From: Flagellimonas sp. HMM57
GTDB lineage: Bacteria; Bacteroidota; Bacteroidia; Flavobacteriales; Flavobacteriaceae
Length of the DNA stretch: 64,000 nt
NCBI RefSeq assembly: GCF_021390175.1
Contig: NZ_CP090004.1
Location: 620,001 to 684,000 of the forward strand
Direction of reading: 5' to 3'
Below the pieces are notes generated by a model, which did not search any database, was not told the origin of the DNA, and saw nothing but the letters and a program-made list of their open reading frames with translations. Below are positions 1 through 64,000 of the stretch, in pieces. The first letter of the stretch is position 1, and each line of letters begins with the position of its first letter. The translations under genes and the position numbers were made by a program.

Positions 1-2
1 GA

Positions 3-62
3 GAACTATATGATGACATCATAGGCATAGGCTCGGTAAACTCAAGAACTATCAGTAATTAA
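3..62 (+). CDS. C-terminal end of an unidentified upstream gene (partial)
   Basis: An open frame enters from the left edge and runs for 19 codons to a TAA at 60-62, ending in residues IGSVNSRTISN. It lies in the same direction as the next gene and stops 29 bases before it, which fits the tail of a preceding gene. The fragment is too short to recognise a family, and a chance open frame cannot be excluded. Confidence 0.4.
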   Translation, partial: ELYDDIIGIGSVNSRTISN

Positions 63-91
63 TTATATTAGTCCCAAATCCTTGAAAAAGA

Positions 92-1279
92 ATGGGAAAA
101 ACCAAACCAAACCTAATAACCAAGGGCAGATATCAGCTTAAATTTAGAGGAACCGAATGTCTAAATTGCGGCCACCCCTTAGATATCAGTGACAGATATT
201 GCCCAAATTGCTCCCAAGCCAACAGCACCAAAAAACTGGTACTTAAAGATTTTTTTGATGAATTCTTCTCCAACCTCATCAACTATGATTCAAAACTGCT
301 GCAAACCCTGTATGCACTTTTGATTAGACCTGGTACGATTACCAAGGATTATATTAACGGAAAGCGTGTTGCTTATACAAATCCCTTTCGATTTTTATTA
401 AGCCTAGCATTCCTTTACCTTCTAATATTTACTTACAATGATAGGTTTTCAGCAGTAGACAAGGCTTTTGAAGGTTTTGATGAAAAGCTTGAACAAGCTG
501 AAGTAATGTCCCTTAATTTAACCCCTGAGGATAGCCTAATAGTACGAAAAGAAACGGAAAAAGTCCTTTCTCGATTAGATTCCATAGAGATTCCCGAAAC
601 CAATATATCAGAACAGCTGAAACTATTGGATTCCATTGACATTTTTGATTTGGAAAAGAAATCCAAAAGAAAAGATTCGCTCATTAAAGCAAATCCAAGG
701 GCCTATTTTAAAAGCATAAATGATAGTACCGGATGGAGCGATGTATTCTCGAAAATGGAATTCTTTGCTAGAAAGATAAAGCAGGATACACTAAGAAATT
801 TTTCCGATGCCATGAGCAGATATGGAGCAGGCAATAATTTTGAAGATAAAATAGCTTTTAACTCTTCCAACAGTTTGCGAAAGGCTATTCGAGAACCGGG
901 AAGCTTTTTAAATGCCACTATTTCAAAGTTGCCATTTGTGATTTTTTTCTTTTTACCCGTGTTCACCATTTTTATTTGGGTGGTATACATCAGAAAAAAA
1001 TATACCTACACCGATCATCTTATCTTTAGCTTCCACAACCAGTCATTATTATTTATCTTGCTCATCCTTAGCTTAATAATAGATTCAATTTTTGATACGG
1101 CAAGCTCAGGTATGTTTTTACTGATTTTCGGTATTTACCTATATAAGTCGATGCGGAAATTTTATGGGCAAGGAAGATTTAAAACAATTGTCAAATACAT
1201 TTTTCTGAATACAATATTCACCTTTTTAGCAGTATTTGTGGTGATAATATTATTGACGGGAAGTGCTTTTACTTATTAG
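92..1279 (+). CDS. DUF3667 family membrane protein with N-terminal zinc ribbon
   Basis: A 395-residue protein. Seen in the sequence: an N-terminal CxxC-x10-CxxC zinc ribbon (CLNCGHP ... CPNCSQA, about residues 23-40), a hydrophobic segment around 98-115, a long charged middle region (about 120-270), and three to four hydrophobic segments from about 280 to the C-terminus. This is the layout of DUF3667 proteins, which are common in Bacteroidota and have no established function. I infer an inner-membrane protein with the ribbon on the cytoplasmic side. The stop is 3 bases before apaG, so the two are probably co-transcribed. Function unknown. Confidence 0.8.
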   Translation: MGKTKPNLITKGRYQLKFRGTECLNCGHPLDISDRYCPNCSQANSTKKLVLKDFFDEFFSNLINYDSKLLQTLYALLIRPGTITKDYINGKRVAYTNPFRFLLSLAFLYLLIFTYNDRFSAVDKAFEGFDEKLEQAEVMSLNLTPEDSLIVRKETEKVLSRLDSIEIPETNISEQLKLLDSIDIFDLEKKSKRKDSLIKANPRAYFKSINDSTGWSDVFSKMEFFARKIKQDTLRNFSDAMSRYGAGNNFEDKIAFNSSNSLRKAIREPGSFLNATISKLPFVIFFFLPVFTIFIWVVYIRKKYTYTDHLIFSFHNQSLLFILLILSLIIDSIFDTASSGMFLLIFGIYLYKSMRKFYGQGRFKTIVKYIFLNTIFTFLAVFVVIILLTGSAFTY

Positions 1280-1282
1280 CAT

Positions 1283-1669
1283 ATGTTTACTCAAATAACA
1301 AAAGGGATAAAGGTTTCTGTACAGACTACTTTCGAGGGTACATTTTTTAAAAATTATAAAATGCACTATGCCTTTGGTTATACGGTTACCATAGAAAATC
1401 AAAGCAAGGATTCAGTTCAACTGACCGCTAGGCATTGGGATATTTTTGATGCTTTAAAAGAGCCAGAGGCTGTAGATGGTGAAGGTGTAATTGGTAAAAA
1501 ACCAGTTATTAAACCAGGTAAGTCACACACCTACAGTTCTGGTTGTTTGCTTGCATCGCCCATAGGTGCCATGCAAGGATATTATCACATGGTAAACTTA
1601 GCGTCATCCGAAGAGTTTGAAGTGGATATTCCCACCTTTAAATTTGCCGCTCCTTTCGCTGTAAACTAG
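1283..1669 (+). CDS. apaG: ApaG family protein
   Basis: A 128-residue protein that matches the ApaG/DUF525 fold in length (about 125 residues) and pattern: the beta-rich start, the ARHWDIFDA segment (about 49-57), the glycine motif GEGVIGKKP (about 66-74) and the C-terminal FEVDIPTFKFAAPF. ApaG was linked to cobalt/magnesium tolerance in enterobacteria, but its biochemical activity is unsettled. It follows the DUF3667 gene by 3 bases and precedes pruA, an arrangement consistent with one housekeeping cluster. No signal peptide or membrane segment is seen, so it is probably cytoplasmic. Confidence 0.9.
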   Translation: MFTQITKGIKVSVQTTFEGTFFKNYKMHYAFGYTVTIENQSKDSVQLTARHWDIFDALKEPEAVDGEGVIGKKPVIKPGKSHTYSSGCLLASPIGAMQGYYHMVNLASSEEFEVDIPTFKFAAPFAVN

Positions 1670-1703
1670 TTAGAAATCATTTTAGAATCGCTTTTCCTTT
1701 TAC

Positions 1704-1711
1704 TACCTTTG
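1704..1711 (+). promoter_or_regulatory. Bacteroidota -7 box (TACCTTTG) before pruA
   Basis: TACCTTTG matches the TAnnTTTG -7 consensus of the Bacteroidota primary sigma factor, 31 bases before the pruA ATG. No convincing -33 TTG was found at the expected distance, so the call rests on the -7 box alone. Confidence 0.45.
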
Positions 1712-1742
1712 ATGGAATTTTAACACATTAAATCCACCATAC

Positions 1743-3371
1743 ATGGGAAAAGGTTTTTTTCAAGTTCCAACTGCATATAACGAGCCTATTAAAAGTTATG
1801 CTCCGGGCACTCCAGAACGCGAGGAAGTACTAAAACAATACGACGAATACTACAAAGGAACCGTTGAAGTTCCGCTATATATAGGTTCAGAAGAAATAAG
1901 AACGGGGAACACACAATCCATGTCCCCCCCGCACGAACACAAACATATCGTCGGAAAATTTCACCTGGCCGAGAAAAAACATGTAGAACAAGCTATTGCC
2001 AATTGTTTAGAATCACGTGAGGCATGGGCTAATCTGCCTTGGGAACAACGCGCATCCATTTTCTTAAAAGCTGCCGAATTGATTGCCGGGCCATACCGAG
2101 CTAAAATCAATGCAGCCACCATGATGGCCCAGTCAAAAACTATCCATCAAGCTGAAATAGACGCTGCTTGTGAGTTCATCGACTTTTTGCGTTTCAATGT
2201 TGAATACATGACCCAAATTTACACGGAGCAACCAGAGTCTGCAGAAGGCATCTGGAACCGTGTAGAATATAGACCCCTTGAAGGTTTTGTATACGCCATA
2301 ACCCCGTTCAACTTTACGGCCATCGCCGGAAACTTGCCTGCAAGCGCCGCTATGATGGGCAATACCGTTATCTGGAAGCCTAGCGATAGTCAAGTTTTTT
2401 CAGCAAAAGTTATCATAGATGTATTTAAGGAAGCTGGATTGCCAGATGGTGTTATCAACGTAGTATTTGGAGATCCCGTGATGGTCACAGACACCGTTCT
2501 TTCCAGTCCAGATTTTTCAGGACTTCACTTTACAGGTTCTACATACGTTTTTAAGGAACTTTGGAAACAGATAGGGAACAATATCCATAACTACAAAACC
2601 TATCCAAGAATCGTAGGTGAAACCGGTGGGAAGGACTTCATTTTAGCACACCCCACTGCAAAGCCACAACAAGTAGCTACTGCTATAGTAAGGGGTGCTT
2701 TTGAATTTCAAGGACAAAAATGTAGTGCAGCTTCAAGGGTGTATTTACCAAAGTCGACTGCTGATGAAATTCTGGATTTGGTAAAAACAGACCTAAAATC
2801 CATTAACAAGGCAGGTTCTCCCGCAGATATGGAGAATTTTGTAACTGCCGTAATCCATGAGGGTTCATTTGATAAACTTGCAAAGTATATTGACCAGGCC
2901 AAAAAAGATGCCGATGTGGAGATTATTGCAGGGGGTACCTACGACAAATCCGTTGGTTACTTTATTGAGCCTACGGTTATCCTAACGAAAGACCCAAAAT
3001 ACACCACAATGTGTACTGAACTTTTTGGACCCGTAGTCACTATTTATGTCTATGAAGATGAAGATTGGGCCAAAACCTTAGAACTTGTTGATGGAACATC
3101 TGAATATGCATTGACTGGAGCCGTTTTAGCTACTGACAGGTATGCAATCGATGAAGCCACAAAAGCGTTGCAGAATTGCGCAGGTAACTTTTATATCAAC
3201 GACAAGCCAACAGGTGCCGTGGTAGGTCAACAGCCCTTTGGTGGTGCCAGAGCTTCTGGAACCAATGATAAGGCAGGTTCCGCCCAAAACCTGTTGCGTT
3301 GGGTATCACCAAGGTTGATCAAGGAAACTTTTGTAACACCCGAAGATTATCGATATCCATTTTTGGGATAG
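1743..3371 (+). CDS. pruA: L-glutamate gamma-semialdehyde dehydrogenase (1-pyrroline-5-carboxylate dehydrogenase)
   Basis: Oxidises glutamate-gamma-semialdehyde to glutamate with NAD, the second step of proline breakdown, in the cytoplasm. The 542 residues match the monofunctional P5C dehydrogenases of Bacteroidota. Visible motifs are the aldehyde dehydrogenase glutamate motif VGETGGKDF (about 291-299) and the catalytic cysteine in GQKCSAASR (Cys about 327), followed by the ELFGPVV and C-terminal FGGARASGTNDKAG segments typical of this subfamily. Proline dehydrogenase is not fused and is not in the window. A -7 box precedes the gene and a strong hairpin terminator follows, so it probably forms its own unit. 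Confidence 0.95.
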   Translation: MGKGFFQVPTAYNEPIKSYAPGTPEREEVLKQYDEYYKGTVEVPLYIGSEEIRTGNTQSMSPPHEHKHIVGKFHLAEKKHVEQAIANCLESREAWANLPWEQRASIFLKAAELIAGPYRAKINAATMMAQSKTIHQAEIDAACEFIDFLRFNVEYMTQIYTEQPESAEGIWNRVEYRPLEGFVYAITPFNFTAIAGNLPASAAMMGNTVIWKPSDSQVFSAKVIIDVFKEAGLPDGVINVVFGDPVMVTDTVLSSPDFSGLHFTGSTYVFKELWKQIGNNIHNYKTYPRIVGETGGKDFILAHPTAKPQQVATAIVRGAFEFQGQKCSAASRVYLPKSTADEILDLVKTDLKSINKAGSPADMENFVTAVIHEGSFDKLAKYIDQAKKDADVEIIAGGTYDKSVGYFIEPTVILTKDPKYTTMCTELFGPVVTIYVYEDEDWAKTLELVDGTSEYALTGAVLATDRYAIDEATKALQNCAGNFYINDKPTGAVVGQQPFGGARASGTNDKAGSAQNLLRWVSPRLIKETFVTPEDYRYPFLG

Positions 3372-3398
3372 TTTAAAGCTTTAGCTTAAAGTTTATAC

Positions 3399-3438
3399 TA
3401 GCCGTTATTCTTATATACAAGGAATAACGGCTATTTTT
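3399..3438 (+). terminator. Intrinsic terminator after pruA
   Basis: A perfect 12-base stem, TAGCCGTTATTC (3399-3410) with GAATAACGGCTA (3422-3433), has an 11-base loop and is followed by TTTTT. It ends just before the possible upstream start codon of the next gene. Confidence 0.85.
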
Positions 3439-3461
3439 ATATGGAATTCGTTCCAACCGAT

Positions 3462-4430
3462 ATGGCAAATACCATTATACATAGCGCTTTTTTTCTTGTA
3501 CCTCCAGAAGTGCAATTACTGGATATTACAGGACCTGCGCATTTGTTTTACGAAGCAAAAGAATATGGAGCGGAAATAAGAGCCCATTACCTGGGTATGG
3601 AAAACAAGGTGCAAGAGTTTTCCAGTGCAGGTTTGGCCCTAGGAAATCTTGAAACATTTTCAGATTTTTCACTTTGTGAAACAGACATACTTTTTATTCC
3701 CGGAATGGAATCCCATCTGTTCTATGCTGAAAGTTTTAAACTTAAGTACCATGATTTTTTTGAATGGTTACGTACCCAACGCAATCAAGGCGCTAAAATC
3801 TGTTCCGTATGCACGGGCACATACATACTTGCCTTTGCAGGGCTTTTAGATGAAAAAAACTGTACAACACATTGGAAGTATTTTGACGATTTTAAATCGA
3901 GGTTTCCTAAAGTCAGATTACTATCGGATAGATTACTGGTCAAAGACGGCAATCTATATTCAAGTGCTGGGGTTTCTTCAGGAATAGACTTGGCATTATT
4001 CCTCTTGGAAGAACTTTACGGTCCTGTTTTTACGGCAAAAGTTGCTAAAGAAGTGGTAATATATCTAAGAAGAACCGAGAATGACCCTCAACTCAGCATT
4101 TTTCTTCAATACCGCAATCATTTAGAAAACCGTATCCATCAAGTCCAAGATATACTTGCCCAGAATCTTGACAAGAAACTAAAAATCGAGAATCTAGCAG
4201 AACGGGTGTGCATGAGTCCAAGGAACTTGACCCGATTGTTCAAAAAAACCACTGGGGTAACCATCGGCAATTATCAAGATAAACTGAGAGTTGAAAGAGC
4301 GTCACAATTATTATCCAAAGGAGAAAAGGTACATGCCGTTGCACTCATGTGCGGTTTATCTAGCAGCAATCAATTGCGCACACTTCTAAAAAAATACAAG
4401 TATCCCTTACCGAACAAATTACAGCTCTAA
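3462..4430 (+). CDS. GlxA-type transcriptional regulator (DJ-1/PfpI domain plus AraC HTH)
   Basis: The N-terminal two thirds is a DJ-1/PfpI-like amidotransferase fold, with a nucleophile-elbow cysteine in SVCTGTYILA; the last ~100 residues are an AraC-type double helix-turn-helix (AERVCMSPRNLTRLFKK and VALMCGLSSSNQLRT). This is the architecture of GlxA/FtrA/CdhR regulators, most of which control amine or amino-acid catabolism through an unidentified small ligand. The ATG at 3462 is preferred over the in-frame ATG at 3441 because the latter lies only 2 bases beyond the pruA terminator and family members start just before this hydrophobic strand. The next gene encodes a second DJ-1 domain protein, suggesting a functional pair. 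Confidence 0.85.
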   Translation: MANTIIHSAFFLVPPEVQLLDITGPAHLFYEAKEYGAEIRAHYLGMENKVQEFSSAGLALGNLETFSDFSLCETDILFIPGMESHLFYAESFKLKYHDFFEWLRTQRNQGAKICSVCTGTYILAFAGLLDEKNCTTHWKYFDDFKSRFPKVRLLSDRLLVKDGNLYSSAGVSSGIDLALFLLEELYGPVFTAKVAKEVVIYLRRTENDPQLSIFLQYRNHLENRIHQVQDILAQNLDKKLKIENLAERVCMSPRNLTRLFKKTTGVTIGNYQDKLRVERASQLLSKGEKVHAVALMCGLSSSNQLRTLLKKYKYPLPNKLQL

Positions 4431-4482
4431 ATTTGTCCTTATTCTGAGTGCTTTTGTCCTTTTAAAAACTTGTATGATGCTC

Positions 4483-4490
4483 TAGTTTTG
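4483..4490 (+). promoter_or_regulatory. Bacteroidota -7 box (TAGTTTTG) before the DJ-1 fusion gene
   Basis: TAGTTTTG fits TAnnTTTG and lies 23 bases before the start codon at 4514. A TTTTG at 4452-4456 is 26 bases upstream, longer than the usual spacing, so the -33 element is uncertain. Confidence 0.45.
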
Positions 4491-4513
4491 ATAGCACATC
4501 AAACAATCATAAA

Positions 4514-5560
4514 ATGAACAGCTATAGTATATTTTTTGCACTCATATTTGGAATTACTTTTGCTTACCCACAAAGCGTAAATAGCGTTACGGATATCTAT
4601 GTTTGTCCTCCATGCGACTTACCTTGCGATACTATAGAATTTGATAAACCTGGCAAATGTGCTGCTTGCAATATGACTTTAATGAAAAAAGAAAAAGTAA
4701 AAACCATTGCATTTTATTTACAGGACCGAGTAGAGGTTTTAGATTTTGCCGGACCCATGGAAGTGTTATCCTATGCAGGTTTTAAGGTTTTTACGGTTTC
4801 CGCCACCAAAGCCCCTATAAAATCACAAGGGATATTGAGCGTTAATCCAGATTATAGTATTGAAAATGCACCAAAAGCGGATATTCTGGCATTTTTTGGT
4901 GGTAATGCTTCAGCAGCTTCACAGAACCCAAAAGTTATTGAATGGGTAAGAAAACAAGAAAATGTGGACTACTATTTTTCAGTTTGCACAGGAGCATTTG
5001 TTTTGGCCGAAGCAGGAATCTTGGATGGAAAAACTGCTACTACATTTCATAGGTCTTTGGACAACCTTCAAAATTCATATCCCAAAATTGATGTCAAGAA
5101 AAATGTGCGCTTTGTAGACAACGGTACAGTGATTACAACAGCCGGTATATCTGCTGGAATAGATGGTGCACTTCATTTGGTTGCTAAACTCCAAGGATTA
5201 AAATCTGCAAAGAGAGTAGCCCATAATATGGAATATGATAATTGGAAACCAGGTGACGGACTAATTTTATCCAATGACAGTCCCTATGAAGAAAAAACAT
5301 CAGTTTCTTTTTTGAAAGAGTTTGAAGGAACTTACGAATTTGAGGACGGTCAAATACAAATTGTGTTCAATACAGGCAAGGAAGACCTATACGCCATTAT
5401 CAATGACACTGCCTACCCAATCTTTCATGAAGAAGGAAACGTTTTTTCAGACATCAATAGTGACCCTATCTACTTTGAAAGAAATGATTCAAATAAAGTC
5501 ATTGGCTATTTACTTTCTGAAAATGGAAAACTTTTCAAAAAACTGACTGGTGAAAATTAG
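4514..5560 (+). CDS. Exported metal-binding-domain / DJ-1 (PfpI) fusion protein
   Basis: Three parts are visible in 348 residues. After a signal peptide (about 1-20) comes a small cysteine-rich domain, YVCPPCDLPCD ... KCAACNMTLMKK, about residues 29-59, resembling the heavy-metal-binding domain found at the ends of copper-efflux proteins. Next is a DJ-1/PfpI domain (about 64-245) with the nucleophile cysteine in SVCTGAFVLAEAGIL, closest in pattern to isonitrile-hydratase-like members. The last ~80 residues form a beta-rich domain like the DUF3471-type tails of beta-lactamase-fold proteins. I infer a periplasmic location. It sits 83 bases after a GlxA-type regulator. The enzymatic reaction is unknown. 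Confidence 0.75.
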   Translation: MNSYSIFFALIFGITFAYPQSVNSVTDIYVCPPCDLPCDTIEFDKPGKCAACNMTLMKKEKVKTIAFYLQDRVEVLDFAGPMEVLSYAGFKVFTVSATKAPIKSQGILSVNPDYSIENAPKADILAFFGGNASAASQNPKVIEWVRKQENVDYYFSVCTGAFVLAEAGILDGKTATTFHRSLDNLQNSYPKIDVKKNVRFVDNGTVITTAGISAGIDGALHLVAKLQGLKSAKRVAHNMEYDNWKPGDGLILSNDSPYEEKTSVSFLKEFEGTYEFEDGQIQIVFNTGKEDLYAIINDTAYPIFHEEGNVFSDINSDPIYFERNDSNKVIGYLLSENGKLFKKLTGEN

Positions 5561-5941
5561 TAATCCTTTAGCATCCGAGTAAAAATCACCTATACAGATA
5601 TCCCTCGCAAGAAATAATTTCAACACTATTTAAAAGACATCATCTGACTTTCTAGTGATGGTGTAAAATCAATCTAAATCTAACATATCACTCAATCAAA
5701 CAGGCATTTAGCTAATGCTACACGAACAGTTTAAAATATTTTATGTAAATTTAACGTTAATTAATTGTAAATTAAATGTATTTAAAATTATGAGGCAACG
5801 TTTTTTACAATGGAAATGGCAATTTTTAGACAGATATTATGCACTCTGGAATTATGCAAAAGCGTATTCTAGAAAATGTAGAGTGGTTTATCACAATATG
5901 CGCAATATATAAAATGTCCTTACCTGACTATTTCCAAACAA
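5561..5941. other. Intergenic region without a convincing gene
   Basis: This 381-base AT-rich stretch holds a hairpin at 5637-5664 (ACATCATC / GATGGTGT with one G-T pair, no T-run on the plus strand), a 10-base palindrome TTAACGTTAA at 5751-5760 and a second AACGTT at 5797-5802. A 65-codon open frame at 5715-5912 is rich in Trp, Tyr, Arg and Lys and resembles no family I know. The hairpin could terminate the minus-strand amylase transcript. Confidence 0.4.
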
Positions 5942-7780
5942 TCACTCTATTTGCTCAATAATCATTGAGGTTTTGCCTTCTACAACGAGTTCTTTGCCAA
6001 GCCCAACTTTCTGACTTGAAATTACTTCAAATCCACTATCAACTTCCTGTAACATTTCATCAAATCTGGATAAATCCAACGTCACCGATTTTGGGTTGTT
6101 ATTGATTATGGTCATGATTTTTTCGGATTCGGTATACCTAAAAAAGACATACACATTATCTTCTGGAACAAACTGCATGGTTTTCCCTGTATGGATAACC
6201 GATTTATCTTTTCTCCAATTGAACACTTTTTTGGTAAAATTGAAATAGTCATTTTGCAAATCAGTACGTCCGTCTTTGGTGAACGCATTGTTCTTGTCAC
6301 CTTCCCAACCACCAGGGAAGTCCCTTCGAATATCACCATCCCCAAAATCTTTTTTTCCTTTCATACCTATCTCACTACCATAATAAATCTGAGGTATGCC
6401 TCGAATTGTTGCTATCAGGGTCATAATAAGCTTATAATCTTCAATATCAGGATAGATTTCATTGATTCTGGGCGTATCGTGGTTTTCAGCAAATACTAAA
6501 AGATTATCAATATTGGGATAGAGAAAGTCGTTGACCATATTATCATAAATCTTTATGACACCTTTGTCCCATCTGGATTCTTCTTCGCTAAAAACCTCCA
6601 TCAATGCATCGTGCAAGGTGAAATCCATCATACTTGGACAATTGGAGTTATAACTTTGAAGTGCACCTATTTGACTATCCTTCTGCCAGTAAGCTATCTG
6701 TGCTTGATTATGCAACCAAACCTCCCCGACTATATTGAAGTTTGGATACTCCTCCATTATCGCTTTGGTCCATTTGGCAATACCTTCTTTATCATTATAG
6801 GAGTAGGTATCCACCCTAAAACCATCAAGATTTGCAAACTCTGCCCACCAGATTGCATTCTGGGTAAGGTAATTCAATACCAATGGATTGCTCTGGTTTA
6901 AATCTGGCATGGACTCTACGAACCATCCATCCATGCATAACTTAGCGTCTGCAGCAGAAGCATTTGGGTCATATTGGGTTGTCATTCTGTAGGAGGTATT
7001 CCTGTATCCCGGCCATTGATGGATCCAATCATACGTTGGAAGATCATCCATCATCCAATGTTCGGCTCCCCAATGATTGGTCACGTAATCCATAATCAAT
7101 TTCATATCACGTTTATGAAGTTCATTCCCTAAACGTTGATAGTCAGCATTGGTACCAAAGCGTGGATCAATTCGGTAATAATCACTTTGCGCATAGGTAT
7201 GGTAGGAATATTTCTCATCATCATCTTCAAGCAAAGGTGTACTCCATATTGCAGTGGCCCCTAGCTCCTTGATATAATCAAGATGGTCTATAATTCCTTG
7301 AATATCACCACCATGACGACCTCCTTCCAAGGTTCTATTTGCTTTTTCCTGCATTTCTTTATGGGAATCATTTGAAGGATTTCCATTGGCAAAGCGATCT
7401 GGCATAATCAGGTACATTACATCACTGGAATCAAATCCTTTTCGTAAGGCAGAATCTTCCCTACGTGATTTTAACTCATAAACATGCTTAAAAACAGTTT
7501 TTCCTTTTTTCGAAAACTCAATATCAAAAGTTCTCGCTGGTATATCTTTAGTATCAATGGTAACAAAAACATAGTTAGGATTCTCTGTTTTGATTATCCC
7601 CGTAACAGTAATTTCCTTTGTAACATTGACATCATAATCAGCGATGTTCTTTCCATAGAGCATTAATTGCAAAGACGTATTGTTCATACCGCTCCACCAA
7701 AAGGGCGGTTCAACTTTTTCAACTTGGGAAAATAGACCGAAGCTAATCAAAAAAAGAAGTAATAGAGGAGTAAATCTCAT
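5942..7780 (-). CDS. SusA-like periplasmic alpha-amylase / neopullulanase (GH13)
   Basis: Hydrolyses alpha-1,4 links of maltooligosaccharides or cyclodextrins after import into the periplasm. A signal peptide MRFTPLLLLFLISFGLFSQ precedes an N-terminal cyclomaltodextrinase-type beta domain (about 20-115) and a GH13 barrel. The four GH13 regions are intact: DYVTNHWG, GFRVDTYSY (nucleophile Asp), VGEVWLHN (acid/base Glu) and FAENHDTPR (transition-state Asp). I chose the ATG at 7780, because the 12 residues upstream would disrupt the signal peptide. It lies 56 bases downstream of lacI in the same direction and has its own good promoter within the lacI end. The subfamily is inferred from neighbourhood and architecture. 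Confidence 0.9.
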   Translation of the reverse strand: MRFTPLLLLFLISFGLFSQVEKVEPPFWWSGMNNTSLQLMLYGKNIADYDVNVTKEITVTGIIKTENPNYVFVTIDTKDIPARTFDIEFSKKGKTVFKHVYELKSRREDSALRKGFDSSDVMYLIMPDRFANGNPSNDSHKEMQEKANRTLEGGRHGGDIQGIIDHLDYIKELGATAIWSTPLLEDDDEKYSYHTYAQSDYYRIDPRFGTNADYQRLGNELHKRDMKLIMDYVTNHWGAEHWMMDDLPTYDWIHQWPGYRNTSYRMTTQYDPNASAADAKLCMDGWFVESMPDLNQSNPLVLNYLTQNAIWWAEFANLDGFRVDTYSYNDKEGIAKWTKAIMEEYPNFNIVGEVWLHNQAQIAYWQKDSQIGALQSYNSNCPSMMDFTLHDALMEVFSEEESRWDKGVIKIYDNMVNDFLYPNIDNLLVFAENHDTPRINEIYPDIEDYKLIMTLIATIRGIPQIYYGSEIGMKGKKDFGDGDIRRDFPGGWEGDKNNAFTKDGRTDLQNDYFNFTKKVFNWRKDKSVIHTGKTMQFVPEDNVYVFFRYTESEKIMTIINNNPKSVTLDLSRFDEMLQEVDSGFEVISSQKVGLGKELVVEGKTSMIIEQIE

Positions 7781-7813
7781 GGTGTCCTGCTTTAGAATTG
7801 AATGAATTTGGGG

Positions 7814-7844
7814 CAAAACTAGTACACGGAAAGTTATTAAACAA
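7814..7844 (-). promoter_or_regulatory. Full Bacteroidota promoter for the SusA-like amylase
   Basis: On the minus strand a -33 TTG (7842-7844) is followed after 20 bases by TAGTTTTG (7814-7821), matching TTG-N~19-TAnnTTTG. It overlaps the last codons of lacI and lies 33 bases before the amylase ATG, so the amylase can be transcribed apart from lacI. Confidence 0.6.
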
Positions 7845-8886
7845 TGACTTTCGTCGTATCTCTTTCTACTAGCTCGGTATCAATAAGGTAGGTCGAAAAT
7901 TGGGTTTGGTCCTCTTTTGAGTCAAGACTATCCAACAATATTCTAGCTGCCATTTCGCCCATTTGAATTCCATTTTGTTTGATAGTGGTAAGACTGGGGC
8001 GTGAATGTCTGGATAAAATTCCATCGGAAAAACTAATGACCGAAAGATCATCTGGAATCCTCAAGCCCCGCATTCTGGCGACATTCAAAACAGTAATAGC
8101 ATATATTTCGTTAACGGCAAAAACACCATCTATTTCTGGAAAAGCATCCAACTTTCTTCGAATCTCTTCATCCAGAAAAACTTGGTAATCGTTCATTCCT
8201 CCTCTATCATCCACCTTTACTATCAATTCTTCTCGTATGGGAATATCATTTTTGCGCAAAACTTCCAAGTACCCCTCAGTACGTAATTTTCCGATATTGA
8301 TGTAATCCCGCGTAGTTAAAAGAAGTATGTTTTTACAACCCGTTTTCAACAGATGTTCAACGGCTGTTTTTGCTGCCTTTTTATCATCGATAATAACTTT
8401 ATCGCATTCCAGTCCTTCGGCTACTCTATCGAACATTACAATAGGTATTCCCTGGCTTATGGACTCACGAAAATGATGGTATTCTTGATGGAACAACGTC
8501 TCCTTTGAAAGTGAAATAATAAAGCCATCAATACCACCGTCCACCATAAGGTCCATGTTGATAATTTCTTTTTCCATAGACTCACTGGAGACACTAATGA
8601 GTAAATTATATCCTCTGGAATTGGCTACTTTCTCAATGCCACTTATAACTTTAGCAAAGAAAAAATGAACGATTTCCGGTATGATCAATCCAATGGTCTT
8701 GCTCTTATTGTTCTTTAGGTTAAGGGCTATACTGTTGGGCCTATAATTGTACAATTTGGCAAAAGCTTGGATTTTATCTCTATTCTCTTGGCTTATTTCT
8801 TTGTTGTTATGAAGTGCCTTCGAAACTGTTGAAATGGATACCCCCAGTTCACTGGCAATTTTCTTCAAGGTCATTCTGGGTTTCAT
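7837..8886 (-). CDS. LacI-family transcriptional regulator of the starch locus
   Basis: A 349-residue regulator. The N-terminal LacI helix-turn-helix and hinge are clear: LKKIASELGVSISTVSKALHNN (about 6-27, key residues in that order) and the YRPNSIALNLK hinge helix (about 50-60). The rest is a periplasmic-binding-protein-like sensor domain with the usual VISFSDG and SRPSLTTIKQ segments. It lies between the SusA-like amylase and the divergent susCDE operon, so I infer control of both by maltose or a maltodextrin. Candidate operators with AACGTT cores lie in the 224-base divergent spacer. Whether it acts as repressor or activator cannot be read from the sequence. Confidence 0.9.
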   Translation of the reverse strand: MKPRMTLKKIASELGVSISTVSKALHNNKEISQENRDKIQAFAKLYNYRPNSIALNLKNNKSKTIGLIIPEIVHFFFAKVISGIEKVANSRGYNLLISVSSESMEKEIINMDLMVDGGIDGFIISLSKETLFHQEYHHFRESISQGIPIVMFDRVAEGLECDKVIIDDKKAAKTAVEHLLKTGCKNILLLTTRDYINIGKLRTEGYLEVLRKNDIPIREELIVKVDDRGGMNDYQVFLDEEIRRKLDAFPEIDGVFAVNEIYAITVLNVARMRGLRIPDDLSVISFSDGILSRHSRPSLTTIKQNGIQMGEMAARILLDSLDSKEDQTQFSTYLIDTELVERDTTKVIV

Positions 8887-8945
8887 GAAAAATTATGGAT
8901 TTAATAATTTAACCTAGGCATTATTTTCATACCAATTTTTATCCA

Positions 8946-9018
8946 AACGTTATTTTAACTATTCTTTAAATTGAAAGTTATCAACCAGAAAACGTTGTAA
9001 GTGAGCACAGGCAACGTC
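8946..9018. promoter_or_regulatory. Candidate LacI operators in the lacI-susC divergent spacer
   Basis: Two AACGTT palindromes at 8946-8951 and 8991-8996 (45 bases apart) and one AACGTC at 9013-9018 lie between lacI and susC. A central CpG in a short palindrome is typical of LacI-family operators. AACGTT is not rare in AT-rich DNA, so the support is positional. Confidence 0.35.
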
Positions 9019-9110
9019 TGTCATGTTTTTTAAGATAAATTTTACATACTTTTCGATACACATTTCAAGGTATTTTAACATTTATTTATAAACTACAACT
9101 CAATGACTCT

Positions 9111-12068
9111 ATGAAAATACTACAAAAGTTTCTTCTAGTACTCTTATTTGGTTTTCCCATAGGTGTTTTGGCACAGATTTCTGTCTCTGGTACGGTAATC
9201 GACCAAACCACCGGACTTCCTCTACCAGGAGCAAGTGTGGTGATCAAGGGAACATCCACAGGTACTACGACAGATTTTGATGGACTTTACCAGATTACCG
9301 CCAATACAGGTGACGTACTACAATTTTCTTACGTTGGTTTCAGTATTTTGGAACTGACTGTGGAAGGACCAACGCTGGATGCCGCCCTATCGGAAGACAC
9401 ACAGATGTTGGATGAAATCGTGGTTATCGGTTACGGTACTACCACTAAAAAAGATGCAACCGGTGCCGTTGTCGGTGTAACCGAAAAAGAACTCAATCAA
9501 GGTTTTATTGCCTCGCCTCAAGATTTATTAATAGGTAAAGCTGCAGGGGTAAACATTACCACTAATGGTGGTGCTCCAGGTAGTGGCAGCCAGATACGGA
9601 TTAGGGGTGGTTCTTCTTTGGATGCCAGCAATGACCCTTTGATCATTATTGATGGGGTGCCGCTGGATAGCCCAGGTCTAGATGAACAACGAAACTCAGG
9701 TTCCAGAAACGTTTTCGATTTCGTAAACCCAAACGATATTAGCTCGTTCTCCATTTTGAAAGATGCTTCAGCCACTGCAATTTATGGATCAAGAGCATCG
9801 AATGGTGTTATCATCATTACCACTAAGAAAGGAAAGACAGGTGAGCTTAAATTCTCTCTTAATACTTCAGCTTCTGTAAACACGCTTAGCAACACTATAG
9901 AAGTTTTTAGCGCAGATGATTATCGTGAAATCATAGCGGACCGTTTTCCTAACCGAGTTGGGGATTTAGGTTCGGCCAACACAAACTGGCAAGAACAGAT
10001 ATTTGAAACGGCTTTAGGTTCTGACACAAATTTCAGTGTATCTGGTGGTATTATGGGAATTCCTTTTAGAGCTTCGGTCGGGTATACACAACAAGACGGT
10101 ATCCTTAGGTCGGAAGCTCTTGAACGTACGACTGCATCTATAAATCTAACCCCACGACTTTTTGATGATAAATTGAAAATAGAATTGAATGCAAGAGGAG
10201 CCTATACGGAGAACAACTTTGCAGATACCGGTGCCATAAATAGTGCCTTAGAGTTTGACCCAACTCAACCTGTGTTTGATTCTTCGCTACCCGCTGGGCT
10301 TTTTGACTATTATGAAGAGGATGGATCGGCTACCACGAATACCATAACAAACCCTGTGGCACAATTGACGCTTAGGGACAATCAAGCCATTGCAAGAAGA
10401 TTCGTGGGTAATGCCAAGTTTGATTACAACTTGCATTTCTTCCCAGATATTACAGCCACATTAAATTTAGGTATTGACAAGTCTATAGGTGATGGTACCG
10501 ACTTTCAACCACCTACCATATCCTCGCAGTTATTGGAAGGTGGTAGAACGCGAACTTTTGAGCAAGATGAGGAAAACAAGTTGATGGATTTGTACTTCAA
10601 ATATGCCAAGAATCTTGATAATATAGACTCACGTTTAGATCTTACGGCAGGTTACTCCTATCAAAATTTTTATGAAGACCGTATGAGTGTAGACTTAAGA
10701 GGTGATGGTATTGGAGGACCTTTGGTCATAAAAACAATTCTGGAGAGTAATATACAATCGTTTTTTGGTCGTTTTAACTACACGTTTAAAGACAAATACC
10801 TGCTTACCCTAACCTATAGAAGGGATGGTTCATCAAGATTTGGTGGGGACAATCGTTGGGGTAACTTCCCTGCAGCTGCCTTTGCTTGGAACGTTAGTGA
10901 TGAAAATTTCTTAAAAGATTCCGAAACACTATCCAACTTAAAACTTAGATTAGGTTGGGGTATCACTGGTCAACAAGATGTGTTGCAAGGAACGGACACA
11001 CAACCTTATCTTCCACAATTCTCACCAAGTCAAAATGGCGCTTCAGGGCAATTGGGCGGTTTTGTGACAACCTTACGTGCACAACCGTTCGATGCAAACA
11101 TAAAATGGGAAGAGACGACAACTTATAATGTTGGATTGGATTATGGTCTGTTCAATGACCGAATCACAGGTGCTATAGAATTATATTACAGGGAAACAGA
11201 AGATTTATTAAGTACCGTAAACGTAGCGGCAGGTAGTAACCTCACCAACCGCTTACCAACAAACATAGGAAGTCTTACCAACAGGGGTGCAGAATTCTTC
11301 GTAAATGCTGCTGTATTCGAGACCGAAGATTTTTCTTGGAATCTTGGATTCAACCTTGCATACAATGAAAATGAAGTTGACCGCTTGTTCCAAACTGGAA
11401 ACGAACCTGGAACTGGTATACCCGTTTCCGGTACATCGCTCATTGGAATTGGTGGAGATGATGGAGCGCAATGGCACATTGTTGGACAACCCACCAGAAG
11501 TTACTTTGTTTTTGAACAAGTTTACGATGAGAATGGAATCCCCTTGGAAGGAGTCGTAAGAGATTTGAACAATGATGGGCAAATCAACGATTTGGACAGA
11601 AGAGCTTACAAACAATCAGCACCATTGGTCACGCTGGGACTGAACAGTAGGTTCAATTACAAACAATGGGACTTTAGCTTTTCCGCGCGTGCCAATTATG
11701 GAAATTATAATTACAATGGTATTGACCTTAATAGAGGAAATTTCAGAAACCTTAATATAGGACAAGACTTGAGGAACGTGGCAACTTCGGTTCTGCGCTC
11801 AAATTTTGAAGGAACCAGAGATGAGATAACCTTCTCTGACTACTATGTGCAGGATGCTTCATTCATACGCATGGACAATATGACATTAGGATACACTGTA
11901 GACAAACTATGGAAAGAAAACACTCGGATGCGAATATTCAGCACCCTACAGAATGTATTTGTTATAACGGACTATGATGGACTTGACCCAGAAATCACAA
12001 ATGGTATAGATAACAATGTTTACCCTAGACCTTTTACGGTACAAGTTGGATTATCATTGGACTTTTAA
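9111..12068 (+). CDS. susC: SusC/RagA TonB-linked outer-membrane transporter (starch locus)
   Basis: Imports maltooligosaccharides across the outer membrane together with SusD. After a signal peptide ending at VLAQ (about residue 22) come a carboxypeptidase-regulatory-like domain (VSGTVIDQTTGLPLPGASV, about 25-100), the TonB-box/plug region (MLDEIVVIGYGT, about 102-113; GSGSQIRIRGGSS; plug end DASATAIYGSRASNGVIII, about 219-237) and a long beta-barrel ending in a terminal Phe. At 985 residues it is typical for SusC. It heads a plus-strand operon with susD (9 bases downstream), susE and an amylase. The substrate is inferred from the two GH13 neighbours and the SusE-like protein. Confidence 0.93.
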   Translation: MKILQKFLLVLLFGFPIGVLAQISVSGTVIDQTTGLPLPGASVVIKGTSTGTTTDFDGLYQITANTGDVLQFSYVGFSILELTVEGPTLDAALSEDTQMLDEIVVIGYGTTTKKDATGAVVGVTEKELNQGFIASPQDLLIGKAAGVNITTNGGAPGSGSQIRIRGGSSLDASNDPLIIIDGVPLDSPGLDEQRNSGSRNVFDFVNPNDISSFSILKDASATAIYGSRASNGVIIITTKKGKTGELKFSLNTSASVNTLSNTIEVFSADDYREIIADRFPNRVGDLGSANTNWQEQIFETALGSDTNFSVSGGIMGIPFRASVGYTQQDGILRSEALERTTASINLTPRLFDDKLKIELNARGAYTENNFADTGAINSALEFDPTQPVFDSSLPAGLFDYYEEDGSATTNTITNPVAQLTLRDNQAIARRFVGNAKFDYNLHFFPDITATLNLGIDKSIGDGTDFQPPTISSQLLEGGRTRTFEQDEENKLMDLYFKYAKNLDNIDSRLDLTAGYSYQNFYEDRMSVDLRGDGIGGPLVIKTILESNIQSFFGRFNYTFKDKYLLTLTYRRDGSSRFGGDNRWGNFPAAAFAWNVSDENFLKDSETLSNLKLRLGWGITGQQDVLQGTDTQPYLPQFSPSQNGASGQLGGFVTTLRAQPFDANIKWEETTTYNVGLDYGLFNDRITGAIELYYRETEDLLSTVNVAAGSNLTNRLPTNIGSLTNRGAEFFVNAAVFETEDFSWNLGFNLAYNENEVDRLFQTGNEPGTGIPVSGTSLIGIGGDDGAQWHIVGQPTRSYFVFEQVYDENGIPLEGVVRDLNNDGQINDLDRRAYKQSAPLVTLGLNSRFNYKQWDFSFSARANYGNYNYNGIDLNRGNFRNLNIGQDLRNVATSVLRSNFEGTRDEITFSDYYVQDASFIRMDNMTLGYTVDKLWKENTRMRIFSTLQNVFVITDYDGLDPEITNGIDNNVYPRPFTVQVGLSLDF

Positions 12069-12077
12069 TAAAAAAAC

Positions 12078-13700
12078 ATGAAGAACATGAAAATCAATAA
12101 TATATATAGATTATTTTTTATCCTTATCATGGCTACCGCTATAAATGGTTGTACTGATGATTTGGACAATATCAACACCATCAACATCAATTCTGAAAAT
12201 GCGTTTGATGACCCAGCAAGTTATTTACAGTTCCTCTCCAAAATCTATGTTGGTCTATCGGTCACAGGCCAACAAGGACCTTCTGGTCAAGGAGATTTAA
12301 TTGGTTTCGATGAAGGTAACTCGCAATACATGCGTACGTACTTCTATTTAAACGAAGTTACCGCAGACGCCGTAAAATGGCGGTATGATGATGCAGGCCT
12401 TGCTGAATTGTTAGTAAACGAATGGACTGCTGACAATGACGTAATCTCCGTTGTTTACAACAGATTGGTTTTTCAGGTCACGCAGGCAAACGAATTTTTG
12501 AGACAGACTGAACAATCCGTTTTGGATAGCAGAAACGTTCCCGCGGATATTCAGACCGAAATAGGATTCTATCGTGCTGAAGCAAGGTTCCTAAGAGCTT
12601 TAAGTTATTATCACGGATTGGAGCTTTTTGGTGGGAACATTCCGTTTGTTACCGAAGAAGATCTACCTGGTGCATTTTTTCCTGAGCAGACAAACGCGGT
12701 TGACCTGTTCAATTATATTGAATCCGAACTAATTGAAATCGCCGACCTTTTAGTACCTGCTAGACAAAATGATTACGGAAGGGCAGATCAAGCCGCAGCA
12801 TGGACATTATTGGCCAGATTGTACTTAAATGCCGAGGTCTATATCGACGAAAACAGATATAGTGACTGTCGAGAATATTGCGAGCGTATTATTGCGGCCG
12901 GTTATACGCTTGAACCAAATTATAATGAATTGTTCCTCTCGGATAACCATACCGCAGAAGGAATCATTTTTCCAGTAACCCATGATGGTGTAGAAACACA
13001 ATCCTTTGGATACATGTTTATTATGGTCAATGGTACCTTGGATGCAAATATCAATGCATCTGGAGACTTTGGTGCCAATACTGGTGGATTTGCAGGACTT
13101 ACTTGTAAGGAAAATTTTGTGCGTCTGTTCGAATTTCCAGATGATGACCCTTTTCAAGACAGTCCAGATGTGAGAGCTTCATTCTTCTTTAAGGATGGAC
13201 ATTCATTAGAATTAACCTCACCACCTACCGGAAGTGATTTCCAAGAAGGGTTTGGTTACACCAAGTTCCGAAACTTAAGCTCAACAGGAGTTCCTGGACA
13301 GGACAACACATATCCAGATATCGATTTGCCCCTATTCCGTTTGGCCGATGTCTATCTAATGTATGCAGAAGCAGTACTTAGAGGTGGTGGCGGAGATCAA
13401 AGTACAGCTTTAACATATGTAAATGAAATAAGACGAAGGGCATATGGGGATACTTCTGGCAATGTAGCTTCTTTGAGCCTTCAGTTTATCCTTGACGAGA
13501 GAGGCAGGGAACTTGGATGGGAAGGCTACCGAAGAACCGATTTGGTTCGCTTTGGACAGTTTACAGGCAACACCTATTTATGGGACTGGAAAGGCGGATT
13601 GGAAAACGGTACATCCATACCCGCTCACTTTGATATTTTTCCCATACCAGCTGGAGATTTGAATGCAAATCCCAATCTAGACCAAAATCCAAATTATTAA
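12078..13700 (+). CDS. susD: SusD/RagB surface starch-binding lipoprotein
   Basis: The partner of SusC, a surface lipoprotein that captures the glycan and closes the transporter. A lipoprotein signal with the lipobox cysteine in INGC (about residue 25) precedes a 540-residue SusD fold: TPR-like helices early on (FYRAEARFLRALSYYHGLELFGG, key residues R-ALSYYHGL) and the conserved C-terminal part with FRLADVYLMYAEAV, ILDERGRELGWEGYRRTDLVRFG and the ending PIPAGDLNANPNLDQNPNY. The order susC, susD, susE with short gaps points to a single operon. Confidence 0.95.
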   Translation: MKNMKINNIYRLFFILIMATAINGCTDDLDNINTININSENAFDDPASYLQFLSKIYVGLSVTGQQGPSGQGDLIGFDEGNSQYMRTYFYLNEVTADAVKWRYDDAGLAELLVNEWTADNDVISVVYNRLVFQVTQANEFLRQTEQSVLDSRNVPADIQTEIGFYRAEARFLRALSYYHGLELFGGNIPFVTEEDLPGAFFPEQTNAVDLFNYIESELIEIADLLVPARQNDYGRADQAAAWTLLARLYLNAEVYIDENRYSDCREYCERIIAAGYTLEPNYNELFLSDNHTAEGIIFPVTHDGVETQSFGYMFIMVNGTLDANINASGDFGANTGGFAGLTCKENFVRLFEFPDDDPFQDSPDVRASFFFKDGHSLELTSPPTGSDFQEGFGYTKFRNLSSTGVPGQDNTYPDIDLPLFRLADVYLMYAEAVLRGGGGDQSTALTYVNEIRRRAYGDTSGNVASLSLQFILDERGRELGWEGYRRTDLVRFGQFTGNTYLWDWKGGLENGTSIPAHFDIFPIPAGDLNANPNLDQNPNY

Positions 13701-13721
13701 TCCTAAAAATTGTTTTCGAAG

Positions 13722-14864
13722 ATGAAATATTTAGTAAAATTTTTGACATTAGTTTTAGTTTTCTCCATCATGGGATGCGATGACGACGAACCTACAATAA
13801 TAGCATCCGTAGTTGCACCACCAACCATTTCTTCCGAGTTAAATGGAAGTACGGTAGTATTGACCGAAGCAACTTCAAATAATATCGCAGTTACCTTCAC
13901 GTGGTCGCCTGCAGATTTTGACGTTACAACGGTAGAAAATTATGAACTTTTGATGGGTATGGCCGGTAATGAGTTTGCCACCCAACATAGTTTTGGAACT
14001 ACAAGCAATACCTTTGTATCCATAACCGCTGGTGATTTTAACAATCTGCTAGCTGACCCTGACATCTTTAACCAAACGGTAATGAGAGATGCTGATGACA
14101 ATATCATTCCTGCGCAGATGGAAGCCAAGGTCATAGCCTCGCTTGGAAGTCTGGAAATGGAATCTGATGTCATCACATTCAGTGTAGTACCTTTTGAATT
14201 GAGCGTACCACCACCATTAGAAGACTTTTTTGTAGTAGGAAGTTTTCTTGCAGCAGGTGGTTACGGAATTGATTGGAACGCACCCGATGGCGTACAGATT
14301 GTAGCAACCCAAGATGATGATGTAAACTTTGAAGGTTTTGTATATATGCCAGATGACGGTTCTCAATTCAAGTTCTTACCTACCAATGAAAATTTTGATG
14401 GGGATTATGGCGACACCGGTGACACTGATGGATCATTTTCTGGTACTTTAGAGCAAGATGGAGAGGTAAACTGTGGCACACCAGATGGTACGGGAGGCTA
14501 TTATCTTATCCGCATGGACATAGAAGGCTTGACCTATTCTTTAGAAAAAACTTCTTGGGCGATAACAGGAGAGGCAACACCAAATGGATGGCCAGCTGAT
14601 GAAGACCCCGAGGGAACTGCAGACCAGGATATGACATATGACTCAGCTACTAAGACGTGGGTCATAGATGTGAATTTGGTACCTGGAGAATTTAAGTTTA
14701 GGGCAAATGATGCCTGGGACCTAAATATCGGAGCAGATAATAATGGTGATGGTTCTTTGGACTTTGGCGGTGACAACTTTAGTATCGATGCTGGTGGCAA
14801 CTATAGAGTAGTACTAGATCTTAGCAATTCAAGACAGTACACCTATTCAGTAACGCCAAATTAA
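13722..14864 (+). CDS. susE: SusE/SusF-like surface starch-binding lipoprotein
   Basis: A lipoprotein signal (lipobox cysteine in IMGC) is followed by a SusE-type N-terminal Ig-like domain (about 30-160, with TFTWSPADFD) and two C-terminal beta-domains: one from about residue 170 (FFVVGSFLAAGGYG ... FKFLPTNENFDGDYGD) and one from about 275 (AITGEATPNGWP ... FKFRANDAWDLNIGAD). These repeats match the starch-binding modules of SusE/SusF. The ATG at 13722 is chosen because the frame's first possible start at 13710 is a TTG and the lipoprotein signal begins at MKYLVKF. It probably binds starch on the cell surface and does not cut it. One base separates its stop from the amylase start. Confidence 0.88.
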   Translation: MKYLVKFLTLVLVFSIMGCDDDEPTIIASVVAPPTISSELNGSTVVLTEATSNNIAVTFTWSPADFDVTTVENYELLMGMAGNEFATQHSFGTTSNTFVSITAGDFNNLLADPDIFNQTVMRDADDNIIPAQMEAKVIASLGSLEMESDVITFSVVPFELSVPPPLEDFFVVGSFLAAGGYGIDWNAPDGVQIVATQDDDVNFEGFVYMPDDGSQFKFLPTNENFDGDYGDTGDTDGSFSGTLEQDGEVNCGTPDGTGGYYLIRMDIEGLTYSLEKTSWAITGEATPNGWPADEDPEGTADQDMTYDSATKTWVIDVNLVPGEFKFRANDAWDLNIGADNNGDGSLDFGGDNFSIDAGGNYRVVLDLSNSRQYTYSVTPN

Positions 14865-14865
14865 G

Positions 14866-16325
14866 ATGAAAATGAAAGATTTGATATATTCTTTTTTTGG
14901 TTTTCGGATATACCTTTTCAATAAAGGAATCCTAGCTTTATGCTTTATCTTATTGGTTTCATGCTCCGATGCCTTTAATCAACCCACTGGTTTGGTTGAA
15001 AATGCCTCAACAGGAGATAATGCAATATCAGAAGGCCGTGATTTAACGGCTTTCCTTAACGGAAATGGTGTAATGATGCAAGCGTTTTATTGGGATGTGG
15101 AACCACGCTTTGAGTGGTGGGACCTTATTGCCGATAAAACCGATGAGTGGGCAGCAGCAGGTATTGACAGAATCTGGTTGCCCCCAGCATCTAAAGGCCA
15201 AGCCGGTGGGTTTTCAATGGGGTATGACCCTTCCGATTATTATGATTTAGGAGAATACTTTCAACACGAAACATTGGAAACCAGGTTTGGTTCCCGTGAA
15301 GAATTGGACAATCTTATTGCCAAAGCGCATGAGAACAATATCGAAGTAATTGCCGATATTGTTATGGGTCATAATAGCGGTGGTGGTTTGGAATACAATC
15401 CATACAGGGATAAGGATACCTATACACTTTTTAACGAAGAGAACGGAAATGCTTCTGGACTGTTCAATAGAAATTATGAGGATTTCCATCCAAATAGTGT
15501 ACGCGAAAGCGATGAAGAGGCACTGTTTTTTGAAGAACAGGATTTATCCCATGTTCGAGAAAACGTTCAAAATTGGTTATGGAAATTTGATAATTCCGTA
15601 GCCAAGTACTACAAAAATACCGTTGGTTTTGATGGCTGGCGTTTTGACTACGTTAAAAGCTTCAGTGCAGAATATGTAGATGCTTGGGTAAGCGAAGTTG
15701 GTGGGTGGTCCGTAGGCGAATTTTTCGATGGAAACGCCAATCTCGTTAGGGAATGGGTTGCTGCTTCCGGAGTGAGTGCATTCGATTTTCCATGCCTTTT
15801 CCAGATGCGTGATGCCTTTCAGCGAAATGATCTCACTATTCTACAGAATGCGACATGCTGTGGAAAACCAATCCAGAAGATGCAGTAACCTTTGTTGCTA
15901 ATCACGATACGGATAGAGAGCCTGTAATAGAGCAAGAACATAAACTTTTTGCGTATTCCTACATCTTGACCCATCCCGGTTACCCTACAATTTTCTATTT
16001 AGACTATGAGAATGAAGCGTTTAAAGAAAAGTTGAACCAGCTTATTCTCATCAACCGTACCATTGCTTCAGGTGAATTGGAAGTATTGTATGCTGATGAA
16101 GACGAATACATCGCGGCGAGAAAGGGAGAAGGGGAAAATCCAGGTCTTGTGCTGTATATAAATACCAATGGATTGGAATTGAACAGACAAGTAACAACGC
16201 ACTGGAACGAAGCTGACCTCCACGATTACACAGGAGGAATTACATCATCTATTTCTACTGATTCAAGTGGCGATGTAACCTTAAAAGTACCAGCAAATGG
16301 CATAGCCGTTTGGTCAATAAAATAA
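14866..16325 (+). pseudogene. Surface alpha-amylase lipoprotein (GH13), split by a one-base frameshift
   Basis: The reading frame from 14866 has a lipoprotein signal (cysteine in LLVSC) and a GH13 barrel: WLPPASKGQAGG, region I DIVMGHN, region II GWRFDYVK (nucleophile) and region III SVGEFFDGN (acid/base). It then runs out of frame near 15850 and stops at 15886-15888. The next frame, from 15852, carries region IV VANHDTDRE and the C-terminal domain to 16325. Inserting one base at 15850-15851 (AATG-CGACATG, expected AATGGCGACATG) would give one 486-residue protein. The subtype resembles archaeal/plant-type alpha-amylases. As written, the third catalytic Asp is lost. Either a real mutation or a consensus error is possible. 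Confidence 0.85.
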
Positions 16326-16338
16326 GTTTGAGTTAGTT

Positions 16339-16389
16339 AAGTGGAATGTACTTGTCCCTATTTTAAGGGCAAGTACACCACTTTTTTTG
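16339..16389 (+). terminator. Terminator of the starch operon
   Basis: A long interrupted stem, AAGTGG-TGTACTTG-CCC against GGG-CAAGTACA-CCACTT, is followed by a run of seven T (16382-16388). It overlaps the 3' end of the convergent rsmG. Confidence 0.8.
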
Positions 16390-16984
16390 TTTCAAAAAAC
16401 GCTTCTTTAAAATATTCGTTTAAATCAAAAATCTGAACCGTTCGGTAATCCTTTAATTCCTCGGTCAAATCCCCACCCTTTAAATAAAGAATACCATTTT
16501 TTCGTTCATGGGCAGACTCTTTTTTTATTTTTCCTTTCGTCCAACGCACAAATGTTGGCATCGCCGCAACCGCCCTACTAACAATAAAATCGAACTTACC
16601 GTCCAAATCCTCGACCCTTGTATGTATTGCAGTAATATTCTTGAGTTGAAGGCCATCAATGACCTCTTGCACCACCTTTATTTTTTTCCCTATAGCATCT
16701 ACAAGGGTGAATTGGGTTTCGGGAAATAGAATCGCCAAAGGAATTCCCGGAAAACCTCCCCCAGTGCCCACATCCAAAATTGAAGCACCTTCGTTAAACT
16801 GTTGAATTTTTGCGATACCCAAGGAATGTAATACATGCCGTAGATACAATTCATCAATATCTTTTCTTGATACTACATTTATTTTTTTGTTCCAATCTTG
16901 ATACAAAGCCTCTAAAGCAATAAAATGCTCTTTTTGGACATTGGTGAGGCTCGTAAAATAATTGAAGACCAAATCTGCATTCAT
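16358..16984 (-). CDS. rsmG: 16S rRNA (guanine-527-N7)-methyltransferase RsmG
   Basis: Methylates N7 of G527 in 16S rRNA using S-adenosylmethionine. The protein has the RsmG start LYQDWNKKINVVSRKDIDELYLRHVLHSL and the SAM-binding motif LDVGTGGGFPGIPLAILFP (about 70-88), then VEDLDGKFDFIVSRAV (about 126-141). About 208 residues is the usual length. The ATG at 16984 is preferred over the one two codons upstream because it matches the family start better. It converges on the starch operon and its stop lies inside that operon's terminator stem. A minus-strand -7 box lies at 17005-17012. Confidence 0.95.
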   Translation of the reverse strand: MNADLVFNYFTSLTNVQKEHFIALEALYQDWNKKINVVSRKDIDELYLRHVLHSLGIAKIQQFNEGASILDVGTGGGFPGIPLAILFPETQFTLVDAIGKKIKVVQEVIDGLQLKNITAIHTRVEDLDGKFDFIVSRAVAAMPTFVRWTKGKIKKESAHERKNGILYLKGGDLTEELKDYRTVQIFDLNEYFKEAFFETKKVVYLPLK

Positions 16985-17004
16985 GTACAAGTTGTTAATT
17001 TCAA

Positions 17005-17012
17005 CAAAATTA
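17005..17012 (-). promoter_or_regulatory. Bacteroidota -7 box (TAATTTTG) before rsmG
   Basis: On the minus strand TAATTTTG fits TAnnTTTG, 20 bases before the rsmG ATG. No clear -33 TTG is seen. Confidence 0.4.
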
Positions 17013-17076
17013 ATACTTTTAGTGACCTTAACATCGTTTTCAGGGTAAGGAGACCAACTTGAGAAATGTATTTAAC

Positions 17077-17084
17077 TACCTTTG
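17077..17084 (+). promoter_or_regulatory. Bacteroidota -7 box (TACCTTTG) before the desaturase
   Basis: TACCTTTG lies 14 bases before the ATG at 17099. A TTG at 17059-17061 is 15 bases upstream, a little closer than usual. Confidence 0.5.
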
Positions 17085-17098
17085 TAAAAAATTAAAAT

Positions 17099-18202
17099 AT
17101 GGAAAAGGATACCATCCGATTTTCAAGAAAAGATTCAGCACAATTTTTTAGAACACTTAACAAGAGAGTAAACCAGTATTTTAGTGATAATAAGATAAAG
17201 AAAACAGGAAATTGGAAACTTCACCTTAAAACTATTGTGATGTTTGCCGTTTTCTTAACCCCATACTTCTTAATGTTGACCTTGAACCTTCCTTTTTGGG
17301 GTTATTTATTATTGTCCATCACTATGGGCGTAGGTATGGCCGGTGTTGGAATGAATGTCATGCACGATGGCAATCACGGGTCATATTCCAACAAAAAATG
17401 GGTGAACAAATTAATGGGAGGCAGCATCTATATTTTGGCAGGCAATGTCTACAATTGGCAGGTACAGCACAATGTTTTGCACCACACGTACACCAACATC
17501 CATGAGCATGATGAAGACATGGAAGCAGGAAGGATACTGCGTTTTTCAGAGCATGCCGAATGGAGAAAACACCATAAATTCCAGCATTTCTATTCTATAT
17601 TCCTATATGGATTGTTGACTTTTAACTGGGCCATCACAACCGATTTCCAGCAAATGTATCGGTATATGAAAAGAAAGTTATCCTACGGTAAGCTTCCCAA
17701 TCCGGTTATAAATTGGAGTACTCTGGTTATCACAAAGGTAATTTACATCACCATTTGGATCGTACTTCCTCTCATATTTGTAGATATTGCCTGGTGGCAG
17801 GTATTACTTGGATTTTTCATCATGCATTATGTTGCCGGGGTCATATTGAGTGTTGTATTTCAATTGGCACATATTGTTGACCATGCAGACACACCCCTCC
17901 CCGATGAAAATGGAACCATGAAAAATACTTGGGCCATTCATCAACTGGCAACAACGGTAAATTTTGGCACTAAAAATAGGATTGTGAATTGGTTCACAGG
18001 TGGTTTGAACCATCAAGTGGAGCATCATATTTTCCCAAATATCAGTCACATTCATTATACAAACATTTCTAAAATTGTAAAACAGACTGCCAGAGAGTTT
18101 AATTTGCCTTATCATGAGTACCAAACTACCAGAAAGGCCATTATTTCACACTTCAAACATTTAAAAGAACTGGGGAAAAATCCAGCGCTACAATACCAGT
18201 AA
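17099..18202 (+). CDS. Membrane fatty acid / acyl-CoA desaturase
   Basis: Inserts a double bond into a membrane acyl chain using a di-iron centre. The three histidine boxes of front-end (delta-5/6-like) desaturases are present: HDGNHGSY (about 91-98), HNVLHHTYTN (about 123-132) and QVEHHIFPNISH (about 303-314); the glutamine before the third box is typical of this class. Four or more hydrophobic segments are seen at about 43-80 and 205-255. At 367 residues it lacks an N-terminal cytochrome b5 domain, as bacterial members do. The position of the bond cannot be predicted. It precedes an aminotransferase gene by 13 bases in the same direction. Confidence 0.9.
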   Translation: MEKDTIRFSRKDSAQFFRTLNKRVNQYFSDNKIKKTGNWKLHLKTIVMFAVFLTPYFLMLTLNLPFWGYLLLSITMGVGMAGVGMNVMHDGNHGSYSNKKWVNKLMGGSIYILAGNVYNWQVQHNVLHHTYTNIHEHDEDMEAGRILRFSEHAEWRKHHKFQHFYSIFLYGLLTFNWAITTDFQQMYRYMKRKLSYGKLPNPVINWSTLVITKVIYITIWIVLPLIFVDIAWWQVLLGFFIMHYVAGVILSVVFQLAHIVDHADTPLPDENGTMKNTWAIHQLATTVNFGTKNRIVNWFTGGLNHQVEHHIFPNISHIHYTNISKIVKQTAREFNLPYHEYQTTRKAIISHFKHLKELGKNPALQYQ

Positions 18203-18215
18203 AATAGCAAGACCA

Positions 18216-19406
18216 ATGAGCGACCAACTTTCTGAAAGAATCAATAACCTTGTTCCTTCGGCAACCCTTGAAATGGCTGCAAAAGCCAGAGAACTTAGAG
18301 CATCGGGAAAAGATATTATTGGCTTAAGTTTAGGCGAGCCAGATTTTAATACTCCTGATTATATAAAGGATGCCGCTATACAAGCTGTAAAAGATGGTTA
18401 CAATTCTTACACTCCCGTAGATGGTTACGTAGAATTAAAAGATGCCATTATCACAAAGTTCAAAAGAGATAATGACCTAAGCTATGAACGCTCACAAATC
18501 GTTGTTTCCACTGGTGCAAAACAGGCGCTTTACAACGTAGCACAGGCCTGCTTAAACCAAGGGGATGAAGTAATTTTACCTTGTCCATATTGGGTAAGCT
18601 ACAGTGATATCGTTAAACTTTCTGATGGAATTCCCGTAGAAGTCAAAACTTCTATTGAAAATGACTTTAAAATGACGCCTCAGCAATTGGAAGCGGCAAT
18701 CACACCAAAAACCAAAATGTTGTGGTACAGTTCGCCTTGCAACCCTAGTGGCTCTATCTACAGCAAAGAAGAGTTGAGGGGTTTGGCCGATGTCCTAAAA
18801 AAGTACCCTCAAATTATAGTGGTCAGTGATGAAATTTATGAACACATCAATTATGGGGTCACTGCACATGCGTCTATGGCAGCTTTTGAGGATATGTACG
18901 ACCGTACGGTCACGGTAAATGGTGTTGCCAAAGCTTTTGCGATGACCGGATGGCGAATAGGTTATATTGGAGCCCCCAGTTTTATAGCAAGAGCCTGCAA
19001 CAAGTTACAAGGTCAAGTTACAAGCGGCGCCAATTGTATTGCGCAACGTGCGGTAATCACTGCGTTATTGGAATCTCCAAGTCGTGTTCAATATATGGTG
19101 GATGAGTTTAAAAACCGTAGGAAACTGATTTTGGAACTATTGAACAATATCGACGGATTCAAATGCAATGAACCCGAAGGTGCTTTTTACGTTTACCCAG
19201 ATGTTACTGCTTTTTTCGGAAAAACATTCAACGGCAAAACAATAAACAATGCATCTGACTTTGCCATGTATTTATTGGAGGAAGCCAATGTAGCAACCGT
19301 TACTGGTGATGCCTTTGGAAATGGGAATAGTATCCGTATTTCCTATGCTGCAAGTGTTGAAGACATCAAGGAAGCTATTTCTAGAATTGCTAACGCAGTG
19401 ACATAA
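18216..19406 (+). CDS. Aspartate aminotransferase (class I PLP-dependent)
   Basis: Transfers the amino group between aspartate and 2-oxoglutarate, or prephenate in some family members. The 396 residues show the family landmarks: LGEPDFNTP (about 41-49), STGAKQALYN, SPCNPSGSIYSKEEL (about 172-186), SDEIYEHINY, and the PLP-lysine context GVAKAFAMTGWRIGY with the Schiff-base Lys at about 239. This pattern belongs to the AspB-like subgroup Ib. It follows the desaturase by 13 bases and is closed by a strong palindromic terminator. Substrate choice between aspartate and aromatic or prephenate cannot be decided here. Confidence 0.9.
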   Translation: MSDQLSERINNLVPSATLEMAAKARELRASGKDIIGLSLGEPDFNTPDYIKDAAIQAVKDGYNSYTPVDGYVELKDAIITKFKRDNDLSYERSQIVVSTGAKQALYNVAQACLNQGDEVILPCPYWVSYSDIVKLSDGIPVEVKTSIENDFKMTPQQLEAAITPKTKMLWYSSPCNPSGSIYSKEELRGLADVLKKYPQIIVVSDEIYEHINYGVTAHASMAAFEDMYDRTVTVNGVAKAFAMTGWRIGYIGAPSFIARACNKLQGQVTSGANCIAQRAVITALLESPSRVQYMVDEFKNRRKLILELLNNIDGFKCNEPEGAFYVYPDVTAFFGKTFNGKTINNASDFAMYLLEEANVATVTGDAFGNGNSIRISYAASVEDIKEAISRIANAVT

Positions 19407-19425
19407 AATTACAAGTAATATGCGT

Positions 19426-19466
19426 ACCCTTCAATTAAAGCTTTAATTGAAGGGTTCTTTTTTAAA
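19426..19466 (+). terminator. Palindromic terminator between aminotransferase and trkH
   Basis: A near-continuous 30-base palindrome, ACCCTTCAATTAAAG followed by CTTTAATTGAAGGGT (19426-19455), leads into TCTTTTTT. It serves the plus-strand gene and overlaps the end of the convergent trkH. Confidence 0.85.
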
Positions 19467-20952
19467 TCTTTTTCCAAAAGTAAGGTGTCAAAATAATCAA
19501 TACAGTAAAAAGCTCCAACCTGCCCAGAAGCATTAAAAACCCGCACCACCATTTACCGGCATTGGGCAAGCTGCTATAATTACTAACCGGATTTAGCGTT
19601 CCCAAAGCGGGGCCTACATTTCCCAACGAAGAGGCTGCACCACCAATTGCCGAAACAAAATCGAGCCCCAAGAAACCCAAAACTAGAGAGCCGATAATAA
19701 AAAGAAGCATATACAGCACAAAAAAAGCGATGATATTGTATACGATATGCTCCGATACTGTTTTCTCATTATAACGCACAGGTATGATTGCATTGGTATG
19801 TAGGGTTCTCTTGAACTCCAAAAGGCCATTCTTTATAATCAGTAAATGTCGCATCACCTTTATTCCACCTGCAGTGGAACCTGCAGAACCTCCTAAGAAC
19901 ATTAGTCCAAAGAAAAAAATGGTCAAAAAGGGCGTCCAACTGGTAAAATCGGCCGTGACAAACCCTGTAGTGGTAATTACAGCTATAACCTGAAAAAGCG
20001 CATGCCTGAATGCACTTTCTGCTGGACCAGAAACCATAGGGTGAAAATCAGATACCGGAACATTGGCCTTAAAATAAACAACTACGGCAGCAATAATCGT
20101 AAATAATATGATAAAACCTGCATAGTACTTAAACTCTTCATCCTTAATGATTCGCTGCACTTTTCCGGTGAAGGCAAAATAACTAAGGACAAAATTACTT
20201 CCTGCCAAGAACATAAATAAGATTGTTATGTACTGAACCATGGGTTGATCGTTCCAATGAGCCAAACTGGCATTTTTTGTAGAAAATCCTCCAGTGGACA
20301 GTGTAGCCAATGAGTGGTTTATCGCATCAAAAAAGGACATCCCAGCCAATTTTAGCAAAATGGTCTCTACCAATGTGTACCCAAAATAAATGAGCCATAA
20401 CCGTTTTGCTGTATCTGTAATCCTTGGGTGCAGCTTATCACCTCCTGGCCCAGGTGCTTCAGCGGAAAACAACTGCATGCCTCCAATTCCCAAAAGTGGG
20501 AGAATGGCTATGGCCAAAACGATAATACCCATTCCCCCTATCCAATGGGTGAGGCTTCGCCACAAAAGGATACCCTCTGGCAGGGCTTCAATATCATCCA
20601 GTATGGATGCTCCTGTCGTGGTATAGCCAGATATGGTTTCAAAAAATGCATCGGTTACCGAAGGAATAGCCCCTGAAAAAAGATAAGGTAACGCCCCAGA
20701 AATAGACATAATTATCCATCCAAAAGTCACTACGATATACCCTTCTTTTCGCTTAACCTCTTTTTTATGGTCCCTAGTATAGAACATGGCCATAACACCA
20801 ACGAGCATTGTCACTACCGCAGCGAGGGTAATGTCCAGCGTTGCACCGTCTTCGTAAATACCACTTACAAAGGCCGCTAATAGCATAAAGGAGCCATTGC
20901 AAAGCATCAACAACCCCATAATATGGGCAATAATTCGGGTATTCAATCGCAT
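19462..20952 (-). CDS. trkH: TrkH-type potassium channel subunit
   Basis: The membrane pore of the Trk potassium uptake system. At 496 residues it is close to E. coli TrkH, with repeated M-P-M hairpins and filter-like segments: GYTTTGAS (about 110-117), LATLSTGGFST (about 217-227), VITTTGF (about 330-336) and a last one near GNVGPALG (about 447-454). Many hydrophobic helices span the whole length. The start codon overlaps the stop of trkA by one base, so the two are co-transcribed and probably translationally coupled. Confidence 0.95.
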   Translation of the reverse strand: MRLNTRIIAHIMGLLMLCNGSFMLLAAFVSGIYEDGATLDITLAAVVTMLVGVMAMFYTRDHKKEVKRKEGYIVVTFGWIIMSISGALPYLFSGAIPSVTDAFFETISGYTTTGASILDDIEALPEGILLWRSLTHWIGGMGIIVLAIAILPLLGIGGMQLFSAEAPGPGGDKLHPRITDTAKRLWLIYFGYTLVETILLKLAGMSFFDAINHSLATLSTGGFSTKNASLAHWNDQPMVQYITILFMFLAGSNFVLSYFAFTGKVQRIIKDEEFKYYAGFIILFTIIAAVVVYFKANVPVSDFHPMVSGPAESAFRHALFQVIAVITTTGFVTADFTSWTPFLTIFFFGLMFLGGSAGSTAGGIKVMRHLLIIKNGLLEFKRTLHTNAIIPVRYNEKTVSEHIVYNIIAFFVLYMLLFIIGSLVLGFLGLDFVSAIGGAASSLGNVGPALGTLNPVSNYSSLPNAGKWWCGFLMLLGRLELFTVLIILTPYFWKKI

Positions 20953-22301
20953 TACAAGAACAGCTTTTCGATACGTGGAATCGCTTTTGGAAGACAGCAG
21001 ACAACCACGCGATCACCTTTCATGATTTTAAAATCACCTAGTGCAATAATTCCTTTTCCATCCCTAATTACACCGCCAATGCTTGCTTCCCTGGGAAAAT
21101 CTAATTCACGGATAATCTCTCCGTTCACCAAGGAGGTAGCATTAACTTCGAACTCTAGTATCTCTGCATTCAGATTACTTAATCGTGTCAATGCCAGCAC
21201 CTCACCTCTTCTTATGTATCTGAATATATTATTTGCGGCCAGTAGTTTTTTATTGATAAGGGTGTCGACTCCAATGGAATGCGAGAGTTGAAAATAGTCC
21301 ATGTTCTCCACCAACGCTATGGTCTTTTTGATGTTCTTGGATTTAGCGACCAGGCAGGACATGATATTGGTTTCGGAATTTCCCGTAACCGCTATAAAAG
21401 CATCCATAGATTCTAGACTTTCCTCCTCCAAGAGCTCAACATTTCGCCCGTCACCGTTAATGACCAATGCGTAAGGAAGTTCATCTGCTATATCGAATGC
21501 CTTCTCTTTATTCTTTTCTATGAGTTTGACGTTGAACTTTTTACTGCAGAGGTCACGGGCCGTTTTGAAACCTACTTTACTACCGCCAAGAATCATCACA
21601 TTCTTGATATCCTTCTTTTCCATCCCGGTCAGCTTGTAGAGTTCATCCACACCTCCGGCAGAAGTAATAAAATATACCTGATCTCCTTCTTTAAAAACCG
21701 TATCTCCCCTTGGGATTAGGGTATATTGTGTTCCCATTCGCTGCAAGGCTATGGGCATAAAATGAAGTTCTGGAAAAATCTTGGCGGCTTCCTTTACCAT
21801 TTTACCAACAAATGGTGCGGATTTTGGCAAGAATACCCCAACCATGGTCAATAGACCATCCTCAAATTCATAGGTATCATTAAATGCAGACTGATTCAAC
21901 AATAATTGGATTTCTGTAGCTGCTAGTTTTTCCGGAGAGATCAACTCATCTATACCAAGCTCATCAAATTTAATGAGTTCACGGTGGTCCATAAATTCCG
22001 TATTAGAAATTCTAGCTATGGTTCTTTTACTCCCCAACTGTTTTGCCAATAAACATAGTGTTAAATTGGTCGTCTCGGACGCTGTAACACCAATGACCAA
22101 ACTTGAGGTCTCCACCTTAGCGTCGCGCAAGACCTCAATAGAGGTTGCATCTCCTCGCAATACCTTTATATCCAAATGATTGTCCGCATAGGAAAGACTT
22201 TCCTTATCAGTATCTATCAAAGTAATCTCTTGCGCTTCATACGACAGAAGCTTCGCCAAATGAAAACCTACCTCACCTGCTCCAGCAATTATAATCTTCA
22301 T
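20952..22301 (-). CDS. trkA: TrkA, cytoplasmic regulatory subunit of Trk potassium uptake
   Basis: Binds NAD(H)/ATP and gates TrkH. The 449 residues hold two tandem RCK units: a first Rossmann motif IIAGAGEVGFHLAKLL (about 3-18) with an acidic LIDTD end, a TrkA-C domain, a second, more divergent Rossmann motif MILGGSKVGFKTARDL (about 232-247), and a second TrkA-C domain near the end. This double arrangement is the full-length TrkA type. It overlaps trkH by one base. The ~197 bases upstream up to ubiE are AT-rich and show no clear -7 box on this strand. Confidence 0.95.
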   Translation of the reverse strand: MKIIIAGAGEVGFHLAKLLSYEAQEITLIDTDKESLSYADNHLDIKVLRGDATSIEVLRDAKVETSSLVIGVTASETTNLTLCLLAKQLGSKRTIARISNTEFMDHRELIKFDELGIDELISPEKLAATEIQLLLNQSAFNDTYEFEDGLLTMVGVFLPKSAPFVGKMVKEAAKIFPELHFMPIALQRMGTQYTLIPRGDTVFKEGDQVYFITSAGGVDELYKLTGMEKKDIKNVMILGGSKVGFKTARDLCSKKFNVKLIEKNKEKAFDIADELPYALVINGDGRNVELLEEESLESMDAFIAVTGNSETNIMSCLVAKSKNIKKTIALVENMDYFQLSHSIGVDTLINKKLLAANNIFRYIRRGEVLALTRLSNLNAEILEFEVNATSLVNGEIIRELDFPREASIGGVIRDGKGIIALGDFKIMKGDRVVVCCLPKAIPRIEKLFL

Positions 22302-22474
22302 TGATTAAAATAAGATGTTTTTAAATAAATTCAATTTGTAGTGTTCAGATGGTACAAAAGATATAGCGACCTTGCCCTAAAAGACGAATACATAGCATAA
22401 TACGGAAAAGCTTTCCTGTGATATGCTGCAAAATTACATAATTATTTTTGTACATCTCCCATATCCCTAAGTTG

Positions 22475-22482
22475 TATATTTG
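22475..22482 (+). promoter_or_regulatory. Bacteroidota -7 box (TATATTTG) before ubiE
   Basis: TATATTTG lies 16 bases before the chosen ubiE ATG at 22499. A TTTTTG ending at 22450 is 24 bases upstream, slightly beyond the usual spacing. The box lies within the open frame upstream of 22499 and so supports that later start. Confidence 0.55.
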
Positions 22483-22498
22483 CCAGCAAATTGAGCAC

Positions 22499-23227
22499 AT
22501 GTCCGAAAAAGTTACGCCTTACAAAGATTCCAAGCTTGGAAAAAAGGAACAGGTAAAGAAGATGTTCGATGCTATTTCCAAAAATTATGATGGCCTTAAT
22601 CGAGTAATATCTTTAGGAATCGACCTTAAATGGAGAAAACGGGTAGTAGCCATTTTAAAAGAGAAAGAACCAAGGACAATTTTAGACATCGCTACTGGAA
22701 CCGGTGATTTGGCAATTGCCATGAAAGCTACAGGTGCCGAAAGAATCGTAGGTTTGGATATTTCTCCTGGAATGTTGGAAGTGGGCAAGCACAAAGTGGC
22801 AAAAAAAAAGCTTCAGGATACTGTTGAAATGGTTGTTGGCGACAGTGAAAACCTCTCTTTTGAAGACCATTCATTTGATGCTGCCACGGTAGCTTTTGGA
22901 GTACGTAACTTCGAAAATCTTGAACGTGGATTGTCAGAAATCTACAGAGTATTAAAACCAGGAGGCAGTTTGGTGATCCTTGAAACTTCCGTTCCGACCA
23001 GAACTCCCTTTAAACAGGGATATGGACTCTACTCAAAATATATCCTTACGGGCATAGGAAGACTCTTCTCCAAGGATAGGTCTGCTTATGACTATTTGAG
23101 CGAATCAGCATCTGTTTTCCCTCATGGACAAGAGTTCAACAATATTTTGGCTAAAATTGGGTTTATAGGTATAGAGAACAGACCCCAGACATTTGGGGTG
23201 GCATCTATATATGTCGCTACAAAATAA
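22499..23227 (+). CDS. ubiE: Demethylmenaquinone methyltransferase UbiE/MenG
   Basis: Last step of menaquinone synthesis, C-methylation of demethylmenaquinone with SAM. The chosen 242-residue form begins MSEKVTPYKDS. Family signatures are KKEQVKKMFDAISKNYDGLNRVISLGID (key residues MFD-IS-YD-LN), the SAM motif LDIATGTGDLAI (about 61-72), GLDISPGMLEVGK, and VAFGVRNFENLERGL. The upstream in-frame ATG at 22448 is rejected because a -7 box falls inside that extension and the family starts here. The next gene, porT, begins 4 bases after the stop, a ubiE-porT order familiar in Flavobacteriia. Confidence 0.95.
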   Translation: MSEKVTPYKDSKLGKKEQVKKMFDAISKNYDGLNRVISLGIDLKWRKRVVAILKEKEPRTILDIATGTGDLAIAMKATGAERIVGLDISPGMLEVGKHKVAKKKLQDTVEMVVGDSENLSFEDHSFDAATVAFGVRNFENLERGLSEIYRVLKPGGSLVILETSVPTRTPFKQGYGLYSKYILTGIGRLFSKDRSAYDYLSESASVFPHGQEFNNILAKIGFIGIENRPQTFGVASIYVATK

Positions 23228-23231
23228 TTTG

Positions 23232-23930
23232 ATGAAAAACATCCTCATTCTATTAGGCCTACTTGTTTTAATGTGCACCAATGCCAACGCACAATTCAAA
23301 AAAGACCCTATTCTTAATCTTCAAAGCGAAGATTTAAAATTTTTAAACTGGGGATATTACTTAGGGTTCAACCAATATGATTTTCAATTTGAATTTCAGA
23401 ACGATATAGGGCAAGATATCTTGGTCAATAAAAGTCTTGGATTTAATGTTGGACTTATTGGTGAAATGCGCATCAATGAGTTTTTAGATGTTCGTTTTGA
23501 ACCGGGCCTACTTTACACTGGAAGAAACTTGGGCTTTCCTGGATTCACTTCTGAAGCAGATGCAATTCGTGAAGTTAAATCCACCTATATTAGATTTCCA
23601 TTACTGTTGAAGGTCAGTGCTAAGCGATTTGGCAACTGGAAACCTTTTGTCATTGGTGGTGTTTATACCTCAATGAACCTGGGAAGCAAAGAGGATAGTT
23701 TGGATGATAATAGCAGTGGTGAATTTAGAATGAAGCAAAATGTATACGGATACGAACTTGGGTTCGGAATCGATATTTATACCGAGTATTTTAAATTTTC
23801 ACCGTCCATACGCGGCGTATTTGCACTTTCAGATGAACTTGTACCGGACAATGACCCCAACAGTCCGTGGACAGGAAACATAGATGCCATGCGCACTCGA
23901 GGCATCTTCATCAATTTCACGTTCGAGTAA
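23232..23930 (+). CDS. porT: PorT-like outer-membrane protein of type IX secretion
   Basis: A signal peptide ending in TNANAQ (about residue 20) precedes an eight-stranded-type outer-membrane beta-barrel of 232 residues, with alternating aromatic and polar strands (GYYLGFNQYDFQFEF, LDVRFEPGLLYTGRN, TRGIFINFTFE at the C-terminus). PorT/SprT is required for type IX secretion and gliding in Bacteroidota. Recognition rests on the strand pattern plus the conserved position directly after ubiE. The ATG at 23232 is chosen because the signal peptide begins there, 4 bases after the ubiE stop. Other T9SS genes are not in the window. Confidence 0.8.
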   Translation: MKNILILLGLLVLMCTNANAQFKKDPILNLQSEDLKFLNWGYYLGFNQYDFQFEFQNDIGQDILVNKSLGFNVGLIGEMRINEFLDVRFEPGLLYTGRNLGFPGFTSEADAIREVKSTYIRFPLLLKVSAKRFGNWKPFVIGGVYTSMNLGSKEDSLDDNSSGEFRMKQNVYGYELGFGIDIYTEYFKFSPSIRGVFALSDELVPDNDPNSPWTGNIDAMRTRGIFINFTFE

Positions 23931-23972
23931 TCCCAATAATAAAGTGGCAATCACTCTTATGTTTTTATTGAA

Positions 23973-24692
23973 TTAACCTCTCCTTATTTCATTTAAAAAA
24001 ATAGCGGTTGCAGTGGCAACATTTAAACTTTCGGTAGTGTTTTCCCCAAATTGAGGTATTGTAATTCTTTCCTTTATAATAGCGTTGATTTCCTCTGAAA
24101 TTCCATTCCCTTCATTTCCCATAACCAAAATCCCTTTCGGTGGTAGCTGTTTAGTATAAATGGCTTCACCATCCATAAATGTTCCATATACAGGAAGCAT
24201 TGTTTCATTTAAAAATTTGGGCAAATCTAAATAAGTAATGTCAACTCTTGCAATGGATCCCATTGTTGCTTGAAGCACTTTGGGATTGTAGCAATCCACC
24301 GTATCCAAAGAACATATGAGTTGCCTTATCCCAAACCAGTCGCACAGCCGAATAATGGTCCCTAAGTTTCCCGGGTCACGAACAGCATCCAGAGCAACCA
24401 TCCAATCATCTGTGTCAGTCTGTCTTCCATCTGGAATATAAAACACGCCCAATATGCCATTTGGATTCACCAAACTGCTCATCTGTTTTAAAATAGCTTT
24501 TGAAACTATCTCAACAGACTCCAAGTTTCTTATATTTTGTGAATCTTCAGCAAATAACTTGAAGGGTTCAAAACCCGCGTCTAAAAGCTCGGTCACTGTC
24601 TTTGCCCCCTCAACTACGAACAATTTATGCTGACTTCGGTACTTTTTTTGCTGTAAGCTAGCAACTAGTTTAATTTGGTTTTTGGTAACCAT
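23973..24692 (-). CDS. TrmH/SpoU-family RNA 2'-O-methyltransferase
   Basis: Methylates a ribose 2'-OH in rRNA or tRNA. The 239 residues contain an N-terminal substrate-binding domain (HKLFVVEGAKTVTELL, about 19-34) and a SPOUT knot domain with VALDAVRDPGNLGTIIRLCDWFG (key residues D-RDPGN-GTI-R, about 103-125), LVMGNEGNGIS (about 188-198) and the C-terminal TESLNVATATAIFLNEI, which holds the SLNV motif. The target nucleotide cannot be assigned. It is divergent from tamL; the two start codons are only 24 bases apart, so their promoters overlap each other's 5' ends. Confidence 0.9.
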   Translation of the reverse strand: MVTKNQIKLVASLQQKKYRSQHKLFVVEGAKTVTELLDAGFEPFKLFAEDSQNIRNLESVEIVSKAILKQMSSLVNPNGILGVFYIPDGRQTDTDDWMVALDAVRDPGNLGTIIRLCDWFGIRQLICSLDTVDCYNPKVLQATMGSIARVDITYLDLPKFLNETMLPVYGTFMDGEAIYTKQLPPKGILVMGNEGNGISEEINAIIKERITIPQFGENTTESLNVATATAIFLNEIRRG

Positions 24693-24702
24693 CTAAATCG
24701 TG

Positions 24703-24710
24703 TATTTTTG
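24703..24710 (+). promoter_or_regulatory. Bacteroidota -7 box (TATTTTTG) almost touching the tamL start
   Basis: TATTTTTG lies only 6 bases before the tamL ATG at 24717. With the usual distance from box to transcription start, the tamL mRNA would have almost no leader. No -33 TTG is obvious. Confidence 0.4.
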
Positions 24711-24716
24711 GCTTCT

Positions 24717-27302
24717 ATGAGGATTTTTTTTGGTCCATTGTGTAACTGGGCAAAAATAGGGTTATTGTTGCTTATGTTTACCGTTGTAGGTTGTAATACC
24801 CTTAAAAAGGTTGGCGACGATGAGCTGCTACTGACTAAGAATACCATTTATGCCGATGATGAAAAGGTTAGTGACGATGATGTTAGAAGCCTTATTGCAC
24901 AAAAGCCAAATAGCGATCTACTAGGCTATCCTTTGCGATTGAACCTGTACAACCTTGCCAAGGAAAATCCGGATTCCTCTTTTCAAAATTGGTTGCACAG
25001 AAAAGAAAAACGGGAAAAAAGGCTAAACCGATTACTTTCCAAAAAACAAGTAAACCGATTAAGGGAATCCTTTGTTGTAAAAGGAGCCAGTGATTTTTTA
25101 AAAAGAATAGGCGAACCACCAGTTACCATTGATACATCTTTGACAAAAAAAACAGTGGATCGCTTAGAGGCCTACTACGACAGTAAAGGATATTTTAATA
25201 ACTCGGCAAGCTATGATATCGTCGAAGGCAAAAGAAAAAAAAGAGCCGAGGTCGATTATAAGATCTCCTTGGAAAAGCCTTTTCTAATAGATACCATTGT
25301 CAAAAATATTACATCACCAGAACTAGATTCCATTTATCAAATAGCCCCAGAAGAATCATTTGTTAAAAAAGGAGAACAATTTGATTTGGGAAACTTCAAC
25401 TTGGAAAGGGAACGTTTGACCACACTTTTCAGGAACTCTGGTGTGTATAATTTTCAAGAAAGTTCCATCAATTATAATATTTTAAGGGATACTTCGCTGC
25501 TGGCGGACGATCAGTTAATGGATGTACAATTAAATATTCAGAAACCAAGAGGTGCAAATGATACGGACAGTACTGAGACCTACCGAGTTCATAGGCTCAA
25601 AAACATTAATATTTATGCCGACTATTTAATCGGTGGAGCGACAGATTCGCTCAAGTTCACGACCTATGAGAACTACACCATATACTACGCTAATAAATTA
25701 AGATACAAACCCAAGGCATTGACCGATGCTGTTTTTTTTGAAAAAGATAGTGTTTATAGGGACTTGGATAGAATAAGAACTTACAGGCAGATAACGAATT
25801 TGAATACGTTCAAATATCCAAATATTGAGTTTATACCCGATTCTACGAAATCACAATTGACCACCAACATTTATCTGGCACCAAGACCCAAGTTTTCTTT
25901 GAGCTTTGATTTTGATGTAACCCATTCCAACATACAGCGAGTGGGAACTGCATTTAGTTCATCATTAACCTCAAGAAACGTTTTTGGAGGAGCAGAAACC
26001 TTAAGTATTTCGGCAAGGGGGTCCATTGGCCTATTAAGTGATGCCTCTTTATCAGATGAGACCTTTACTTCGGAACTGGGAGGGGATATCAATATTACTT
26101 TTCCAAGAATATGGTTTCCCTTAAAGACCAAAAAAATAATTCCCTACTACATGTTGCCCCAGAGCCGACTATCCGTAGGTACCAATTTTCAGAGGAACAT
26201 TGGGCTGGACAAACAATCACTTAATTCGATTCTCTCTTATAATTGGTCGCCTACAAATAGTTTAAAGCACAATATCGAACTATTAAATGTAGAGTTTATA
26301 CGAAACGTAAATCCAGATAACTTCTACAATGTATACCAAAATACCTTCAGTAACTTAGATGAAATAGCGGACGAATTTCAAGACGACCCTCAATATGCGT
26401 CGTTTTATGAAGAATCTGGCGATACAGATGACCCGCTTCGCCTTAGCATACCAAATGGAGCAAATGGTTTTGTTGAAGCCGTATTGAACAATGAAATTCC
26501 AACTACCGAAGAACAACTGAGCGAGGTAAACAGTATTGGTGAACGCCGACAAAGATTAACTGAAAACAACCTTATTTTTGCGAGTAATTACTCCTTTACC
26601 AAAAACAGCAAAACCGATATTAATGATAATAATTTTTATCAGTTACGAGTAAAGCTTGAGAGTGCGGGCAACCTACTATCACTTCTGGAAGATATAGTCC
26701 CATATAATAAAAATGATAATGACCAGCTCTTGGTTTTTGGTGTTCCGTTTTCCCAATATTTTAAAACCGAATTTGACTTTATTAAACATTGGGATGTTGC
26801 AGATTCCAAGGTATTGGCATTTAGGAGTTTCTTTGGTCTCGCGGTTCCCTATGGAAACTCAGAAAGCATTCCTTTTTTACGAAGTTATTTTGCAGGGGGC
26901 TCCAATGACAATAGGGCATGGAATGCCTATGAATTAGGTCCAGGTAGTACTAGCAATATCAATGATTTTAATGAAGCAAATTTAAAAATTGCCTTTAATC
27001 TAGAATATCGTTTTCCCATAGCCGGGGATGTAAAAGGAGCATTATTTGCCGATGCTGGCAATATTTGGAACGTTTTCGATAACGAGAATAACCCAGATGC
27101 CATTTTTACAGATGTCACATCCCTTGCCGATATTGCTTTGGGAACAGGTTTGGGCCTTCGTTATGACTTTACTTATTTTGTTTTTAGATTAGATGTCGGG
27201 TTCAAAACCTATAACCCGGCAGAAGAATGGTCAAGACGTTGGTTCAAAGGTTATAATCTTGGAAATGCAGTGTATAATATAGGTATCAATTATCCTTTCT
27301 AG
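24717..27302 (+). CDS. tamL: TamL, BamA/TamA-family outer-membrane lipoprotein
   Basis: Outer-membrane Omp85-type assembly factor. The 861-residue chain starts with a lipoprotein signal (cysteine in TVVGC, about residue 25), which distinguishes Bacteroidota TamL from proteobacterial TamA. POTRA-like repeats follow (RLEAYYDSKGYFNNSASYDI, about 137-156), then a C-terminal 16-stranded barrel with FAGGSNDNRAWNAYELGPGS (about 734-753, holding the conserved R-Y-E-L motif), GALFADAGNIWN and a terminal Phe. The ATG at 24717 is used because earlier codons would spoil the signal peptide. Its inner-membrane partner TamB is not in the window. Confidence 0.9.
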   Translation: MRIFFGPLCNWAKIGLLLLMFTVVGCNTLKKVGDDELLLTKNTIYADDEKVSDDDVRSLIAQKPNSDLLGYPLRLNLYNLAKENPDSSFQNWLHRKEKREKRLNRLLSKKQVNRLRESFVVKGASDFLKRIGEPPVTIDTSLTKKTVDRLEAYYDSKGYFNNSASYDIVEGKRKKRAEVDYKISLEKPFLIDTIVKNITSPELDSIYQIAPEESFVKKGEQFDLGNFNLERERLTTLFRNSGVYNFQESSINYNILRDTSLLADDQLMDVQLNIQKPRGANDTDSTETYRVHRLKNINIYADYLIGGATDSLKFTTYENYTIYYANKLRYKPKALTDAVFFEKDSVYRDLDRIRTYRQITNLNTFKYPNIEFIPDSTKSQLTTNIYLAPRPKFSLSFDFDVTHSNIQRVGTAFSSSLTSRNVFGGAETLSISARGSIGLLSDASLSDETFTSELGGDINITFPRIWFPLKTKKIIPYYMLPQSRLSVGTNFQRNIGLDKQSLNSILSYNWSPTNSLKHNIELLNVEFIRNVNPDNFYNVYQNTFSNLDEIADEFQDDPQYASFYEESGDTDDPLRLSIPNGANGFVEAVLNNEIPTTEEQLSEVNSIGERRQRLTENNLIFASNYSFTKNSKTDINDNNFYQLRVKLESAGNLLSLLEDIVPYNKNDNDQLLVFGVPFSQYFKTEFDFIKHWDVADSKVLAFRSFFGLAVPYGNSESIPFLRSYFAGGSNDNRAWNAYELGPGSTSNINDFNEANLKIAFNLEYRFPIAGDVKGALFADAGNIWNVFDNENNPDAIFTDVTSLADIALGTGLGLRYDFTYFVFRLDVGFKTYNPAEEWSRRWFKGYNLGNAVYNIGINYPF

Positions 27303-27316
27303 AGCAAATATTTTAT

Positions 27317-27324
27317 TACTTTTG
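27317..27324 (+). promoter_or_regulatory. Bacteroidota -7 box (TACTTTTG) before fbaA
   Basis: TACTTTTG lies 33 bases before the fbaA ATG and just 15 bases after the tamL stop. The -33 element is not clear. Confidence 0.5.
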
Positions 27325-27357
27325 TAGCTTAATTTAACCCTAACTAACAAGAAAATT

Positions 27358-28425
27358 ATGTCCCACAATATAAAGCCAGGCGTTGCCACCGGAGATGAAG
27401 TACAAGCAATTTTCAACCATGCGAAAGAATATGGTTACGCCTTACCCGCAGTAAACGTAATAGGCTCAAATACGATAAATTCCGTATTGGAAACTGCGGC
27501 AGAACTCAACTCTCCCGTAATAGTTCAGTTTTCCAATGGGGGTGCTCAGTTCAATGCTGGTAAAGGTTTATCCAATGAAAACCAAAGAGCTGCTGTTCTG
27601 GGAGCAGTAGCCGGCGCAAAACATGTTCATCAATTGGCAGAAGCCTATGGTGCAACAGTAATATTGCACACAGACCATTGTGCAAAAAAATTATTGCCAT
27701 GGATAGATGGACTTTTGGACGCTAGTGAAGAACATTATGCTACAACTGGCAAGTCATTGTTCAGTTCTCATATGATCGACCTTTCCGAAGAACCCATTGA
27801 AGAAAATATAGAAATCTGCAAGGGGTACTTGGAACGCATGAGCAAGATGGGCATGACCCTAGAAATAGAGCTTGGTGTTACAGGAGGTGAAGAAGATGGT
27901 GTGGACAATACCGATGTTGATGATTCCAAACTTTATACACAACCAGAAGAAGTGGCTTACGCTTACGAAGAACTTTCAAAAGTAAGTCCAAAATTTACGG
28001 TAGCCGCAGCCTTTGGAAACGTTCATGGTGTTTATAAGCCAGGAAATGTAAAGCTTACACCGAAAATCCTTAAGAATTCACAAGAATTTATCGCCAACAA
28101 ATACGGAGTAGCTCATAATCATATCGATTTTGTCTTTCATGGCGGGTCAGGTTCAACAGTTGAGGAAATTCGTGAAGCCATTGGATATGGTGTAATCAAA
28201 ATGAACATTGATACAGATTTACAATACGCATTCCTTTCAGGAGTTAGGGATTACGTCCAGGATAAGTCAGCATATTTGCAGGCACAGATAGGCAATCCAG
28301 ATGGAGATGACCAACCCAATAAAAAGTTTTATGACCCAAGAGTTTGGTTACGTTCAGGGGAGCAAGCATTTGTTACGCGCTTGAAAAAGGCATTTGAAGA
28401 TTTAAATAACATAAACACCCTATAA
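27358..28425 (+). CDS. fbaA: Class II fructose-bisphosphate aldolase
   Basis: Zinc-dependent cleavage of fructose-1,6-bisphosphate in glycolysis. The 355 residues match the class IIA type: [15 protein letters not shown] (about 102-116, zinc His and catalytic Asp), [14 protein letters not shown] (about 170-183), [23 protein letters not shown] (about 260-269) and [10 protein letters not shown]. It has a -7 box of its own and is followed 37 bases later by accD in the same direction. The pairing fbaA-accD is common in Flavobacteriia. Confidence 0.96.
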
Positions 28426-28462
28426 GCTTCCGAAAAGGCCGTTTAACTTAAAATTTGATTTT

Positions 28463-29323
28463 ATGTCGTCTTGGTTTAAAAGAAAAGAAAAAGGAATACA
28501 AACAGCTACGGAGGAGAAAAAAGACACCCCCAAGGGACTATGGTACAAGTCCCCCACTGGAAAAATTGTTGAATCTGAAGATTTAGCCAAAAACTTTTAT
28601 GTAAGCCCTGAAGATGATTACCATGTTCGCATTGGCAGTAAAGAATATTTTGAAATCCTTTTTGATGATAACAAATTCAGGGAACTTGATGAGAAATTAT
28701 CATCCAAAGACCCTTTAAAGTTTGTTGATACAAAAAAATACTCAGAGCGTTTAAAAGCTGCACAGCAGAAGACAGGACTTAAAGATGCCATTAGAACAGC
28801 AGTGGGAAAATCTATGGGCAAAGAAATTGTTATTGCCTGTATGGATTTCAGCTTTATCGGAGGTTCTATGGGCAGTGTCGTAGGCGAGAAGATTGCCAGG
28901 GCGATTGATCATGCCAAAAAGAAAAAAGCTCCTTTTTTAATGATTTCAAAATCAGGTGGAGCCCGTATGATGGAAGCAGCTTTATCGCTTATGCAATTGG
29001 CAAAGACCTCTGCCAAACTAGCTCAATTGGCCGAAGCCAAGGTACCTTACATTTCTTTATGTACCGACCCAACAACAGGAGGAACTACTGCTTCTTATGC
29101 TATGCTAGGTGACATTAATATTTCCGAACCTGGTGCATTGATAGGTTTTGCCGGACCAAGAGTCGTAAAGGACACTGTGGGAAAAGATTTGCCAGATGGT
29201 TTCCAAACTTCAGAATTTGTAAAAGAGCATGGATTTTTGGATTTTATAACCCATCGTAGGGATTTAAAAAAGAATGTCAATTTATATATTGATTTGATTC
29301 AGAACCTACCTGTGAGATCTTAG
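28463..29323 (+). CDS. accD: Acetyl-CoA carboxylase carboxyltransferase subunit beta, zinc ribbon lost
   Basis: Part of the enzyme that makes malonyl-CoA for fatty acid synthesis. The carboxyltransferase core is clear: [20 protein letters not shown] (about 129-148), [21 protein letters not shown] (about 163-183, key residues S-GGARM-E-SLMQ), [12 protein letters not shown] and [11 protein letters not shown]. In the N-terminal region where bacterial AccD usually carries a four-cysteine zinc ribbon, this protein reads [10 protein letters not shown] ... [13 protein letters not shown] (about 26-57) with no cysteines, while the surrounding fold pattern is kept. The same appears in other flavobacterial AccD as far as I recall. 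The alpha subunit is not in the window. Confidence 0.93.
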
Positions 29324-29331
29324 TTAAAAAG

Positions 29332-29820
29332 ATGAGATTCTTTTCAATCCAGTTAACACTCATTTGTATTCTTTTTTTCTGTTGTTCGTCCAATAATAAT
29401 AATTCGGAATCAGAAGAAACTTCAAGCGATTCAACTAATGAAGACGTTGCACTTGTAACTGAAGTCAATGTTACTGGAAATGAAAATGACTACACATTCA
29501 GTGTAACCATTTCAAGTCCAGATAAAGGATGTAACCAATATGCAGATTGGTGGGAAGTTGTTGATTTGGATGGAAATCTAATTTATCGTAGAATTTTGGC
29601 CCATAGCCATGTAAACGAGCAGCCCTTTTCACGCTCTGGCGGTGCTGTTGCAATCCTAGAAAATATAACGGTCTATGTACGGGCTCACATGAACAACTCA
29701 GGATATGGCAAAAATGTGATGAAGGGCTCGGTAAAAGAAGGGTTTAAAGAATTTGAACTTGGAATTTTCGCCGAAGACTTAGATAAAATAGAGCCTCTTC
29801 CAACTGGTTGTGCTTTTTAA
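29332..29820 (+). CDS. Small lipoprotein of unknown function
   Basis: A 162-residue protein with a lipoprotein signal peptide (hydrophobic stretch about 3-17, lipobox cysteine in FFCC) followed by a Ser/Asn/Glu-rich linker (about 20-38). The mature part looks like one beta-sandwich domain with ISSPDKGCNQYADWWEVVD and IYRRILAHSHVNEQPFSR. I do not recognise a family. It starts 8 bases after accD and ends before the rpsO promoter, so it may be read through from accD. Probably anchored in the outer or inner membrane. Confidence 0.7.
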   Translation: MRFFSIQLTLICILFFCCSSNNNNSESEETSSDSTNEDVALVTEVNVTGNENDYTFSVTISSPDKGCNQYADWWEVVDLDGNLIYRRILAHSHVNEQPFSRSGGAVAILENITVYVRAHMNNSGYGKNVMKGSVKEGFKEFELGIFAEDLDKIEPLPTGCAF

Positions 29821-29875
29821 GATATAGCCGATACGCTCTAATTTAATTTTAGAAGAATTATTTTGAAAAAAGACT

Positions 29876-29883
29876 TATCTTTG
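29876..29883 (+). promoter_or_regulatory. Bacteroidota -7 box (TATCTTTG) before rpsO
   Basis: TATCTTTG lies 54 bases before the rpsO ATG, giving a leader of about 45-50 bases. A TTTTG at 29861-29865 is too close to be a regular -33 element. Confidence 0.55.
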
Positions 29884-29937
29884 CACGCTGATTGAAAGAC
29901 AATCGCATACATAAAAATCATTTAAATAAATATTGGA

Positions 29938-30207
29938 ATGTATTTAACGAAAGAAGTAAAAGCTGAAATCTTTAAGAAACACGGCGGCGCAGAAGGCAAT
30001 ACAGGTTCTACTGAAGGACAGATTGCATTGTTCACACACCGTATCAACCACTTAACAACGCATTTGAAAAGAAACCACAAGGACTACAATACAGAGCGTT
30101 CTTTGGTAAAATTGGTAGGAAAAAGACGTGCTCTTTTAGATTATCTAAAGAAAAAAGATATTGAAAAGTACCGTTCTTTGATTAAAGAATTAGGTATCAG
30201 AAAATAA
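29938..30207 (+). CDS. rpsO: 30S ribosomal protein S15
   Basis: Primary 16S rRNA-binding protein of the small subunit platform. The 89 residues match S15 end to end: GSTEGQIALFTHRINHLTTHLKRNHKDY (key residues GS-E-QIA-T-RI-LT-HLK-H-D), SLVKLVGKRRALLDYLKKKD and the C-terminal YRSLIKELGIRK. It is followed by a strong terminator and then pnp, the same rpsO-pnp order seen in many bacteria. Confidence 0.97.
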   Translation: MYLTKEVKAEIFKKHGGAEGNTGSTEGQIALFTHRINHLTTHLKRNHKDYNTERSLVKLVGKRRALLDYLKKKDIEKYRSLIKELGIRK

Positions 30208-30214
30208 AAAACTA

Positions 30215-30240
30215 GGGGAAGCTTTGGCTTCCCCTTTTAT
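30215..30240 (+). terminator. Terminator after rpsO
   Basis: GGGGAAGC (30215-30222), loop TTTG, and its exact complement GCTTCCCC (30227-30234) are followed by TTTTATTTT. Confidence 0.9.
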
Positions 30241-30325
30241 TTTGGCTAAACTTGTTTAGCAATTGCAAAATCCTAATCATAAATTAGGTAAACACAAAAA
30301 GCTGCCTACAGTTTTTCATTGGTCA

Positions 30326-30416
30326 GTGCCACAGGCACACACAACAACAACACAACCCGACCGTCCGGATGGCGGTAGACCAAATGTTTAATAACCCGTG
30401 TAAACTATGAACGGGT
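30326..30416 (+). promoter_or_regulatory. Structured pnp leader with three hairpins
   Basis: Between the rpsO terminator and pnp lie three short inverted repeats: GTGCC-ACA-GGCAC (30326-30338), ACCGTCC-GGAT-GGCGGT with one bulged T (30360-30376) and ACCCGT-11 bases-ACGGGT (30394-30416), the last 12 bases before the ATG. A CA-rich unstructured stretch (30338-30355) separates the first two. In enterobacteria PNPase controls its own mRNA through such a leader hairpin; here that role is an inference. Confidence 0.4.
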
Positions 30417-30428
30417 AAGATATTTTTT

Positions 30429-32651
30429 ATGATTCCAAAAACTTTTAAAGAGGTCATAGACCTTGGTGACGGTAGAGAGATTTCTATTGAAACCGGAAAA
30501 TTGGCAAAACAGGCCCATGGCTCTGTTGTCGTTCAATCTGGCAAGTGTATGTTATTATGTACAGTTGTGTCCAACTACAAACAAGCAGATGTGGATTTTT
30601 TACCGTTAACGGTAGATTACCGCGAAAAATTTGCTGCCGCTGGGCGTTACCCTGGTGGTTTTTTCAAGCGTGAAGCAAGACCAAGTGACGGTGAAGTATT
30701 GACCATGCGTTTGGTAGACCGTGTTCTTCGTCCGCTTTTCCCTAAGGATTATCATTCCGAAACACAGGTGATGATTCAGTTAATGTCTCATGATGAAGAC
30801 GTAATGCCAGATGCTATGGCGGGTTTAGCCGCTTCTGCAGCTATTCAACTTTCAGATTTTCCATTTGAATGCGCAATTTCTGAAGCTAGAGTTGGTCGTG
30901 TAAATGGCGAATTTGTCATCAATCCAACCAGAGCACAGCTAAAAGAATCCGACATTGACATGATGATAGGTGCTTCTGCAGATTCTGTGATGATGGTTGA
31001 AGGAGAGATGGATGAAATCTCAGAAGAAGAAATGACAGAGGCCATCAAATTTGCGCACGAAGCCATTAAAGTACAATGTGCTGCCCAAATACGATTGGCC
31101 GAGGCTTTTGGGAAGAAAGATGTTAGGGAATATGATCCAGAGCGTGAAGATGAAGATCTTGCCAAAAAGGTACATGACCTTACGTATGATAAAGTTTATG
31201 CAGTTGCAAAAGCAGGTTCTGCCAAACATGAGCGTAGTGCTGCTTTTGATGCTATTAAAGAAGAAATAAAAGCGACTTTTTCTGAAGAGGAGTTAGAAGA
31301 TTTTGGAGATTTAGTATCCAAATACTTCTACAAAGCGGAAAAAGCTGCCGTTAGGGATTTAACCCTCAACGAAGGACTTCGATTAGATGGTAGAAAAACG
31401 GATGAGATTCGACCAATTTGGTGCGAGATCGATTATTTACCTTCGGTTCACGGTTCTTCCATCTTTACAAGAGGAGAAACTCAGGCATTGGCTACGGTTA
31501 CTTTAGGTACATCAAGAGAGGCCAATCAAATAGATATGCCATCTTATGAGGGCGAAGAAACTTTCTATCTGCACTATAACTTCCCTCCTTTTTCAACTGG
31601 TGAAGCTAGACCAATTCGTGGTACATCGCGTAGAGAAGTAGGTCACGGAAACTTGGCGCAACGTGCCTTAAAAGGGATGATTCCTGAAGATTGTCCATAT
31701 ACTGTAAGAGTTGTTTCCGAAGTATTGGAATCCAATGGTTCTTCTTCTATGGCAACAGTTTGCTCTGGTACTATGGCTTTGATGGATGCCGGTGTTCAAT
31801 TAAAAAAACCAGTTTCTGGTATAGCCATGGGATTGATTACTGATACCGATTCTGGAAAGTATGCCGTTTTATCCGATATTTTGGGCGATGAAGATCACTT
31901 AGGAGACATGGATTTTAAAGTGACAGGTACTGCTGATGGTATTACTGCTTGTCAAATGGACATCAAGGTAAAAGGACTTTCCTATGAAATTTTGGTCAAA
32001 GCCTTAATGCAAGCCAAAGATGGTAGATTGCATATTCTAGAAAAGTTGACAGATACTATTGAAACACCAAGAGAAGATGTTAAGTCTTATGCCCCAAAAA
32101 TTGTCACTAAAGTTATTCCAGGAGAATATATTGGTGCCGTAATTGGTTCTGGTGGAAAAGTGATTCAAGAATTGCAAAAAGAAACTAACACTACTATTGT
32201 CATCAACGAAGATCCTGACACTGAAGAAGGTATCGTGGAAATTCTGGGTACTGGACAAGAAGGCATTGATGCGGTTATCGCAAAGATAGAGGCATTAATG
32301 TTCAAACCCGAAGTAGGTAGTGTTTATGAGGTGAAAGTCATTAAAATGCTAGACTTTGGTGCCGTTGTAGAATACATTGAGGCCCCTGGCAACGAAGTAT
32401 TACTGCATGTATCTGAACTAGCTTGGGAGCGCACTGAGAATGTTTCTGATGTAGTGAACATGGGAGATGTCTTTGACGTGAAGTATTTTGGTCTTGACCC
32501 AAGAACCAAAAAAGAAAAAGTTTCCCGCAAAGCCCTTTTGCCAAAACCGGAAGGTTATGTTGAAAGACCTCCAAGACGAGACAAAGGCGATCGTAGAAAT
32601 AGTGGTGACCGCAGAAATGGCAATCGTGATCGAAAGCCAAGAAGGGACTAA
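30429..32651 (+). CDS. pnp: Polyribonucleotide nucleotidyltransferase (PNPase)
   Basis: Phosphorolytic 3'-5' exoribonuclease of mRNA decay. In 740 residues the domains run: first RNase PH core (about 12-145, with [11 protein letters not shown] and [21 protein letters not shown], key residues F-RE-RPSD-E), helical linker, second RNase PH core (about 325-540, with [13 protein letters not shown] and the catalytic [16 protein letters not shown]), KH domain (about 555-615, [11 protein letters not shown]) and S1 domain (about 625-695, [21 protein letters not shown]). A short Arg/Asp-rich tail follows. It is preceded by a structured leader and followed by a strong terminator. Confidence 0.97.
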
Positions 32652-32675
32652 TTTTTAGTTGACCATTAAATATGT

Positions 32676-32707
32676 AAAAACCCTTGGGAAAATCCCAAGG
32701 GTTTTTT
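32676..32707 (+). terminator. Terminator after pnp
   Basis: AAAAACCCTTGGGA (32676-32689), loop AAA, and TCCCAAGGGTTTTTT (32693-32707) form a perfect stem with a T-run. Confidence 0.92.
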
Positions 32708-32818
32708 CTTTTACAAAAAAATTGCAAATAAATTTTATCAAATTGTAACTTTTTACATTTTCCTACGTATAATCTAATGAGCTTCGGTTCACAAATAAAA
32801 AAAGAAGGGAAAATTTAG

Positions 32819-33682
32819 ATGAGACAGTTAAAAATTACAAAGCAGGTTACCAATAGGGAAACCGCTTCGTTAGACAAATATTTACAGGAAATCGGTAAGG
32901 TTGATTTGATTACTGCCGATGAAGAAGTAGAATTGGCACAACGAATTAAAGCGGGAGACCAAGTAGCCTTAGAAAAATTAACTAAAGCCAACCTCAGGTT
33001 CGTGGTTTCTGTGGCAAAGCAGTACCAAAACCAAGGACTAACACTTCCAGATTTAATTAACGAAGGGAACCTAGGGTTGATCAAGGCAGCACAACGTTTT
33101 GATGAGACCCGTGGATTTAAGTTTATATCCTATGCCGTTTGGTGGATTCGTCAATCCATACTTCAGGCATTGGCGGAACAATCCCGTATTGTTAGGTTGC
33201 CGTTGAACAAAATCGGTTCCATCAATAAAATAAACAAAACGTTTGCTTTTCTGGAGCAAGCACACGAGCGTATACCCTCTGCTGAAGAAATTGCCAAGGA
33301 ATTGGATATGACCGTTGAGGATGTAAAACAATCGTTGAAAAATTCAGGACGTCATGTATCCATGGATGCACCTCTTATAGATGGTGAGGATTCCAATTTA
33401 TACGATGTTTTACGAAGTGGGGAATCCCCAAACCCTGATAAAGATTTGTTGCACGAGTCTTTGCGCACAGAGATTGAACGCGCCCTAGAAACCTTAACAC
33501 CAAGAGAAGCTGATGTTATTCGCCTTTATTTTGGACTGGCAGGACAACATTCCATGACTTTGGAAGAAATTGGTGAAACTTTTGATTTAACAAGAGAAAG
33601 AGTGCGTCAAATTAAGGAAAAAGCAATCAGAAGATTAAAACATACTTCTAGAAGCAAAATATTGAAAACTTACTTGGGGTAA
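32819..33682 (+). CDS. rpoD: Primary sigma factor RpoD (Bacteroidota short type)
   Basis: The 287-residue housekeeping sigma factor that reads TTG/TAnnTTTG promoters. Region 1.2 starts [16 protein letters not shown]; region 2 has [17 protein letters not shown] and the DNA-melting/-7 recognition stretch [20 protein letters not shown]; region 3 is [11 protein letters not shown]; region 4 carries the helix-turn-helix [29 protein letters not shown] (key residues [18 protein letters not shown]). Region 1.1 is missing, as usual in this phylum. It is separated from pnp by a terminator. Identity as primary rather than alternative sigma follows from its close match to the known Bacteroidota pattern. 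Confidence 0.93.
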
Positions 33683-34240
33683 CCCTAAGATTATCTCACA
33701 AATTACAGTTAAACAAACCTTAAATTTGTTTTTTGGCAAGAAAGTTGTAATTTGTAATCCTACAACAGTTTATCATGACTGTTCGTTTTTTGATTGATGA
33801 ATAAACTCCGGCTGATTACCGGAGTTTTTTCATTTATACTATTTAGTAAACACCTGTTTTTCAGTACGTTTTACTTCATAATTCACAAGAAAGAGAACGT
33901 GACAGCTAATATTTTTCAGTTTAAACTATAAATCAATCTTCCCTTTCAACTGACAACTTAAACGCTTTTTATGTACTAGCTGTGTAAAAACTTTACACCA
34001 TAACTCAATTCTTGTTAAAGTTTTTTAAACTTCTGTCCAACCTTTAATTTCTCGCATACATAGATATTATAAGTGTTACGTATTAATTTAAAGACGGGGG
34101 ATATGAATTTTAGCATATAGGTACAATTCCTAGGTGAGTTGAACCAAGGTTAGCCTTCTAGTTAAGTCCAATGGGGTTTCACCAATGTTATATGGCTTTA
34201 TCTAAATTGTTTATTTTTAAGAAGAATAATCAAATAAGCT
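33683..34240. other. 558-base intergenic region after rpoD
   Basis: Contains the terminator at 33803-33830 and otherwise AT-rich DNA. No open frame with coding character and no tRNA-like cloverleaf was found. The stretch 34080-34200 is less AT-rich than its flanks (GACGGGGG, GGTACAATTCCTAGG, CCAATGGGG) and could be an RNA or the leader of the AraC gene, but I see no defined structure. Confidence 0.4.
33803..33830 (+). terminator. Terminator downstream of rpoD
   Basis: AAACTCCGG (33803-33811), loop CTGATTA, and CCGGAGTTT (33819-33827) with following T residues. It lies 120 bases after the rpoD stop. Confidence 0.88.
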
Positions 34241-35287
34241 ATGGAGTTAAGCAATACTCTTCTTTTCTTTTTTAGCGCATTAGGAGCATTCAATGGCTTG
34301 GTTTTGAGCATGTATTTTATTTGGTTTGCCAAACCAAAACGTATTGCAACCAAGTTCTTGGGGTTTTTATTGTTGATGATGAGCGTTCGGATTGGAAAAT
34401 CCGTTGTATTCTATTTTAAGCCAGATTTAGCTTTCATCTATCTTCAATTAGGACTTTCAGCCTGTTTCTTTATTGGTCCATTTCTATTTTTTTATGTAAA
34501 ATCGGTAATTGAAGTGAATAGCCGTATTGCCAAAACCTGGAAGTATCATATTTTAATTCTTTTACCGCTAATTAGTATTGTAGGTTATTTGTATCCTTTT
34601 AAAACGAATGTAGACCTTTGGAGGCCTTATATAATCTATGGCATATACACACAATGGTTTATTTATATAGTGGCTTCTGGTTGGGTATTGAAGGATACTT
34701 TAAAAAAAATAATAAATAACCCAAGGAAAACTAGCTCTTTTGAAATATGGGTCTTAAGCGTTTTTGGTGGCAATATTATTATTTGTTCAGCATATTATTT
34801 TACAAGTTTTACACATTATTTAGCTGGTGCACTTACATTCTCCTTTCTTTTTTATCTACTCTCACTACTCCTATTTTTAAATCGAAAGAAGAATACCTTC
34901 TTTTTCATACAACCTCAAAAGTATGTAGACAAAAAAATTGAAGCCTCGCAAGCGGAGAATCTATTTGAAAGGTTGGATACCCTTATGGCAGAAAATGAAC
35001 TCTACAAAAACGCCAACTTAAAATCTTCCGATGTTGCCCAAAAACTACAAATTTCCGTTCATCAATTGTCCCAACTTTTAAATGATAATGCCGGAAAAAG
35101 CTTTCCCCTGTTCATAAATGAATATCGTATTGAAAAAGCTCGGCAGATGCTAACAGAAAGCCAGCACTTAACGCTGGAAAGTATTGGCTACGAGTGTGGT
35201 TTTAATTCAAAATCAACATTTTACACTTCTTTCAAAAAAATAATAGGTACCACACCCGCCAAGTACAAAGCGCAATTACAGGGTTAA
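34241..35287 (+). CDS. AraC-family regulator with N-terminal multi-pass membrane domain
   Basis: About 215 residues of N-terminal hydrophobic helices (roughly 5-27, 38-58, 68-88, 100-120, 132-152, 168-190, 196-216) precede a cytoplasmic AraC-type DNA-binding domain. The two helix-turn-helix motifs are SDVAQKLQISVHQLSQLLN (about 263-281) and LESIGYECGFNSKSTFYTSFKKI (key residues I-Y-CGF-S-STFYTSFKK, about 310-332). Such membrane-bound AraC proteins are common in Flavobacteriia and are presumed to sense a ligand in or at the membrane. It lies just before an operon of three exported proteins in the same direction, which it may control. Confidence 0.85.
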   Translation: MELSNTLLFFFSALGAFNGLVLSMYFIWFAKPKRIATKFLGFLLLMMSVRIGKSVVFYFKPDLAFIYLQLGLSACFFIGPFLFFYVKSVIEVNSRIAKTWKYHILILLPLISIVGYLYPFKTNVDLWRPYIIYGIYTQWFIYIVASGWVLKDTLKKIINNPRKTSSFEIWVLSVFGGNIIICSAYYFTSFTHYLAGALTFSFLFYLLSLLLFLNRKKNTFFFIQPQKYVDKKIEASQAENLFERLDTLMAENELYKNANLKSSDVAQKLQISVHQLSQLLNDNAGKSFPLFINEYRIEKARQMLTESQHLTLESIGYECGFNSKSTFYTSFKKIIGTTPAKYKAQLQG

Positions 35288-35371
35288 CATTTATAAATCC
35301 GAACTCCTATTTTATAATATAAAATCAGCTTTTGAAAAAGTACGTGCAATTTGCTGAAAAACAAATCGGCA

Positions 35372-36178
35372 ATGAAAAATACTTTTTTGCTCATCTGCCT
35401 CTTATCAGTTGTAATTGGTTGTAATTCAAAAACTGCCAAAGAGGAGAAATCTTCAGACCCGGAAGAGGTACAAAGTACAACCCCACAAAAGGATAGTATA
35501 TTATTCATAGTATCCAATCAACATACTTATGGGGATACCGATATAAATGCATCCAATCATTTTGCCGAAATAGTTTTGGCCTTTGATGTTCTTAAGAAAG
35601 AAGGATATGTCATAGATTTTGTAAGCCCGGAAGGTGGTGCAATTCCAATAGGTTACCTCAATACTTCGGACTCCATCCAAAAGAAATACTTGTACGATTT
35701 TGAATTCATGAACCTTCTAAAACACACAAAAAAACCGGAAGAAGTTGAAGCTTCAAATTATATGGCCGTTTATTACGGAGGTGGCGGAGCTGCAATGTTC
35801 GGTGTACCGGAAAACAAAGCGATTCAAAAGATCACATTGGAAATCTATGAAAAGAACAATGGAATAGTAGCCGCAATTTGCCATGGCACTGCTGGACTTG
35901 TAAACCTAAAAACTTCAGATGGAAAGTTCATTTATGAAGGTAAGAAAATTAATGGTTTCCCCGATTTGTTCGAAAATATGGATGCCGAATACTACAAACA
36001 ATTCCCTTTTTCCATTGAACAGACCATAAAAACACGAGGAGGTGATTTTGTGTATTCAAAAGAGGGATGGGATAATTATTCGATTGCCGATGGCAAATTA
36101 ATAACAGGACAAGATCCAACTGCCGCAGCATCCGTAGCAACGAAAATAAGTAACGCATTAAAAGACAGTATAAAATGA
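35372..36178 (+). CDS. DJ-1/PfpI-family exported lipoprotein
   Basis: A lipoprotein signal (cysteine in VVIGC, about residue 17) and a Glu/Ser-rich linker are followed by a DJ-1/Hsp31-like domain: FIVSNQHTYGDTD, LAFDVLKKEGYVIDFVSPEGG, YYGGGGAAMFGV and the nucleophile-elbow cysteine in AAICHGTAGL (about residue 173), with the His next to Cys typical of PfpI/Hsp31 types. The ATG at 35372 is used because the signal peptide begins there. It shares a four-base overlap with the next gene. Role unknown; a chaperone, glyoxalase or hydrolase activity is possible by family. Confidence 0.82.
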   Translation: MKNTFLLICLLSVVIGCNSKTAKEEKSSDPEEVQSTTPQKDSILFIVSNQHTYGDTDINASNHFAEIVLAFDVLKKEGYVIDFVSPEGGAIPIGYLNTSDSIQKKYLYDFEFMNLLKHTKKPEEVEASNYMAVYYGGGGAAMFGVPENKAIQKITLEIYEKNNGIVAAICHGTAGLVNLKTSDGKFIYEGKKINGFPDLFENMDAEYYKQFPFSIEQTIKTRGGDFVYSKEGWDNYSIADGKLITGQDPTAAASVATKISNALKDSIK

Positions 36179-36594
36179 AAAAAATTATCACCGCAACGCT
36201 AGTATTGACAGGAATACTTTTTTCCTATTCCCAATCCGAGATTGAAGACATAAACAAGGTCCTCTACGATTATATTGAAGGCACCGCAAATGGAGAACCA
36301 GATAGATTGAACGATGCTTTTGATACAGATTTCAATCTGTACTTCGTTAAAAATGACTCCCTTAAAATCTGGTCTGGGAGACAATATATCAGCAATATTA
36401 AACCCGGTAAAAAAAGTAATCGAATCGGGAAAGTTCTTTCTATTGATTTCGAAGGAAATGCGGCAATGGCAAAAATTGAAATCTTAATGCCCGGCCCAAA
36501 ACGAATTTATACCGACTACTTAATGTTACTCAAAGTAATGGGCAAATGGAAGATAATCCATAAGTCGTTCACTTTTAAAAACTATCCAGAATGA
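36175..36594 (+). CDS. Exported NTF2-like protein (putative lumazine-binding type)
   Basis: A 139-residue protein with a signal peptide ending near SYSQ (about residue 20). The mature part is a cone-shaped NTF2-like fold: a first helix VLYDYIEGTANGEPDRLNDAFD (key residues L-DYI-G-A-GEPDRL, about 29-50), then strands with AMAKIEILMPG and YLMLLKVMGKWKIIHKSF. Flavobacterial proteins of this shape are often annotated as lumazine-binding without proof. Start and stop overlap both neighbours by four bases, so all three genes are translationally coupled. Function unknown. Confidence 0.78.
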   Translation: MKKIITATLVLTGILFSYSQSEIEDINKVLYDYIEGTANGEPDRLNDAFDTDFNLYFVKNDSLKIWSGRQYISNIKPGKKSNRIGKVLSIDFEGNAAMAKIEILMPGPKRIYTDYLMLLKVMGKWKIIHKSFTFKNYPE

Positions 36595-38306
36595 AGCTTC
36601 AAAAAACACTTAGCGCGTTTTTCTTCACGCTAACCATAGCAACAGTTTCTGCACAGCTATCTTCAAAAGAAGAACAAAGCATTGACAGTATTTTCATTGA
36701 ATGGAACAGCAACAAACCTGGAATGGCCGCAGGATTGATCTATGGAAACGAAATACAGTACTTAAAAGGTTTCGGAATTGCAGACATAGAAACCAATAGG
36801 GCCATCGACCCCAAAACCAAGTTTCAAATTGATCATCTCTCCAGACAATTTACGGTGCTATCCATTCTTCTGCTAGAGAAAATGGAAAAGTTGGCCATGA
36901 ACGACCCCGTCCAAAAATTTATCCCCGAACTACCAACATACCAACACAAACTTACCATTGGCCATTTGGTAAACCATACCAGTGGCTTGAATGACTACGA
37001 AATACTAAAATTACTTTTGGGAAAAGAAGAAGACGATGTTTTTACCCATAAGGATGCAATGCACTTAATACGTACACAAAAAACGCTAAACTTTAAACCT
37101 GGCACAAAATTTTCGTATCTAACCTCCAAAACTGAACTCACGCTCTTAGCAGAAGTTATTACCAAAGCTTCGGGTGAATCGTTGACAGTCTTTTCCAAAA
37201 AGTACATCTTCGCCCCTTTACAAATGAACAACAGCACATTTGTTGAAGATTACAATAGTATTATACCCAATGTGGCGAATTCTTATCAAACCGAGGGGGA
37301 TACACTCAAAAAAGAAGTATTGAATTTAAGCAATGCCGGCCCTACCAATTTATATACTACAGCAGAAGATTTACTGGCATGGTATAAAAAGCTTACACTG
37401 CCCATTAAAAAGCCTTCAATACTAAACGAAGCCATAAAAAAATTGGACCAATTGGTTAAACTGGATAATGGTACTACTTACAATTCATCTTGGGGACAAA
37501 TGACTTTAGGAAGGTCTTTCTACCATTTAGAAAGAGGGCTTCCCGCGTATTGGCAATATGGTCTAGTAGGTGGTTACGGCACCAATGTGTTCCGATTCCC
37601 GGAACAAGACCTTACTTCTTTTGTAATGGGCAACAATAACAGTTATAATGGCATGCCCGCAATGATGATGGCCACTCACTTTATAGAAGATAAATTTCCC
37701 GAACCAAGCACTGTTGACCCGACCAAAATAAAATCCAGAAAAGTAACCACTTCTGAACTGCAAACCTATGAAGGAGATTATTGGAATGCCGAAAGAGCAT
37801 TGGCAAGACGGTTTTTTGTAGAAAATGATACTCTATTTTATACACGGCCCGGACAAGACCAAGGACTTGCCACGATTCCATTAAAGCAAAGAAGGAGTTT
37901 TCAACTACAAGTAGAAAGTGATGATGTTATTATATTCTCCTTTTCTGAGGAGAACGGAAAAGGGATATATGATATTAAATCTGGCATAGGAGACCCATAT
38001 CGTTACAAAAAGTATGAGCCTATCACTTATACAGAAGAAGAGTTGAACCATTTTGAAGGTAATTTTTATAACGAACAACTCAATAGTGTTTATACCTTTA
38101 AAATTGAGGATAACGAACTAGTCGTATCCGGACCCGAAAACAGTACGGCGACATTTTTCCCAGTAGTAAAAAACGTTTTTAGAAGTAGTGCCATACAATT
38201 TGGCAGTATCATCTTTGCGCGAAATCAAAATGGAAATGTTACCGGGTTCCAAATCAGTACCGATGGTATTCAGAACTTGTTCTTTACTAAAATCAATAAT
38301 AGTTAG
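36591..38306 (+). CDS. Beta-lactamase-fold protein with lost catalytic residues (pseudoenzyme)
   Basis: A 571-residue exported protein (signal peptide ending VSAQ, about residue 22) with the fold of serine beta-lactamase/DD-peptidase-like hydrolases (about 25-370) plus two C-terminal DUF3471-like beta domains. The family motifs are altered: where active members have SxxK followed by QFT, this one reads HLSR-QFT (His82 for Ser, Arg85 for Lys); the YxN motif reads Y176-L-T; the H of the late HxG motif is Leu325. The flanking pattern (FQI, LVNHTSGLNDYE, FKPGTKFSY) is kept, so alignment is secure. I infer a binding rather than catalytic role. It closes a coupled operon with an NTF2-like and a DJ-1 protein. 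Confidence 0.82.
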   Translation: MKLQKTLSAFFFTLTIATVSAQLSSKEEQSIDSIFIEWNSNKPGMAAGLIYGNEIQYLKGFGIADIETNRAIDPKTKFQIDHLSRQFTVLSILLLEKMEKLAMNDPVQKFIPELPTYQHKLTIGHLVNHTSGLNDYEILKLLLGKEEDDVFTHKDAMHLIRTQKTLNFKPGTKFSYLTSKTELTLLAEVITKASGESLTVFSKKYIFAPLQMNNSTFVEDYNSIIPNVANSYQTEGDTLKKEVLNLSNAGPTNLYTTAEDLLAWYKKLTLPIKKPSILNEAIKKLDQLVKLDNGTTYNSSWGQMTLGRSFYHLERGLPAYWQYGLVGGYGTNVFRFPEQDLTSFVMGNNNSYNGMPAMMMATHFIEDKFPEPSTVDPTKIKSRKVTTSELQTYEGDYWNAERALARRFFVENDTLFYTRPGQDQGLATIPLKQRRSFQLQVESDDVIIFSFSEENGKGIYDIKSGIGDPYRYKKYEPITYTEEELNHFEGNFYNEQLNSVYTFKIEDNELVVSGPENSTATFFPVVKNVFRSSAIQFGSIIFARNQNGNVTGFQISTDGIQNLFFTKINNS

Positions 38307-38356
38307 CGGTAAGGTTTTGAAATAAAACCCACGATTATCAAACCATTTCATTTCGC

Positions 38357-38364
38357 TACTTTTG
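38357..38364 (+). promoter_or_regulatory. Bacteroidota -7 box (TACTTTTG) before rpe
   Basis: TACTTTTG lies 23 bases before the rpe ATG. The nearest TTTTG (38315-38319) is too far to be the -33 element. Confidence 0.5.
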
Positions 38365-38387
38365 CATGAGATTTACAAAAGAGCAGT

Positions 38388-39047
38388 ATGAGTACAAAAA
38401 TGGTGGCACCCTCCCTATTAGCGGCAGATTTTGCCAACTTGCAACGTGATGTGGAAATGGTAAACCAAAGCGAAGCAGATTGGTTTCACTTGGATATTAT
38501 GGATGGTGTTTTTGTACCCAACATTTCTTTTGGCATGCCCGTTTTGAAGGCAATAGCCAAACACGCAGAAAAAACCATGGATGTTCATTTAATGATTATT
38601 GACCCTGATAGATATATCAAAACATTTGCTGATCTAGGAGCTGATAATTTAACGGTACATTACGAAGCTTGCAATCATTTGCACAGAACTTTACAAGTGA
38701 TAAAAGATGAGGGAATGAAGGCCGGTGTGGCATTGAATCCCCATACTTCAATCAATCTTTTGGAGGATACCGTTCAAGATATCGATTTGATCTGTATGAT
38801 GAGTGTAAACCCCGGTTTTGGTGGACAATCATTTATTGAAAATACCTACCAAAAGGTCAGTGATTTAAAAAATCTTATCGAAAAGAAAAATTCTAAGGCA
38901 CTTATTGAAATTGATGGAGGAGTAAATGCGACCAATGCTAAAAAATTGGTCGATGCGGGTGCCGATGTTCTTGTAGCAGGTAGTTTTGTATTCAAGAGCG
39001 ATACTCCAATAGAGACCATTAAAAACCTTAAAGAGATTATTGGCTAA
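38388..39047 (+). CDS. rpe: Ribulose-phosphate 3-epimerase
   Basis: Interconverts ribulose-5-phosphate and xylulose-5-phosphate in the pentose phosphate pathway. The 219-residue TIM barrel shows APSLLAADFANL (about 5-16), FHLDIMDGVFVPNISFG (key residues H-DIMDG-FVPN, about 30-46), DVHLMI (about 61-66), MMSVNPGFGGQSF (about 138-150) and EIDGGVN (about 174-180), all the metal-binding and phosphate-binding landmarks. Its TAA shares one base with the ATG of ypdA. Confidence 0.96.
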   Translation: MSTKMVAPSLLAADFANLQRDVEMVNQSEADWFHLDIMDGVFVPNISFGMPVLKAIAKHAEKTMDVHLMIIDPDRYIKTFADLGADNLTVHYEACNHLHRTLQVIKDEGMKAGVALNPHTSINLLEDTVQDIDLICMMSVNPGFGGQSFIENTYQKVSDLKNLIEKKNSKALIEIDGGVNATNAKKLVDAGADVLVAGSFVFKSDTPIETIKNLKEIIG

Positions 39048-40012
39048 TGCAGGTATTTGATGTAGTCATTATTGGTGGTGGTCCCATTGGAATAGCATGT
39101 GGACTTGAGGCAAAAAAACAAGGGTTATCCTATGTGATTCTGGAAAAAGGACCGATTGTAAACTCACTTTTCAACTACCCCATAAACATGCAGTTTTTTT
39201 CTTCTTCTGAAAAATTGGAGATCGATGAAATTCCGTTTATCAGCAAAGAAGCAAAACCCAAACGTAATGAGGCTCTAGAGTACTACAGGAGGATTGTGAC
39301 ATCAAACCAATTGGAAATCAAATTGTTTGAAAAAGTAACGAACGTTGTTAAAGAAGGTACTCTCTTTCAAGTAGAAACTGATAAGAACAAATACACTGCA
39401 AAAAATGTTGTTGTGGCCACTGGTTTTTATGATTTGCCCAATAAAATCAATGCTCCCGGAGAAAATCTACCGAAAGTTTCCCATTACTACAAAGACCCAC
39501 ATTTTTATGCAAGTCAAAAATTAGCAGTGATAGGCGCAAGTAATTCTGCCATAGATGCCGCTTTGGAATGCTGGCGCAAAGGTGCAGATGTCACTTTGAT
39601 CATTCGTGGTCCAGAAGTTGGCCAACGGGTAAAGTATTGGGTAAGACCAGATATTATCAATAGAATCGCGGAAGGAAGCATCAAAGCATGTTATAATGCT
39701 ACCGTCAAGGAAATAAAAGCTACCGAAATTATTGTTAACACTCCAGATGGCATTGTCACTTTAGAAAATGATTTCGTACTTGCACTTACCGGATATATGC
39801 CCAATTTTGAATTCCTGGAAAAACTGGGAATTGAATTATCAAAAGATGAAAAACGATTGCCCCAATACAATCCTGACACTATGGAAACCAATGTGGAAGG
39901 ACTTTTTTTGGCCGGGGTAATATGTGGAGGTATGGAAACCCACAAATGGTTTATTGAAAACTCTAGGATTCATGCGCCCATCATTATAAACTCCATCAAG
40001 GGCAAGCCGTAA
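39047..40012 (+). CDS. ypdA: YpdA-family FAD/NADPH thiol-disulfide reductase
   Basis: A 321-residue flavoprotein. FAD motif DVVIIGGGPIGIACGLEA (about 4-21), then PINMQFFSSSEKLEI (about 45-59) typical of YpdA, the NADPH motif AVIGASNSAIDAALECWRKGA (about 158-177, key residues GASNSA-DAA) and the C-terminal FLAGVICGGMETHKWFIENSRIHA, a YpdA signature. In Firmicutes YpdA reduces bacillithiol disulfide; many Flavobacteriia also make bacillithiol, so the same role is likely. The start overlaps the rpe stop. A strong hairpin follows the gene. Confidence 0.9.
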   Translation: MQVFDVVIIGGGPIGIACGLEAKKQGLSYVILEKGPIVNSLFNYPINMQFFSSSEKLEIDEIPFISKEAKPKRNEALEYYRRIVTSNQLEIKLFEKVTNVVKEGTLFQVETDKNKYTAKNVVVATGFYDLPNKINAPGENLPKVSHYYKDPHFYASQKLAVIGASNSAIDAALECWRKGADVTLIIRGPEVGQRVKYWVRPDIINRIAEGSIKACYNATVKEIKATEIIVNTPDGIVTLENDFVLALTGYMPNFEFLEKLGIELSKDEKRLPQYNPDTMETNVEGLFLAGVICGGMETHKWFIENSRIHAPIIINSIKGKP

Positions 40013-40014
40013 AT

Positions 40015-40048
40015 AAGAGCCCAAGTTTTAAATAAAACTTGGGCTCTT
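40015..40048 (+). terminator. Terminator-like hairpin after ypdA
   Basis: AAGAGCCCAAGTTTT (40015-40029), loop AAAT, and AAAACTTGGGCTCTT (40034-40048) form a perfect 15-base stem starting 3 bases after the ypdA stop. The T-run after the stem is only TT, so it may act as a bidirectional or 3'-protecting hairpin. Confidence 0.7.
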
Positions 40049-40232
40049 CACAACTAAAAAACTAAATCATCAATCGAAAGACGGTTTATACAAAACCATC
40101 TAACCTTCTTAAATAGTTAGATGAGTTACACAAGAAAAACTTGCGCTTAAATTCAAATAAAATTTAAAAACTTCTTGTACCGAACATTTTTAGGAAAGAT
40201 TAAGCTGGTAGTGTCCATACACTTTTCAAAAT

Positions 40233-40688
40233 TCATCTACCATGAGGAGGTGGAGGTCTATTTGGACCGTGCCGCAAAGCTCTCGACAAAATAGCTTCAA
40301 GTTTATTTTGCTGTTCTTCATTACAGACTTTTTTTATTTCCTTGAAGTACTTAAAAATCTCTATTTCTTTTTCTTTGCTTAACGCCCCTATTAAAGTTGA
40401 GACCGAATCCAATTTTTTATCTGTAAAAGTAGAATCTCCCAATCCCAAAAAAAGATATTTTTTCAAATCTCTGGAACGGTCGTCCGTACCCCTCATTCTA
40501 CTCTGGTGTTCGGAATCTATTTTGTTGAATTTCTGTTGTTGAATTTCATCAAACCCAAGTTGATGGCTTATAAAACTTCTTGGAGGTCTTTTTTGCCTTT
40601 CTGGTTTTTTTAGCACAAGAAACAGTAGGATACCATTCATGACCACCAAAAAAATCAACAAAACAGTTATGCCAGTATTGTTCTTCAT
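40233..40688 (-). CDS. CpxP/Spy/ZraP-like periplasmic sensor protein
   Basis: A 151-residue protein with an N-terminal membrane anchor (about 8-26) and a helical periplasmic domain: LGFDEIQQQKFNKIDSEHQSRM (key residues L-DE-QQ-F-H--RM), a central DSTFTDKKLDSVSTLIGAL helix and FKEIKKVCNEEQQNKLEAIL with the EEQ-K motif of CpxP/Spy-like proteins, ending in a His/Pro/Gly-rich tail (PPPPHGR). Family members sense metal or envelope stress. It is the third gene of an operon with an ECF sigma factor and a small membrane protein, ending in a convergent gap to ypdA. Confidence 0.75.
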   Translation of the reverse strand: MKNNTGITVLLIFLVVMNGILLFLVLKKPERQKRPPRSFISHQLGFDEIQQQKFNKIDSEHQSRMRGTDDRSRDLKKYLFLGLGDSTFTDKKLDSVSTLIGALSKEKEIEIFKYFKEIKKVCNEEQQNKLEAILSRALRHGPNRPPPPHGR

Positions 40689-40693
40689 AGAAA

Positions 40694-41011
40694 TCAGTTT
40701 AAAATGAATTCGCTGTTCGTGTCTGAAAATCCATAAGTTTCCGCAAAGGTTTGTAAATCTTGCTTTTCATTGGATGAAAGATAAGTGTATAGCACAGCAA
40801 GGTTCAAAACAGCAAAAAGCAATAATGTGGCAATCTGGTACTTTGGCGCAAACCAACCGAAAAAATCTATTTTCTTCTTTTTCTGATCTATCTGGGACAA
40901 TTTGTTCAATACCTTGTCCTTAAAGAAAGGAGGGGTATCCACCGTTTCCATTTTAGATGCAGACTCAATAAGTTCATCTATAAATTCTGAAGTATTTTTT
41001 TTATCATCCAT
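40694..41011 (-). CDS. Small single-pass membrane protein, probable anti-sigma factor
   Basis: A 105-residue protein with a helical cytoplasmic N-terminus (SEFIDELIESASKMETVDTPPFF, about 8-30), a KVLNKL segment, a single hydrophobic helix at about 60-78 and a short outer tail. It lies between an ECF sigma gene (53 bases upstream) and a CpxP-like gene (5 bases downstream). The topology and position suggest an anti-sigma factor, but it lacks a zinc-binding HxxxCxxC motif, so the role is an inference. Confidence 0.65.
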   Translation of the reverse strand: MDDKKNTSEFIDELIESASKMETVDTPPFFKDKVLNKLSQIDQKKKKIDFFGWFAPKYQIATLLLFAVLNLAVLYTYLSSNEKQDLQTFAETYGFSDTNSEFILN

Positions 41012-41064
41012 GACTTTTAGTAATGTTCTATTATTTAGATGCGTTTTTTATTTCAACCTTGCGC

Positions 41065-41643
41065 TTAAGATTCATTTTTATAATATTCTGTTAAAATCTT
41101 CCGTAAATTCTTTCTCGCCCTAAATAACAATGACTCGACCGAGGACACACTTTTTTCTGTAATTTCACTCACTTCCTTATAACTCATCTCATCTATTTTA
41201 TGCAAAATAAACACCACTTTTTGTGCTTCTGGTAATTTATTTATCGCTTTAAACAAAAGCTCACTCATCTCCTTGTTTTCCAATTGTACACCTGGATGAT
41301 TGTACTCGGTAAAATAAGAAGATTTGTCAATGGGTATTATGTTTCCAGTAATGGATTGCATAAATCCAAAACGTTTTTTCGTTTTCTTTTTACGTATGAA
41401 TTCCAAGCTTTTGTTTACACAGATTCGATAAATCCATGTAGAAAGTTTGGAGTCGCCCTTAAACTTTTTAATGGAATTATAAACCTCAACAAATACTTCT
41501 TGGGCAATATCTTGGGCATCTTCTTTATTGGGAACAAAAGAGAGGCACGTATTAAAAACCATGCCTTGATATTCATCCAACAAACGAGCATATGCTGACT
41601 GCTTATGTTTTTTAAGATCTTCTAAAAATTGCTTGTTCTCCAA
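41065..41643 (-). CDS. ECF RNA polymerase sigma factor
   Basis: A 192-residue sigma-70-family factor of the extracytoplasmic type. Region 2 shows YARLLDEYQGMVFNTCLSFVPNKEDAQDIAQEVFVEVYNSIKKF (key residues YQ-MV-DAQDIAQEVF); region 4 shows LPEAQKVVFILHKIDEMSYKEVSEITEKSVSSVESLLFRARKNL (key residues LPE-QK-VF-YKEV-S-SVESLLFRAR). The start is a TTG at 41641-41643, because an in-frame stop lies just upstream and the next ATG would cut into region 2. It heads an operon with a small membrane protein and a CpxP-like protein, so it probably responds to envelope or metal stress. Confidence 0.9.
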   Translation of the reverse strand: MENKQFLEDLKKHKQSAYARLLDEYQGMVFNTCLSFVPNKEDAQDIAQEVFVEVYNSIKKFKGDSKLSTWIYRICVNKSLEFIRKKKTKKRFGFMQSITGNIIPIDKSSYFTEYNHPGVQLENKEMSELLFKAINKLPEAQKVVFILHKIDEMSYKEVSEITEKSVSSVESLLFRARKNLRKILTEYYKNES

Positions 41644-41770
41644 TAAATATCAGGTTAATTCCTTATGCAATTTAGAATGATTTTTAGAATCGGTATAGAA
41701 AAAAAATATTCAGACCCACAAGTTTTTAAAAACTATTGCATCTAAACTTAAAAAGCAAAACAATGAAATT

Positions 41771-42058
41771 ATGAAAATCAGCACTTTAAAATTAGGAATT
41801 TCAATTGGAGTAATTGGGTTATTGGCCTCGTGTAATTTGAAAGCCCAACAAGGCCAAAACAGAGAAAGAAGAGAACCTCCCTCATTTGAAGACCTATTGG
41901 AAAAAATGGATGAGGATGAGGACGGAAAACTTTCAAAAGCAGAAGTTAAAGGGCGATTGAAAAATATCTTTGATAAGATTGATTCGGATGAAGATGGTTA
42001 TATCACCGAAGAGGAATTCGAAAAAGCCCCGAGACCAGAAAGGCCTAACAGAAACTAA
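41771..42058 (+). CDS. Small EF-hand lipoprotein
   Basis: A 95-residue exported protein. The lipoprotein signal has its cysteine in LLASC (about residue 21). Two calcium-binding EF-hand loops follow: DEDEDGKLSKAE (about 51-62) and DSDEDGYITEEE (about 75-86), each with the Asp-x-Asp-x-Asp-Gly spacing and a terminal Glu. It faces the ECF/CpxP operon divergently and precedes an SCO gene. A metal-handling or stress role in the periplasm is inferred from the neighbours. Confidence 0.85.
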   Translation: MKISTLKLGISIGVIGLLASCNLKAQQGQNRERREPPSFEDLLEKMDEDEDGKLSKAEVKGRLKNIFDKIDSDEDGYITEEEFEKAPRPERPNRN

Positions 42059-42101
42059 AAACGATATTATAAATGGGTATACCATAGATTATTATTCCGA
42101 T

Positions 42102-42129
42102 AACCGATTACAGTAAAAAGTCGGTTTTT
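42102..42129 (+). terminator. Weak terminator after the EF-hand gene
   Basis: AACCGA (42102-42107) can pair with TCGGTT (42121-42126), followed by TTTT. The stem is short and the loop is 13 bases, so it is weak. Confidence 0.4.
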
Positions 42130-42248
42130 AAAACCAATGGAGTTGCAGCAGGCATGGTTGAAAAACGAAAAGATGTATGTGAATTATGAAGCCAAAAGCG
42201 TAAAGATTTTTGGTATGAGGCAAGCTAATTCATGTTATAAACTAGAAA

Positions 42249-42950
42249 ATGAAGATGTGGCACTATCTAAAAATTAATTTCCTTGGTTATTTATGTATTT
42301 TTCTATTGGTTGGTTTTTCAAGTTGTAGAAAAGAGGTCAAAAAGACGACAGCAAGTATAGAGGAAACCAGTAGGGTTGAGCACTTACCCTACTTTAGCGA
42401 TGAATTTTTTACACCAAATTGGATAACTCCTGGGAGTAATGAAGAAAAAGAATTTCACAAAATTCCTGACTTTGAATTAACTAATCAGTTAGGTGACACC
42501 ATTACACAAAAAACTTTTGACAATAGGATTTATGTAGTAGATTTCTTTTTTACAAGCTGTCCGGGTATTTGTCTAAAGATGACCAACAATATGACCAAAA
42601 TACAAGAAGCTTTTAAAAATGACTCCGAAGTCCTTATACTCTCACATTCGGTAACACCCACTATAGATTCTGTGTCTGTATTAAAAGCATATGCAGATAA
42701 GTATGGGATATTGGCCAATAAATGGCATTTGGTCACTGGCGATAAAGAAGAAATTTATACGCTTGGACGAGACCACTACTTTGTGGAAAATGATTTGGGC
42801 GAACCCAAAAGTGTTGATGACTTTTTACACACAGAAAACTTCTTGCTGATAGATAAAGAAAAGCATATTAGAGGTATTTACAATGGATTGAACAAATCAT
42901 CCATAGCCCAGCTGATAACAGACATAAAATCCTTGAAAAAGGAGATTTAA
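42249..42950 (+). CDS. SCO1/SenC-family copper protein
   Basis: A 233-residue thioredoxin-fold protein with a lipoprotein signal (cysteine in FSSC, about residue 26). The copper-binding CPxxC motif is CPGIC (Cys104 and Cys108) and the distal histidine lies in DFLHTENFLLID (His194). SCO proteins deliver copper to, or reduce, the CuA site of cytochrome oxidase; some act in redox sensing. It lies after an EF-hand gene and converges with the TonB receptor gene with only 7 bases between. Which oxidase it serves cannot be seen here. Confidence 0.92.
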   Translation: MKMWHYLKINFLGYLCIFLLVGFSSCRKEVKKTTASIEETSRVEHLPYFSDEFFTPNWITPGSNEEKEFHKIPDFELTNQLGDTITQKTFDNRIYVVDFFFTSCPGICLKMTNNMTKIQEAFKNDSEVLILSHSVTPTIDSVSVLKAYADKYGILANKWHLVTGDKEEIYTLGRDHYFVENDLGEPKSVDDFLHTENFLLIDKEKHIRGIYNGLNKSSIAQLITDIKSLKKEI

Positions 42951-42957
42951 GTTTTAA

Positions 42958-45582
42958 TCAAAAGAACAATCTTAAGGTGGCATTAGGCATAAACCCTAGT
43001 GACAATTGCTCAATCTGATCTAACTCTTGCCTACCTGTATCCGGGTTTTCATCTACACGATAAAAAACAGATATTGGTATTTGTCTACTGTATAGGTTTT
43101 GGAAAGAGACTCCAAAAGTGCCGCGAAAACCATTGTTCTCAGCTTTTCCAAACTTATATAACAAAGAAGCGTCCAGACGATGATAATTAGGAAGTCGTCT
43201 GCTGTTCAAACTACCAAAATCAATATCCCCGGTAGTTTCACTAAAGCTATCTACTGGTGTAAAGGGAGTCCCCGTTCTGTAAGTCCATCCTAAAGACAAT
43301 TCCCAATTCTGAACATCCAAGGTATTTGATATTCTAAAATTATGGGTCACATCATTATTTCCAGGAAAAGGGTTTGACTGTAATGCTTCAAACGTATACT
43401 CCACATTATTGTAGGTATAACCCAACCAAACACGGTAATCTGCAATGGACTTTCTTAGCAATACATCAACTCCAAAAATATCACTTTCTCCTTGTGATAA
43501 ATCCTCGGCCGCATTTGTGAACCCATTGGTAAAAGAGGTTAGTCCCGTTATGTTCTTAACATACCCGTCAACATCAAATGTCCATCCGTTTGAGTTCACC
43601 AATAAACCACCAGAAAACTGGGTGCTCTCCAAAATTGGTATTTCATTACCATCAGAAAGCGTCCAAATATTATTTTCCAGTCTAAGTTGTGTATCCTCAA
43701 ATTCGATAATCTGGCTAACAGGCTGGTATCGTACTTCGGCCGTGCCTTTTACACGAATTATAGGAGAAAGTGGATACTCAATATTGACCCTAGGTTCAAA
43801 ATAAAGCTCATCAACAGATGAATAATGAGAGCCTCGGACACCCACACTTACCAATCCTTTGTTTTGGGGCTTAAAAATGTATTCGCCGTACACAGAGTTG
43901 GTCTGGTTGGTATTGTTCCGTCTCACATTAAAATCTCTTGTAGTTGATGGCAATGGAATCTCATCATCATCATCTGGTTCAATATCATCATCACCTGCTT
44001 CATCCCGAAACAATTGGAAAAAAACATCCAAGTTAGAATATTGGTATCCTAATTTTATGGAATGTTGCGGAACAAATTCGTAAGCTAAATTAAAATCCAA
44101 ACCATAGTCTTCGACTGTATTTCTTCTGAAATTTCGTTCCTCCACTTCCAAATCTTCACTTACCACGTTATTATATTCACTGTCAAAACTGGAGTAATAA
44201 GCCTTTATTGAATGCTGTAATTTACCAAATTTGGTTCCGTTCCAATTAAAGCTTGCACCTTGGTTTTCAATGATGAGCCTATCTTCCGTTATATCTTCCT
44301 CATCTCTTGAGGAAAAATCAAGGTCATTGTTCGTATAAAGCCCACTAATGGAAATATTATCGTTTTTAGAAGGTTGAATCAGCAATTTGGCACTACCATC
44401 GTAGAAAAAGAATTTATCACCACCTAAAATCTCACTGAAATCATCATCATCATCTTCTATTACTTGGCCAGATACATCTGTAACCACTTTTGTATTTTGA
44501 AATACTTTTTCGGAAAGGGCAGTATACGTTGGAGTTCTCAAAACATCTGTATAAGACCTTCTTGCGGATAAAATCAAAGCTGCCTTTTTTCCTAATGCAG
44601 CTTTTAAAAAAGCATCTGCATGTGTACCATTAATACCAATCCCTGCATTGGTTTTTTCGGGAACATTAGCATCTGTAGTGATATCTATAACTCCCGAAAT
44701 ACGGTCACCATATTCTGGACTTGCACCTCCTTTATAGATTTTAGCACTTTCCGTCACGTATGGATTGAAAGCTGAAATCATTCCAAAAAAGTGTCCAGTA
44801 TTGTACATTTTGATGCCATCGTAAAAAATCAGGTTTTGGTCCGGTGAGCCACCACGGATTTGAATTCCCGCAGCGGATTCGTCCAGACTGGTAATCCCGG
44901 GAATCAACTGTATACTCTGAAATACATCTGGCTCTACCAAACCCGGTAAAATCCCTTGTTTGGCATTGTTCAAGGTAAACGACCCATCTGTATTCTTATC
45001 AATACCTGTAGTGAGATAGGCCAAGACCACTACTTCTTTCAAAGATTGTGCTTCTGGTAGTAGAATTATGTTTTTACAATTATCTGTACTATAATCCAAT
45101 GCCTTTAGAATCTTATCGCCAAAACCAACATATTGAACAAGTATATTTTGACTTTGATCGATATCTTTTATTTGAAAGAAACCGTTTTCATCGCTTGTAA
45201 CACCAGTGGTAGTTCCAACCACTAGCACTGTAGCATAAGGCAAAGGGGTACTTGTGTCGCTATCGAACAAATAACCGCAGATATCCATTTTTGTGGAAGG
45301 AACACTTACTATAACTTGATTTTCCGAAACTTTTTCAAAAACCAATTCAGTTTGTTGCATCAATTCAGCAAATAGTGCACTTTCTGTTACACTTGTAGTT
45401 GAAAGGGTTATCTGTTTACCCGCAATTGACTTCTCTGAATAAGAAAACGTAAGGGCAGTTCTAGATTCTAAATCCAATAACACTTCTTTTAAACTTGTGC
45501 CGTTATAATCAACGGCAATCCCTTCTTGGCAAAAAGCGTTGAATGAACTCAATACCAATAATAAGCACAGTAATTTTCTCAT
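42958..45582 (-). CDS. TonB-dependent receptor with STN signalling domain
   Basis: An 874-residue outer-membrane receptor. After a signal peptide (ending NAFCQ, about residue 19) comes an STN domain (about 22-95, LKEVLLDLESRTALTFSYSE), then a carboxypeptidase-regulatory-like domain (about 100-185, GYLFDSDTSTPLPYATVLV), a TonB plug (about 215-305, IRGGSPDQNLIFYDGIKMYNTGH) and a long barrel ending in Phe. The STN domain marks receptors that signal to a FecR anti-sigma factor, and fecR and an ECF sigma gene lie directly upstream. No SusD or siderophore gene is adjacent, so the ligand is unknown. An acidic D-rich loop (near 540-550, DDDIEPDDDDE) could bind metal. Confidence 0.92.
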   Translation of the reverse strand: MRKLLCLLLVLSSFNAFCQEGIAVDYNGTSLKEVLLDLESRTALTFSYSEKSIAGKQITLSTTSVTESALFAELMQQTELVFEKVSENQVIVSVPSTKMDICGYLFDSDTSTPLPYATVLVVGTTTGVTSDENGFFQIKDIDQSQNILVQYVGFGDKILKALDYSTDNCKNIILLPEAQSLKEVVVLAYLTTGIDKNTDGSFTLNNAKQGILPGLVEPDVFQSIQLIPGITSLDESAAGIQIRGGSPDQNLIFYDGIKMYNTGHFFGMISAFNPYVTESAKIYKGGASPEYGDRISGVIDITTDANVPEKTNAGIGINGTHADAFLKAALGKKAALILSARRSYTDVLRTPTYTALSEKVFQNTKVVTDVSGQVIEDDDDDFSEILGGDKFFFYDGSAKLLIQPSKNDNISISGLYTNNDLDFSSRDEEDITEDRLIIENQGASFNWNGTKFGKLQHSIKAYYSSFDSEYNNVVSEDLEVEERNFRRNTVEDYGLDFNLAYEFVPQHSIKLGYQYSNLDVFFQLFRDEAGDDDIEPDDDDEIPLPSTTRDFNVRRNNTNQTNSVYGEYIFKPQNKGLVSVGVRGSHYSSVDELYFEPRVNIEYPLSPIIRVKGTAEVRYQPVSQIIEFEDTQLRLENNIWTLSDGNEIPILESTQFSGGLLVNSNGWTFDVDGYVKNITGLTSFTNGFTNAAEDLSQGESDIFGVDVLLRKSIADYRVWLGYTYNNVEYTFEALQSNPFPGNNDVTHNFRISNTLDVQNWELSLGWTYRTGTPFTPVDSFSETTGDIDFGSLNSRRLPNYHRLDASLLYKFGKAENNGFRGTFGVSFQNLYSRQIPISVFYRVDENPDTGRQELDQIEQLSLGFMPNATLRLFF

Positions 45583-45592
45583 TTTGAAAAAT

Positions 45593-46507
45593 TTATTGGG
45601 TATTTAGCAATACTTTTTTTTGGTCTTCAGAAATCTCGTAGGCAATTCCCATAGGCACAAATACAGTTTTTAGGGCAATTTCTAGATTATCATGAACAAA
45701 GCTGCCCGTAAAACCATCTCCGTTATTAGTTGTACCATATTGTATCGTTATGCCATATTGAGCTTCCAATTCTTTGATAACTTCGCTTAAATCGGCATTG
45801 GAAAACGCACTGCTTCCTTTGGTCCATGAAGGAAAAGCACTTTGGATTTTCTTTGCCTTTATTACGCCATTTCCATCAATATCAATAGCATCTCCCTGTT
45901 TTAAAATCGCTTCTTTTTCTGCATTTGGCGATTCAAATCTTACTTTCCCTTCGTAACAAGTCAAAGAAAAATTGGAAGTTCTCGCCCTTACATTGAATTC
46001 CGTACCAAGAACAGAAACAGTTCCCGATTGGGTTTCCACCTTAAAACCGTCTCCCTTTTCCACTTTAAAAAAGGCTTCCCCTTTAAGATTTACCGTCTTG
46101 TTGTTTTTCCAAAAAAAACGGTTGTGGGCAATTGTTGTCCCTGCATTAAGCTGCACTGTAGAACCATCTGGCAGTGTAACCACCAATTGTTCCCCATACG
46201 CTGTTGCATAGGATACCTCATTAAAGAAAATACCAATAATCAATACTATAGAAGCCGCTACACCAACAGCATAATAAAGTGGTCTTAGACGAATTACTTT
46301 TCCTTTTGGTCTTTCATCAATTTTAGCCATTACCTTACTTTTTAATGACGCTGTATCAAAGCTTGGCTTTTTAAATTGATTCATACCCTGAACGATTTGC
46401 TGATACTCCAAAAATTCAGGATCGTTTTCAAACTCGCCCTGTTCTTCTGCTGTAAGCTCGCCCGCCAACCATTTGGCTAATATTGTATCGTTTTTGTCTT
46501 CAAACAT
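45593..46507 (-). CDS. fecR: FecR-family anti-sigma / sigma regulator
   Basis: A 304-residue inner-membrane protein: a cytoplasmic N-terminal domain (about 1-80, LAKWLAGELTAEEQGEF) that binds the sigma factor, one membrane helix (about 87-104) and a periplasmic FecR domain (about 110-215, VTLPDGSTVQLNAGTTI, GEAFFKVEKG, VLGTEFNVRA). The C-terminal part (about 230-304, FSNADLSEVIKELEAQYGITI) resembles the STN-binding tail of Bacteroidota FecR. It begins 48 bases after the sigma gene and has its own promoter-like motif in the gap. Confidence 0.93.
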   Translation of the reverse strand: MFEDKNDTILAKWLAGELTAEEQGEFENDPEFLEYQQIVQGMNQFKKPSFDTASLKSKVMAKIDERPKGKVIRLRPLYYAVGVAASIVLIIGIFFNEVSYATAYGEQLVVTLPDGSTVQLNAGTTIAHNRFFWKNNKTVNLKGEAFFKVEKGDGFKVETQSGTVSVLGTEFNVRARTSNFSLTCYEGKVRFESPNAEKEAILKQGDAIDIDGNGVIKAKKIQSAFPSWTKGSSAFSNADLSEVIKELEAQYGITIQYGTTNNGDGFTGSFVHDNLEIALKTVFVPMGIAYEISEDQKKVLLNTQ

Positions 46508-46524
46508 TTTTATAGATTCAATGA

Positions 46525-46557
46525 GTGAACAGGTTAAAAGTGAATTACCCTACCCCT
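46525..46557 (-). promoter_or_regulatory. Bipartite ECF promoter motif before fecR (copy 3)
   Basis: On the minus strand AGGGGTAGGGTA (46557-46546), 13 bases, then CTGTTCAC (46532-46525), about 17 bases before the fecR ATG. It matches the two plus-strand copies at 47087-47119 and 49661-49693 in both boxes and exact spacing. The first box overlaps the stop codon of the sigma gene. Confidence 0.75.
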
Positions 46558-47068
46558 AAATATTTTTTATTGTTTTTCTCATTTTAACCAATGCCTTGTG
46601 CATTCGTTTTTCTACTGCTTTTTGGGATACCCCAAGCATTTCTGCAATTTCCCTATACGTTTTTTTATCTATCCGGTTCAACAGAAAGACCTCTCGCTGT
46701 CCTTCGGGCAGTGCATTGATCGCATTTTGGAGTTTTTCCATAAACTCGCGCTCTTCGATTTTATATTCTGGCGTTTCAATATTTGATGAGCTTCTGGGAA
46801 TTTTGGAATATTCCAGCACAACTTTCTTATGGGCCACTTGGTTGTAAAAAGCATTCTTTGCAACCGTATACAAAAAGGCTTTGGCCTTTTCCACAATCAC
46901 TTTTTTGCAGTTGTCCCAAAGCTTTATAAAAGCCTCTTGGGCCAAGTCTTCCGCTTGTTGTAAGTCACCGCATTGGTAATACAGGTAGTTACAAAGCGTC
47001 TGGGAATTAAGATCAAAAATTCGATTGAAAATTTTTTGATCGCAAACTGAGTTTTCAGTATCTGCCAT
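46556..47068 (-). CDS. FecI-type ECF sigma factor
   Basis: A 170-residue sigma factor of the Bacteroidota FecI-like group. Region 2 is LCNYLYYQCGDLQQAEDLAQEAFIKLWDN (key residues Y-AEDLAQEAF-KLW), region 4 is LPEGQREVFLLNRIDKKTYREIAEMLGVSQKAVEKRMHKAL (key residues LP-QRE-F-TY-EIA-LG-S-KAVEKR). It heads the sigma-fecR-TonB receptor unit, so it is likely released when the receptor binds its ligand. The three bipartite motifs nearby are its best candidate promoters. It is divergent from the transglutaminase-7TM operon across a 79-base spacer. Confidence 0.93.
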   Translation of the reverse strand: MADTENSVCDQKIFNRIFDLNSQTLCNYLYYQCGDLQQAEDLAQEAFIKLWDNCKKVIVEKAKAFLYTVAKNAFYNQVAHKKVVLEYSKIPRSSSNIETPEYKIEEREFMEKLQNAINALPEGQREVFLLNRIDKKTYREIAEMLGVSQKAVEKRMHKALVKMRKTIKNI

Positions 47069-47086
47069 TAAGCATTCTTTTAAGGG

Positions 47087-47119
47087 AGGGGTGGGGTATT
47101 TATTTTTTTGGCTGTTCTA
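47087..47119 (+). promoter_or_regulatory. Bipartite ECF promoter motif before the transglutaminase-7TM operon (copy 1)
   Basis: AGGGGTGGGGTA (47087-47098), 13 bases, CTGTTCTA (47112-47119), ending 28 bases before the ATG at 47148. Both boxes and the spacing are identical to copy 2 at 49661-49693. Confidence 0.8.
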
Positions 47120-47147
47120 GTATCAAAAATAATAAAATATATACGTC

Positions 47148-48737
47148 ATGAAGGTCTCTTTTAATTTAAGAACAGTTATAACAGGCATATTGGTCTTAGT
47201 GGTCATATCCCTTGTGCTGAAGCTAATTCCCCTCAGTAAAAATATTGATGACTTCTATGCGGAAGAAATGTATCAGGTAACCTACAAGTATTTTTTAAAG
47301 ACCGACAAAAGAAAGACGACATTGAAAACATACTTGCCAAAAAACAATGGACATCAACGTATAACTAACGAAAAATTTGACGGTAAGCCTTATTGGGCAT
47401 TTGAAAAACAGGCCGTTGGCAATAATCTTAAAGGCCTATGGATTACTGGAAAAGAAGACTCTTATGAAAGTATTGACTACCGATTTACTTTCGAAGGAAA
47501 ACCCAAGTCATACATAGTACCGACTTTTTTTACCAAAAACAATCTTGTACAAAATAAATTTTTAACATCTAGCGAGTTTATTCAAAAAGACCACGGTAAG
47601 ATTGCCCATAAGGCCAAAGAATTGTCCAAAGATTCACAAAATGACAGGCAACGAATCCAAAATATATTTGATTTTGTCTATAACGTTCCTGTCGCCCCTA
47701 TTATAAACTTGACAGACGCAATTACGGTCTTAGACCAAAACAGGGCTTCATGTAATGGAAAAAGTAGGTTAATGGTCGCTTTGGCAAGAAATCTGGGGTA
47801 TCCAGCAAAAATTAAAGGGGGTATTATTCTAGAAGAAACGAACAAGAGAACTTCTCATGCATGGGTAGAGGTCAATATTAATGATAAATGGGTTCCCTTT
47901 GATCCCTTAAATGGCCATTTTGCTTACCTGCCCCCTAATTATCTAGAACTATATGAAGGGGATGAATTTTTAATTACACATACACCCAACATTCAACTAG
48001 ATTACATCTACGAAATCAATAAACAGCACAAAGTGCCCTTTTTGAACATGAATGCTAAAGAGGTCAGTGAGATATCCGTAATCTCATTATGGGGGCTTGT
48101 TGAAAATAAGATTATCTCAACAGATGCATTGTTACTTCTTTTAATGTTACCCATTGGTGGATTATTGGTTGCATTCCTGAGAAATGTGGTCGGGTTACGA
48201 ACTTTTGGTGTTTTCCTTCCAGTTTTAATAGCATTTGCATTACTGGAAACTGGTTTCTTAACAGGAATAATTCTTTTTATTTTCCTTATTCTTTTTGTTG
48301 GGTTGATTTCCAGACCGTTCAATAATTTAGGCCTACTGCATACACCCAAGCTGGTAATATCGCTAACACTGATGGTACTGGTAATGACCTTGGGTTCTTA
48401 TATTGGAACGCTACATGAAATAACCTGGTTGACAGCATTGACCTTCTTCCCCACAATAATCTTAACAATTTCTGCCGAACGGTTTTCAACTTTAATCATT
48501 GAAGATGGTTTTCAAAAAGCGACGGGAACACTTTTTCAAACCCTGATAGCAGTGAGCTTCTGCTTCTATATGCTATCCAATCAATGGTTGTCTTCCATTC
48601 TAATTCTATTTCCTGAAATTCTTTTCATTGTCATCATACTGGCTATGCTATTGGGCAAATATATTGGCCTACGTTGGACAGAACTGATTCGATTTAAACC
48701 TTTGTTAAATCCAAAACCATACAGCCATGTTGCATAA
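47148..48737 (+). CDS. Transglutaminase-like / 7-transmembrane protein (UUP1 family) with intact Cys-His-Asp triad
   Basis: A 529-residue membrane protein: one N-terminal helix (about 9-27), an outer domain with a transglutaminase-like core (about 160-275), and about seven helices from 325 to 505. This is the architecture of the families named inactive transglutaminase fused to 7TM (UUP1). Here the three catalytic positions look present: Cys202 in RASCNGKSRLMVALARNLGYPAK, His237 in SHAWVEV and Asp252 in VPFDPLNG. The gene overlaps an ATP-grasp ligase gene by 11 bases. In other bacteria such pairs are thought to act in peptide or envelope modification. Its promoter motif links it to the nearby ECF sigma factor. 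Confidence 0.82.
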   Translation: MKVSFNLRTVITGILVLVVISLVLKLIPLSKNIDDFYAEEMYQVTYKYFLKTDKRKTTLKTYLPKNNGHQRITNEKFDGKPYWAFEKQAVGNNLKGLWITGKEDSYESIDYRFTFEGKPKSYIVPTFFTKNNLVQNKFLTSSEFIQKDHGKIAHKAKELSKDSQNDRQRIQNIFDFVYNVPVAPIINLTDAITVLDQNRASCNGKSRLMVALARNLGYPAKIKGGIILEETNKRTSHAWVEVNINDKWVPFDPLNGHFAYLPPNYLELYEGDEFLITHTPNIQLDYIYEINKQHKVPFLNMNAKEVSEISVISLWGLVENKIISTDALLLLLMLPIGGLLVAFLRNVVGLRTFGVFLPVLIAFALLETGFLTGIILFIFLILFVGLISRPFNNLGLLHTPKLVISLTLMVLVMTLGSYIGTLHEITWLTALTFFPTIILTISAERFSTLIIEDGFQKATGTLFQTLIAVSFCFYMLSNQWLSSILILFPEILFIVIILAMLLGKYIGLRWTELIRFKPLLNPKPYSHVA

Positions 48738-49599
48738 GCTATTTCAAATAAAGAATCCGAACGGTGTTATGGGGCTCAATAAAAGAAATCTGGAATTGAT
48801 ATACCCCAATAATAAAAGAGAACACTATAGTCTTGCAGATGATAAGGTAAAAACTAAAGAAATTCTACATAGAAATAATATTGCATGTGCAGAAACATAC
48901 AGTATAATAACCAAGGTCAGCGAAATCAAGAAAAAATGGAAATCTTGCCAAGACAAAAATGCCATGGCCATAAAACCGGCCAATGGTTGTGGAGGTGGTG
49001 GGATTAAAATCTTAAAAAAGACTTCTGATGGACAATGGAAAAGCGGAGAAAAAATCATTACAGAAGCTCAAATCTTCCAACATATTACCAGTATCGTCTC
49101 GGGTTTCTTCTCCATGAATTCTTCGGATAGTTGTTTAATAGAGGAATGTATAGTCCCCCATCCTTTTTTTGCGGAAATCTATGATGAAGGGGTACCCGAT
49201 TTTAGGGTCATTACCCTTAAAGGAAAACCTATCATGGGAATGTTGCGCATGCCCACATCAAAATCTGACGGTAAAGCCAACCTACACCAAAGAGGCGTTG
49301 GCATAGGGGTTAATCTAGAAAAAGGAACCCTTACCCAAGTTTATGATGGAAATCGATATTTGGACCATCATCCTGACAATCCAATCAAAATATTTGGAAA
49401 ACCGATTCCGTATTGGAAAGAAATGATAGCATTATCCATAAAAACATCAAAAGTCTTTCCGTTGGACTACCTAGGTATAGATTTGGTTATCGATGCGGCT
49501 AAAGGACCTCAGATTATGGAAATCAACGTACGTCCTGGTTTAGGAATACAACTTGTAAATAAATGCGGATTGGAAAACGCCGTAAAGGATAACTACTAA
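48727..49599 (+). CDS. ATP-grasp ligase (alpha-L-glutamate ligase-like)
   Basis: A 290-residue RimK-like/sugar-transfer-associated ATP-grasp protein that would form an amide bond using ATP. The N-terminal part GVMGLNKRNLELIYPNN (about 12-28) and DDKVKTKEILHRNNI are typical; the ATP-binding loop is MAIKPANGCGGGGIKIL (about 80-96), and the metal-binding end is DLVIDAAKGPQIMEINVRPGLG (key residues D-G-EIN-RPG, about 257-278). No signal peptide: cytoplasmic. It overlaps the transglutaminase-7TM gene by 11 bases, implying translational coupling and a joint function. Substrates are unknown. A RimB-like protease, the frequent third partner, is not adjacent. Confidence 0.87.
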   Translation: MLHKLFQIKNPNGVMGLNKRNLELIYPNNKREHYSLADDKVKTKEILHRNNIACAETYSIITKVSEIKKKWKSCQDKNAMAIKPANGCGGGGIKILKKTSDGQWKSGEKIITEAQIFQHITSIVSGFFSMNSSDSCLIEECIVPHPFFAEIYDEGVPDFRVITLKGKPIMGMLRMPTSKSDGKANLHQRGVGIGVNLEKGTLTQVYDGNRYLDHHPDNPIKIFGKPIPYWKEMIALSIKTSKVFPLDYLGIDLVIDAAKGPQIMEINVRPGLGIQLVNKCGLENAVKDNY

Positions 49600-49621
49600 A
49601 CAGAACGACCTACTCCCACTT

Positions 49622-49660
49622 AAAAAATCCAGCTTCAAAAGGCTGGATTTTTTGTTTTTA
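49622..49660 (+). terminator. Terminator after the ATP-grasp gene
   Basis: AAAAAATCCAGC (49622-49633), loop TTCAAAAG, and GCTGGATTTTTT (49642-49653), then GTTTTT. It ends exactly where promoter copy 2 begins, so the barrel gene is a separate transcription unit. Confidence 0.9.
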
Positions 49661-49693
49661 AGGGGTGGGGTAAATAAGTAGAAGCCTGTTCTA
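49661..49693 (+). promoter_or_regulatory. Bipartite ECF promoter motif before the outer-membrane barrel gene (copy 2)
   Basis: AGGGGTGGGGTA (49661-49672), 13 bases, CTGTTCTA (49686-49693), ending 35 bases before the ATG at 49729. It is identical in both boxes and spacing to copy 1, while the 13 spacer bases and the flanks differ. Confidence 0.8.
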
Positions 49694-49728
49694 TTAGCGT
49701 AACACAAAACTTCAAATTATTGACCATT

Positions 49729-50874
49729 ATGAAAACTAGAATAATTATACTAATAGTCCTATTGATTTACGTACTGGCAACGTCATTCATTTTTTCACAA
49801 GAAAGCAAACAACGTTTTGTTATGGGCACAGCAGCTGGGTACGAGTACAATTATTTCAAAAGCCCTACAGAGGTTCGGCAGGACACCATTCTCTTTACAG
49901 AAGACGACCTTATCTCTAGCAGTTCTTATGAAGATATTTATGCTGATTACAATTATAGAATCAAATGGAAGGGTAACCGACTTCGTCTTTCGGCCAGTCC
50001 AAATGCCCGTTTGTTCTACGATAACTTTGATGACAGTTATTGGAGCCTTAACGTGAATGCAAAATATGACCGTGAAATAGGTAAGAGCACAGAATTTTTA
50101 GCCCAACTATCCTTTAAAAGAATGAACAGGGAAGGTTTAGATGGCGCCCAAGATGTTTTGGTGAATCCACTTGGATATACGAACTATGGTGTCCGTACAG
50201 GATTGGAAATAAGGCCAATAAAGAAGAATAAAACCACCCTTATGGCTTTTTACAACTTTAAAGATTTTGATGCCTTTGGAATTCGTGACCTTCAGTTCAA
50301 TGAGTTTGGTCTTCAAGTGAATACTAAGCAACAATTTAGGGTGAACCGCCTTCGTCATTCTTACGGTATAAATTCATATATCAAAAAACGATTGTACGAT
50401 ACCTTCAATGCTTCCGATGTAATTACTTCGGGAGAACGAGATTGGAGTTATGTAAAAGCTACCGCATTCTACGAACTACCTATTACTAAAAACTTGGATA
50501 TTGAACCCAGCTATACCTACTATGCACGAATAGATAATATGGATAAACGCTCTGGGTTTACACAAACGGGACCTTCATTGGGAATTGATTTTAACAACGA
50601 TGTAACAAGAGTACGTTCATCTTTAAAATATCTGACTAGAAATTATACTACTCTTGAAGCTAGGGACAATAATGGATCAATTGGAGAAAAAATCAAATAC
50701 CAGTATATGGATATTTCTTTGAATGCTGAGCATCTAATCGGAAAAAATGGTTTTGCACTAACCGCAGAAGCCTATAGCCGTGTTCGCACGACAAACTATA
50801 CAGATATTGATGCTAGGTCTTTTAGAGGATACACAAATCAGTATGCTGGGATAGGTATACGATGGGAATTATAA
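49729..50874 (+). CDS. Outer-membrane beta-barrel protein of unknown function
   Basis: A 381-residue protein with a signal peptide (about 1-23, ending IFSQ) followed by a series of amphipathic strands with aromatic girdles: YNYRIKWKGNRLRLSASP, YWSLNVNAKYDRE, LDIEPSYTYYARIDN, NQYAGIGIRWEL at the C-terminus. I do not recognise a named family. The ATG at 49729 is preferred over the TTG at 49720. It shares an exact promoter motif with the transglutaminase-7TM/ATP-grasp operon and follows it, so I infer a common envelope function, for example as an export or surface partner. It converges with the aldehyde dehydrogenase gene. Confidence 0.78.
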   Translation: MKTRIIILIVLLIYVLATSFIFSQESKQRFVMGTAAGYEYNYFKSPTEVRQDTILFTEDDLISSSSYEDIYADYNYRIKWKGNRLRLSASPNARLFYDNFDDSYWSLNVNAKYDREIGKSTEFLAQLSFKRMNREGLDGAQDVLVNPLGYTNYGVRTGLEIRPIKKNKTTLMAFYNFKDFDAFGIRDLQFNEFGLQVNTKQQFRVNRLRHSYGINSYIKKRLYDTFNASDVITSGERDWSYVKATAFYELPITKNLDIEPSYTYYARIDNMDKRSGFTQTGPSLGIDFNNDVTRVRSSLKYLTRNYTTLEARDNNGSIGEKIKYQYMDISLNAEHLIGKNGFALTAEAYSRVRTTNYTDIDARSFRGYTNQYAGIGIRWEL

Positions 50875-50888
50875 CAATATGTCTATTT

Positions 50889-52475
50889 TCAACTTTTTGG
50901 AGTCACATACTTCCCATCGACCATTCTTAAAATGTTCAACGGATTTCCTTGTTTCAGTTCGTCTGGTAGCAAAGCATCCGGAAAGTTTTGAAAGCACACC
51001 GGTCTGGTATATCTAGTTATGGCAGCTGTACCTACAGATGTCATTCTGGCATCCGTAGTAGCTGGAAAAGGCCCACCATGAACCATAGCGTAACTTACCT
51101 CAACACCGGTTGGAAAACCATTGATCAATACCCGACCCACCTTGCGTTCCAAAATCTTCAATAGCTCAACATGAGCTTTTAAGTCGTCTTCAGTACCATG
51201 AACTGTTGCTGTAAGATGTCCATGCAGACTATTTGCTATAGCTAACATTTCATCTTTTTCTTGGGTTTGTATCAAAAGTGTTGAAGGGCCAAAAACCTCT
51301 TCTTCCAAATCTTTGTCTTCCAAAAAAATGTTTGTCGAAACAGAGACAATTTCAGGCGCGCCTTGATTATATCCTCCACTTTTCACACCCTTTGAAATGG
51401 ACTTGACCTTAGTCTTGGATTTTATTTTTTCAAGCCCGGATTCATATCCTTTTTGAATAGAAGCTGACAACATCGTTGCTGATTCCGAAGTTGAAATTGC
51501 ATTTCTCAATTCTTCCTTAAAAAGAGGAGTCTCATTCACTTTAGGAAGTACCGTAATCCCTGGATTGGTACAAAATTGACCCACTCCCAACTGAACAGAA
51601 TCCGATAATCCTTTTGCAATGGTCTTATACTTTTCCTTTAAGGCCTGAGGCAGAACAAATACCGGATTTACACTGCCCATCTCTGCATATACAGGAATTG
51701 GTTCAGTTCGCTTTGCCGCTTCATCGAACAAAGCCTTTCCTCCTTTAAATGAACCCGTAAATCCAATCGCTTTTATCAATGGATGCCGAACTATTGCTTG
51801 TCCAACCTTATGAGAAACTCCATGGACCATTGAGAATACACCATTGGGCATATTAAATTTCTTGGCCGCCGTGATTATTGCTTTGGCAACCAATTCAGAA
51901 GTTCCCGGATGTAAAGGATGAGCCTTTACGACAACAGTACAACCTGCCGCCAAGGCCGAGACGGTATCACCACCAGCTACTGAAAAAGCCAATGGGAAAT
52001 TACTGGCTCCAAAAACACCAACAGGACCCAAAGGCATTTGCATATAACGAATATCTGGTTTGGGAACTGGTTTTCTTTCTGGATTTGCTAAATCTATTCT
52101 TGCGTCTACCCAGAAACCATCTCTTAATACGGAGGCAAAAAGTTTTAATTGTCCAGTTGTACGACCCAGTTCTCCTTTTAGTCTGCCAGCTGGCAGACCT
52201 GTTTCCTGACTACATAACTTAATTAAGTCCTCCTCAAGTTCCTGTAAATTCGAAACAATCGCGTCTAAGAAAGAAGCTTTTTCCTGTCCAGATTTTTCCC
52301 GATAGATTACAAACGCTTTTTCAGCATAGTTAATCGCGTCACTTATTTCTTCTTCAGTAGCTTCATAAAATGAAGTAGCCAAGTCTTTTCCCGTTGAAGG
52401 GTTTTTGGCATAAAAGATAGTATTCCCTTTACTTGAAAGATGATTGCCCAAAATATTTTTACCACTGATGTTCAT
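50889..52475 (-). CDS. Aldehyde dehydrogenase, likely 2,5-dioxovalerate (alpha-ketoglutarate semialdehyde) dehydrogenase
   Basis: About 528 residues of the aldehyde dehydrogenase superfamily. Catalytic glutamate in YAEMGSVNPVFVLP (about 272-285), catalytic cysteine in LGVGQFCTNPGITVLP (about 300-315); GQFCTNPG is the pattern of alpha-ketoglutaric semialdehyde dehydrogenases. This step belongs to non-phosphorylative sugar-acid pathways, yet the gene lies after the KDG kinase/KDPG aldolase pair of an alginate locus. It may serve another uronate or sugar-acid branch, or detoxify aldehydes formed from alginate. The ATG at 52475 is preferred over a TTG three codons upstream. It is 138 bases downstream of eda, with no clear terminator between. 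Confidence 0.85.
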   Translation of the reverse strand: MNISGKNILGNHLSSKGNTIFYAKNPSTGKDLATSFYEATEEEISDAINYAEKAFVIYREKSGQEKASFLDAIVSNLQELEEDLIKLCSQETGLPAGRLKGELGRTTGQLKLFASVLRDGFWVDARIDLANPERKPVPKPDIRYMQMPLGPVGVFGASNFPLAFSVAGGDTVSALAAGCTVVVKAHPLHPGTSELVAKAIITAAKKFNMPNGVFSMVHGVSHKVGQAIVRHPLIKAIGFTGSFKGGKALFDEAAKRTEPIPVYAEMGSVNPVFVLPQALKEKYKTIAKGLSDSVQLGVGQFCTNPGITVLPKVNETPLFKEELRNAISTSESATMLSASIQKGYESGLEKIKSKTKVKSISKGVKSGGYNQGAPEIVSVSTNIFLEDKDLEEEVFGPSTLLIQTQEKDEMLAIANSLHGHLTATVHGTEDDLKAHVELLKILERKVGRVLINGFPTGVEVSYAMVHGGPFPATTDARMTSVGTAAITRYTRPVCFQNFPDALLPDELKQGNPLNILRMVDGKYVTPKS

Positions 52476-52613
52476 AATACACAAAGCAATAAGTTTATTT
52501 ATTTAAAAGTACTGCTTTATGCAAGACAGTCAAACTTCATAGACCTTCATCATTCATTTGATAAATAATACTAAAGGAAATACTATCTAGCTATTTAATT
52601 CTATAAAATATTA

Positions 52614-53282
52614 TCAGGATTTGATATTTTGAATGGTACGCAACGTTTTTTCAACTAGTTCTTTTAACCCTTCAAAATCTTGTTTCTCCAATATTGTTTT
52701 AGAAATGAGTTTAGAACCCATACCAACACAGGTTACACCAGCATCGAACCATCCTTTTAGATTGTCTTCCTCAGTGCTTACTCCTCCTGTGGGCATTATG
52801 CTCGTCCACGGTTGAGGCCCTTTTATGGCCTTTACAAATCCTGGCCCATAAGTGGAGCCCGGAAATAATTTTACCAGTTCACAACCTAGTTCCTCGGCAC
52901 GGTTAATCTCTGTCAATGAGCCACAACCCGGTGACCAAAGTACTTTTCTCCTGTTACAAGCTATTGCAATATCTTCTCTTAAAGAAGGTGTAACGATAAA
53001 GTTTGCTCCCATCTGCATAAACATTGAGGCCGCCGCCGCGTCTGTTATAGAGCCCACTCCCATTATCATTCCCGGGAGTTCTTTTATTGCAAATTTGTTC
53101 AGTTCTAAAAATACCTCAAAGGCAAAGTCGCCCCTAGCCGTAAACTCCAGTAACCGTGACCCGCCATCATAACAAGCCTTCAATACTTTTTTACCAAGTT
53201 CAATATCTGGATGATAGAACAACGGAACCATTCCGTTGTCCTGCATCACCTGTATTACTTCCAATCTTGAATATTGTGCCAT
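52614..53282 (-). CDS. eda: KDPG aldolase (2-dehydro-3-deoxy-phosphogluconate aldolase)
   Basis: Cleaves KDPG into pyruvate and glyceraldehyde-3-phosphate, the last step of alginate monomer breakdown. The 222-residue class I aldolase shows FTARGDFAFEVF (about 47-58), VGSITDAAAA (about 76-85), FIVTPSLREDIA (about 95-106) and the Schiff-base lysine in LVKLFPGSTYGPGFVKAIKGP (key Lys about 138), then SIMPTGGV. It starts 9 bases after kdgK in the same direction, so the two form one operon. Confidence 0.93.
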   Translation of the reverse strand: MAQYSRLEVIQVMQDNGMVPLFYHPDIELGKKVLKACYDGGSRLLEFTARGDFAFEVFLELNKFAIKELPGMIMGVGSITDAAAASMFMQMGANFIVTPSLREDIAIACNRRKVLWSPGCGSLTEINRAEELGCELVKLFPGSTYGPGFVKAIKGPQPWTSIMPTGGVSTEEDNLKGWFDAGVTCVGMGSKLISKTILEKQDFEGLKELVEKTLRTIQNIKS

Positions 53283-53291
53283 AAGTTATCG

Positions 53292-54332
53292 TTATCTAGC
53301 TACTCTTCCTGAAGCATCACCACCCATTAACTTCTCTACTTCTGAAACTGTTACCAAGTTTGCATCTCCTTTTATGGTATGCTTCAAACAAGAAGCGGCA
53401 ACGGCAAAGTTTAATGCGTTCTGGTCATCCTCAGGATATTTCAGCAACCCATAAATCAGTCCACCCATAAACGAGTCTCCTCCTCCAACTCTATCAACAA
53501 TATGGGTTATTTGATATTCTGGGGATTTGAACATGGTCTTTCCGTCATAAAGCACGCCTGCCCATGTATTGTGGGAAGCCGATATGGAACCTCTTAAGGT
53601 AGTTATCACTTTTTTTGCCTTTGGGAATTTTTCCATCATTTGGGTACAGACCGATAAGAATGCTTCGGCCTTTACATGCTCCCCTTGTGTGGTTATATCC
53701 AATCCTTCTGGTTTGATACCAAAATGTTTCTCGGCATCTTCCTCGTTCCCAAGAACAATATCACAGTAGGATGTAAGCTCGGTCATTATCGCCTCGCGGT
53801 CTCCTCCATAATTCCATAATTTAGCACGATAGTTCAAATCTGTGGAAATAGTAATACCTAAATCACTAGCAGCTTTTACGGCTTCTAGGCAAACATCAGC
53901 TGCTCCTTGAGAAATGGCAGGGGTTATTCCTGTCCAATGGAACCATTCAACACCTTCAAAAACACTGTTCCAATCGATCATCCCCTTTTCAATTTCCGAG
54001 ATTGCCGAGTGAGCTCTGTCATAGACAACCTTACTGCCTCTGCTAACCGCTCCGGTCTCCAAGAAATAAATACCCAAACGGTCTCCTCCGTATACAATTT
54101 TATCTGTACCCACTCCCCTTTTTCGCATCTCCATCAAGGCACAGTGCCCTATATCATTGTCAGGAAGGCGGGTCACAAAATCTACTGGAACTCCATAATT
54201 GGCCAAGGATACTGCTACATTGGACTCTCCTCCTCCATATACAACATCAAAGGTGTTGGTCTGGGAAAACCTTAAAAATCCCGGAGGCGCCAAACGCAGC
54301 ATAATCTCTCCAAAGGTCACTACTTTTTTCAT
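53292..54332 (-). CDS. kdgK: 2-keto-3-deoxygluconate kinase (PfkB family)
   Basis: Phosphorylates KDG to KDPG with ATP. The 346-residue ribokinase-fold protein shows GEIMLRLAPPG (about 8-18), the substrate region YGGGESNVAVSLANYG (about 32-47), FHWTGITPAIS, a STDLNYRAKLW segment, TLRGSIS and the PfkB signature with the catalytic Asp in DRVGGGDSFMGGLIYGL (about 285-301). It starts 212 bases from the SDR gene, and this spacer carries several TGGTTA/TAACCA half-sites. With eda it links DEH breakdown to glycolysis. Confidence 0.92.
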   Translation of the reverse strand: MKKVVTFGEIMLRLAPPGFLRFSQTNTFDVVYGGGESNVAVSLANYGVPVDFVTRLPDNDIGHCALMEMRKRGVGTDKIVYGGDRLGIYFLETGAVSRGSKVVYDRAHSAISEIEKGMIDWNSVFEGVEWFHWTGITPAISQGAADVCLEAVKAASDLGITISTDLNYRAKLWNYGGDREAIMTELTSYCDIVLGNEEDAEKHFGIKPEGLDITTQGEHVKAEAFLSVCTQMMEKFPKAKKVITTLRGSISASHNTWAGVLYDGKTMFKSPEYQITHIVDRVGGGDSFMGGLIYGLLKYPEDDQNALNFAVAASCLKHTIKGDANLVTVSEVEKLMGGDASGRVAR

Positions 54333-54370
54333 TATATAATTTTAATTTTTTGATTTGCTATATTTTGGCA

Positions 54371-54427
54371 TGGTTAAACGATAAACCATTAAGTTATCTC
54401 TATAATTCAACCAGTAACCAGTGGTTA
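54371..54427. promoter_or_regulatory. Cluster of GntR half-sites upstream of kdgK
   Basis: Holds five AACCA/TGGTT half-sites: TGGTTA at 54371-54376, TAAACCA at 54382-54388, AACCA at 54409-54413, and the perfect palindrome TAACCA-G-TGGTTA at 54415-54427. The nearest copy is about 40 bases from the kdgK ATG. The half-site is shared with 57590-57599 and 58684-58695. Confidence 0.55.
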
Positions 54428-54544
54428 AGTTTCTTTAAAACATAAAAAAGTCACTGCTTGTGGAATCTTCAATCCATAAAAGTACATCACATAGAGCATT
54501 CAGCACATGATTTACATCACAAAAATTCTCTTAATACAGTACGT

Positions 54545-55309
54545 TTAAATTCCCAACCCTTGTCCACCTGTTACTTGGATAGTTTCAGCAGTCAAGAAAG
54601 CAGCATTATCGCTGACCAGAAAGGAAACAACAGCAGCTACATCTTCTGGCTCTCCTAATCGACCCAATAAAATATTGTTCTTCCAAGACGCAAATACTTC
54701 GGGTTTAGTGGATTTTATCTGGGTATGAAACGGCGTATCAATTGTACCGGGAGATACTGCGTTCACTCTAATACCATATTCTGCAAGGTCTTTCGCCAAA
54801 GCCCTGGTAATGGCATGTACCGCTGCTTTGGACGTCCCATAAACACCTGCACCAGGCCCTCCTGCATTCCAACCGGCAATCGAGGTATAATTGATTATGG
54901 AAGCGTTTTCCCCTTTTTTCAGATATGGGATGGCAGCCCTTGAACAGAAAAAGGTCGAATCAAGATTTAATGCCATTACACCTCTATAAAATTCGGTGGT
55001 CATATCTTCGAATCGGGATCTTCCTCCCAAGCCCCCAGCATTGTTAATAAGGACATCTATTTTACCGTATTTTTCTCCAATTTTATTAATATTTGAAGTC
55101 ACCGCTTCCTCATTGGTAACATCAAAACCATAGTACTCAGCCGTAATACCTTCGGCAGTAAGTTCTTTTACTCTTTCAACCCCGGCTTCATCTTCTATAC
55201 CATTTAGAATTACGGTATATCCGTCTTTACCAAGCCTTTTAGCTACTTGAAAGCCTATACCTCCTGTAGCACCTGTTACTACGGCAACTTTTCCGTTTAA
55301 ATCACTCAT
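54545..55309 (-). CDS. SDR-family reductase, probable DEH reductase
   Basis: A 254-residue short-chain dehydrogenase. Nucleotide-binding motif VTGATGGIGFQVAKRLG (about 10-26), NNAGGLGG (about 89-96), catalytic Ser in IINYTSIAGWN (about 138-148) and YGTSKAAVHAI (Tyr about 158, Lys about 162), ending GGQGLGI. Alginate loci of Flavobacteriia carry an SDR that reduces 4-deoxy-L-erythro-5-hexoseulose uronate to 2-keto-3-deoxygluconate, and this position between MFS and kdgK fits. The ATG at 55309 is preferred over a GTG just upstream. Cofactor preference cannot be read with confidence. Confidence 0.85.
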   Translation of the reverse strand: MSDLNGKVAVVTGATGGIGFQVAKRLGKDGYTVILNGIEDEAGVERVKELTAEGITAEYYGFDVTNEEAVTSNINKIGEKYGKIDVLINNAGGLGGRSRFEDMTTEFYRGVMALNLDSTFFCSRAAIPYLKKGENASIINYTSIAGWNAGGPGAGVYGTSKAAVHAITRALAKDLAEYGIRVNAVSPGTIDTPFHTQIKSTKPEVFASWKNNILLGRLGEPEDVAAVVSFLVSDNAAFLTAETIQVTGGQGLGI

Positions 55310-55342
55310 CACTATTTACTATTTTAATTTGTATTCTGATTA

Positions 55343-56632
55343 TTAAATTTCTACTGATTGAATTTTTCTTGCAAAGAAATAAATGGCCGCTACTCCAAGA
55401 GGGACAAATACTGCTATCGCTATAAAAATGGGGGTGTATGAAAATTTATCAACAACCAAAGGCACAAGGAAATTCATGACAATTACAGAGAATACTCCGA
55501 TCATTCCACCTAATCCGGCCAAGGAACCTACAGATTTTCCACTAAAGAAGTCACTTGGTAGTGTTTGTACATTACTAATTGCAAATTGGAATCCAAATAA
55601 TACAAGAAACACAATCCCCACAAATTTTTCAGCTGTATCACCAATAAGAACAGTTGCTATAAGTCCCAACAACATAATGAAACCTCCAATAAAAATAGTG
55701 GTCTTTCTTCCTTTATCTATCGAATTTGTTTTTGCGATAATCTTTCCAGAAACAAACCCCCCAGCTATACTACCAACAGCTGCTCCTACATAAGGTACCC
55801 ATAAAAATGCCCCTACTTCCTTTACATTGAATCCATACACATCAAACAAATAAATGGGCATCCAACCAACAAACAACCACCAGATAGGCTCTAAAAAGAA
55901 ACGACCGACAACAACTGCCCACGATTCTTTATAGGAAAGGATTTCTTTTAGACTTTTACCTTTGGTACCTTCTGTCGCCTTTTGGTCAGCTTCACTTTGT
56001 CCTTCGACAATAAATTTTTGTTCCTCCTCGGTAATCCAAGGGTGCTTCTTAGGTCCAGCCTTGTTGATCAGCAACCATGGGATAATCCATAAAATTCCAA
56101 AAGAACCGACTACCATAAAGGTTATTCTCCAACCGTAAGCCACAAATAGGGAGGCAATAAGGATAGGAGCAATTACAGAACCTATAGATGCCCCGGCATT
56201 AAACAATCCTTGCGCTATGGCCCGTTCTTTAATTGGGAACCATTCGGCATTACTCTTTACTGCTCCAGGCCAATTACCCGCTTCTGACAAGCCTAACGTG
56301 CTTCTAAAGATTGCAATGGAAAACAATCCTCTAACCGTTGAGTGCAAGAAAGAGGACAATCCCCAGACTCCAATACTGATTACGTAACCTATTCTTGTTC
56401 CAACTTTATCGAACAGCTTTCCCGAAAACAATTGTCCCAGGGCATAAGCCACCATAAAGATGTTAAGAATTAATGCATAGTGCTCTTTTGTTAAGTTAAG
56501 TGAATGGGCTATTGTTCCTTCCTTGTCCAATCCCCCCCACATTATTCCGAGTGCGCTTCTGTCTATGTAATTTATAACCGTGGCTATAAATATCAACCCA
56601 ATAATTACCCATCTTAAACCTTTAATTTTCAT
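55343..56632 (-). CDS. MFS transporter of the hexuronate (ExuT-like) group
   Basis: A 429-residue inner-membrane transporter with about 12 helices. The start RWVIIGLIFIATVINYIDRSALGI (about 6-29) and the loop GKLFDKVGTRIGY (about 71-83) are typical of the anion:cation symporter family that moves hexuronates, and ...GNWPGAVKSNAEWFPIKERAIAQGLFNAG (key residues NWP-K-EWFP-ERA-G-FN) is its strongest signature. It would import the unsaturated monouronate. It lies 33 bases upstream of the SDR gene in the same direction, so the two form one unit. A degenerate GntR-like palindrome precedes it. Confidence 0.9.
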   Translation of the reverse strand: MKIKGLRWVIIGLIFIATVINYIDRSALGIMWGGLDKEGTIAHSLNLTKEHYALILNIFMVAYALGQLFSGKLFDKVGTRIGYVISIGVWGLSSFLHSTVRGLFSIAIFRSTLGLSEAGNWPGAVKSNAEWFPIKERAIAQGLFNAGASIGSVIAPILIASLFVAYGWRITFMVVGSFGILWIIPWLLINKAGPKKHPWITEEEQKFIVEGQSEADQKATEGTKGKSLKEILSYKESWAVVVGRFFLEPIWWLFVGWMPIYLFDVYGFNVKEVGAFLWVPYVGAAVGSIAGGFVSGKIIAKTNSIDKGRKTTIFIGGFIMLLGLIATVLIGDTAEKFVGIVFLVLFGFQFAISNVQTLPSDFFSGKSVGSLAGLGGMIGVFSVIVMNFLVPLVVDKFSYTPIFIAIAVFVPLGVAAIYFFARKIQSVEI

Positions 56633-56647
56633 ATTTGTTTATTTTAT

Positions 56648-56655
56648 AGTTAACT
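56648..56655. promoter_or_regulatory. Degenerate GntR-like palindrome before the MFS gene
   Basis: AGTTAACT, in the context ATAGTTAACTGG, 15 bases from the MFS start. It resembles the gntR-proximal TTGGTTAACCAG with two changes. Support is weak by itself. Confidence 0.3.
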
Positions 56656-56858
56656 GGAAAAGTACTTGATAGCATTATGAAAAGCCTGATCATTGTCAAA
56701 TGGCATTCTCATTATCAAAAACTTATAAAAACTAAACCTGATGGATATGGCAAGCCACAAATTGGCAGGTATACAAATGTTTTGCTAAGTTTTACTTCCC
56801 TCCGTTATTTTAATTGTTGTTGATAAAAGCGTGCAATTCTATCTTCAACCTATACTTT

Positions 56859-57566
56859 CTATTCTTTTGTGTTGTAACAGTATTGATACAGCGTTTTAAA
56901 ATGGACCTTCATTTTCTCTCTTGCCATTTTTGGGTCCTGCTTTTTTATGGCTTCATAAATATCTTCATGCTCTTGAATTCCTAAAAAGGATTGATTGCTA
57001 TCACAAACATGATACTTCTCAAAATTTGTAATGATTTCTGGGGTAATTATCAACATGAACGTATTCATGGTACTATTCTTACTTGCATTGGCTATGGCCA
57101 GATGAAAAAGTAAATCTTCCTCTACTGCATCCTGCTCGTTGAGAACTTTGTTCTTATATGCATCAAGGGCATCCCTCATTTTAACTAAATCTTCTTCTGT
57201 CCTCCTTAACGAAGCGAGTTTTACTGTCTTCAACTCCAGCAGAATCCTTGTTTCTACGAGAGATTTGAAATCTGGGTCCTCTAAACGTAAAATATCGTCC
57301 AACATACCGCTCATGGCTACCCTACCAATATCTGCGATGAAAGTTCCGCTTTGAGGCTTCGAATTCAAAATTCCAAAAAACTCCAATTTCTGTATCGCCT
57401 CTCTAACATTACTTCTGCTCACCTCAAACTTTTCGGACAACATCCGTTCCGATGGTAATTTATCTCCGGGCTCTAAATTCTTGTATTCAATTAAATCACG
57501 AAGCTTTGCAATTATTTTCTGTTGTACATCGTGCTTTTCGTAATTTGTTAGTATTTCAACTTTCAT
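56859..57566 (-). CDS. GntR/FadR-type transcriptional regulator of the alginate locus
   Basis: A 235-residue regulator: an N-terminal winged helix (about 10-75) with LRDLIEYKNLEPGDKLPSERMLSEKFEVSRSNVREAIQKLEFFGIL (key residues PG-LPSER-LSE-F-VSRSNVREAI-KLE-GIL) and a C-terminal all-helical FCD ligand domain (about 95-225) with DLLFHLAIANASKNSTM. FadR-subfamily members of this kind (UxuR/ExuR) respond to sugar acids. It lies in the middle of the alginate genes on the same strand. A TGGTTAACCA palindrome 24 bases before its start suggests it controls itself. The inducer is probably KDG or DEH, by inference. Confidence 0.9.
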   Translation of the reverse strand: MKVEILTNYEKHDVQQKIIAKLRDLIEYKNLEPGDKLPSERMLSEKFEVSRSNVREAIQKLEFFGILNSKPQSGTFIADIGRVAMSGMLDDILRLEDPDFKSLVETRILLELKTVKLASLRRTEEDLVKMRDALDAYKNKVLNEQDAVEEDLLFHLAIANASKNSTMNTFMLIITPEIITNFEKYHVCDSNQSFLGIQEHEDIYEAIKKQDPKMAREKMKVHFKTLYQYCYNTKE

Positions 57567-57589
57567 AGTATTTTAAAAATTTATGAAAT

Positions 57590-57607
57590 TGGTTAACCAG
57601 ATTGGTT
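57590..57607. promoter_or_regulatory. GntR operator candidate before gntR
   Basis: TGGTTAACCA (57590-57599), in the context TTGGTTAACCAG, and another TGGTT at 57603-57607. The TGGT-N2-ACCA form is close to the UxuR/ExuR-type site. It lies 24-41 bases before the gntR ATG. Confidence 0.55.
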
Positions 57608-57747
57608 TGTTAAATTTATAAAATAACTTTAACAATAAAGGCCTATTTTTATTAAAGTACTTCAATTTGACAAGAATGGACGCTATTCGTCCTTTTATGT
57701 ACTATAGCGCCCGCTCTTCTAAACTAAACTACTAACTCAAAATCTTA

Positions 57748-58671
57748 TTAATGTTCAACCAGTAAATCATAATATTTAACTTTAGCGTATGCACCTGTGT
57801 CCGTTGTCTGCAGATAATTTCCTGCCTTAAAGTAATTTTCAAAAATTCCCCATCTTTTTATATTATCATCTTCATAGACTATCGATTCCGCATCATTTAA
57901 AGTTACTTCCATTCTGCAATCGGAAACCAAAACCTCCAATGAGAATTTATCAAACCCTACTTCCTCACTGAAATTAAAACCTCCATCATCCGTCCATGCA
58001 TCCGTTTGTAATGCTTCCGTATCTGAAGCATTAGGATTTTTAAGAACCTTGGTCTTCACCCTTACCTTTCCCTTGTTCCAATAAATTTTGAGCATAGGTG
58101 GGGCATTATTATCTTTTTGTCCAATCAAATCACGTTGTGCGTTTGTCAAACGACCATGAATTTGCATGACCATGGTCCTATGATATTCATTAGTATCATC
58201 TTTTGAAATCTCTTCCATCCTTAAGGTCCCTTTCATTCTACCGCCATCAGAGAATTTCCAATTCACAGTATTACTACCTGCAATCATTTGCTCCCTTAAT
58301 TCCGTTCTAGACCTCGAAGAATTTTGCGTAGTTACTCCAGGATAGGTATAGAATACCAAAGCACCTTCAATGGAATCGTTGTACATAAAAGGTTTCAAGG
58401 TCTCATTTGTAGCATAATTTAAAATCTCGGGAGGCTCGACTTCTATCGGTTTTCCATTTTCACCTATAGGCAATGTCACCTTCCAATTACTCAAATCAAT
58501 TTCAGGTATTTTAAACGTTTTGTCTTCAGTATCAGCGTCTGCATCCGCTACCTCATCATCAACAACTTCATCTTTCACGGCCTCAGCTTCTTCGTCTAAC
58601 AAATCCGAATTAGTATCCTGACATGAAACAAGTATCAATAAGAAACAAAAAAAGAAAATCAACTTCTTCAA
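57748..58671 (-). CDS. Alginate lyase, PL7 family, lipoprotein
   Basis: Cleaves alginate by beta-elimination. The 307 residues begin with a lipoprotein signal (cysteine in LVSC, about residue 17) and an Asp/Glu-rich linker (about 20-55). The PL7 jelly-roll carries its three motifs: SRTELREQ (about 120-127), QIHG (about 170-173) and YFKAGNYLQ (about 277-285). QIH rather than QVH is usually linked to activity on guluronate-containing stretches. The start is probably TTG at 58669-58671, because an in-frame TAA lies just upstream and no ATG fits. An acidic linker behind the lipid anchor suggests surface export. Confidence 0.92.
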   Translation of the reverse strand: MKKLIFFFCFLLILVSCQDTNSDLLDEEAEAVKDEVVDDEVADADADTEDKTFKIPEIDLSNWKVTLPIGENGKPIEVEPPEILNYATNETLKPFMYNDSIEGALVFYTYPGVTTQNSSRSRTELREQMIAGSNTVNWKFSDGGRMKGTLRMEEISKDDTNEYHRTMVMQIHGRLTNAQRDLIGQKDNNAPPMLKIYWNKGKVRVKTKVLKNPNASDTEALQTDAWTDDGGFNFSEEVGFDKFSLEVLVSDCRMEVTLNDAESIVYEDDNIKRWGIFENYFKAGNYLQTTDTGAYAKVKYYDLLVEH

Positions 58672-58683
58672 TACTTTACTTTT

Positions 58684-58696
58684 TGGTTATTAACCG
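58684..58696. promoter_or_regulatory. GntR operator candidate before the first PL7 gene
   Basis: TGGTTA-T-TAACC (58684-58695, then G) forms a near-perfect palindrome 12 bases from the PL7 lyase start. The half-sites match those upstream of kdgK and gntR, with a different centre. Confidence 0.45.
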
Positions 58697-58732
58697 ATGG
58701 ACTTCAGATTCATATTACTAAAAACAAAAGTT

Positions 58733-59644
58733 TCAGTGCTCAACAGACAATTCATACAAATTGACCTTGGCGTATGCGCCTTTATCCCTTGTCTGAAAAT
58801 AGTTGCCTACCTTAAAATAATTTTCAAAAACACCCCATCTTTTGATGCTTTGACTATCGTAAACAAAGAATTCGTTTTTATTTAAAGAGACGACCATTTT
58901 ACCGTCAGAAACTTTTACTTCAATTACAAATTTTCTAAAACCGACTTCTTCTTCAAATGTGCGGCCTTCATCATCTCCCCAAGCCTCTTTAAGTAAGATT
59001 CCTTCATCAGATACTCCGGCATATTTCAATACTTTGGTCTTTACCCTAATCTTGCCATCTTTCCAATAAATCTTTAATATGGGCGGAGCATTATTGTCTT
59101 TTTGACCGATAAATTCTTTTTGTTCGTTGGTCAACCTGCCATGAATCTGCGTTACAATAGTTCTATGATATTTGCCATCATCCTTCTTAGAGATTTCATC
59201 AATTGCCATTTTTGCCCTTAGGTAACCACCGTCTGCAAAGGTCCAGTTTACGTTGTCTTCACCCGGTACCATTTGCTCCCGAAGCTCAGATCTTGAATAT
59301 TTGGTATTTGCCGTAGTCGCTTTTGATGGATAAGCATAAAAGGTGATGGCGCCAGTGGTAGAATCGTTGTACATATAAGGTTTTAAAACTTCATTGGTAG
59401 CATAGTCCAAAATCTCTGGTGGTTCTACACTAATGGCACCGCCTTTACCGCTACCTTCTGGTATGGTGACCTTCCAATGACTTAAATCGACCTTGGGCAG
59501 CTTATATTTCTTTTTCTTCTTTTTACGTTTTTCAACCTTCACATCCGATTCTGTAACGCTATTTGTCATGTCTTGACAAATAGCGTTAGCAGATAGAAAT
59601 GTTATCAAAATAAAACTTACTATTTCTTTTCGGAAGCACTTCAT
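58733..59644 (-). CDS. Alginate lyase, PL7 family, second copy
   Basis: A 303-residue tandem paralogue of the downstream PL7 gene. It has a classical signal peptide (about 1-23, ending ANAICQ) rather than a lipobox cysteine at the cleavage site, then a Lys-rich linker (VEKRKKKKKKYKLPK, about 35-49) and the PL7 domain with SRSELREQM (about 123-131), QIHG (about 170-173) and YFKVGNYFQ (about 273-281). The motifs are intact. It is 27 bases from the PKD gene and 61 bases from the other lyase. Location is probably periplasmic or secreted. The basic linker contrasts with the acidic linker of the other copy. Confidence 0.92.
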   Translation of the reverse strand: MKCFRKEIVSFILITFLSANAICQDMTNSVTESDVKVEKRKKKKKKYKLPKVDLSHWKVTIPEGSGKGGAISVEPPEILDYATNEVLKPYMYNDSTTGAITFYAYPSKATTANTKYSRSELREQMVPGEDNVNWTFADGGYLRAKMAIDEISKKDDGKYHRTIVTQIHGRLTNEQKEFIGQKDNNAPPILKIYWKDGKIRVKTKVLKYAGVSDEGILLKEAWGDDEGRTFEEEVGFRKFVIEVKVSDGKMVVSLNKNEFFVYDSQSIKRWGVFENYFKVGNYFQTRDKGAYAKVNLYELSVEH

Positions 59645-59671
59645 CTTTGAAATGATTTATTTATCTGTTCT

Positions 59672-61204
59672 TTAGAATCCTGGTGTAGTTATCACAATAT
59701 CTGTCAAGAATACCTCATTATCCGAAGTTACTGTAGTTGTAGGAACAAAATAGAAAATAACAAATTTCTGGTCTGTCGATACTAAGATGTCATTCACATT
59801 TTCATCTACCCTACTTTGGGGAAAGCTAAATGTGGCATCTGCAGTAAAGTTGAAGGAAACTTGTTGCCAACCGTCTACGGCATCAGAAGTTACTGGCTGA
59901 GTAACCAGTGCCAAAGAAGCCAATTCCGTATCTGCACTTGGTTGATCGGATAAAATATAGAATGTGCCCTCTAAGTCCCCAATTGGAGTCATTTCCGTTC
60001 TTACAAAAGCAGAAATGGAATATTCTACACCAGTTTCAACTTCAAATGGTTGGTAGGCTCTTTCACCAGAACTATCGAACTTAAGCGATCTACCCGAAGT
60101 ACCCCCTGCTGATTGTGCATCGGTTCCAGATGAACTTGCTTTATCCGTGGTTCCAGAACCTCCATTGTTGGCAGGGTTGGAAACCCATGCTTCCAAATCT
60201 TCATTTCTCCAGAAATCAAAAGGAGTGTCAGTACCATCATTAAAGGTATTGTCTGGATTTACGGTCCAAGCATCTACAAGGTCATTATTATTGTTCTGCG
60301 CAGTGGGATAGGTCTCAAAATCAGCATTTTGTATAACCGCAGCAAATGTTGCTTCAATACCCCCTACAGGAACTGCTTTGGTAATACTTTTTGAAACACC
60401 TGCATCATTGGTCGTAGTCAACGTAACATCATAGGTGCCATCGGCAGCGTATACATGGGTAGGATTAACTTCTTCAGAGGTATTGCCATCCCCAAAGTCC
60501 CAACTGTGGGATACCGCTAAAAGTGAATCATCTGTAAACTCAACAGTCAAAGATGAAACGGAAAAGGTAAAATCAGGTACCGTGGACAATTCCAAATCTT
60601 GGATAATTTTACTGGTAGCTACCTCAACGCCCAGAAAATTAGTTGCTGTTAGTGTTACTTCAAAAACGTCAGCAGAGGAATAGATATAAGTTGGACTAAA
60701 GTCTGTATCTTCTTCGGTATCTTCAGCGTTCCAATCAAGCGTTTCGCCATCTCCAAAATCCCACACCAATGAACTGGCACCCGTGGTCAAATTCTCAAAA
60801 ATGACTTCCGAATCTATTGTATCAAAATCAAAATCAACAGCAATAGGCGATACTTCTGTAGAATCTATAGCTATTAAACCATCTGAACTGGTCGTTGTCA
60901 ATTTTACTTTAAATAGACCACCTGTAGCATAGGTATAGTTAGGATTTGCTTCTGACGAAGTATTACCATCACCAAAATCCCATAAATAAGATGTCGCATC
61001 TGTAGAATAACTTCTAAAAACCACGGTCAGGTTATCATCAGCATCTGTACTCGTTGTAAAGAGTGTATTTGGCTGTATGTTGTTTACATTACCTGTAGGC
61101 GGAACAAATTCTTCAAACGTTGAATCGTAACAAGATTGAAAGCCTACAGCCAAAAACACCAGTGCTATAACGCTGCTAACGGAATATTTTATTTTTTTCT
61201 GCAT
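59672..61204 (-). CDS. Surface glycan-binding lipoprotein with three PKD domains
   Basis: A 510-residue lipoprotein (lipobox cysteine in GFQSC, about residue 25). Three PKD repeats, each with the WDFGDG core (near residues 74, 148 and 237), fill about 45-280, and a jelly-roll-like beta domain with AYQPFEVETGVEYSISAFV (about 285-508) follows. In alginate loci such a protein takes the place of SusE as the glycan-binding partner. It lies between the second surface protein (11 bases) and the PL7 gene, so I infer alginate binding at the cell surface. The binding itself is not demonstrated here. Confidence 0.85.
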   Translation of the reverse strand: MQKKIKYSVSSVIALVFLAVGFQSCYDSTFEEFVPPTGNVNNIQPNTLFTTSTDADDNLTVVFRSYSTDATSYLWDFGDGNTSSEANPNYTYATGGLFKVKLTTTSSDGLIAIDSTEVSPIAVDFDFDTIDSEVIFENLTTGASSLVWDFGDGETLDWNAEDTEEDTDFSPTYIYSSADVFEVTLTATNFLGVEVATSKIIQDLELSTVPDFTFSVSSLTVEFTDDSLLAVSHSWDFGDGNTSEEVNPTHVYAADGTYDVTLTTTNDAGVSKSITKAVPVGGIEATFAAVIQNADFETYPTAQNNNNDLVDAWTVNPDNTFNDGTDTPFDFWRNEDLEAWVSNPANNGGSGTTDKASSSGTDAQSAGGTSGRSLKFDSSGERAYQPFEVETGVEYSISAFVRTEMTPIGDLEGTFYILSDQPSADTELASLALVTQPVTSDAVDGWQQVSFNFTADATFSFPQSRVDENVNDILVSTDQKFVIFYFVPTTTVTSDNEVFLTDIVITTPGF

Positions 61205-61215
61205 GATAAATTTTT

Positions 61216-62409
61216 CTATTGTTTAACACTTATGGCGAAAGAATCAAGTCTACTCTCAACACCGGTATTCGTTACATATATAATGACACTTTCGTTCTCA
61301 CCTGCTTCAAATGTGATCGCATGTTGCTTGAAAACATCGCTAACTCGACCAACATTGCTATCTGTCCTTGATGCAACAATATTTTCGTCCAGTAGCGATT
61401 CCGTGTAATTGGCAGTATTAGGATTTAATATGGATACGGTAATATCACCAAAGCTACTGTCATCGAACTCACTAAAATAGGTGAGTACATATTCTGCTCC
61501 AGGTGTCACATCAATTTCTTGATAGGCGACCCTAGCTCCGTCAGAAGGAAATTTGGCAGCTTGAAAACCATCGGGCAACCTACCTTCTATAGATGTCGAA
61601 TTGATTTGGATAACCGTTGTACCAGCTCCAAAAGGGCTCCAGTCATCATTGTTTGGCACTCTCCACGAATCCCTTCCATCACCTGTGCCATCAAATAAGC
61701 TATTGTCCTCAAAACTGGGTTCCGCTATTTCTGGAACGGCTATTGTAGGAACAGCTTGATTTACAATCACCGTTCGTTCTGTGGTTTCTGACTTACCTAA
61801 GTTATCGGTCACCACCAACCCAACACTATAATCTCCTGGACCCGGGAATGAAATAATGAGTTCACGATCTTGCAATGTTGCTGGAGGTAAAGCGGCGATT
61901 TGATCCTCTAAATTTTTAACATTTTGCCGCGTCTCATCTGAAACTGCAGCTTCAGCTAATGCCAATTGTGCCTCTAGAGCAGCAACTTCAGCTTCCAAAA
62001 CTTCTACTCTATCTGAATCTTCTTCACAGGGTATCCTAAATTCTATTTTTGCGATTTCTTCTTCCAGTGCGACCACCGTAGCAAGCTCGGCTTCTATCAA
62101 TTGCTTTAAAATAGGTAAATCTTTATTGATCAAAGTAATTCCTTCAGCTGGCTCAACAGACCATTGGTATTGTGTTCCATTGACCGCCAAATTGGAGCCA
62201 GCCTGAAAGTTAATCTCATAATTTGCTGATAACTCAACATCATTACAATCAAATTCCGAAGTGGAAATGTCAGCCAAGTTGTAAAAAGGTGTAGGACCAG
62301 TTAAATCCACATTATCCCCAACCTCTGCTAAATCATCACTAACACAGGATATCAAGGAAATCACTATTCCTAAAACACCCCATTTTAAATTAAATAAATT
62401 TGTTTTCAT
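61216..62409 (-). CDS. Surface lipoprotein with coiled coil inserted in a PKD-like domain
   Basis: A 397-residue lipoprotein (cysteine in LISC, about residue 22). A PKD-like domain begins near residue 55 (YQWSVEPAEGI) but is interrupted by a heptad-rich helical segment (about 95-180: LVEALEEEI, LEAEVAALEAQLALAEAAV-type repeats), then resumes with FPGPGDYSVGLVVTDNLGKSET (about 190-211) and ends with a jelly-roll-like domain (about 225-397) close to the tail of the neighbouring protein. It lies directly after susD and is likely a second glycan-binding or scaffold protein at the surface. The coiled coil could form a dimer or hairpin stalk. Confidence 0.78.
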   Translation of the reverse strand: MKTNLFNLKWGVLGIVISLISCVSDDLAEVGDNVDLTGPTPFYNLADISTSEFDCNDVELSANYEINFQAGSNLAVNGTQYQWSVEPAEGITLINKDLPILKQLIEAELATVVALEEEIAKIEFRIPCEEDSDRVEVLEAEVAALEAQLALAEAAVSDETRQNVKNLEDQIAALPPATLQDRELIISFPGPGDYSVGLVVTDNLGKSETTERTVIVNQAVPTIAVPEIAEPSFEDNSLFDGTGDGRDSWRVPNNDDWSPFGAGTTVIQINSTSIEGRLPDGFQAAKFPSDGARVAYQEIDVTPGAEYVLTYFSEFDDSSFGDITVSILNPNTANYTESLLDENIVASRTDSNVGRVSDVFKQHAITFEAGENESVIIYVTNTGVESRLDSFAISVKQ

Positions 62410-62420
62410 CGTAGTTAATT

Positions 62421-64000
62421 TTAGTATCCAGGATTCTGCTCATAAAAATTCGGTAAATTGTCTATCTCCCGTTGCGGAAATGGAAGGTATTTTCGCTCGC
62501 TTGTGTAAAACAGACTGTTTTCATCAGAAAATTGCTGTAAGATATTGTCTGCTTCACCAAATCGAATCAAATCATATAAGCGTTGATTTTCGTAAACAAA
62601 CTCTACCCTTCGCTCTTCCAACAGGGCATCTTTTGTCAAGTTAACGACCTCCTCTAGACCTGCTCTTACCCTTACTTGATTGAATGCAGCAACGGCCCTG
62701 GGGTCTGTAGTACTTTCACCACCAGCTAAAATTGCCTCAGCATACAACAATAAAACATCGGCATATCTCAAAATAATCCAGTCGTTATCGCCTATTTCCC
62801 CGTCGGTAGGAAACTTATCATTAAACGTATCATTTGTGATAACACTTGGGTTATAGGACAATACTTGGATACTGGCAGGAAATCTTACGGGTTGCAGTTC
62901 TGGAGTCATCACTTCCAAAAAGTCAAGTGTCGCAATATTTACACCGTTTGAGGGCCCTTGCAGGGTCATGGCAAAACTATGCGATTCCGAATCGGTTTCA
63001 ACTTGATCGTCCAGACCACTATCACTCGTTACATAGTTATCACTACTGAACAAATCATAAGCAATAGAGAATACAATCTCATCGTTGATTTCCAATCCTG
63101 GATTGTTTGACCAACTACCATCTAAGACTATCTCGGATTCTGAAAAACCACCCGAAAACTCATTACCAAATATATTGCCATATAGTATGGATAAATTGGC
63201 ATTATACTCTGCATCTGTAAGTAAGTCAACACCAGGATCTAAAGGGTCTGGATTAAACACAAAGTTCTCTGCATCATCCCTTTCAACAAACAATAGGTCA
63301 TAATTGAAAGCTGCATTGTTTTCCACTACAGAGGCCAATAGTAATTCAGCCTCTACATAATTAGGATTTGGCTGACTGAGATAGGCTTTTGCCGCCATAC
63401 AGATTGCCGCACCTTCTGTAGGCCTGTACCTATTCTGTTCACCACCGTTAAGAAAAGCTATTGAAGTCCTAAAATCTTCGATAATTCTATCATAAACTTC
63501 AGCTTCTGGTAACTGAGGATAGTCCAAAGCCTCATCTTCGTTTATATCCAATACCTTATCAATAAAGGGAACATTTTGATAGGCCCTAACTAGATTAAAA
63601 TGACATAAAGCTCGCATAAAATAAGCTTCTCCAACAGTGAATTGTTGACTTTCTGGAGCTAAAAACCGGTTGTCAATAACTGTATTTGCATGCTTTATCG
63701 TAGCCATATTATTGGAATAATATGTAGCTACATCCCCATTGTTGACATCGACATTATATGACGCTATTAAAGGGAAGTTTCCATTTTCTGTATTTGCCCT
63801 AACGTTATCTGAACGAAGTTCGGTCAACAAAAATTCGTTGGCGGGCACTTTTTGATACGCATCCAACACCCCATTTGCCAACAATAGAAATCCATCATCA
63901 GTTTGAAGCAACTCTTCCAATGAGAGTGCCGTGGGGTTACTTAGGTCAAGTTCCTCTGCACAGCTTACAAACAAAGCAATCAAGGAAAAACAAACTACTA
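62421..64000 (-). CDS. SusD/RagB surface lipoprotein of the alginate locus (cut at the window edge)
   Basis: The frame remains open to the right edge (VVCFSLIALFVSC, a lipoprotein signal ending at the lipobox cysteine), so the true start lies beyond base 64000. The visible ~525 residues show SusD features: AYFMRALCHFNLVRAYQNVPFIDKVL (key residues RAL-HF-LVR-YG-like), a TPR-type helical scaffold, the LRYADVLLLYAEAI segment, LLEERRVEFVYENQRLYDLIRFG and the C-terminal FPQREIDNLPNFYEQNPGY. The partner SusC gene should lie just upstream of the window. It heads the visible minus-strand alginate operon. Confidence 0.93.
   Translation of the reverse strand, partial: VVCFSLIALFVSCAEELDLSNPTALSLEELLQTDDGFLLLANGVLDAYQKVPANEFLLTELRSDNVRANTENGNFPLIASYNVDVNNGDVATYYSNNMATIKHANTVIDNRFLAPESQQFTVGEAYFMRALCHFNLVRAYQNVPFIDKVLDINEDEALDYPQLPEAEVYDRIIEDFRTSIAFLNGGEQNRYRPTEGAAICMAAKAYLSQPNPNYVEAELLLASVVENNAAFNYDLLFVERDDAENFVFNPDPLDPGVDLLTDAEYNANLSILYGNIFGNEFSGGFSESEIVLDGSWSNNPGLEINDEIVFSIAYDLFSSDNYVTSDSGLDDQVETDSESHSFAMTLQGPSNGVNIATLDFLEVMTPELQPVRFPASIQVLSYNPSVITNDTFNDKFPTDGEIGDNDWIILRYADVLLLYAEAILAGGESTTDPRAVAAFNQVRVRAGLEEVVNLTKDALLEERRVEFVYENQRLYDLIRFGEADNILQQFSDENSLFYTSERKYLPFPQREIDNLPNFYEQNPGY

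Follow-up and report, generated by a model that had tools for sequence, protein, structure and literature searches.

A two-box motif very probably read by a FecI-type ECF sigma factor precedes fecR, a rloB-rloC-like operon and an outer-membrane barrel gene in Flagellimonas sp. HMM57

Introduction

In the locus studied here, the genes of a FecI-type sigma factor, a FecR-type regulator and a TonB-dependent receptor lie beside a rloB-rloC-like operon and a gene of an outer-membrane beta-barrel. An earlier note on the same DNA had proposed that copies of one two-box motif tie these units together. The question is whether the copies are promoters and, if so, which sigma factor reads them. The window, i.e. 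the whole stretch of DNA that was analysed, comprises 64,000 bases, and the features of interest are presented in Table 1.

According to the passages of PMC12239564 that deal with Pseudomonas aeruginosa RloABC, RloB combines a 7TM domain with a periplasmic transglutaminase-like domain and is encoded beside the ATP-grasp protein RloC. In the same passages, the transglutaminase of RloB is called inactive, the operon includes a secreted retropepsin, RloA, and 96% of the RloB hits are in Proteobacteria. The open-licence literature that names RloB and RloC leaves their chemistry unresolved; nothing was found in it under the RloB Pfam names, nor were flavobacterial ECF/FecR promoters found there, and no titles on the present motif occurred among the listed matches to motif-like strings.

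Table 1. Coordinates of the predicted promoters and of the genes at the locus (positions in the window).
Feature	Position	Strand	Remarks
Predicted ECF promoter of fecR and the TonB-receptor gene	46525..46557	-	Exact match; first two bases within the sigma stop codon
Predicted ECF promoter of rloB-rloC	47087..47119	+	Exact match
Predicted ECF promoter of the barrel gene	49661..49693	+	Exact match
FecI-type ECF sigma factor, proposed reader	46556..47068	-	Sigma70_r2 and Sigma70_r4_2; 170 aa
FecR-type sigma regulator	45593..46507	-	PF04773 (E=3.3e-20), PF16344; adjoins the sigma gene
TonB-dependent receptor	42958..45582	-	CarboxypepD_reg_2 (PF13715), Plug (PF07715)
TAnnTTTG, putative housekeeping-type -7 element of the sigma gene	47124..47131	-	63 bases 5' of the sigma start codon
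rloB-like gene, transglutaminase-like and 7TM domains	47148..48737	+	PF01841, PF14402
rloC-like ATP-grasp ligase	48727..49599	+	PF14397 (E=1.5e-60)
Outer-membrane beta-barrel	49729..50874	+	16 long strands in the model

Results

The three copies of AGGGGTRGGGTA-N13-CTGTTCWM that the earlier note had described in the window were confirmed as exact matches, and their number is far above chance; in 100 shuffled windows searched with up to 3 mismatches, the mean number of matches was 0.01 and the maximum was 1. As had been claimed, the two plus-strand copies are the same in 20 of 20 box positions and have unlike spacers. The statement that the window holds no fourth copy was also correct, only the same 3 matches being obtained in the 64,000 bases with up to 3 mismatches allowed. 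All the copies are intergenic, except for the two bases that the minus-strand copy shares with the sigma stop codon. The distances from the motif end to the ATG of fecR (46507), rloB (47148) and the barrel gene (49729) are 17, 28 and 35 bases, respectively.

A genome-wide search for AGGGGTRGGGTA-N13-CTGTTC, proposed in the note as a check, gave few copies in the own genome (4.16 Mb), with none at ≤2 mismatches besides four. The result to be added to the earlier picture is the fourth copy, which is located outside the window (G000:C1:2729967-2729997, plus strand), has 1 mismatch, at the first box base, and precedes a lipoprotein gene at a paralogous sigma/FecR/receptor locus. The remaining matches at ≤3 mismatches were two, each with 3 mismatches and each within a long ORF; the reversed pattern resulted in 0 matches at the same level. 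The core-only pattern GTRGGGTW-N13-YTGTT matched 13 times vs 3 times for its reversed control. Six of these 13 are the predicted promoters of both systems and one is a 3-mismatch match within an ORF, while of the remaining six none (0/6) lies directly before an ORF of the same direction.

The conservation was studied in 17 genomes of ten genera, each with an orthologue of the sigma factor (sigma-positive). With a relaxed pattern, a match was found 5' of fecR in 17/17 genomes and 5' of rloB in all 16 that have rloB (the one in G217 separately from the other 15). Searched in the same manner, the sigma gene itself had no motif upstream in any of the 17 genomes, and autoregulation of the sigma gene through the motif was therefore rejected. 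The barrel gene is also preceded by the motif in G412, G448, G449 and G120, and weakly in G288; among the 20 barrel entries examined, 14 have no preceding motif, and in the sigma-positive ones of these the barrel gene directly follows rloC. The 44 zero-mismatch matches of the relaxed pattern all fall within the 17 sigma-positive genomes, from which the pattern itself was derived; with 1 mismatch, 90 matches vs 40 in the control were obtained in 23 chosen genomes. In five genomes that have the operon and no adjacent sigma gene, the motif was absent from four and degenerate in one. A degenerate copy is retained in G220, which has no close sigma gene.

Within the genus, the 30-base pattern has exact copies, 14 in total, in 6 of the 8 genomes that carry the sigma orthologue and in 0 of the 63 that lack it. 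As the genomes are related, Fisher values overstate independence. In G399 and G447, the sigma is more diverged (68%) and the strict pattern is met only at 2–3 mismatches. At ≤1 mismatch, 19 of the 20 copies in the eight sigma-positive genomes precede a gene, namely fecR (6), rloB (5), the barrel gene (4), lipoB2 (3) and a DUF1800 gene (1); a 1-mismatch copy in G442 falls inside an opposite-strand ORF. The sigma orthologue and rloB co-occur, as rloB was found in 7/71 genus genomes and all 7 are among the 8 with the orthologue. Copies with 1 mismatch occur in 6/63 sigma-negative genomes, of which three were inspected: in G417, the copy lies before a GDSL lipoprotein gene, beside a receptor remnant, and in G416 and G430 there is no gene ahead of it in its direction. 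When 2 mismatches were allowed, the genus gave 97 matches vs 74 in the reversed control, so this level is mostly background.

In the sigma-positive G442, the rloB-rloC-barrel block, corresponding to about 47143-50898, is missing. The rloB promoter left behind is a relic with changes in the boxes and a spacer shortened by 2 bases, while the copies before fecR and lipoB2 are exact. The predicted rloB promoter is decayed in this relative that lost the target genes. What the compared sequences show directly is the motif, where it lies, its association with the sigma orthologue and its decay on target loss.

The sigma factor scored 125.3 bits with TIGR02985, slightly under the cutoff of 126.4. In 15 of the 17 sigma-positive genomes, a TAnnTTTG element is located at -59 to -75 of the sigma gene and abuts the divergent rloB promoter. 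The receptor has about 80 extra N-terminal residues that are STN-like by eye, and Pfam listed no STN domain at E values up to 10. It is not of the SusC type (TIGR04056, 49.9 bits vs the cutoff of 368.25), and no SusD was found among the genes domain-scanned at the locus, a scan that was not a dedicated SusD search.

The RloB-like protein scored 121.4 bits with NF052267, far under the cutoff of 900, and was thus regarded as a distant relative; the RloC-like protein reached 256.5 bits with TIGR02291 (cutoff 314.2). The transglutaminase-like domain matches 3isr by profile and by fold, and its triad C202/H237/D252 aligns with the C, H and D of 3isr. Among the 120 homologues listed of 426 found, the triad is C-H-D in 118 and S-H-D in 2. 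In Aeromonas caviae, the corresponding positions at a rloABC-like locus are not C/H/D, the alignment being weak at low identity. The RloA-type retropepsin family, PF05618, is represented neither in the own genome nor in the 16 genomes with both the sigma orthologue and rloB. Matches were detected in 4 of the 23 genomes searched (G442, G220, G336, G098) and may be RimB-like; an RloA encoded elsewhere was rejected, those of G220, G336 and G098 lying at least 80 kb from rloB and G442 being without rloB. The barrel model had a pLDDT of 88.4, and no Pfam family was assigned to the protein. A function could not be derived from its fold, which gave generic porin-like matches only, with TM-scores near 0.4.

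Discussion

Very probably, the motif copies serve as promoters for the ECF sigma factor of the locus, and we hold with considerable confidence that a receptor/FecR-controlled sigma regulon with a shared motif explains the data best. Both central proposals of the earlier note, promoters and the FecI-type sigma as their reader, are supported by the matches before fecR and rloB in ten genera, the tie between motif presence and sigma orthologue, the decay after operon loss and the sister motifs at sister sigma systems. We infer promoters in the strict sense, their reading by this sigma and a FecR acting as in Fec systems. In some marine bacteria, a surface receptor and a dedicated sigma appear to switch on little-studied envelope genes through one DNA signature.

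The alternative that the copies are read by the paralogous sigma (L007:4103-4600), or by both sigmas with cross-talk between the systems, is unlikely. The recognition helices are almost alike (SQKAVEKRMH vs SVKAIEKRMH), the fourth copy sits in the paralogous locus, and the motifs of both systems have a common core and the 13-base spacing. However, the paralogous locus was present in 15/15 sigma-negative genomes opened, yet none of the 63 sigma-negative genomes has an exact copy. The paralogous locus also has its own motif, GTAGGGTW-N13-YTGTT, before fecR2 (22/22) and lipoA2 (23/23) and not before its sigma gene (0/23); the GGGGTnGGGT form is absent from fecR2 and lipoA2 (0/45). The lipoB2 gene, in turn, has the GGGGT form in 3/3 orthologue genomes that possess lipoB2 (one with the second box CGGTTC) and in 0/3 without the orthologue.

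That the motif is instead an operator for a DNA-binding regulator is highly improbable considering two asymmetric boxes at a fixed spacing, 17–39 bases before own-genome start codons, the TGTT that the second box contains and the sister motifs of the sister sigma loci. A dispersed repeat or a chance resemblance is extremely improbable. It would fit the small number of 1-mismatch copies that sigma-negative genomes have and the one within an ORF in G442, whereas positions before orthologous genes are kept over ten genera and the chance expectation for the window is as low as given above. A repeat element was rejected because the spacers and flanks differ between copies while the position is kept.

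In the proposed regulon, the sigma gene would be transcribed from a housekeeping-type promoter, and an outside ligand would cause the TonB receptor and FecR to hold or release the sigma. The freed sigma would guide RNA polymerase to the motif and drive fecR and the receptor gene as feedback, together with rloB-rloC, the barrel gene and the lipoprotein gene at the paralogous locus. Because TAnnTTTG lies, on the opposite strand, immediately next to the -10 box of the rloB promoter, sigma-bound RNA polymerase at rloB may stop new sigma synthesis.

In the Fec system of E. coli, as predicted here, the sigma gene is transcribed from another promoter; fecR is transcribed there together with the sigma gene. 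In contrast, fecR here joins the receptor gene behind the sigma-type promoter. The proposed targets, rloBC and the barrel gene, differ from Fec as well, and Pfam detected no STN domain in the receptor. Common to both, as far as the FecI-FecR-FecA passages of PMC9249621 describe, are the neighbouring genes of ECF sigma, FecR-type regulator and TonB receptor, and a receptor gene whose promoter is attributed to the sigma. In the Bacteroides passages of PMC12596196, TGTT near -10 is linked to an ECF sigma, the authors' motif being not significant. The ECF sigma/anti-sigma systems and SigW-1 of Bacteroides resemble the present one in their envelope targets and in TGTT near -10 of a non-housekeeping promoter; a GGGGTRGGGTA-like first box, as found here, does not occur in the relevant passages (PMC12596196; PMC11501099).

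The target operon is related to gammaproteobacterial RloB-RloC, for whose relatives phenotypes in hypo-osmotic growth and vesicle release are reported. As in P. aeruginosa RloABC, a 7TM-transglutaminase-like protein adjoins an ATP-grasp protein here. Unlike in that system, the triad is intact, no PF05618 protein was found in the genome, and the locus also encodes an outer-membrane barrel. With the triad intact in a family that has been called inactive, the function can be tested directly. Tentatively, RloC might ligate amino acids to a peptide-like product. The 7TM protein might handle this product at the inner membrane, its transglutaminase-like domain, active by its looks, might cleave or attach it on the periplasmic side, and the barrel might let it cross the outer membrane. 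The Bacteroidota branch of the RloB-RloC system gains a predicted regulon, promoter and sensor.

A wider and rather doubtful proposal has two parts that were put forward jointly. One is a surface-signalled amino-acid-polymer system of Flavobacteriia, in which RloC would build a peptide-like chain, a putative active periplasmic RloB peptidase/transpeptidase would replace the gammaproteobacterial RloA protease, the barrel would export or receive the product, the TonB receptor would sense it and control its own sigma, and the overlapping divergent promoter would be the shut-off. The other is a readable -35 code of the sister ECF sigmas, which would pair SQKA[VI]EKRMH with GGGGTRGGGT and [EQ]TAIEKRMQ with GGGGTTGGGT. 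With its three sister sigmas and their promoters, the genus offers a natural set for studying ECF site choice in Bacteroidota; the motifs have the same 13-base spacing, and in the third group AAATAGGGTA-N13-YTGTTG precedes the sigma gene itself (3/3).

Motif copies in the window and the genome

Three exact copies of AGGGGTRGGGTA-N13-CTGTTCWM, which the earlier note had read as promoters of fecR, the transglutaminase-7TM/ATP-grasp operon (rloB-rloC) and the barrel gene, were recovered by a pattern search of the window. The accompanying claim that the window holds no fourth copy stood even at up to three mismatches. Shuffled window sequence gave 0.01 matches on average. The distances from the motif end to the ATG were 17, 28 and 35 bases for fecR, rloB and the barrel gene, respectively, and the fecR copy shares two bases with the stop codon of the sigma gene.

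In the 4.16 Mb genome, six matches with up to three mismatches were found: the three window copies, one 1-mismatch copy before lipoB2, and two 3-mismatch matches lying within long ORFs. The reversed pattern gave no match under the same conditions. The lipoB2 gene, coding for a small Asp-rich protein (lipoprotein-like by eye), is located with its motif copy in a second sigma/FecR/TonB receptor locus (L007), 39 bases after the end of the copy.

Coordinates of the motif copies, genes and side observations (L-numbers are loci, G-numbers genomes; G000 is the own genome)
Feature	Position	Strand	Remark
Motif before fecR	46525-46557	-	
Motif before rloB	47087-47119	+	
Motif before barrel gene	49661-49693	+	
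TonB receptor	42958-45582	-	
fecR	45593-46507	-	
ECF sigma	46556-47068	-	
rloB-like	47148-48737	+	
rloC-like	48727-49599	+	
Barrel gene	49729-50874	+	
Second ECF sigma	41065-41643		Region 4 differs; small genes follow; no link to motif
Fourth motif copy	G000:C1:2729967		Single mismatch, at first base
Short-unit array	L007:3612-4102 (G000:C1:2727611-2728101)		Head-to-tail, CCATCAA-like, between paralogous sigma and fecR2; opens spurious repetitive ORFs
Broken rloB, G217	L094:8267-9930		Internal stop; promoter motif, rloC and barrel retained
DUF1800 gene, G455	L067:2515-3873		3.9 kb contig; exact 30-base motif copy precedes
GDSL-type lipoproteins	L076:9169-9960; L081:3-730; L088:3411-4154		PF13472 (L081 under cutoff); beside receptor gene or its remnant
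Lipoprotein-like genes	L154:2544-3461 (G449); L155:3257-4610 (G096)		By eye, family unassigned; behind 2- and 1-mismatch copies, respectively
GGGGTAGGGTA...TTGTTC copies	L079:8736-8765; L080:9441-9470		Genus genomes free of the sigma orthologue; no gene ahead in the copy's direction

Distribution within the genus

The nearest named records by rloB belonged to Flagellimonas/Allomuricauda (5 loci). Among 71 genus genomes, the sigma was detected at ≥68% identity in 8 (next best 59%) and rloB in 7, all of them within these 8 (Fisher 6e-9, uncorrected for relatedness of the genomes). The exact 30-base motif occurred in 14 copies in 6 of the 8 sigma-positive genomes versus none of the 63 others. With up to one mismatch, the corresponding numbers were 20 copies in 6 of 8 and 6 copies in 6 of 63. 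Two mismatches gave matches in 46 of 71 genomes, 97 in total versus 74 for the reversed control, and this level is therefore of little informative value. Of the 20 copies with up to one mismatch in the 8 genomes, 19 preceded a gene (fecR 6, rloB 5, barrel 4, lipoB2 3, DUF1800 gene 1); the remaining copy, located in G442, fell within an opposite-strand ORF. The GDSL-type lipoprotein genes, preceded by a copy with one mismatch in G417 and two in G455, suggest a further regulon member.

A natural deletion was found in G442, which aligned with the window at 44001-47142 (81% identity) and 50899-52518 (84%), the block between being absent. The sigma gene (94%), the exact fecR promoter and an exact lipoB2 copy were retained. 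At the former rloB promoter both boxes were changed and the spacer was two bases shorter (3 mismatches if an 11-base spacer is assumed, 6 with a 13-base one); such decay is expected if the motif is maintained for the gene behind it.

Motif position across genera

Of 397 family genomes sampled, 16 had an rloB relative, the own genome among them. With G146 left out (3.7 kb fragment, 31% identity), 14 other rloB genomes remained, and sigma-FecR-receptor adjoined rloB in 9 and not in 5. The sigma-orthologue set comprised 17 genomes, 8 from the genus and 9 from other genera. In a zone reaching from 120 bases upstream of the called ORF start to 70 bases within the ORF, the relaxed pattern preceded fecR in 17/17 and rloB in all 16 genomes having it, G217 included; over the identical zone it preceded the sigma gene in 0/17. 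The two boxes averaged 1.86 and 1.65 bits per column at fecR versus 0.63 for the spacer, and 1.72 and 1.73 versus 0.78 at rloB (with the degenerate G220 site, without G217), a contrast partly built in because the sites were picked by pattern.

Of the five genomes where rloB-rloC-barrel lacks an adjacent sigma, G336, G156, G098 and G313 showed no match and G220 had a degenerate one. The best sigma relatives in these five were at most 49% identical, and none reached the threshold in G336. The barrel gene had its own motif copy in G000, G412, G448, G449 and G120 and a weak one in G288; in the remaining sigma-positive genomes the barrel, where seen, directly followed or overlapped rloC, and the G235 sequence ended before it. 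Control of these genes as one regulon is very probable and well supported by the comparison of sequences.

A probable promoter of the sigma gene

The -7 element of the Bacteroidota primary sigma factor is reported as TAnnTTTG (PMC7366714). With long ORFs trimmed to 170 aa, 15 of the 17 genomes had this element 59-75 bases upstream of the sigma gene, G399 and G447 being the exceptions. It lies on the strand opposite to the rloB promoter, just past its -10 box, which fits the stronger conservation on the 3' side of the rloB boxes (1.13 bits versus 0.62 at fecR). Polymerase held at rloB would cover the element and could thus exert negative feedback on the sigma gene.

The proposed target operon

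The RloB-like protein carries PF14402 and PF01841 (model pLDDT 83.8). For its N-terminal part, Foldseek matched the putative Cytophaga hutchinsonii cysteine protease 3isr at E 8e-16, with a TM-score of 0.72 by target and 0.41 by query. In the sequence-profile alignment (E 1.4e-4), residues C202, H237 and D252 pair with a C, an H and a D of that protein. Among the best 120 of 426 homologues the triad was C-H-D in 118 and S-H-D in 2. In the locus sequences spanning it, without G146 and the second G449 fragment, it was C-H-D in 20 of 21 and S-H-D in G336. In Aeromonas caviae, a locus recognised as rloABC-like by comparison, and not annotated as such, had residues other than C/H/D at the aligned positions, in a weak alignment.

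The RloC-like protein matched PF14397, its TIGR02291 score being under the cutoff. The barrel protein was modelled with 16 long strands (pLDDT 88.4), and its fold matches were generic porin-like. In P. aeruginosa, mutants without RloA proteases were rescued by rloB and rloC mutations, and RloA cleaved poly-glutamate in vitro (PMC12239564). Disruption of an 'inactive transglutaminase' gene increased the output of vesicles in Shewanella vesiculosa (PMC12096838). In the operon studied here, RloC may ligate, RloB would process and the barrel would pass the product.

The signalling layout has known counterparts; this variant departs from them in its proposed targets, in an RloB that looks active and has no RloA beside it, and in the overlap of the two promoters.

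Sister sigma systems and the -35 box

For the paralogous locus, 23 genomes were examined, of which 8 carry the sigma orthologue and 15 lack it. GTAGGGTW-N13-YTGTT preceded fecR2 in 22/22 (one contig lacked fecR2), lipoA2 in 23/23 and the paralogous sigma gene in 0/23. The GGGGTnGGGT form was absent from all these fecR2 and lipoA2 sites, and the three bases 5' of GTAGGGT were AAA in 15/22 and 8/23, respectively, and otherwise variable. In a third group (G424, G425, G410; sigma 57-59% identical), AAATAGGGTA-N13-YTGTTG was read by eye before the sigma gene in 3/3. The systems thus have core and spacing in common and diverge in the outer bases.

At rloB, box position 6 was A or G for the 13 orthologues that have the helix SQKA[VI]EKRMH and an rloB, and T for the three with the helix [EQ]TAIEKRMQ (G399, G447, G120); before fecR, G120 was an exception with G. 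The helix in G442, without rloB, was SQKAVEKRMH. Since G399 and G447 are close, the change of helix and position 6 represents one or two events, not three.
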